16,269 bases of DNA, from contig WTXD01000225.1 of NCBI GenBank assembly GCA_022496205.1, forward strand, positions 1 through 16,269, in the 5' to 3' direction. Below are positions 1 to 16,269 of this stretch, one piece after another; position 1 is the stretch's first letter; each line of letters starts with the position of its first letter. This DNA comes from Gloeopeniophorella convolvens (lineage: Eukaryota; Basidiomycota; Agaricomycetes; Russulales). Both the position numbers and the translations under genes were made by a program. The notes under the pieces were generated by a model that saw nothing but the letters and a program-made list of their open reading frames with translations, did no database searches and was not told the DNA's origin.

Positions 1-627
1 ATATGTGCACGGCCCAAGATGGAAGGTCCGCACGTAAGCGCGCTCATTCGAGTTGCCGTGCTCAGCCGGCAGACACACGCGCAGCGTGATTGGACGGATG
101 CTACTGCTGCAGTCTCCGCCAGCACCCTGTTCTGAACGGACGTCGACGCAGGCCAATGCTATTGAATTTGGCTGTAGCTAGGTTGACTACGCGATGGGTC
201 AAGTTGCCGTTCAGAACCAAGTTAGCGACTCGGTGACCCAGCAACATGATAATCCGGCAGCAGAATCCGGTTCGCCCTGGTTCGCTCGGAATCCCGGCCC
301 GGGATTGATGGCTTTTCGTTCGAACTGCCTCGCGGGTGTGCGCAAGCTGCCTTGCGCCTTTCCGTGCTCGCCATAAACAATGAGGATACATTCGTGTTGT
401 TATGGCTGCCGCTACGGGAGCCCACATCTCCATCCAACAAAGTTGCTGGCAACGAGCCGAAGTTTGAGAGAAGTATCTGCAGCTGTAAAAGGAGATGTCC
501 CGTTATGTAAGCACGCGGCGCGCGCCAACTTGCAGAGATTTTGGGCACAGACTGGACATTTATAAACTCTATCACTCCGGCAGGGCCTGCGGTACGCACG
601 CACACCTCTTCGAATCGCGTCTTCACT
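1..627. other. Upstream region of SAS10 gene, no gene recognised
   Basis: No convincing coding sequence is seen on either strand; the open frames here have no recognisable domain and overlap each other. A TATA-like run (TTTATAAA, about 558-566) lies roughly 65 bp before the SAS10 start codon and could be a core promoter element, but this rests on position alone. The strand and identity of any gene further left cannot be told. Confidence 0.4.
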
Positions 628-2868
628 ATGGTCCGGAGACGTAGTACGAAGGTCAAAAATTCCAGGGGAGGTCCGCGCCCAGTCGACAAAAAGGATGCGC
701 GGATGAGGCGATGGAACACGGCGGAGGACATTCCTATGGATGAGGAAGACCAATGTGCGTGCTTGGTTCCTTTTCCCAACCTGTTCCCTGAGTCAATTAT
801 CTCTCGCAGTCCACGCGTCTAAGGATCGCATTCTACTAGAGGGAGAAGAGGTTGGCGACGACGAAGATGGGGACGAAGAAGAAGTGTTCGCGCTGCGGGG
901 CGTCCCCGCTTCCGACAGCGAAGAAGAAGGCGAGTACGCGTACGAGGATGAAGACGAAGCTATGTCCGACAAGGACGGTGAGGAAGAGCCACAGCCCAAG
1001 GCACGTGCGAGCAAAAAAGGCAAGGCGAAAGCCAAGCCACCATCAGAGTCCGACGATGAAGACGAGGAGAGCGAGGAAGAGGAAGAGAGCTGGGGACGCA
1101 ACAAGTCCGCGTACTACTCGTCAAATGCGGCCGAGCTCGAGTCCGACGATGAGGAGGCGAACGAGATGGAGGAACAGGAGGCCAAGCGTCTGCAAATGAA
1201 GGCGCGAGACGTCATGGTGGATGATGACTTCGGTCTCGCGGACATTGCAGACGAAGATGCAGAAGTGCAGAAGAGTGCGTGTCTTTTGTTCGTGCGATCT
1301 CGCAGTGACTCATGTGCCTCAAGCCCTCTACTTGAGCCTGCGCCCGCGGTCACAACACAGCCGGCGCTGCTTGACCCGAAGGCCGCCATCAAGCATATGG
1401 AAAAGACCACACCGGAAACGCTGGCCCTGGCGTATGACTGGGAAGATATCGCAACGAAGGTTGTCCGCACCCAGGAGAGAATCAAGACGTATGTCTCGCG
1501 ATCTAGTGTTGAATGCTGCCTAACCTGGGCTTACAGGTTGACGGCCTCGGGGCCTGATTCACAACTGTTGGGCATGGTCCATCTACACAACCGTACGCCC
1601 GTCCTTTCGCCAACCTTCGTCTTATTCACGTTCTTGAAGAGGCGCTTCTCACATATGCCACAACTCTTGCGTTCTACCTGTACCTCCGATCTAGCGAGTA
1701 CTACTCGCAGCGTCCTGAACTTCTTCGCACCCATCCCGTCTTTGCACGCCTCCTTCAACTCAAACAGGCACTCTCTACACTGGAAGATCTAGACTTCGAC
1801 ATCTCAGAAAGCGATCCTGAGCTCGAGGACTCCGAGGAGGATGACGAGTCTCTCGGCGACGAAGAAGACCTAGACCTAGAAGACTCGTCGATTTTGCGGA
1901 AGCGCCATCGCAAGAGTTCACAACTCGCGTTCGACGACCTCGCCGAGCTCTTGCGTGAAGCAGAAGAGGCTGCTACCGGCGCGACGAGCAAACGTAAGCA
2001 GGAAAAGCAGGCAACTGCACCAGTCCCACCTGTGAAGGAGCCTCCCAAGAAGAAGCGCAAGACGTCATCGACAGCGAAGCCCGCTCCCGTCTTCGACCTC
2101 GAGGAACCGACCTACGTGCCATCAAAACCGCGCGCAGTAGGCTCCTCCACAGCACCCGCGACCGAACAAGACGCGTTTGGCGACGCGACGGCGCTCGGCG
2201 CGGCAGATGCAGCAGACAAGCGTGCGCGGCGGCACACGCTACGCTTCCACACAGCGAGCATCGAGCGCGCAAGCGCGCGTCGACAGGGCGCGCGTGCGGC
2301 ACTTGGTGGCGACGACGACGTGCCGTACCGCCAGCGGCGCAAGGAGAAGGAGGCGCGCGCTGCACGCGAGGCGCAGGCCGGACAACGCGGGCTGGGAGGT
2401 GCAGATCTGGACGACGCAGAGCCCGAGGCGCGTGGCGGCAGCGATGGGGAGGAGGGCGCGGACGGGTACTACTCGCTCGTGCAGCGGAAGAAGCGCGCCG
2501 AGAAGGAGGGCAAGAAGGCAGCGTACGAGGCGGCCAAAGCCGCGAGCAGGTGCGTCGTGCCGCGTTCGTGCCTTCCCGGCACTGGTGTGAACGACTCTTC
2601 GTGCAGGGCGGACCTCGACGCGGACGCGGACGACGCGGCGGGCGGGCCGCGCTCACTCACGCGCGCGATCCTGAAGAATCGCGGGCTGACGCCGCACCGC
2701 TCGAAGAGCGTGCGCAACCCGCGCGTCAAGAAGCGCCAGAAGTTCGACAAGGCGCAGAAGAAGCTCAAGTCGCAGAAGGCCGTATTCACGGCGGGCGCGG
2801 GCGACGCGACGCGCTATGGTGGGGAGCGCTCGGGTATCTCGACGGTCGTGAAGAGCGTGCGATTCTGA
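628..2868 (+). CDS. SAS10: Sas10/Utp3 family SSU processome protein, six exons
   Basis: Nucleolar component of the U3 snoRNP/SSU processome, needed in the family for 18S rRNA processing. My exon model is 628-754, 810-1278, 1324-1488, 1537-1592, 1640-2549, 2607-2868; it sums to 1989 nt, exactly 662 codons plus TGA. Exon 1 reads MVRRRSTKVKN and joins exon 2 at a conserved-looking FHASKDRILLEGE. Residues about 45-190 are very acidic with Lys-rich patches. The Sas10/Utp3 domain covers roughly 215-300 (DPKAAIKHMEKT, LAYDWEDIA, GMVHLHNQALLTYA). The C-terminal Sas10 domain covers about 585-662 (LTRAILKNRGLTPHRSK, NPRVKKRQKFDKAQKK, STVVKSVRF end). Introns 1, 3, 4 and 5 have clear borders (GTGCGT, GTATGT with CTAAC branch, GTACGC, GTGCGT). 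Intron 2 (1279-1323, GTGTCT...CAAG) was chosen because it keeps frame; the stronger-looking donor at 1275 would shift frame. Identity is strong, intron 2 is tentative. Confidence 0.9.
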
Positions 2869-3450
2869 GCCCCGTGCCTATGGGCGCGCGTGCGCATGCG
2901 CGTGTCTAGGAGTGCTCGGCTGCGTTTGTACTGCTTCGTTGGGTCGTGATCTTCAGGTACATCTGCGCACATGCCTGCGATGTCATATTGTGTTTATGGC
3001 GTGAACTCGTGGGGCTCGCGTTAAGTGGCTGGGGTGGAGGGGCCTCGATCGCCCTACTTCGCTCGGCAGGGCGCAACTCTATTAACAAACACATGAGAGG
3101 CCCGTGGTGCCTGCGCCCCGCGAAATCCCAGCGAGGCGAGAGATACATCTACGATCCACGGCCGACTTCTGGATGTGCTGCAGGATGGTGGGGCTCTTGA
3201 GTCTCGCGGGTACGCAGACGCCGGCGATAAATAAAATAAACAATAATATTGATGATGATGATACTACAATAATAAATAAGCCGTATGATGCTTATGCGAA
3301 TAATAACAAGTCGTGATAGCAGTCGCAATAAAGAGCACAGGAGTGGGATAGACGATACTTAGTTTAACGTGGATAGTGAATAGTCAGTCCAGAAGTCATG
3401 TCGCATGAAGATTGCCTCCTGATAGATGATAAGTTAGTGCACACATAGAT
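2869..3450. other. Convergent intergenic region with AT-rich 3' ends
   Basis: This is the space between two genes that point at each other. The GC content falls sharply at about 3227-3310, with several AATAAA motifs (3230-3235, 3235-3240, 3327-3332) and a short GAT repeat near 3250-3262. These are plausible 3' UTR or polyadenylation sequences for SAS10. No coding sequence is recognised. Confidence 0.5.
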
Positions 3451-4009
3451 TTACTCCCATGCGTCGTAAGCCTCGGTCTCCGCATGCGGAGACCAGTTGA
3501 AGTACACCGTTATGCGCATCAAGTCAGGGCGCAGCCAAACAACGGTGTCCCCGATGCGGACTAGAGGAACTACTCTGCGTGCGCCAGGAGGTAGGAAGAG
3601 CAGCTGAGGAACAGGGGTAGGGACGCGGCGTGGCGGGTGAGTGTGGGGGTGAGTGGTGGTGGCTGCAGGCATTGGTGCCGGCGCTAGGACTGCGGGAGGC
3701 GGAGGCTGAATGAATGCAGGCTGTGGTGGCTGTGGTGGTGCGAGACCGAGCGGGAAGAGCGCATCCGAGTCAGATGAAAAGTCAAAAGTAACGTCGTCCG
3801 GGAAGCTGAAGGCCGTAGGCTCAGGCTGCGCGACCTGATGGATGCATGTGAATTCCGTGTAAGGTGGAACGACACGGGCGACGCACTTCTACCATAGGTT
3901 GCCCAACTGGGTAGTAAACCAGGGAGTTAGATGCCGCGAGCGACGTCTGAGCGGGGTACGTGCGCGCCTGCGCGCGGTTGTTTGCCGTTGCAGCCAGGTT
4001 CTCAGACAT
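3451..4009 (-). CDS. Unrecognised proline-rich protein, two exons
   Basis: Minus-strand gene of 168 codons made of exon 1 (4009-3887, 41 codons starting MSENLAATANNRAQ) and exon 2 (3834-3451). The 52-nt intron (3886-3835) has donor GTGCGT, acceptor CATCAG and a CTTAC branch-like site, and sits exactly between codons. Without it the frame breaks. The joined protein has a short N-terminal part rich in Ala, Asn and Tyr, an acidic stretch (DDVTFDFSSDSD), a Pro/Gln/Ala-rich middle (APPQPPQPAF, QPPPPAVLAP), and a C-terminal part with hydrophobic and aromatic residues (LVRIGDTVVWLRPDLMRI, then NWSPHAETEAYDAWE). No signal peptide, membrane segment or known domain is seen. Many fungal genomes carry short proteins of this kind of unknown role. 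The splice-dependent continuity supports it as a real gene; the function is unknown. Confidence 0.6.
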
Positions 4010-5601
4010 TAGCTGCGGGAGAGAGCAGAGACAGTGGGGATTAAGAGCATGAGTAGCCTGAGCTCACACAGAGCTGGCTGTTATGTATTCCGGACGGGTG
4101 CGGCGGGAATGGAACATGAGATCACAAATGAAGAGCAGACAGGTAAGTAGACTGACATGCGACACACAGGGGGTTGAGGCATGCACATGCAACGTCGCAC
4201 GACGTACGTAACTGGAATTCCGACTGATGGCATGGAAAATCGCGTTAAAATTGGACAGTGAGATGATGGGTTGAGCGTGTTGCTATTGTCAGTCCCGAGT
4301 GCGAATCAAATACGGCCCGGAATTCGGAACTCTCGAAACAGCTGTCGAGGTGCGTGAATTCGCGAGGACGCAGACACACCCCGAGATTGGTGCATGGTAC
4401 ACGTGGTGCACCGACCACGTATAAGGCGCAAGGCTCCCTGCGATTCGGTGAAGAGCTAGCTGATTCTAGAGTCATCAGGCGCGCGATCGAACCAGTTAGC
4501 CTGAGAAGGGTGCGCATTGAGAGGAAAGAGGGAACTCAAGAACATCTCGTCCCGGAGGCCGAGGCGGAGACCCTTCCCTTGACAAGATGATACAAGTTCA
4601 AAGCTCTCCGAGTCCGTAGCGAATGTATCGTCGGTCAGCACCGTATAGGTGACAACGTCAGCGTATGCAAACCTGCGTCCCATCGGAGGGTAGGGTCAGC
4701 GAGCCAAGCTTTATCTCGAGACCACGGAAGGCTCCGTAGCCTCATGCACAACGCATTTCTCCCCGAAGTTGACGTGGGGAGACGCGTGATGACACCGCTA
4801 ATCTCAAGGGCAAAGGAGAGGCTTTCAGACTCGCGTCGAAAAGACCGGCTCCGCCTGGATCAAACAGGGGTTGGAGATTGAAGCTTGAAGCGTCATAGAA
4901 GCCTTCGTGTTGTGATAGCACTCGGCTGTGACGGCATAAGGATGTAATTAGTCGAGGAGGTTGCGCGCACACTTCGATGTCCAATTGAGGCCCTTCGAGG
5001 TTCGCATTCTGTGATGAAGTGAACGAGGGACGATCGGGAGAGTGAGAACCCTCAACGTGCCTTGTTCGACGTTAGGTCAATTCCTGAGGCTTTGAAGGTT
5101 CCTTAGAAGGCGTAATGGGTGTTTAATATTGGAAACTTGGGGCATGAACTATTGATGAATTTAGGAGGGGGAAGGACTTGTTTGTTATGAGCATTAACAT
5201 AGCATCCCCGCAGGCGAAAGTCATAGAAAAAAGGGATGGAAGGAATACGTGAAGATGACCGTATGGTGAGCTCGAGTGTGTCCGAAGAACGTGTGGGCAA
5301 TGGGCCAAAGGGAAGAAGCGCAGGTTGTCGGCTGGCGGCGGGCCAAGGGTAATTCTGCCCCCGGAGCAGACGCAAGTGCTGTCTGGGCTCGCCTCTCGAA
5401 TTGTCATTGGTCGCGTAATTCTCTCGAGGAGACCGGTGACCGGTGACCGGTGTCCGCTCGGTGTCGGTGCCGGTGCCGGTGAACGTCTGACTGGACCTGG
5501 TGACGTGATGTGTGCACTCTGGCCACGTGCTCTAGTTCCCACCACCAGGCACAGGGCTCGACCCATCGTTTGGCACTCAGGCTGGCATTGGCACTACCAG
5601 C
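4010..5601. other. Intergenic stretch without recognisable genes
   Basis: About 1.6 kb of mixed composition. Open frames up to about 147 codons occur but lack domains, lack splice-compatible continuation and overlap on both strands. The first few hundred bases should hold the promoter of the minus-strand gene that starts at 4009. No transposon similarity was recognised. A short tandem repeat lies near its right end. Confidence 0.4.
5431..5482. repeat. Short GGTGACC / GGTGCC tandem repeats
   Basis: Three head-to-tail copies of a GACCGGT heptamer are at 5431-5451, followed after a few bases by GGTGTC/GGTGCC hexamer repeats to about 5482. This is simple-sequence expansion; no function is claimed. 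Confidence 0.7.
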
Positions 5602-5859
5602 TGTTGAGACGGACAGTGTCCTGGCGGCTCTGATTAGATTAGATATGGACCTAATGATCAAGGACTATCTTATCTTGTGTACATAATGTTCTAGACTTAA
5701 GGCTGTGTTCAGCCCCACATTCGTTTCCATGATTCTGGACTATTCTAGGGCATTCCATGACCCACCTTGTACTCTGGTACCCACTCTTACTCCGTTTCAT
5801 GTGGGTCTCCTAGGCTTTCTAAGCAGTGTTTATCACATGCTATCTGTCGCTCCTTACTG

Positions 5860-5898
5860 TATATAAGGACCTCTTTCTTCGCCTTTGTAGCCTCAGTC
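5860..5898 (+). promoter_or_regulatory. LTR TATA box and predicted transcription start (copy 1)
   Basis: TATATAA at 5860-5866 is followed 35 bp later by AGTC (5895), which is also where the repeated downstream copy begins to match. The same 35-bp spacing from TATA to AGTC is found in all five LTRs (TATA at 6882, 7893 on minus, 9588 and 11969). The RNA start is inferred from spacing. Confidence 0.7.
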
Positions 5899-5921
5899 TT
5901 TTGACCTTCTCTGACTGAGGC
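5890..5921 (+). promoter_or_regulatory. Hairpin at predicted RNA 5' end (copy 1)
   Basis: A perfect 9-bp stem, GCCTCAGTC (5890-5898) with GACTGAGGC (5913-5921), closes a 14-nt loop. The same stem with an altered loop is in the diverged LTR (6912-6942). The GC donor of the intron-like segment lies inside its right arm. Confidence 0.6.
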
Positions 5922-6056
5922 AAGTACACTACCGCTCTTTTCACTTCTACCTTATGCTTACCTTACCTTGTAGCGTCACTCTGTGTCCTTCAGGTATTGC
6001 ACTAATGTATCAGTCTTTTGACCTTCTCTGACTGAGCGTCACTCTGTGTCCTTCAG
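5893..6056 (+). repeat. Intron-bearing and intronless tandem copies (A-i-B-link-A-B)
   Basis: Block A (27 nt, 5893-5919), intron-like segment, block B (20 nt, 5974-5993), a 16-nt linker starting GTATTG (5994-6009), then a second A (6010-6036) and second B (6037-6056). Both A copies and both B copies are identical, base for base. Confidence 0.9.
5920..5973 (+). other. GC-AG intron-like segment in LTR (copy 1)
   Basis: 54 nt starting GCAAGT (the usual donor of GC-AG introns, after an exon-side GAG) and ending TTGTAG, with CTTAC branch-like motifs at 5957-5961 and 5962-5966. The flanking blocks 5893-5919 and 5974-5993 occur again at 6010-6036 and 6037-6056, directly joined without this segment. 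The reading as an intron is inferred from this comparison. Confidence 0.65.
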
Positions 6057-6087
6057 TTGTCACTCCACCCTTTGCTGCGCTTCAACA

Positions 6088-6581
6088 CCAGCAAGTTGTC
6101 ATCTACACTATTTCTTGTCCCTGTATTGGAACCCTGTGTGTATTGAGTCCTCAAGACCTCACTAGAGCGTCGCGGAGAACTATCGAATGTGGCGCTTTCT
6201 CTTACGACTGATGCTGTGGTTAATGTTTCGGTCATGGGAAGGGCCCAAGGAAGGGCCTGCAGGGGGCCTCAGCGGTGTCGTTTCCCCAAATCTACACCAC
6301 CAGTCATTCACTGAGACCCAAAAATACACAGTGAATGTTCTTAAAGGCAGTCGTGCTATCGGTCATCATCCACGTCTAGGAGTAGTTTTTGCTAGGTGGT
6401 GTCTACACTCTTCAGCCCCGTCCGACTTTGGCGACGTCCCGATGACTGGTGTCGTCGCCAGCCAGTAGCACGTGTTACCGGGGGAATGCGTCAAACGCGA
6501 GGTACTGGCACTCTCTATTCATGCTTTACGAGTGTTTCTCTGATGCGGCAACTGGGCAGACGTAGGGATTTCGCATCTCAC
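6088..6581. other. Sequence between two solo LTRs, unidentified
   Basis: 494 bp between the target duplications of two independent solo LTR insertions. No LTR-internal motif (PBS, gag, pol) and no convincing coding sequence is seen. It should be the pre-insertion locus that continues at 7113. Confidence 0.4.
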
Positions 6582-6751
6582 TGTTGAGACAGACAGGACT
6601 CAGGATAGGAAGGACGTCTCTGATTAGATTAGATAAGGGACTCGGTGATCTGCGAGCTATCTGATCTACAATGTATATGACATCATTATGTTCTAGCCCC
6701 TAAGGCTGTACCTACTCTCGTTCCTGTTCTAGATTCTTCCGGGCTCTTCCA

Positions 6752-6812
6752 TGACCCACATGCAGTTCCGGGTTGACCCACCTGCAGTTCCGGTTGACCC
6801 ACTTTAGTTCCG
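6752..6812 (+). repeat. Threefold U3 tandem repeat in copy 2
   Basis: Three adjoining units of about 18-22 bp (6752-6773, 6774-6794, 6795-6812), each starting TGACCCA and containing an AGTTCCG core. The other LTRs of the family have only one TGACCCA-type unit at this place. It lies about 70-130 bp upstream of the TATA box, the usual place for upstream activating repeats. Confidence 0.75.
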
Positions 6813-6940
6813 CTTTCACATGGGTCTCTGGTTATCACATGTTGCTGTTGTTTATCACATGCAAACCACACTCCTTTTGTGTATATAAAGGACACTGTTT
6901 TCGCCCTTGTAGCCTCAGTCTGTTGACTTCACTGACTGAG

Positions 6941-6993
6941 GCAAGTACTTTACTTCCGGAACTTCCGGACTTGCGCTTACCTAGTTACTTTAG
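6941..6993 (+). other. GC-AG intron-like segment in LTR (copy 2)
   Basis: 53 nt starting GCAAGT and ending CTTTAG with a CTTAC branch-like site at 6976-6980. Block A (6915-6940) and block B (6994-7013) flank it and recur, directly joined, at 7032-7057 and 7058-7077, after an 18-nt GTATTG linker (7014-7031). Confidence 0.65.
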
Positions 6994-7107
6994 CTTTGCT
7001 CTTGCTTGCCTAGGTATTGCGCCAATGACATTCAGTCTGTTGACTTCACTGACTGAGCTTTGCTCTTGCTTGCCTAGTTGGCACCCTGTTTCTGCTGCGC
7101 TTCAACA

Positions 7108-7670
7108 CTCACTAGTTCTAGGTGACTGAAGTGTGCTCCCAGTGCTGTTTTCTGTGCATGGGTGTCCCAAGTATGTGCAGCATGGGGTCACAATCTTTTG
7201 TGAGAGGCGCCCTCCTACCGCCGCTTTCGGTAACAGTGATGTTCTAAGGTGTTTCTACTGCTTAGCTTTTTAGATGTGACACGGAACACTGTGGAACGAA
7301 CCGCCACAGGCCTTCGAGGCCCCTAGCAGTATAGCACCCATCGTATCTGGCTTTGAGAAGCTGGTTCGTGTGCAAGCTAACTCAGTAGCCGCAATTCTAG
7401 CCGCCTGGTGTTGGTAAAGCTGGGACACGCGCGCTGCGCGAGGAGTCATTGTGCCCGCCGCCGCCACCGCCACCGGCGAAGTTACGATGTCGGCTCCACG
7501 TCCGAAGGCGTCAAAGGCACGCTTCAAGTAAAGATAAGGAGGGTGTTAAGCAGCCAAGCCGTGGCCATCTATATATACTTGGTGCCGTGATTGGCATAGC
7601 TTCCTGTGCTGCGCCCGTTAGCTTGATGCGCGTGGGCGAGAACGTAGGGGCCGACATTTGGACTGCGAAC
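7108..7670. other. Unidentified locus sequence left of Copia element
   Basis: Between the diverged solo LTR and the Copia 3' LTR. A short GCC/CAC-rich run is at about 7449-7475. Short open frames (up to 85 codons) show no domain. The five bases next to the Copia LTR (CGAAC, 7666-7670) would be its target duplication, but the partner copy lies outside the window. Confidence 0.4.
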
Positions 7671-8150
7671 TGTTGAAGCGCAGCAGAGGGTGGAGTGACA
7701 ACTGAAGGACACAGAGTGACGCTCAGTCAGAGAAGGTCAAAAGACTTGATTACAACAATACCTGAAGGACACAGAGTGACGCTGTAAGATAGTGTAAGTA
7801 TAAGAAAGTAGAAAGGAGCATAAGTGTACTTGCCTCAGTCAGAGAAGGTCAAAAGACTGAGGCTACAAAGGCGAAGAAAGAGGTCCTTATATATAGTAAG
7901 GAGTGACAGATAGCATGTGATAAACACTGCTTAGAAAGCCTAGGAGACCCACATGAAACGGAGTAAGAGTGGGTACTGGAGTACAAGGTGGGTCATGGAA
8001 TGCCCTAGAATAGTCTAGAACATGGAAACGAATGTAGGGCTGAGCACAGCCTTAAGTCTAGAACATTATGTACACAAGATAAGATAGTCCTTGATCATTA
8101 GGTCCATATCTAATCTAATCAGAGCCGCCAGGACACTGTCCGTCTTAACA
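7671..8150 (-). mobile_element. 3' LTR of the Copia element (copy 3)
   Basis: 480 bp, minus orientation, starting TGTTAAGACGG (one change from TGTTGA) at 8150 and ending TTCAACA at 7671. It directly follows the polypurine tract and Copia pol, which assigns the whole LTR family to this Copia lineage. TATA (minus) is at 7893-7887, with predicted RNA start near 7858. It has the A-intron-B-linker-A-B layout. Confidence 0.93.
7782..7833 (-). other. GC-AG intron-like segment in Copia 3' LTR (copy 3)
   Basis: 52 nt on the minus strand, from GCAAGT to CTTACAG with an ACTTACAC branch-like site. Its interior differs strongly from the segment in copies 1 and 4, while flanking block A (7860-7834) matches and block B (7781-7762) is identical. 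The joined second copies are at 7746-7722 (A, with its first bases altered) and 7721-7702 (B). Confidence 0.65.
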
Positions 8151-8157
8151 TCCCCCC
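8151..8157 (-). other. Copia polypurine tract
   Basis: Minus-strand GGGGGGA abuts the first base of the LTR and lies about 16 bp after the pol stop. It is the expected plus-strand primer site. Confidence 0.8.
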
Positions 8158-8173
8158 GTGATCAAGACATCCA

Positions 8174-9330
8174 TCATCCTACTAAACCCATTTGCCCAGA
8201 GAGCAGGGAGTGGCGCGATTTGGCAAGTGATTTTGTTAAGCCATCTGCTACCATGTCCTCTGTCTTGGTGCGAACCAGATCTACGACGTTGTTTTGCACA
8301 TACTCGCGGATCTTGTGGTGCTTTAGCTGGATATGTTTGGATCTCCTGCCAGTAACTGGATTGCTGGCGAGGTCAACTGAACCTTTGTTGTCGCCGTACA
8401 ACAGGATTGGATCTTCAACATTGTATCCTAGCTCAGAGTAAAAGCTCTGATACCACGCGGCTTGGTTGCCAGCGTCGGTTAAGGCCATGTACTTGGCTTC
8501 AGTGGTGCTGAGGGCAATGGTCTTTTGCTTGCGCGAGGACCAAGAGATTGCGCCTTCTGCTAGAAGGAATACGTAGCCAGAAGTGGAACGATAGTCGTCT
8601 GGGTTGTCTCCCCAGCTTGAGTCGGAGTAACCATAAAGTCCGACCCCATTGGCCCCATCATAGCGAATGCGATAGTTAATAGTCCCTTGAGGTATTTGAG
8701 GACATATTTTGCAAGGCTTAGATGTTTTGGTGAGGGATTTGCTGCGTACTGGGCAAGGCGTCCCACAGCAAAGGAAATGTCCGGTCTAGTGCCAAGGTTT
8801 GCATAGAGCAAACTTCCGATGAGAGATTGATAGTACTGTCTCTCTTCAGCGGATGCCTCCTTATCTGACTTGACAAGGTGCACTTCGGCGCCGGCAGGAA
8901 GGGGGGTGAGGTTAGGATCGGCACCATCCAGCTTGAATTGCTTCAGCTTGTGGAGGATATATCCAGACTGGTCGATCTCTAGGCGGCGTAAGGGTCGATC
9001 GCGAGTGATGCGAACCCCGAGGTAGGACTGGATTTCTCCAAGATCCGTCATCTCATAGCGCGCACTAAGAGCAGTCTTGATGCGAGTAACCTCAGATAGG
9101 GAGTTCCCCATCAAAGTGATGTCGTCAACGTATAGAATAATGATGATTTTTATATCCCCCCCACGTTGAAGATACACATAGATCCCAGCATCTGAGACCG
9201 TGCGCGTGAAGCCGAGTTCCTCAAGAACTCCATGGAATTGCAAGTTCCATGCGCGTGAAGCTTGTTTGAGACCGTAGATTGCCTTTTTAAGGCGGCAGAC
9301 CTTGTTCTCCTGGCCTGGTACTGCGAAACC
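8174..9330 (-). pseudogene. Copia pol fragment: RT second half and RNase H
   Basis: Reads from GFAVPGQENKVCRLKK at 9330 through AIYGLKQASRAW, the catalytic YVDD (in IIILYVDDITLMGN), GEIQSYLGVRITRD, YQSLIGSLLYANLGTRPDISFAVG and LAKYVLKYLKG. Near 8680 a one-base loss shifts the frame. The next frame carries RNase H: YGYSDSSWGDN, STTEAKYMALTDAGNQAAWY, LLYGDNKGSVDLA, KHIQLKHHKIREYV, VADGLTKSL, ending at the stop 8174-8176. The RNase H acidic residues (D in SDSS, E in TEAKY, D in GDNK) are present. An open frame runs from the neighbouring LTR antisense strand into RT, giving a chance fusion with a start codon at 9390; I treat that as accidental. Confidence 0.9.
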
Positions 9331-9698
9331 TGTTGAGACGGACAGTGTCCTGGCGGCTCTGATTAGATTAGATATGGACCTAATGATCAAGGACTATCTT
9401 ATCTTGTGTACATAATGTTCTAGACTTAAGGCTGTGTTCAGCCCCACATTCGTTTCCATGTTCTGGACTATTCTAGGGCATTCCATGACCCACCTTGTAC
9501 TCCGGTACCCACTCTTACTCCGTTTCATGTGGGTCTCCTAGGCTTTCTAAGCAGTGTTTATCACATGCTATCTGTCGCTCCTTACTGTATATAAGGACCT
9601 CTTTCTTTGCCTCTGTAGCCTCAGTCTTTTGACCTTCTCTGACTGAGCGTCACTCTGTGTCCTTCAGTTGTCACTCCACCCTCTGCTGCGCTTCAACA
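9331..9698 (+). mobile_element. Short Copia-family LTR at rearrangement junction (copy 5)
   Basis: 368 bp, TGTTGA to TCAACA, close in sequence to copies 1 and 4 but with only one A-B pair: block A (about 9621-9647) is joined straight to block B, without intron, linker or second pair. Flanking pentamers do not match (AAACC on the left, AAAAC on the right). Left is Copia RT on minus, right is Gypsy protease on plus, so it is not a simple solo LTR: it sits where two insertions were joined by deletion. TATA is at 9588-9594. Confidence 0.88.
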
Positions 9699-9699
9699 A

Positions 9700-11711
9700 A
9701 AACAGCATGGCCTCCAAGTAAAACGACTTGCTCATCCTCGCATCATCCAAAATGCAGATGGGACGCGAAACCGGTCTGGTGATATCACTCACTACACCGA
9801 ATTCGACGTATCAGCTGGAGGAAAATCACATTCCCAGCGCTTCTACATTTCTAGCATCGGAGGAGAACGCATTATCCTCGGATTCCCCTGGCTACGATTA
9901 TTCCAACCCCCAATTCCGTGGGGTGAACGACGAGTAGCAGACGACTTCCACCCCATCACCCTATCCACTTCAGATGCATCCTCGTGGAAACCTACACCCA
10001 CGACGTTCAGAGCAGGAGCACGTGTATCAAACGTCCATTCCCTGGTGGAGTGGCAAGAAGAAGCACACGCTCACGTTCAACTCTATCTCTCAGGAGTAGA
10101 ACCCCTGAACCTAGACACAGAAGACGAAATCTACTTTGGGTCGCCGCTGGAACTTGTCGACGAGGTTCGCCTCTTCCGAGTAACCCAGGCGCAGCAGCTT
10201 GCCGAAGCTGCACTCGACCCGAATAAAACCAAACCTGATCCCATTCCACCACACTATCGACGCTTCGCCAAGGTGTTTAGTGAGGAGGCAGCGCAGAGAT
10301 TCCCAGAGTCGCGACCATGGGATCATCCCATCAACTTGAAAGATGACGCGCCCCCATCACTCCCATGTAAAATATATCCCTTATCCCCTTCAGAGCAGAC
10401 GGCGTTAGAATCCTTCCTGGACGAACATCTGAAAAAGGGATACATTTGACCGTCCAGCTCCCCATACGCCTCTCCCTTCTTCTTTGTTAAAAAGAAGGAT
10501 GGGAAACTTCGACCTGTGCAGGATTACCGCCAGCTGAATACCTACACAGTCAAAAACCACTATCCTCTTCCGCTCATCGAAGAAATACTCCATAAACTCC
10601 AGACCGCCCGACTTTACACGAAGTTCGACGTACGATGGGGATACAACAATATCCGCATCAAAGAAGGCGATCAATGGAAGGCTGCATTCAAAACGAATCG
10701 CGGCTTCTTCGAACCCATGGTTATGTACTTTGGACTCACGAACTCCCCATCCACGTTTCAGACCATGATAAACGAACTATTCAAGGAAGAGATCGACTCC
10801 GGCCTGGTATTCATCTACATGGACGACATCCTCATCGCGACCCCCGACGATATCGCTATCCACCGAAGTATGGTCGAACGAGTGCTTCAGAAGCTCCTCG
10901 ATAACGACCTCTACTTGAAACCCGAGAAATGTACCTTCGAGAGCACGAAGGTGGACTATCTCGGTATGATCCTGAATGGCGATCAGATCGAGATGGACCC
11001 CGTGAAGCTCGACGGTATCAGGGACTGGCCGGTCCAAAGACCGTCAAGCAAGTATGAGCGTTTCTCGGTTTCGGGAACTTTTATCGTCGTTTTATCAGGG
11101 ATTTCGGTAAGATTGCTCGACCCTTGAATACCCTTACGAAGAACGATACCCCCTTCCATTGGACTGACGACTGCCAACTTGCTTACGAACGACTCAAGGA
11201 CGCTTTCCTTTTGAACCCCGTACTCATTCATGTTGATCACGATAAACCTTTCTTCCTCGAAATAGACGCTTCTTCCTTTGCATGTGGTGCCGTACTCTCA
11301 CAAAAGGGTGTTGATGGATGACGACACCCTATAGCTTATTATTCACATTCGTTTGCACCCATCGAACAGAGGTACAACGTTTACGACAGAGAACTCCTAG
11401 CTATTATAAAGGCGCTGAAGGAATGGCGCCACTACCTAGCAGGAGCCAAATACCCGATTACGATACTCACGGACCATCGTAACTTATTATTCTTTAAGGA
11501 CACTCGGAAGGTCTCACATCGCCAGACGTGGTGGCACGGAGACCTCGCCGAATTCAACTTCGTCATCCAGCACGTCCCTGGAAAACAGCATACCCCTGCC
11601 GACGCCCTCTCTCGACGACCCGACCATGACGATGGCTCCATCGAACACGAAGAAGTGGCCATACTCCCTCCCGACATCTTCATAAACTCTATGTTCCTAA
11701 CAGGAACACCG
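9700..11711 (+). pseudogene. Gypsy pol part 1: protease end, RT, RNase H
   Basis: One frame runs open from the LTR junction: a protease tail (NADGTRNRSGDITHYTEF, then RIILGFPWL), the linker, and RT. The catalytic Asp of protease is lost to the left. An in-frame TGA at 10447-10449 stands where the family has Arg ([13 protein letters not shown]). RT motifs are [50 protein letters not shown] and the catalytic [10 protein letters not shown]. One C is lost at 11034-11035; the frame then shows PKTVKQV, TGA (11055-11057), [20 protein letters not shown]. RNase H follows (FFLEIDASSFACGAVLSQKG, TGA 11319-11321, YDRELLAIIKALKEWRHYL, ILTDHRNLLFF, ADALSRRPD). The frame is broken at 11712 by an LTR. Confidence 0.92.
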
Positions 11712-12196
11712 TGTTGAGACGGACAGTGTCCTGGCGGCTCTGATTAGATTAGATATGGACCTAATGATCAAGGACTATCTTATCTTGTGTACATAATGTT
11801 CTAGACTTAAGGCTGTGCTCAGCCCCACATTCGTTTCCATATTCTGTACTATTCTAGGGCATTCCATGACCCACCCTGTACTCCGGTACCCACTCTTACT
11901 CTGTTTCATGTGGGTCTCCTAGGCTTTCTAAGCATTGTTTATCACATGCTATTGTCGTTCCTTACTTGTATAAAAGGACCTCCTCTTTCGCCTTTGTAGC
12001 CTCAGTCTTTTGACCTTCTCTGACTGAGGCAAGTACACTTACACTCCTTTCACTTCTACCTTATGCTTACCTTACCTTGTAGCGTCACTCTGTGTCCTTC
12101 AGGTATTACACTAATGTAATAGTCTTTTGACCTTCTCTGACTGAGCGTCACTCTGTGTCCTTCAGTTGTCACTCCACCCTCTGCTGCGCTTCAACA
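11712..12196 (+). mobile_element. Solo Copia-family LTR inside Gypsy pol (copy 4)
   Basis: 485 bp with TGTTGA/TCAACA ends and a perfect target duplication CACCG (11707-11711, 12197-12201). Removing it and one duplication restores the Gypsy frame exactly (LTGTP followed by SLEDRV). TATAAAA at 11969-11975; block A 12002-12028, intron-like segment 12029-12082, block B 12083-12102, second A about 12121-12145, second B 12146-12165. Confidence 0.95.
12029..12082 (+). other. GC-AG intron-like segment in LTR (copy 4)
   Basis: 54 nt from GCAAGT to TTGTAG, nearly the same as in copy 1 but with several substitutions just after the donor. CTTAC branch-like motifs near its end are kept. Confidence 0.65.
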
Positions 12197-12201
12197 CACC
12201 G

Positions 12202-13655
12202 TCACTCGAGGATCGCGTTCGAGTCGCCCAGCTCTGGGGTGACAAAACGAAAGCACCGACTGGCTGTATGAAACAGTCGGATGGATGGTGGCGCACCGAG
12301 AAAGGACAGCTCTGGATACCAGCTGATACAGATGAAGCACTCAGACGCGATATCGTTCGCGCCCATCACGACACCCCTTCCGCCGGACACCCCGGCATAA
12401 CGAACACTCAGGAGTTGATACAGCGATAGTGGGACTGGCCGGGCCTTAACGAGTTTGTCAAAAACTACGTTAATGGATGCGCTGACTGCCAAACGCTGAA
12501 AGTCCGGACTAATCGGCAGAAACCGGAACTCATGCCGATCTATGCTGACCCGGATGCAGGTCCGTTCCAGACCGTGTCGATGGACTTCATCGTCAAACTC
12601 CCGATATCTCGCGGCTTCGATTCTATTCTTGTGATCGTTGACCACGATTGCACGAAGGGTGCGGTATTCGTACCCTGCAATGAAACGATCACAGCCGAAG
12701 GAGTGGCGAAGTTATATCTGGACAACGTCTACCGACGATTTGGATTACCACGCCGTATCATTTCTGATCGCGACCCTCGTTTTGCATCTTCCTTTACCCG
12801 CGAGTTGTGCCGACGTCTGGGCATTAGCCAGAACATCTCTACAGCCTACCACCCCCAGACCGACAGACAGACCGAGCGTGTTAACCAACAGCTCGAACAG
12901 TACCTGCAGTTTTGGGTGAATGGCAGACAAGATGACTGGGCTGATTGGCTCCCATTTGCAGAATTCTCGCACAACTCCTGGAAGAGTGCTGCGACGAAAC
13001 TCTCTCCGTTCGAAGCCCTGATAGGCTACCACCCTCATTCTGACTGGCCGATAGGAACGGCCTCATCGATACCCCGGATTACCGATCGACTCGAACTGCT
13101 GCGCAGTCACCGCCTTGCTGCGCGAGAAGCTTTAGAGTGGACAGCTGATATGATGAAGCAGAAGGCCGGTGGTCAGCTGCCTACGCTAACAGAAGGGGAC
13201 CTTGTGTGGCTCGAGGGAAGTCACTTACCAACAGCGTATCCAACACTGAAGCTCGCCCCCCGACGCCATGGTCCCTTCCGCATCATGCGAAAACTGTCCC
13301 CGGTGACGTTCCAACTGGAACTTCCTCCATCGATGAAGATTCACAATGTCTTTCACGTGTCCCGCCTTCTTCCTTATCGCGAGACACGAGAACACAGCGA
13401 GAACTTTCCCCGTCCTCCACCTGATCTTATCGAAGGGAAGAAGAGTACGAAGTCGAATCCATTCAAAACTCTCGCTTCTTCCGCCGACAGTTACAGTACC
13501 TCGTGAAATGGAAGGGCTACCCAGACTCGGATAACGAGTGGATCGCAGCGTCCGATGCTCACGCGGACGACCTGCTGACCCTCTATCACACGGAACATCC
13601 TGACGCCGCAGGACCGGCGTCCAATACCCTATCTAAGCGCCGTGGTCAATGCTGA
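12202..13655 (+). pseudogene. Gypsy pol part 2: integrase and chromodomain
   Basis: Continues the Gypsy frame after the LTR. The zinc-binding part shows HHDTPSAGH and CADCQ (HHCC), with a TAG at 12427-12429 where Trp is usual (Q-R-x-WDWPGL). The catalytic core keeps all three acidic residues: SMDFIVKLP, SDRDPRF and RQTERVNQ. A GPY/F-like module follows (GDLVWLEGSHL, RRHGPFRIMRKL, NVFHVSRLLPY). A one-base shift at about 13440 separates it from a chromodomain (EYEVESIQNSRFFRRQLQYL, VKWKGYPDSDNEWIA, DLLTLYH) ending at TGA 13653-13655. The chromodomain places the element among the chromoviruses, whose integrase is guided to chromatin marks. Confidence 0.93.
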
Positions 13656-13660
13656 CTATA

Positions 13661-13670
13661 AGGGGGGGGT
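13661..13670 (+). other. Run of eight G just after pol
   Basis: A(G)8T lies six bases after the chromodomain stop. It looks like a polypurine tract, but the LTR does not follow here; it begins about 1.5 kb downstream. Confidence 0.4.
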
Positions 13671-13762
13671 AATTTTCATCGTTACCCTCAGCGACTTCAG
13701 TCACTCTAGCGATCACAACGTTCTACTCGACCTCTTACCCGTCTCCACTTCCTACTCCCACC

Positions 13763-15032
13763 ATGTCTCCAGTCCCCACCACTGTTTCTTCCGTCTCTTC
13801 CATTGAATCGAGCTCCCCAGCTCCCCGCCCTATCCCGAACATTGAATATCTCCGTACCGACACCGACTCCATCGCCAGCTCGCGCGCCCCGACCCTCCGA
13901 CCTTCTTCGAGGAGACCATCATAGTCACCAAAGGAGTACGCATTCCTATGCCCGTACCCATTCGCTCAGTTTCTGCCAGCGTTGTAACACCTTCGAGCCC
14001 GAAGGTAGAAGCGGTAACAGTGGAAGCAGAACCAATGAACCCTCGCGTCAAAGGTAGTGCGACCATTCTGGCGCAGTTCGTTCCCGCTTCCATGCTGCCG
14101 AGGACCGGCACACCTGTCGGACCTACTCACGTTGTCATGGGGAACACGATCATCGACCTGGACGAAGAAGAGAGCGAGAGGAAGCGTGTCAAAGGACGCA
14201 ACCAGGACTACCTCGACCATCTCATCACCGCGACGTTCGAGAACACGGGGTTCAACTGGGACCTCAAGTCAGTTCGTTTAACTGACATGAAGGCCCAGTT
14301 GTCCAAACGATTCTACGAATGAATCAACGACTGCTCAGCCACACGCTGGTACGCTTTGACGACGGACTACCGCAAGGGCATGATCGCCGAGCTAAGCCAG
14401 GAGCTTACACTCGTTCTCGCTGTCTGGCCGATCAAGCCTACCAGGCACTACGGCTGAAAAATCCACGGCTCCCGTGCGATCTACTTGCCGAAGGTTTCTT
14501 CCGAAACGACCAGCACGTCATCACATCCGAGACCATCCGGTCGAAGTACGACGGCCGACTCATCGTCGCTCCCTGGGTGAAGAAAGTCACTGACGTGCCT
14601 TGCCCGTTCATGGTCGCAGTCGAGGATGAGTACGACGAGATGGACACCGGCATAGAACTGTACGCGACTCCGGTTCGGCACAAAAAGCCCGACCACCTCG
14701 CCCTGGAGACTGAGGACCGACTCATGGCGCAGGACAACCACCTTCTCGGCATCGTTTGAGACCTGTGGGACGACGGACTCACCGCCGACGCTTTCCGTCT
14801 AGGACAGGAGATGCGCAAGAGGAAGCGCGTCCAGTACAACATCGACGAGCTGGAGAGAAAGCGCGCGGACGCGAACATGCGCATCCTCCAAATCCGACGA
14901 CGACTTGAGGCTGCCTGCCTTGAGTCCCGCGTACAGGCGGTCCACAATGCGCGACAGCACTCGGCTAATCGCGTCACGCCACTCCTGCATCATTGGTCGA
15001 GTCGGATTTGGGCAGACGAAGAAACGTACTAG
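13763..15032 (+). pseudogene. Third reading frame between Gypsy pol and 3' LTR, unrecognised
   Basis: Starts CCCACCATG (good start context) with MSPVPTTVSSVSSIESSSPA. A shift just before 13906 moves to the frame with EETIIVTKGVRIPMPVPIRS, NTIIDLDEEESERKR, LDHLITATFENTGFNWDL and AQLSKRFYE. TGA at 14320-14322 interrupts it; INDCSATRWYALTTDY follows. A second shift near 14420 leads to QAYQALRLKNPRLPCDLLAE, ETIRSKYDGRLIVAPW, and VPCPFMVAVEDEYDEMDTG. A TGA at 14757-14759 interrupts, then DLWDDGLTADAFRLGQEM and a charged, probably coiled-coil end (RKRKRVQYNIDELERKRAD...) stopping at 15030-15032. About 420 codons in all. No zinc knuckle, membrane segment or known domain is seen. It could be an accessory gene at the env position or captured host sequence; the continuity across breaks supports a former gene. 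Confidence 0.6.
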
Positions 15033-15141
15033 CGAGGCGTACGGCGAGGCAGGGACCAGCAGAGAGACACGAAGGTACGAGCGATCACGATGTGGACTTT
15101 GGCACGCAGAACGAGGATTGAAGTTGAGGCGACTTCAGACG

Positions 15142-15155
15142 TAAGAGGGACGCAA
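15142..15155 (+). other. Probable Gypsy polypurine tract
   Basis: Purine-rich AAGAGGGACGCAA ends at the first base of the 3' LTR. It is less pure than usual, but its position is right. Confidence 0.5.
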
Positions 15156-15695
15156 TGTCATGAACTGTACGATACTTTTTCTTTTTCCACCTATCATCCG
15201 TGTACGATACGAGCTCCGTTCCGGTTCCATGAATCGGGGACGCTTATCTTTCACTCGTCATACGATTCCTCCATACTTCTTGACGCGCCCCTTATGCCAT
15301 TGGACCCTATTGTACTTCTACCTAGGAGACCCACCTTGAGTCCGTTCTGACTCGGTACGACTCGATACTAGGACATTATGTAAACCGATATCTTTGTAGT
15401 ACTTAAGGCGTAGCAGTTGTACTCTAAGGCCTTAAGCCTGTTCTCCTTTGTCAATCGACGAGGTTACCAGGGAATCCGCGTGAGGGACTTGTTCGCCCAA
15501 GCATTGCAAGGTCTTCAGCTTTGAACTCGACGTACCGGAGGCCAATTGCCTCCAGCTTCAGACATCACGTCTTATCCAGGATCCCGTGCACACTCACGTG
15601 CACCTTCGAGGACTGGCTCACATCGAGACCGATTTACCGAACCTCGCTCGTCTCAGCCCTCGCCAGCTCCGCTCGCGCCGGCTCAGGCCGTGACA
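15156..15695 (+). mobile_element. 3' LTR of the Gypsy element
   Basis: 540 bp from TGTCATG to CGTGACA (near-perfect 7-bp inverted ends). The left end follows a purine-rich run, and the right end is fixed by the exact resumption of Copia RT coding sequence at 15696-15700 (CATCT as one half of the target duplication). No partner LTR is left in the window, so the internal sequence was not checked by comparison. It shares nothing evident with the Copia-family LTRs. Confidence 0.82.
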
Positions 15696-16269
15696 CATCT
15701 GGTGGATTTCCCAATCCTCTAGCACAGCTAACGCTAGCAAGAGTCGTAGTGACTCAAATCTGGCAACTGGAGAGAAGGTTTCGTCGTAGTCTATCCCAGG
15801 GACTTGTGTAAAGCCCTTTGCCACCAACCAAGCTCGAAAGCGTCCATCTGCTTTGAGCTTGAAAACCCATTTGGATTTTACAGCTTTGCGACCTGCAGGG
15901 AGATCCATTAACTCCCATGTGCCGTTCTTGGCAAGAGCGTCCATTTCATATTGGCACGCTTCAGTCCATTCTTCTGCGTTTTCAGACCACATTGCCTCTT
16001 TGTAAGTGGCAGGATCTTCACCAATTGCAGCTGCAAGTAGCTCTGCAATTCCCAGATGTCCAGACCGGAATTCAGCGTTATCTCCAGAGTAGTACTTGGG
16101 GTTAAGACGATGCGGCGCGCAGTGCACCGCACAGGCCGAGCCTCATCCATTTCCCTAAGTAGCCGGCTACGCTGCTCGGCATTCCCCCGCATTTGCTCAG
16201 GAGTTGGGCGGGGTGGATCTACTACTGGTGGCTGAATTATAGGTTCCAGTCTCTCCATATGTGGAGATA
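15696..16269 (-). pseudogene. Copia pol fragment: linker and first third of RT
   Basis: Reads inward from the right edge: a Pro/Arg-rich linker (MERLEPIIQPPVVDPPRPTP, from 16258), a frameshift at about 16100-16125, then LNPKYYSGDNAEF, EAMWSENAEEWTEACQYEMD, ALAKNGTWELMDLPAGRKAV, KSKWVFKLKADGRFRAWLVA, KGFTQVPGIDYDETFSPVAR, FESLRLLLALAVLEDWEIHQ, M, at which the Gypsy LTR cuts in. The family usually has Arg in FRARLVAKGF; here it is Trp. The continuation lies at 9330 and below. Confidence 0.9.

Follow-up and report, generated by a model that had tools for sequence, protein, structure and literature searches.

Long terminal repeats (LTRs) of the Copia type in a fungal genome probably hold, within their R region, two small spliceosomal introns together with a landing site, A2, and a piece A2-B2 that would be renewed from the spliced exons in each replication cycle. 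The layout, U3-A1-i1-B1-linker-A2-B2-U5, occurs in many copies, and its intron-free piece is apparently remade each time the element copies itself, which would protect the intron from loss. As far as genomic sequence can speak, the evidence for a recurrent renewal that depends on splicing is strong. Reverse transcription is expected to erase introns, an effect that serves as the classic proof of an RNA intermediate; if the proposal is true, these LTRs represent a new way around the end-replication problem that LTR elements face, with introns kept in R, and their start sites, splice sites and strand transfer can be read from genomic DNA alone.

In the proposed cycle, transcription would start at A1, and the RNA of the 5' LTR would lose both i1 (GC/GT...AG) and i2 (GT...AG), leaving A-B-U5 followed by the primer-binding site (PBS). 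Reverse transcription from the PBS would generate a strong-stop cDNA of A-B-U5, and the 3' LTR part of the RNA, whose end is predicted to lie beyond A2, would retain U3-A1-i1-B1-linker-A2. The cDNA would land on A2, not on A1, and be extended through the linker, B1, i1, A1 and U3, yielding a new LTR in which both introns are restored and A2-B2 is overwritten with a fresh copy of the spliced exons. We lean towards the view that the genomic RNA is normally spliced inside R, that the landing copy of the LTR lets the introns survive indefinitely, and that i2 may carry the poly(A) signal, which would then act at the 3' end and be lost from the 5' end by splicing. The introns may be kept because they aid export, because they silence the poly(A) signal of the 5' end, or through a ratchet.

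LTRs of the analysed window

The window, i.e. the whole stretch of 16,269 nt that was analysed, had been described in a sequence-only reading as holding, at 5893-6056, a block A, a 54-nt segment and a block B, followed by a joined A-B; this arrangement proved exact, with the right coordinates and 100% identity. Block A measures 27 nt in that count (5893-5919, plus strand) and 25 nt from the presumed start at 5895, and the second A (6010-6036) and the B joined to it (6037-6056) are both 100% identical to those of the first copy. The same layout was recovered in all three further places named in that reading: copy 4, the minus-strand 3' LTR of the Copia element, and the diverged copy 2, whose B is quite different yet identical in its own two places. 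A fifth LTR, which had gone unmentioned, has a single A-B, without segment, linker or second copy, and its flanks (AAACC/AAAAC) form an imperfect target site duplication (TSD). Copy 1 is a solo LTR, flanked by the TSD CCAGC. The features are as follows.

5597..5601 and 6088-6092: TSD CCAGC, 5 bp, left and right of copy 1
5602..6087, plus: LTR copy 1, TGTTGA...TCAACA, 486 nt
5860..5868, plus: TATA-like TATATAAGG, putative promoter element, beginning 35 nt before the presumed transcription start
5895..5919, plus: A1, presumed first exon; 5895 is the presumed transcription start
5920..5973, plus: i1, predicted GC-AG intron, 54 nt, GCAAGT...TAG
5974..5993, plus: B1, presumed second exon, 20 nt
5994..6011, plus: linker GTATTG..., first part of predicted intron i2
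5994..6056, plus: i2, predicted GT-AG intron made of linker, A2 and B2, 63 nt
6012..6036, plus: A2, where strong-stop cDNA made from the spliced RNA is predicted to land
6037..6056, plus: B2, joined to A2; its end is the presumed i2 3' splice site
6057..6087, plus: U5, 31 nt; a spliced A-B-U5 would measure 76 nt
6582..7107, plus: LTR copy 2 (second group), TSD CTCAC at 6577-6581 and 7108-7112
Parts of copy 2, plus: A1 6917-6940, i1 6941-6993, B1 6994-7013, linker 7014-7033, A2 7034-7057, B2 7058-7077
7671..8150, minus: Copia 3' LTR with the layout
Parts of the Copia 3' LTR, minus: A1 7834-7858, i1 7782-7833, B1 7762-7781, A2 7722-7746, B2 7702-7721
9331..9698, plus: intron-less LTR, A 9623-9647 joined to B 9648-9667, then U5
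11712..12196, plus: solo LTR copy 4, TSD CACCG
Parts of copy 4, plus: A1 12004-12028, i1 12029-12082, B1 12083-12102, A2 12121-12145, B2 12146-12165

TG...CA ends and a 5-bp TSD are present in copies 1, 2 and 4. The element that carries the 3' LTR of the window is of the Copia type, as indicated by the RVT_2 domain (PF07727, 2.9e-32) that adjoins this LTR (8150-7671) at 8560-9390 on the minus strand, an assignment made for the window element. The word CAGGTTATGGGCCCTG, which we take to be a PBS matching the anticodon part of initiator Met-tRNA (iMet), occurs at 84 places in the genome and its reversed control at 0; priming by a half-tRNA is the mechanism used by Drosophila copia.

Two further observations concern the content of the window. 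The Copia reverse transcriptase seems to be split between 8560 and 16127 (minus strand), with RVT_2 positions 1-81 at 15618-16127 and positions 102-242 at 8560-9390, and a Gypsy-type element and two LTRs lie between the two parts, presumably as nested insertions. At 1894-2868 (plus strand) stands a host Sas10/Utp3 gene (PF09368), whose named matches are from Artomyces, Pleurotus, Taiwanofungus and Trametes, at 50-55% identity; on the strength of this gene the host is assigned to the basidiomycetes.

Spread of the layout and its splice-type borders

A word spanning the A1/i1 border (15 nt, at most 1 mismatch) gave 155 + 144 = 299 matches in the 36.7-Mb genome, and its reversed control 2 + 4; the layout is thus commoner than chance (299 versus 6). 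Copies were collected by a split-repeat search that is blind to splice signals, with filters applied afterwards. A motif filter had removed 45 places beforehand, including four sense copies of the layout (L088, L106, L189 and L200, three of which were used in the nearest-neighbour comparison below), the rest being tandem repeats or antisense readings. The filtered search yielded 156 places, and subtraction of 28 antisense readings of the same LTRs and of two sense copies without G[TC] left 126 sense LTR copies from this one genome (39 in group 1, 52 in group 2, one in group 3 and 34 in groups 4-6), window copy 4 not being part of this set. The groups differ in A and B: groups 1 and 2 have related A and different B, the group 3 copy (L082) stands 16 edits over 41 nt from its nearest neighbour, and L150, L157 and L088 stand 10-15.

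The PBS offers a second view of the family. Among 79 of the 84 PBS places that were read, 49 have the layout, one a layout damaged at A1/i1 (L079), 11 are intron-less, three have A-B-U5 joined to a shortened U3, and 15 belong to other LTR families; four loci were re-assigned by eye, L125, L088 and L106 to the layout and L081 to the intron-less class. The 15 other-family loci (L039, L045, L046, L077, L080, L089, L091, L095, L109, L115, L118, L128, L131, L132 and L134) are natural controls within the same genome, and no A-i1-B layout was seen in these families with the same PBS word (at most 1 mismatch). An exact TSD is present in 28 LTRs, both flanks having been read in 46 LTRs without PBS. A search of viral contigs confirmed no relatives. 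At L013/L014 (C6), an AT-rich tandem repeat with a spacing of about 43 nt lies beside an inverted pair of group-2 LTRs.

The segment between A1 and B1 had been read as an intron, and in the collected LTRs of the family its borders do not fall at unrelated positions: they are GT/GC...AG in 126 of the 128 filtered sense copies (GC in 91, GT in 35), the two that failed the border filter, which demanded GT/GC...AG for i1, being L125 (GC to AC) and a decayed copy in L013. All four sense copies lost to the motif filter have such borders as well. The first six bases are GCAAGT in 91 copies, GTGAGC in 26, GTGAGT in 8 and GTAAGC in one, and the ends are TAG or CAG. Lengths are 49-57 nt for i1 and, in 124/126, 60-69 nt for i2. 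A yTNAy motif stands 8-20 nt before the end of i1 in 20/20 representatives, a raw count without chance control.

It is extremely improbable that no splicing is involved, i.e. that i1 was skipped by template switching or by DNA deletion and has GC/GT-AG ends by chance. Recombination between direct repeats does seem to occur in these LTRs, as in the C399 pair described below, and the junction is ambiguous, since the border between A and the segment slides, mostly by two bases (AG), with one placement in the kept copies yielding GT or GC...AG. Such an explanation is opposed by the 126/128 borders and by the recurrence of the words GTGAGT, GTGAGC and GCAAGT across groups with different A and B. 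Furthermore, a search of the whole genome for a group 1 A-B followed by the linker gave 0 real matches, the single match being A2-B2-U5.

Removal of i1 alone would not suffice: it gives A-B-linker-A-B-U5, whose cDNA cannot put A-B before U5, and a second intron is therefore required. The predicted i2 (linker, A2 and B2) starts with GT after B1 and ends with AG before U5, and its removal together with i1 would leave A-B-U5. GT follows B1 directly in 118/126 copies, the other 8 having a repeat that is cut or lengthened by mismatch. A yTNAy motif precedes the end of i2 by 24-26 nt in groups 1-2; 10 of 12 representatives of groups 4-6 have none at a distance of 8-45 nt, which counts against splicing of i2. 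This weak branch site would be sidestepped by a single longer intron that begins directly after A1 and ends where A2 meets B2, with B1 and linker never serving as exons and the same A-B-U5 RNA arising from one splice. Such an intron is nonetheless very unlikely, as it would need a GAG 3' splice site, would leave the GT after B1 idle in 118/126 copies, and does not explain why B1 equals B2 (exactly in 101/126) while B changes between lineages.

As to the linkers, AATAAA stands just upstream of A2 in 19 of the 34 linkers of groups 4-6 (e.g. L092, L157 and L170); it is absent within these groups from, e.g., L078 and L150, and was found in none of the linkers of other groups.

Renewal of the second copy and the junction base

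The two copies of A-B are alike within an LTR and differ between lineages, which points to repeated copying and not to a single old duplication. A1B1 equals A2B2 exactly in 91/126 LTRs (A alone in 105/126, B alone in 101/126). In a count that omits L146 and L143, mean A+B edits within an LTR are 1.03 in groups 4-6, 0.54 in group 1 and 0.21 in group 2; between lineage types the first and second copies differ by 14.9 and 14.4, 4.1 and 4.8, and 3.8 and 3.7 edits, respectively. When 23 lineage representatives were compared (L146, L143, L105 and L031 being omitted), the nearest neighbour of A1B1 was its own A2B2 in 17, with a tie in two; in the remaining four A1B1 lies closer to a different lineage than to its own A2B2, which counts against renewal. 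The B variants CACCATTG, CACCTTG and CACTTTG each occur in both places of the same LTR, as do A variants such as CTTGACTGAG. L108 and L142, which lie 5.1 kb apart on the same strand, have in common a change in A2 that is missing from their A1, as expected if A2 derived from the changed A1 of a source element.

A single event long ago, be it a duplication or the retro-insertion of a spliced A-B, could by itself give the same layout if inherited within R ever since, the likeness of the copies being maintained by gene conversion or shared function, and diverged A1/A2 in some old copies (L172, L181 and L177/L180) speak for it. We regard it as unlikely: the copies are identical in 91/126 LTRs, and L082, L150, L157 and L170 stand 8-16 edits from the nearest lineage yet have two exactly matching copies of their own. 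In addition, the identity sets in at one particular base or 1-3 bases ahead of it, and its other end mostly coincides with AG|GT and AG|U5; conversion tracts of 20-34 nt with such ends, and a one-base hot spot, would need a separate reason. The proposal in the sequence-only reading, which traces the second A-B to reverse transcription of the 5' end of the element's own spliced RNA, gives the best fit to the genomic evidence, with splicing as a prediction. Its core, the origin from spliced RNA, is supported, and two additions are needed, namely the GT...AG intron i2 and the renewal of A2-B2 at each replication.

The presumed start at 5895 is placed where the identity of A1 and A2 stops, which is at the A of AGT in 72/126 copies and 1-3 bases before it in 54/126; these identity ends were measured, the layout table relying on a fixed rule, AG[TC], for where A2 starts. 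Base -1, which precedes A2, is C in 27, A in 12 and T in 10 of 49 group-2 copies. It varies more than any other of the 251 bases aligned in this group (mean minor share 0.75%; next most variable base 12/49), and all three states occur within one background. In group 1 the three states are distributed 17/7/3 among 27 copies and two lineage markers vary more, so that base -1 is not the most variable site, which counts against the best explanation; these site counts omit 3/52 copies of group 2 and 12/39 of group 1, which lack upstream sequence or have another length. Part of the variation may reflect start-site wobble, since C also stands before A1, and A and T fit an untemplated addition at the end of the strong-stop cDNA. 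The two LTRs of an element agree at base -1 in 4/5 TSD-matched pairs (C24, C18, C341 and C124), and C335 differs (A/C); among pairs without a matching or known TSD, C76, C370, C157 (L059/L217) and C11 agree and L100/L219 differs. Asymmetric LTRs, mostly with large deletions, are reported for HIV-1 in the excerpt of PMC9278108, so that the single disagreement in C335 is not fatal, yet it counts against the proposal.

In A1 of groups 1-7, the GAGG of the A1/i1 border pairs with a CCTC or CCCT that precedes the presumed start; the palindrome CCTCAGT...ACTGAGG is not generally kept before A2. A hairpin in A built on it was rejected, as only 1/13 sequences of A, folded from the start base onwards, did better than their shuffled versions at the 5% level.

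Aberrant forms and known systems

Intron-less LTRs are consistent with a cDNA landing in the wrong place. For group 1, the whole genome holds 36 intron-less U3-A-B and three i1-B-U5. This excess fits mis-landing on A1, without being proof of it, as recombination between A1 and A2 gives the same product; recombination between direct repeats, or slippage of the reverse transcriptase between them, is a further possible source of both intron-less and A-i1-B-U5 LTRs. Three intron-less 5' LTRs with a partner were checked, two of them in pairs with a common TSD and C268 without. The two pairs, C373 and C342, have matching TSDs and are intron-less at both ends, which means that intron loss preceded insertion, as expected for a spliced cDNA that landed on A1. 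C399 combines a normal 5' LTR with an A-i1-B-U5 3' LTR within one TSD, and the latter looks like a deletion between the B repeats. Two apparent counterexamples were set aside: in C268 an intron-less LTR with PBS has an intron-bearing LTR 5.5 kb away, and the TSDs differ (GCCTC/TAGGA); C113 was dropped as the first bases differ.

The expanded LTR L146 reads A1-i1-B1-linker-A2-B2-linker-A3-U5, with A3 joined directly to U5 without B. We read it as the outcome of two steps: exon B would have been skipped, giving a new LTR without B2 and without the 3' end of i2, and as i2 could then not be removed in a later round, the unit would have been added again. In L084, L094 and L122, A-B-U5 follows directly on U3 at CTCCT|AGTC, a junction that lies upstream of the TATA box; these look like one mis-landing that was later copied, or like segmental copies, and L143 similarly looks like a landing at a wrong place. 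L175 and L179 have deletions that do not follow splice borders.

No intron inside the R region of an LTR with a spliced copy was found among the top matches in the open-licence literature, and PMC4256276, seen in excerpt, was rejected as a match made through a like-sounding bacterial gene name. The elements share with Ty1/Copia the RVT_2 domain, TG...CA LTRs, the 5-bp TSD and a putative PBS adjoining the LTR, and differ in their R region, which contains two predicted introns as well as the exons in spliced form. For the plant LTR elements Ogre and EVADE, the excerpt of PMC12786077 describes introns that serve to produce subgenomic RNAs and does not place them in R, where those predicted here lie.

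Foamy viruses, according to the excerpt of PMC3694450, carry their main splice donor within R and ahead of the poly(A) signal, and thus have in common with these LTRs a 5' splice site inside R. The foamy-virus intron runs on into the genome, whereas here both predicted introns lie wholly inside the LTR. To our knowledge, spliced RNA is not the template in foamy viruses; here, in contrast, the spliced end is predicted to be the template. Membership in this group was rejected, as the reverse transcriptase adjoining the LTR is Copia-type RVT_2 and not that of a spumavirus pol.

The tyrosine-recombinase elements PAT and Ngaro have split direct repeats, A1-B1-A2-B2, in the excerpted part of PMC4157794, and share with these LTRs a repeat order, A1...B1-A2-B2, that may let lost ends be restored. 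Those repeats belong to the ends of the whole element; the ones described here are internal to each LTR of an element that makes TSDs, and membership was rejected on these grounds. The excerpt of PMC4668388 indicates that the start base of HIV-1 RNA affects strong-stop transfer, with which the variable base before A2 may be compared; the HIV-1 effect involves neither splicing nor a landing copy.
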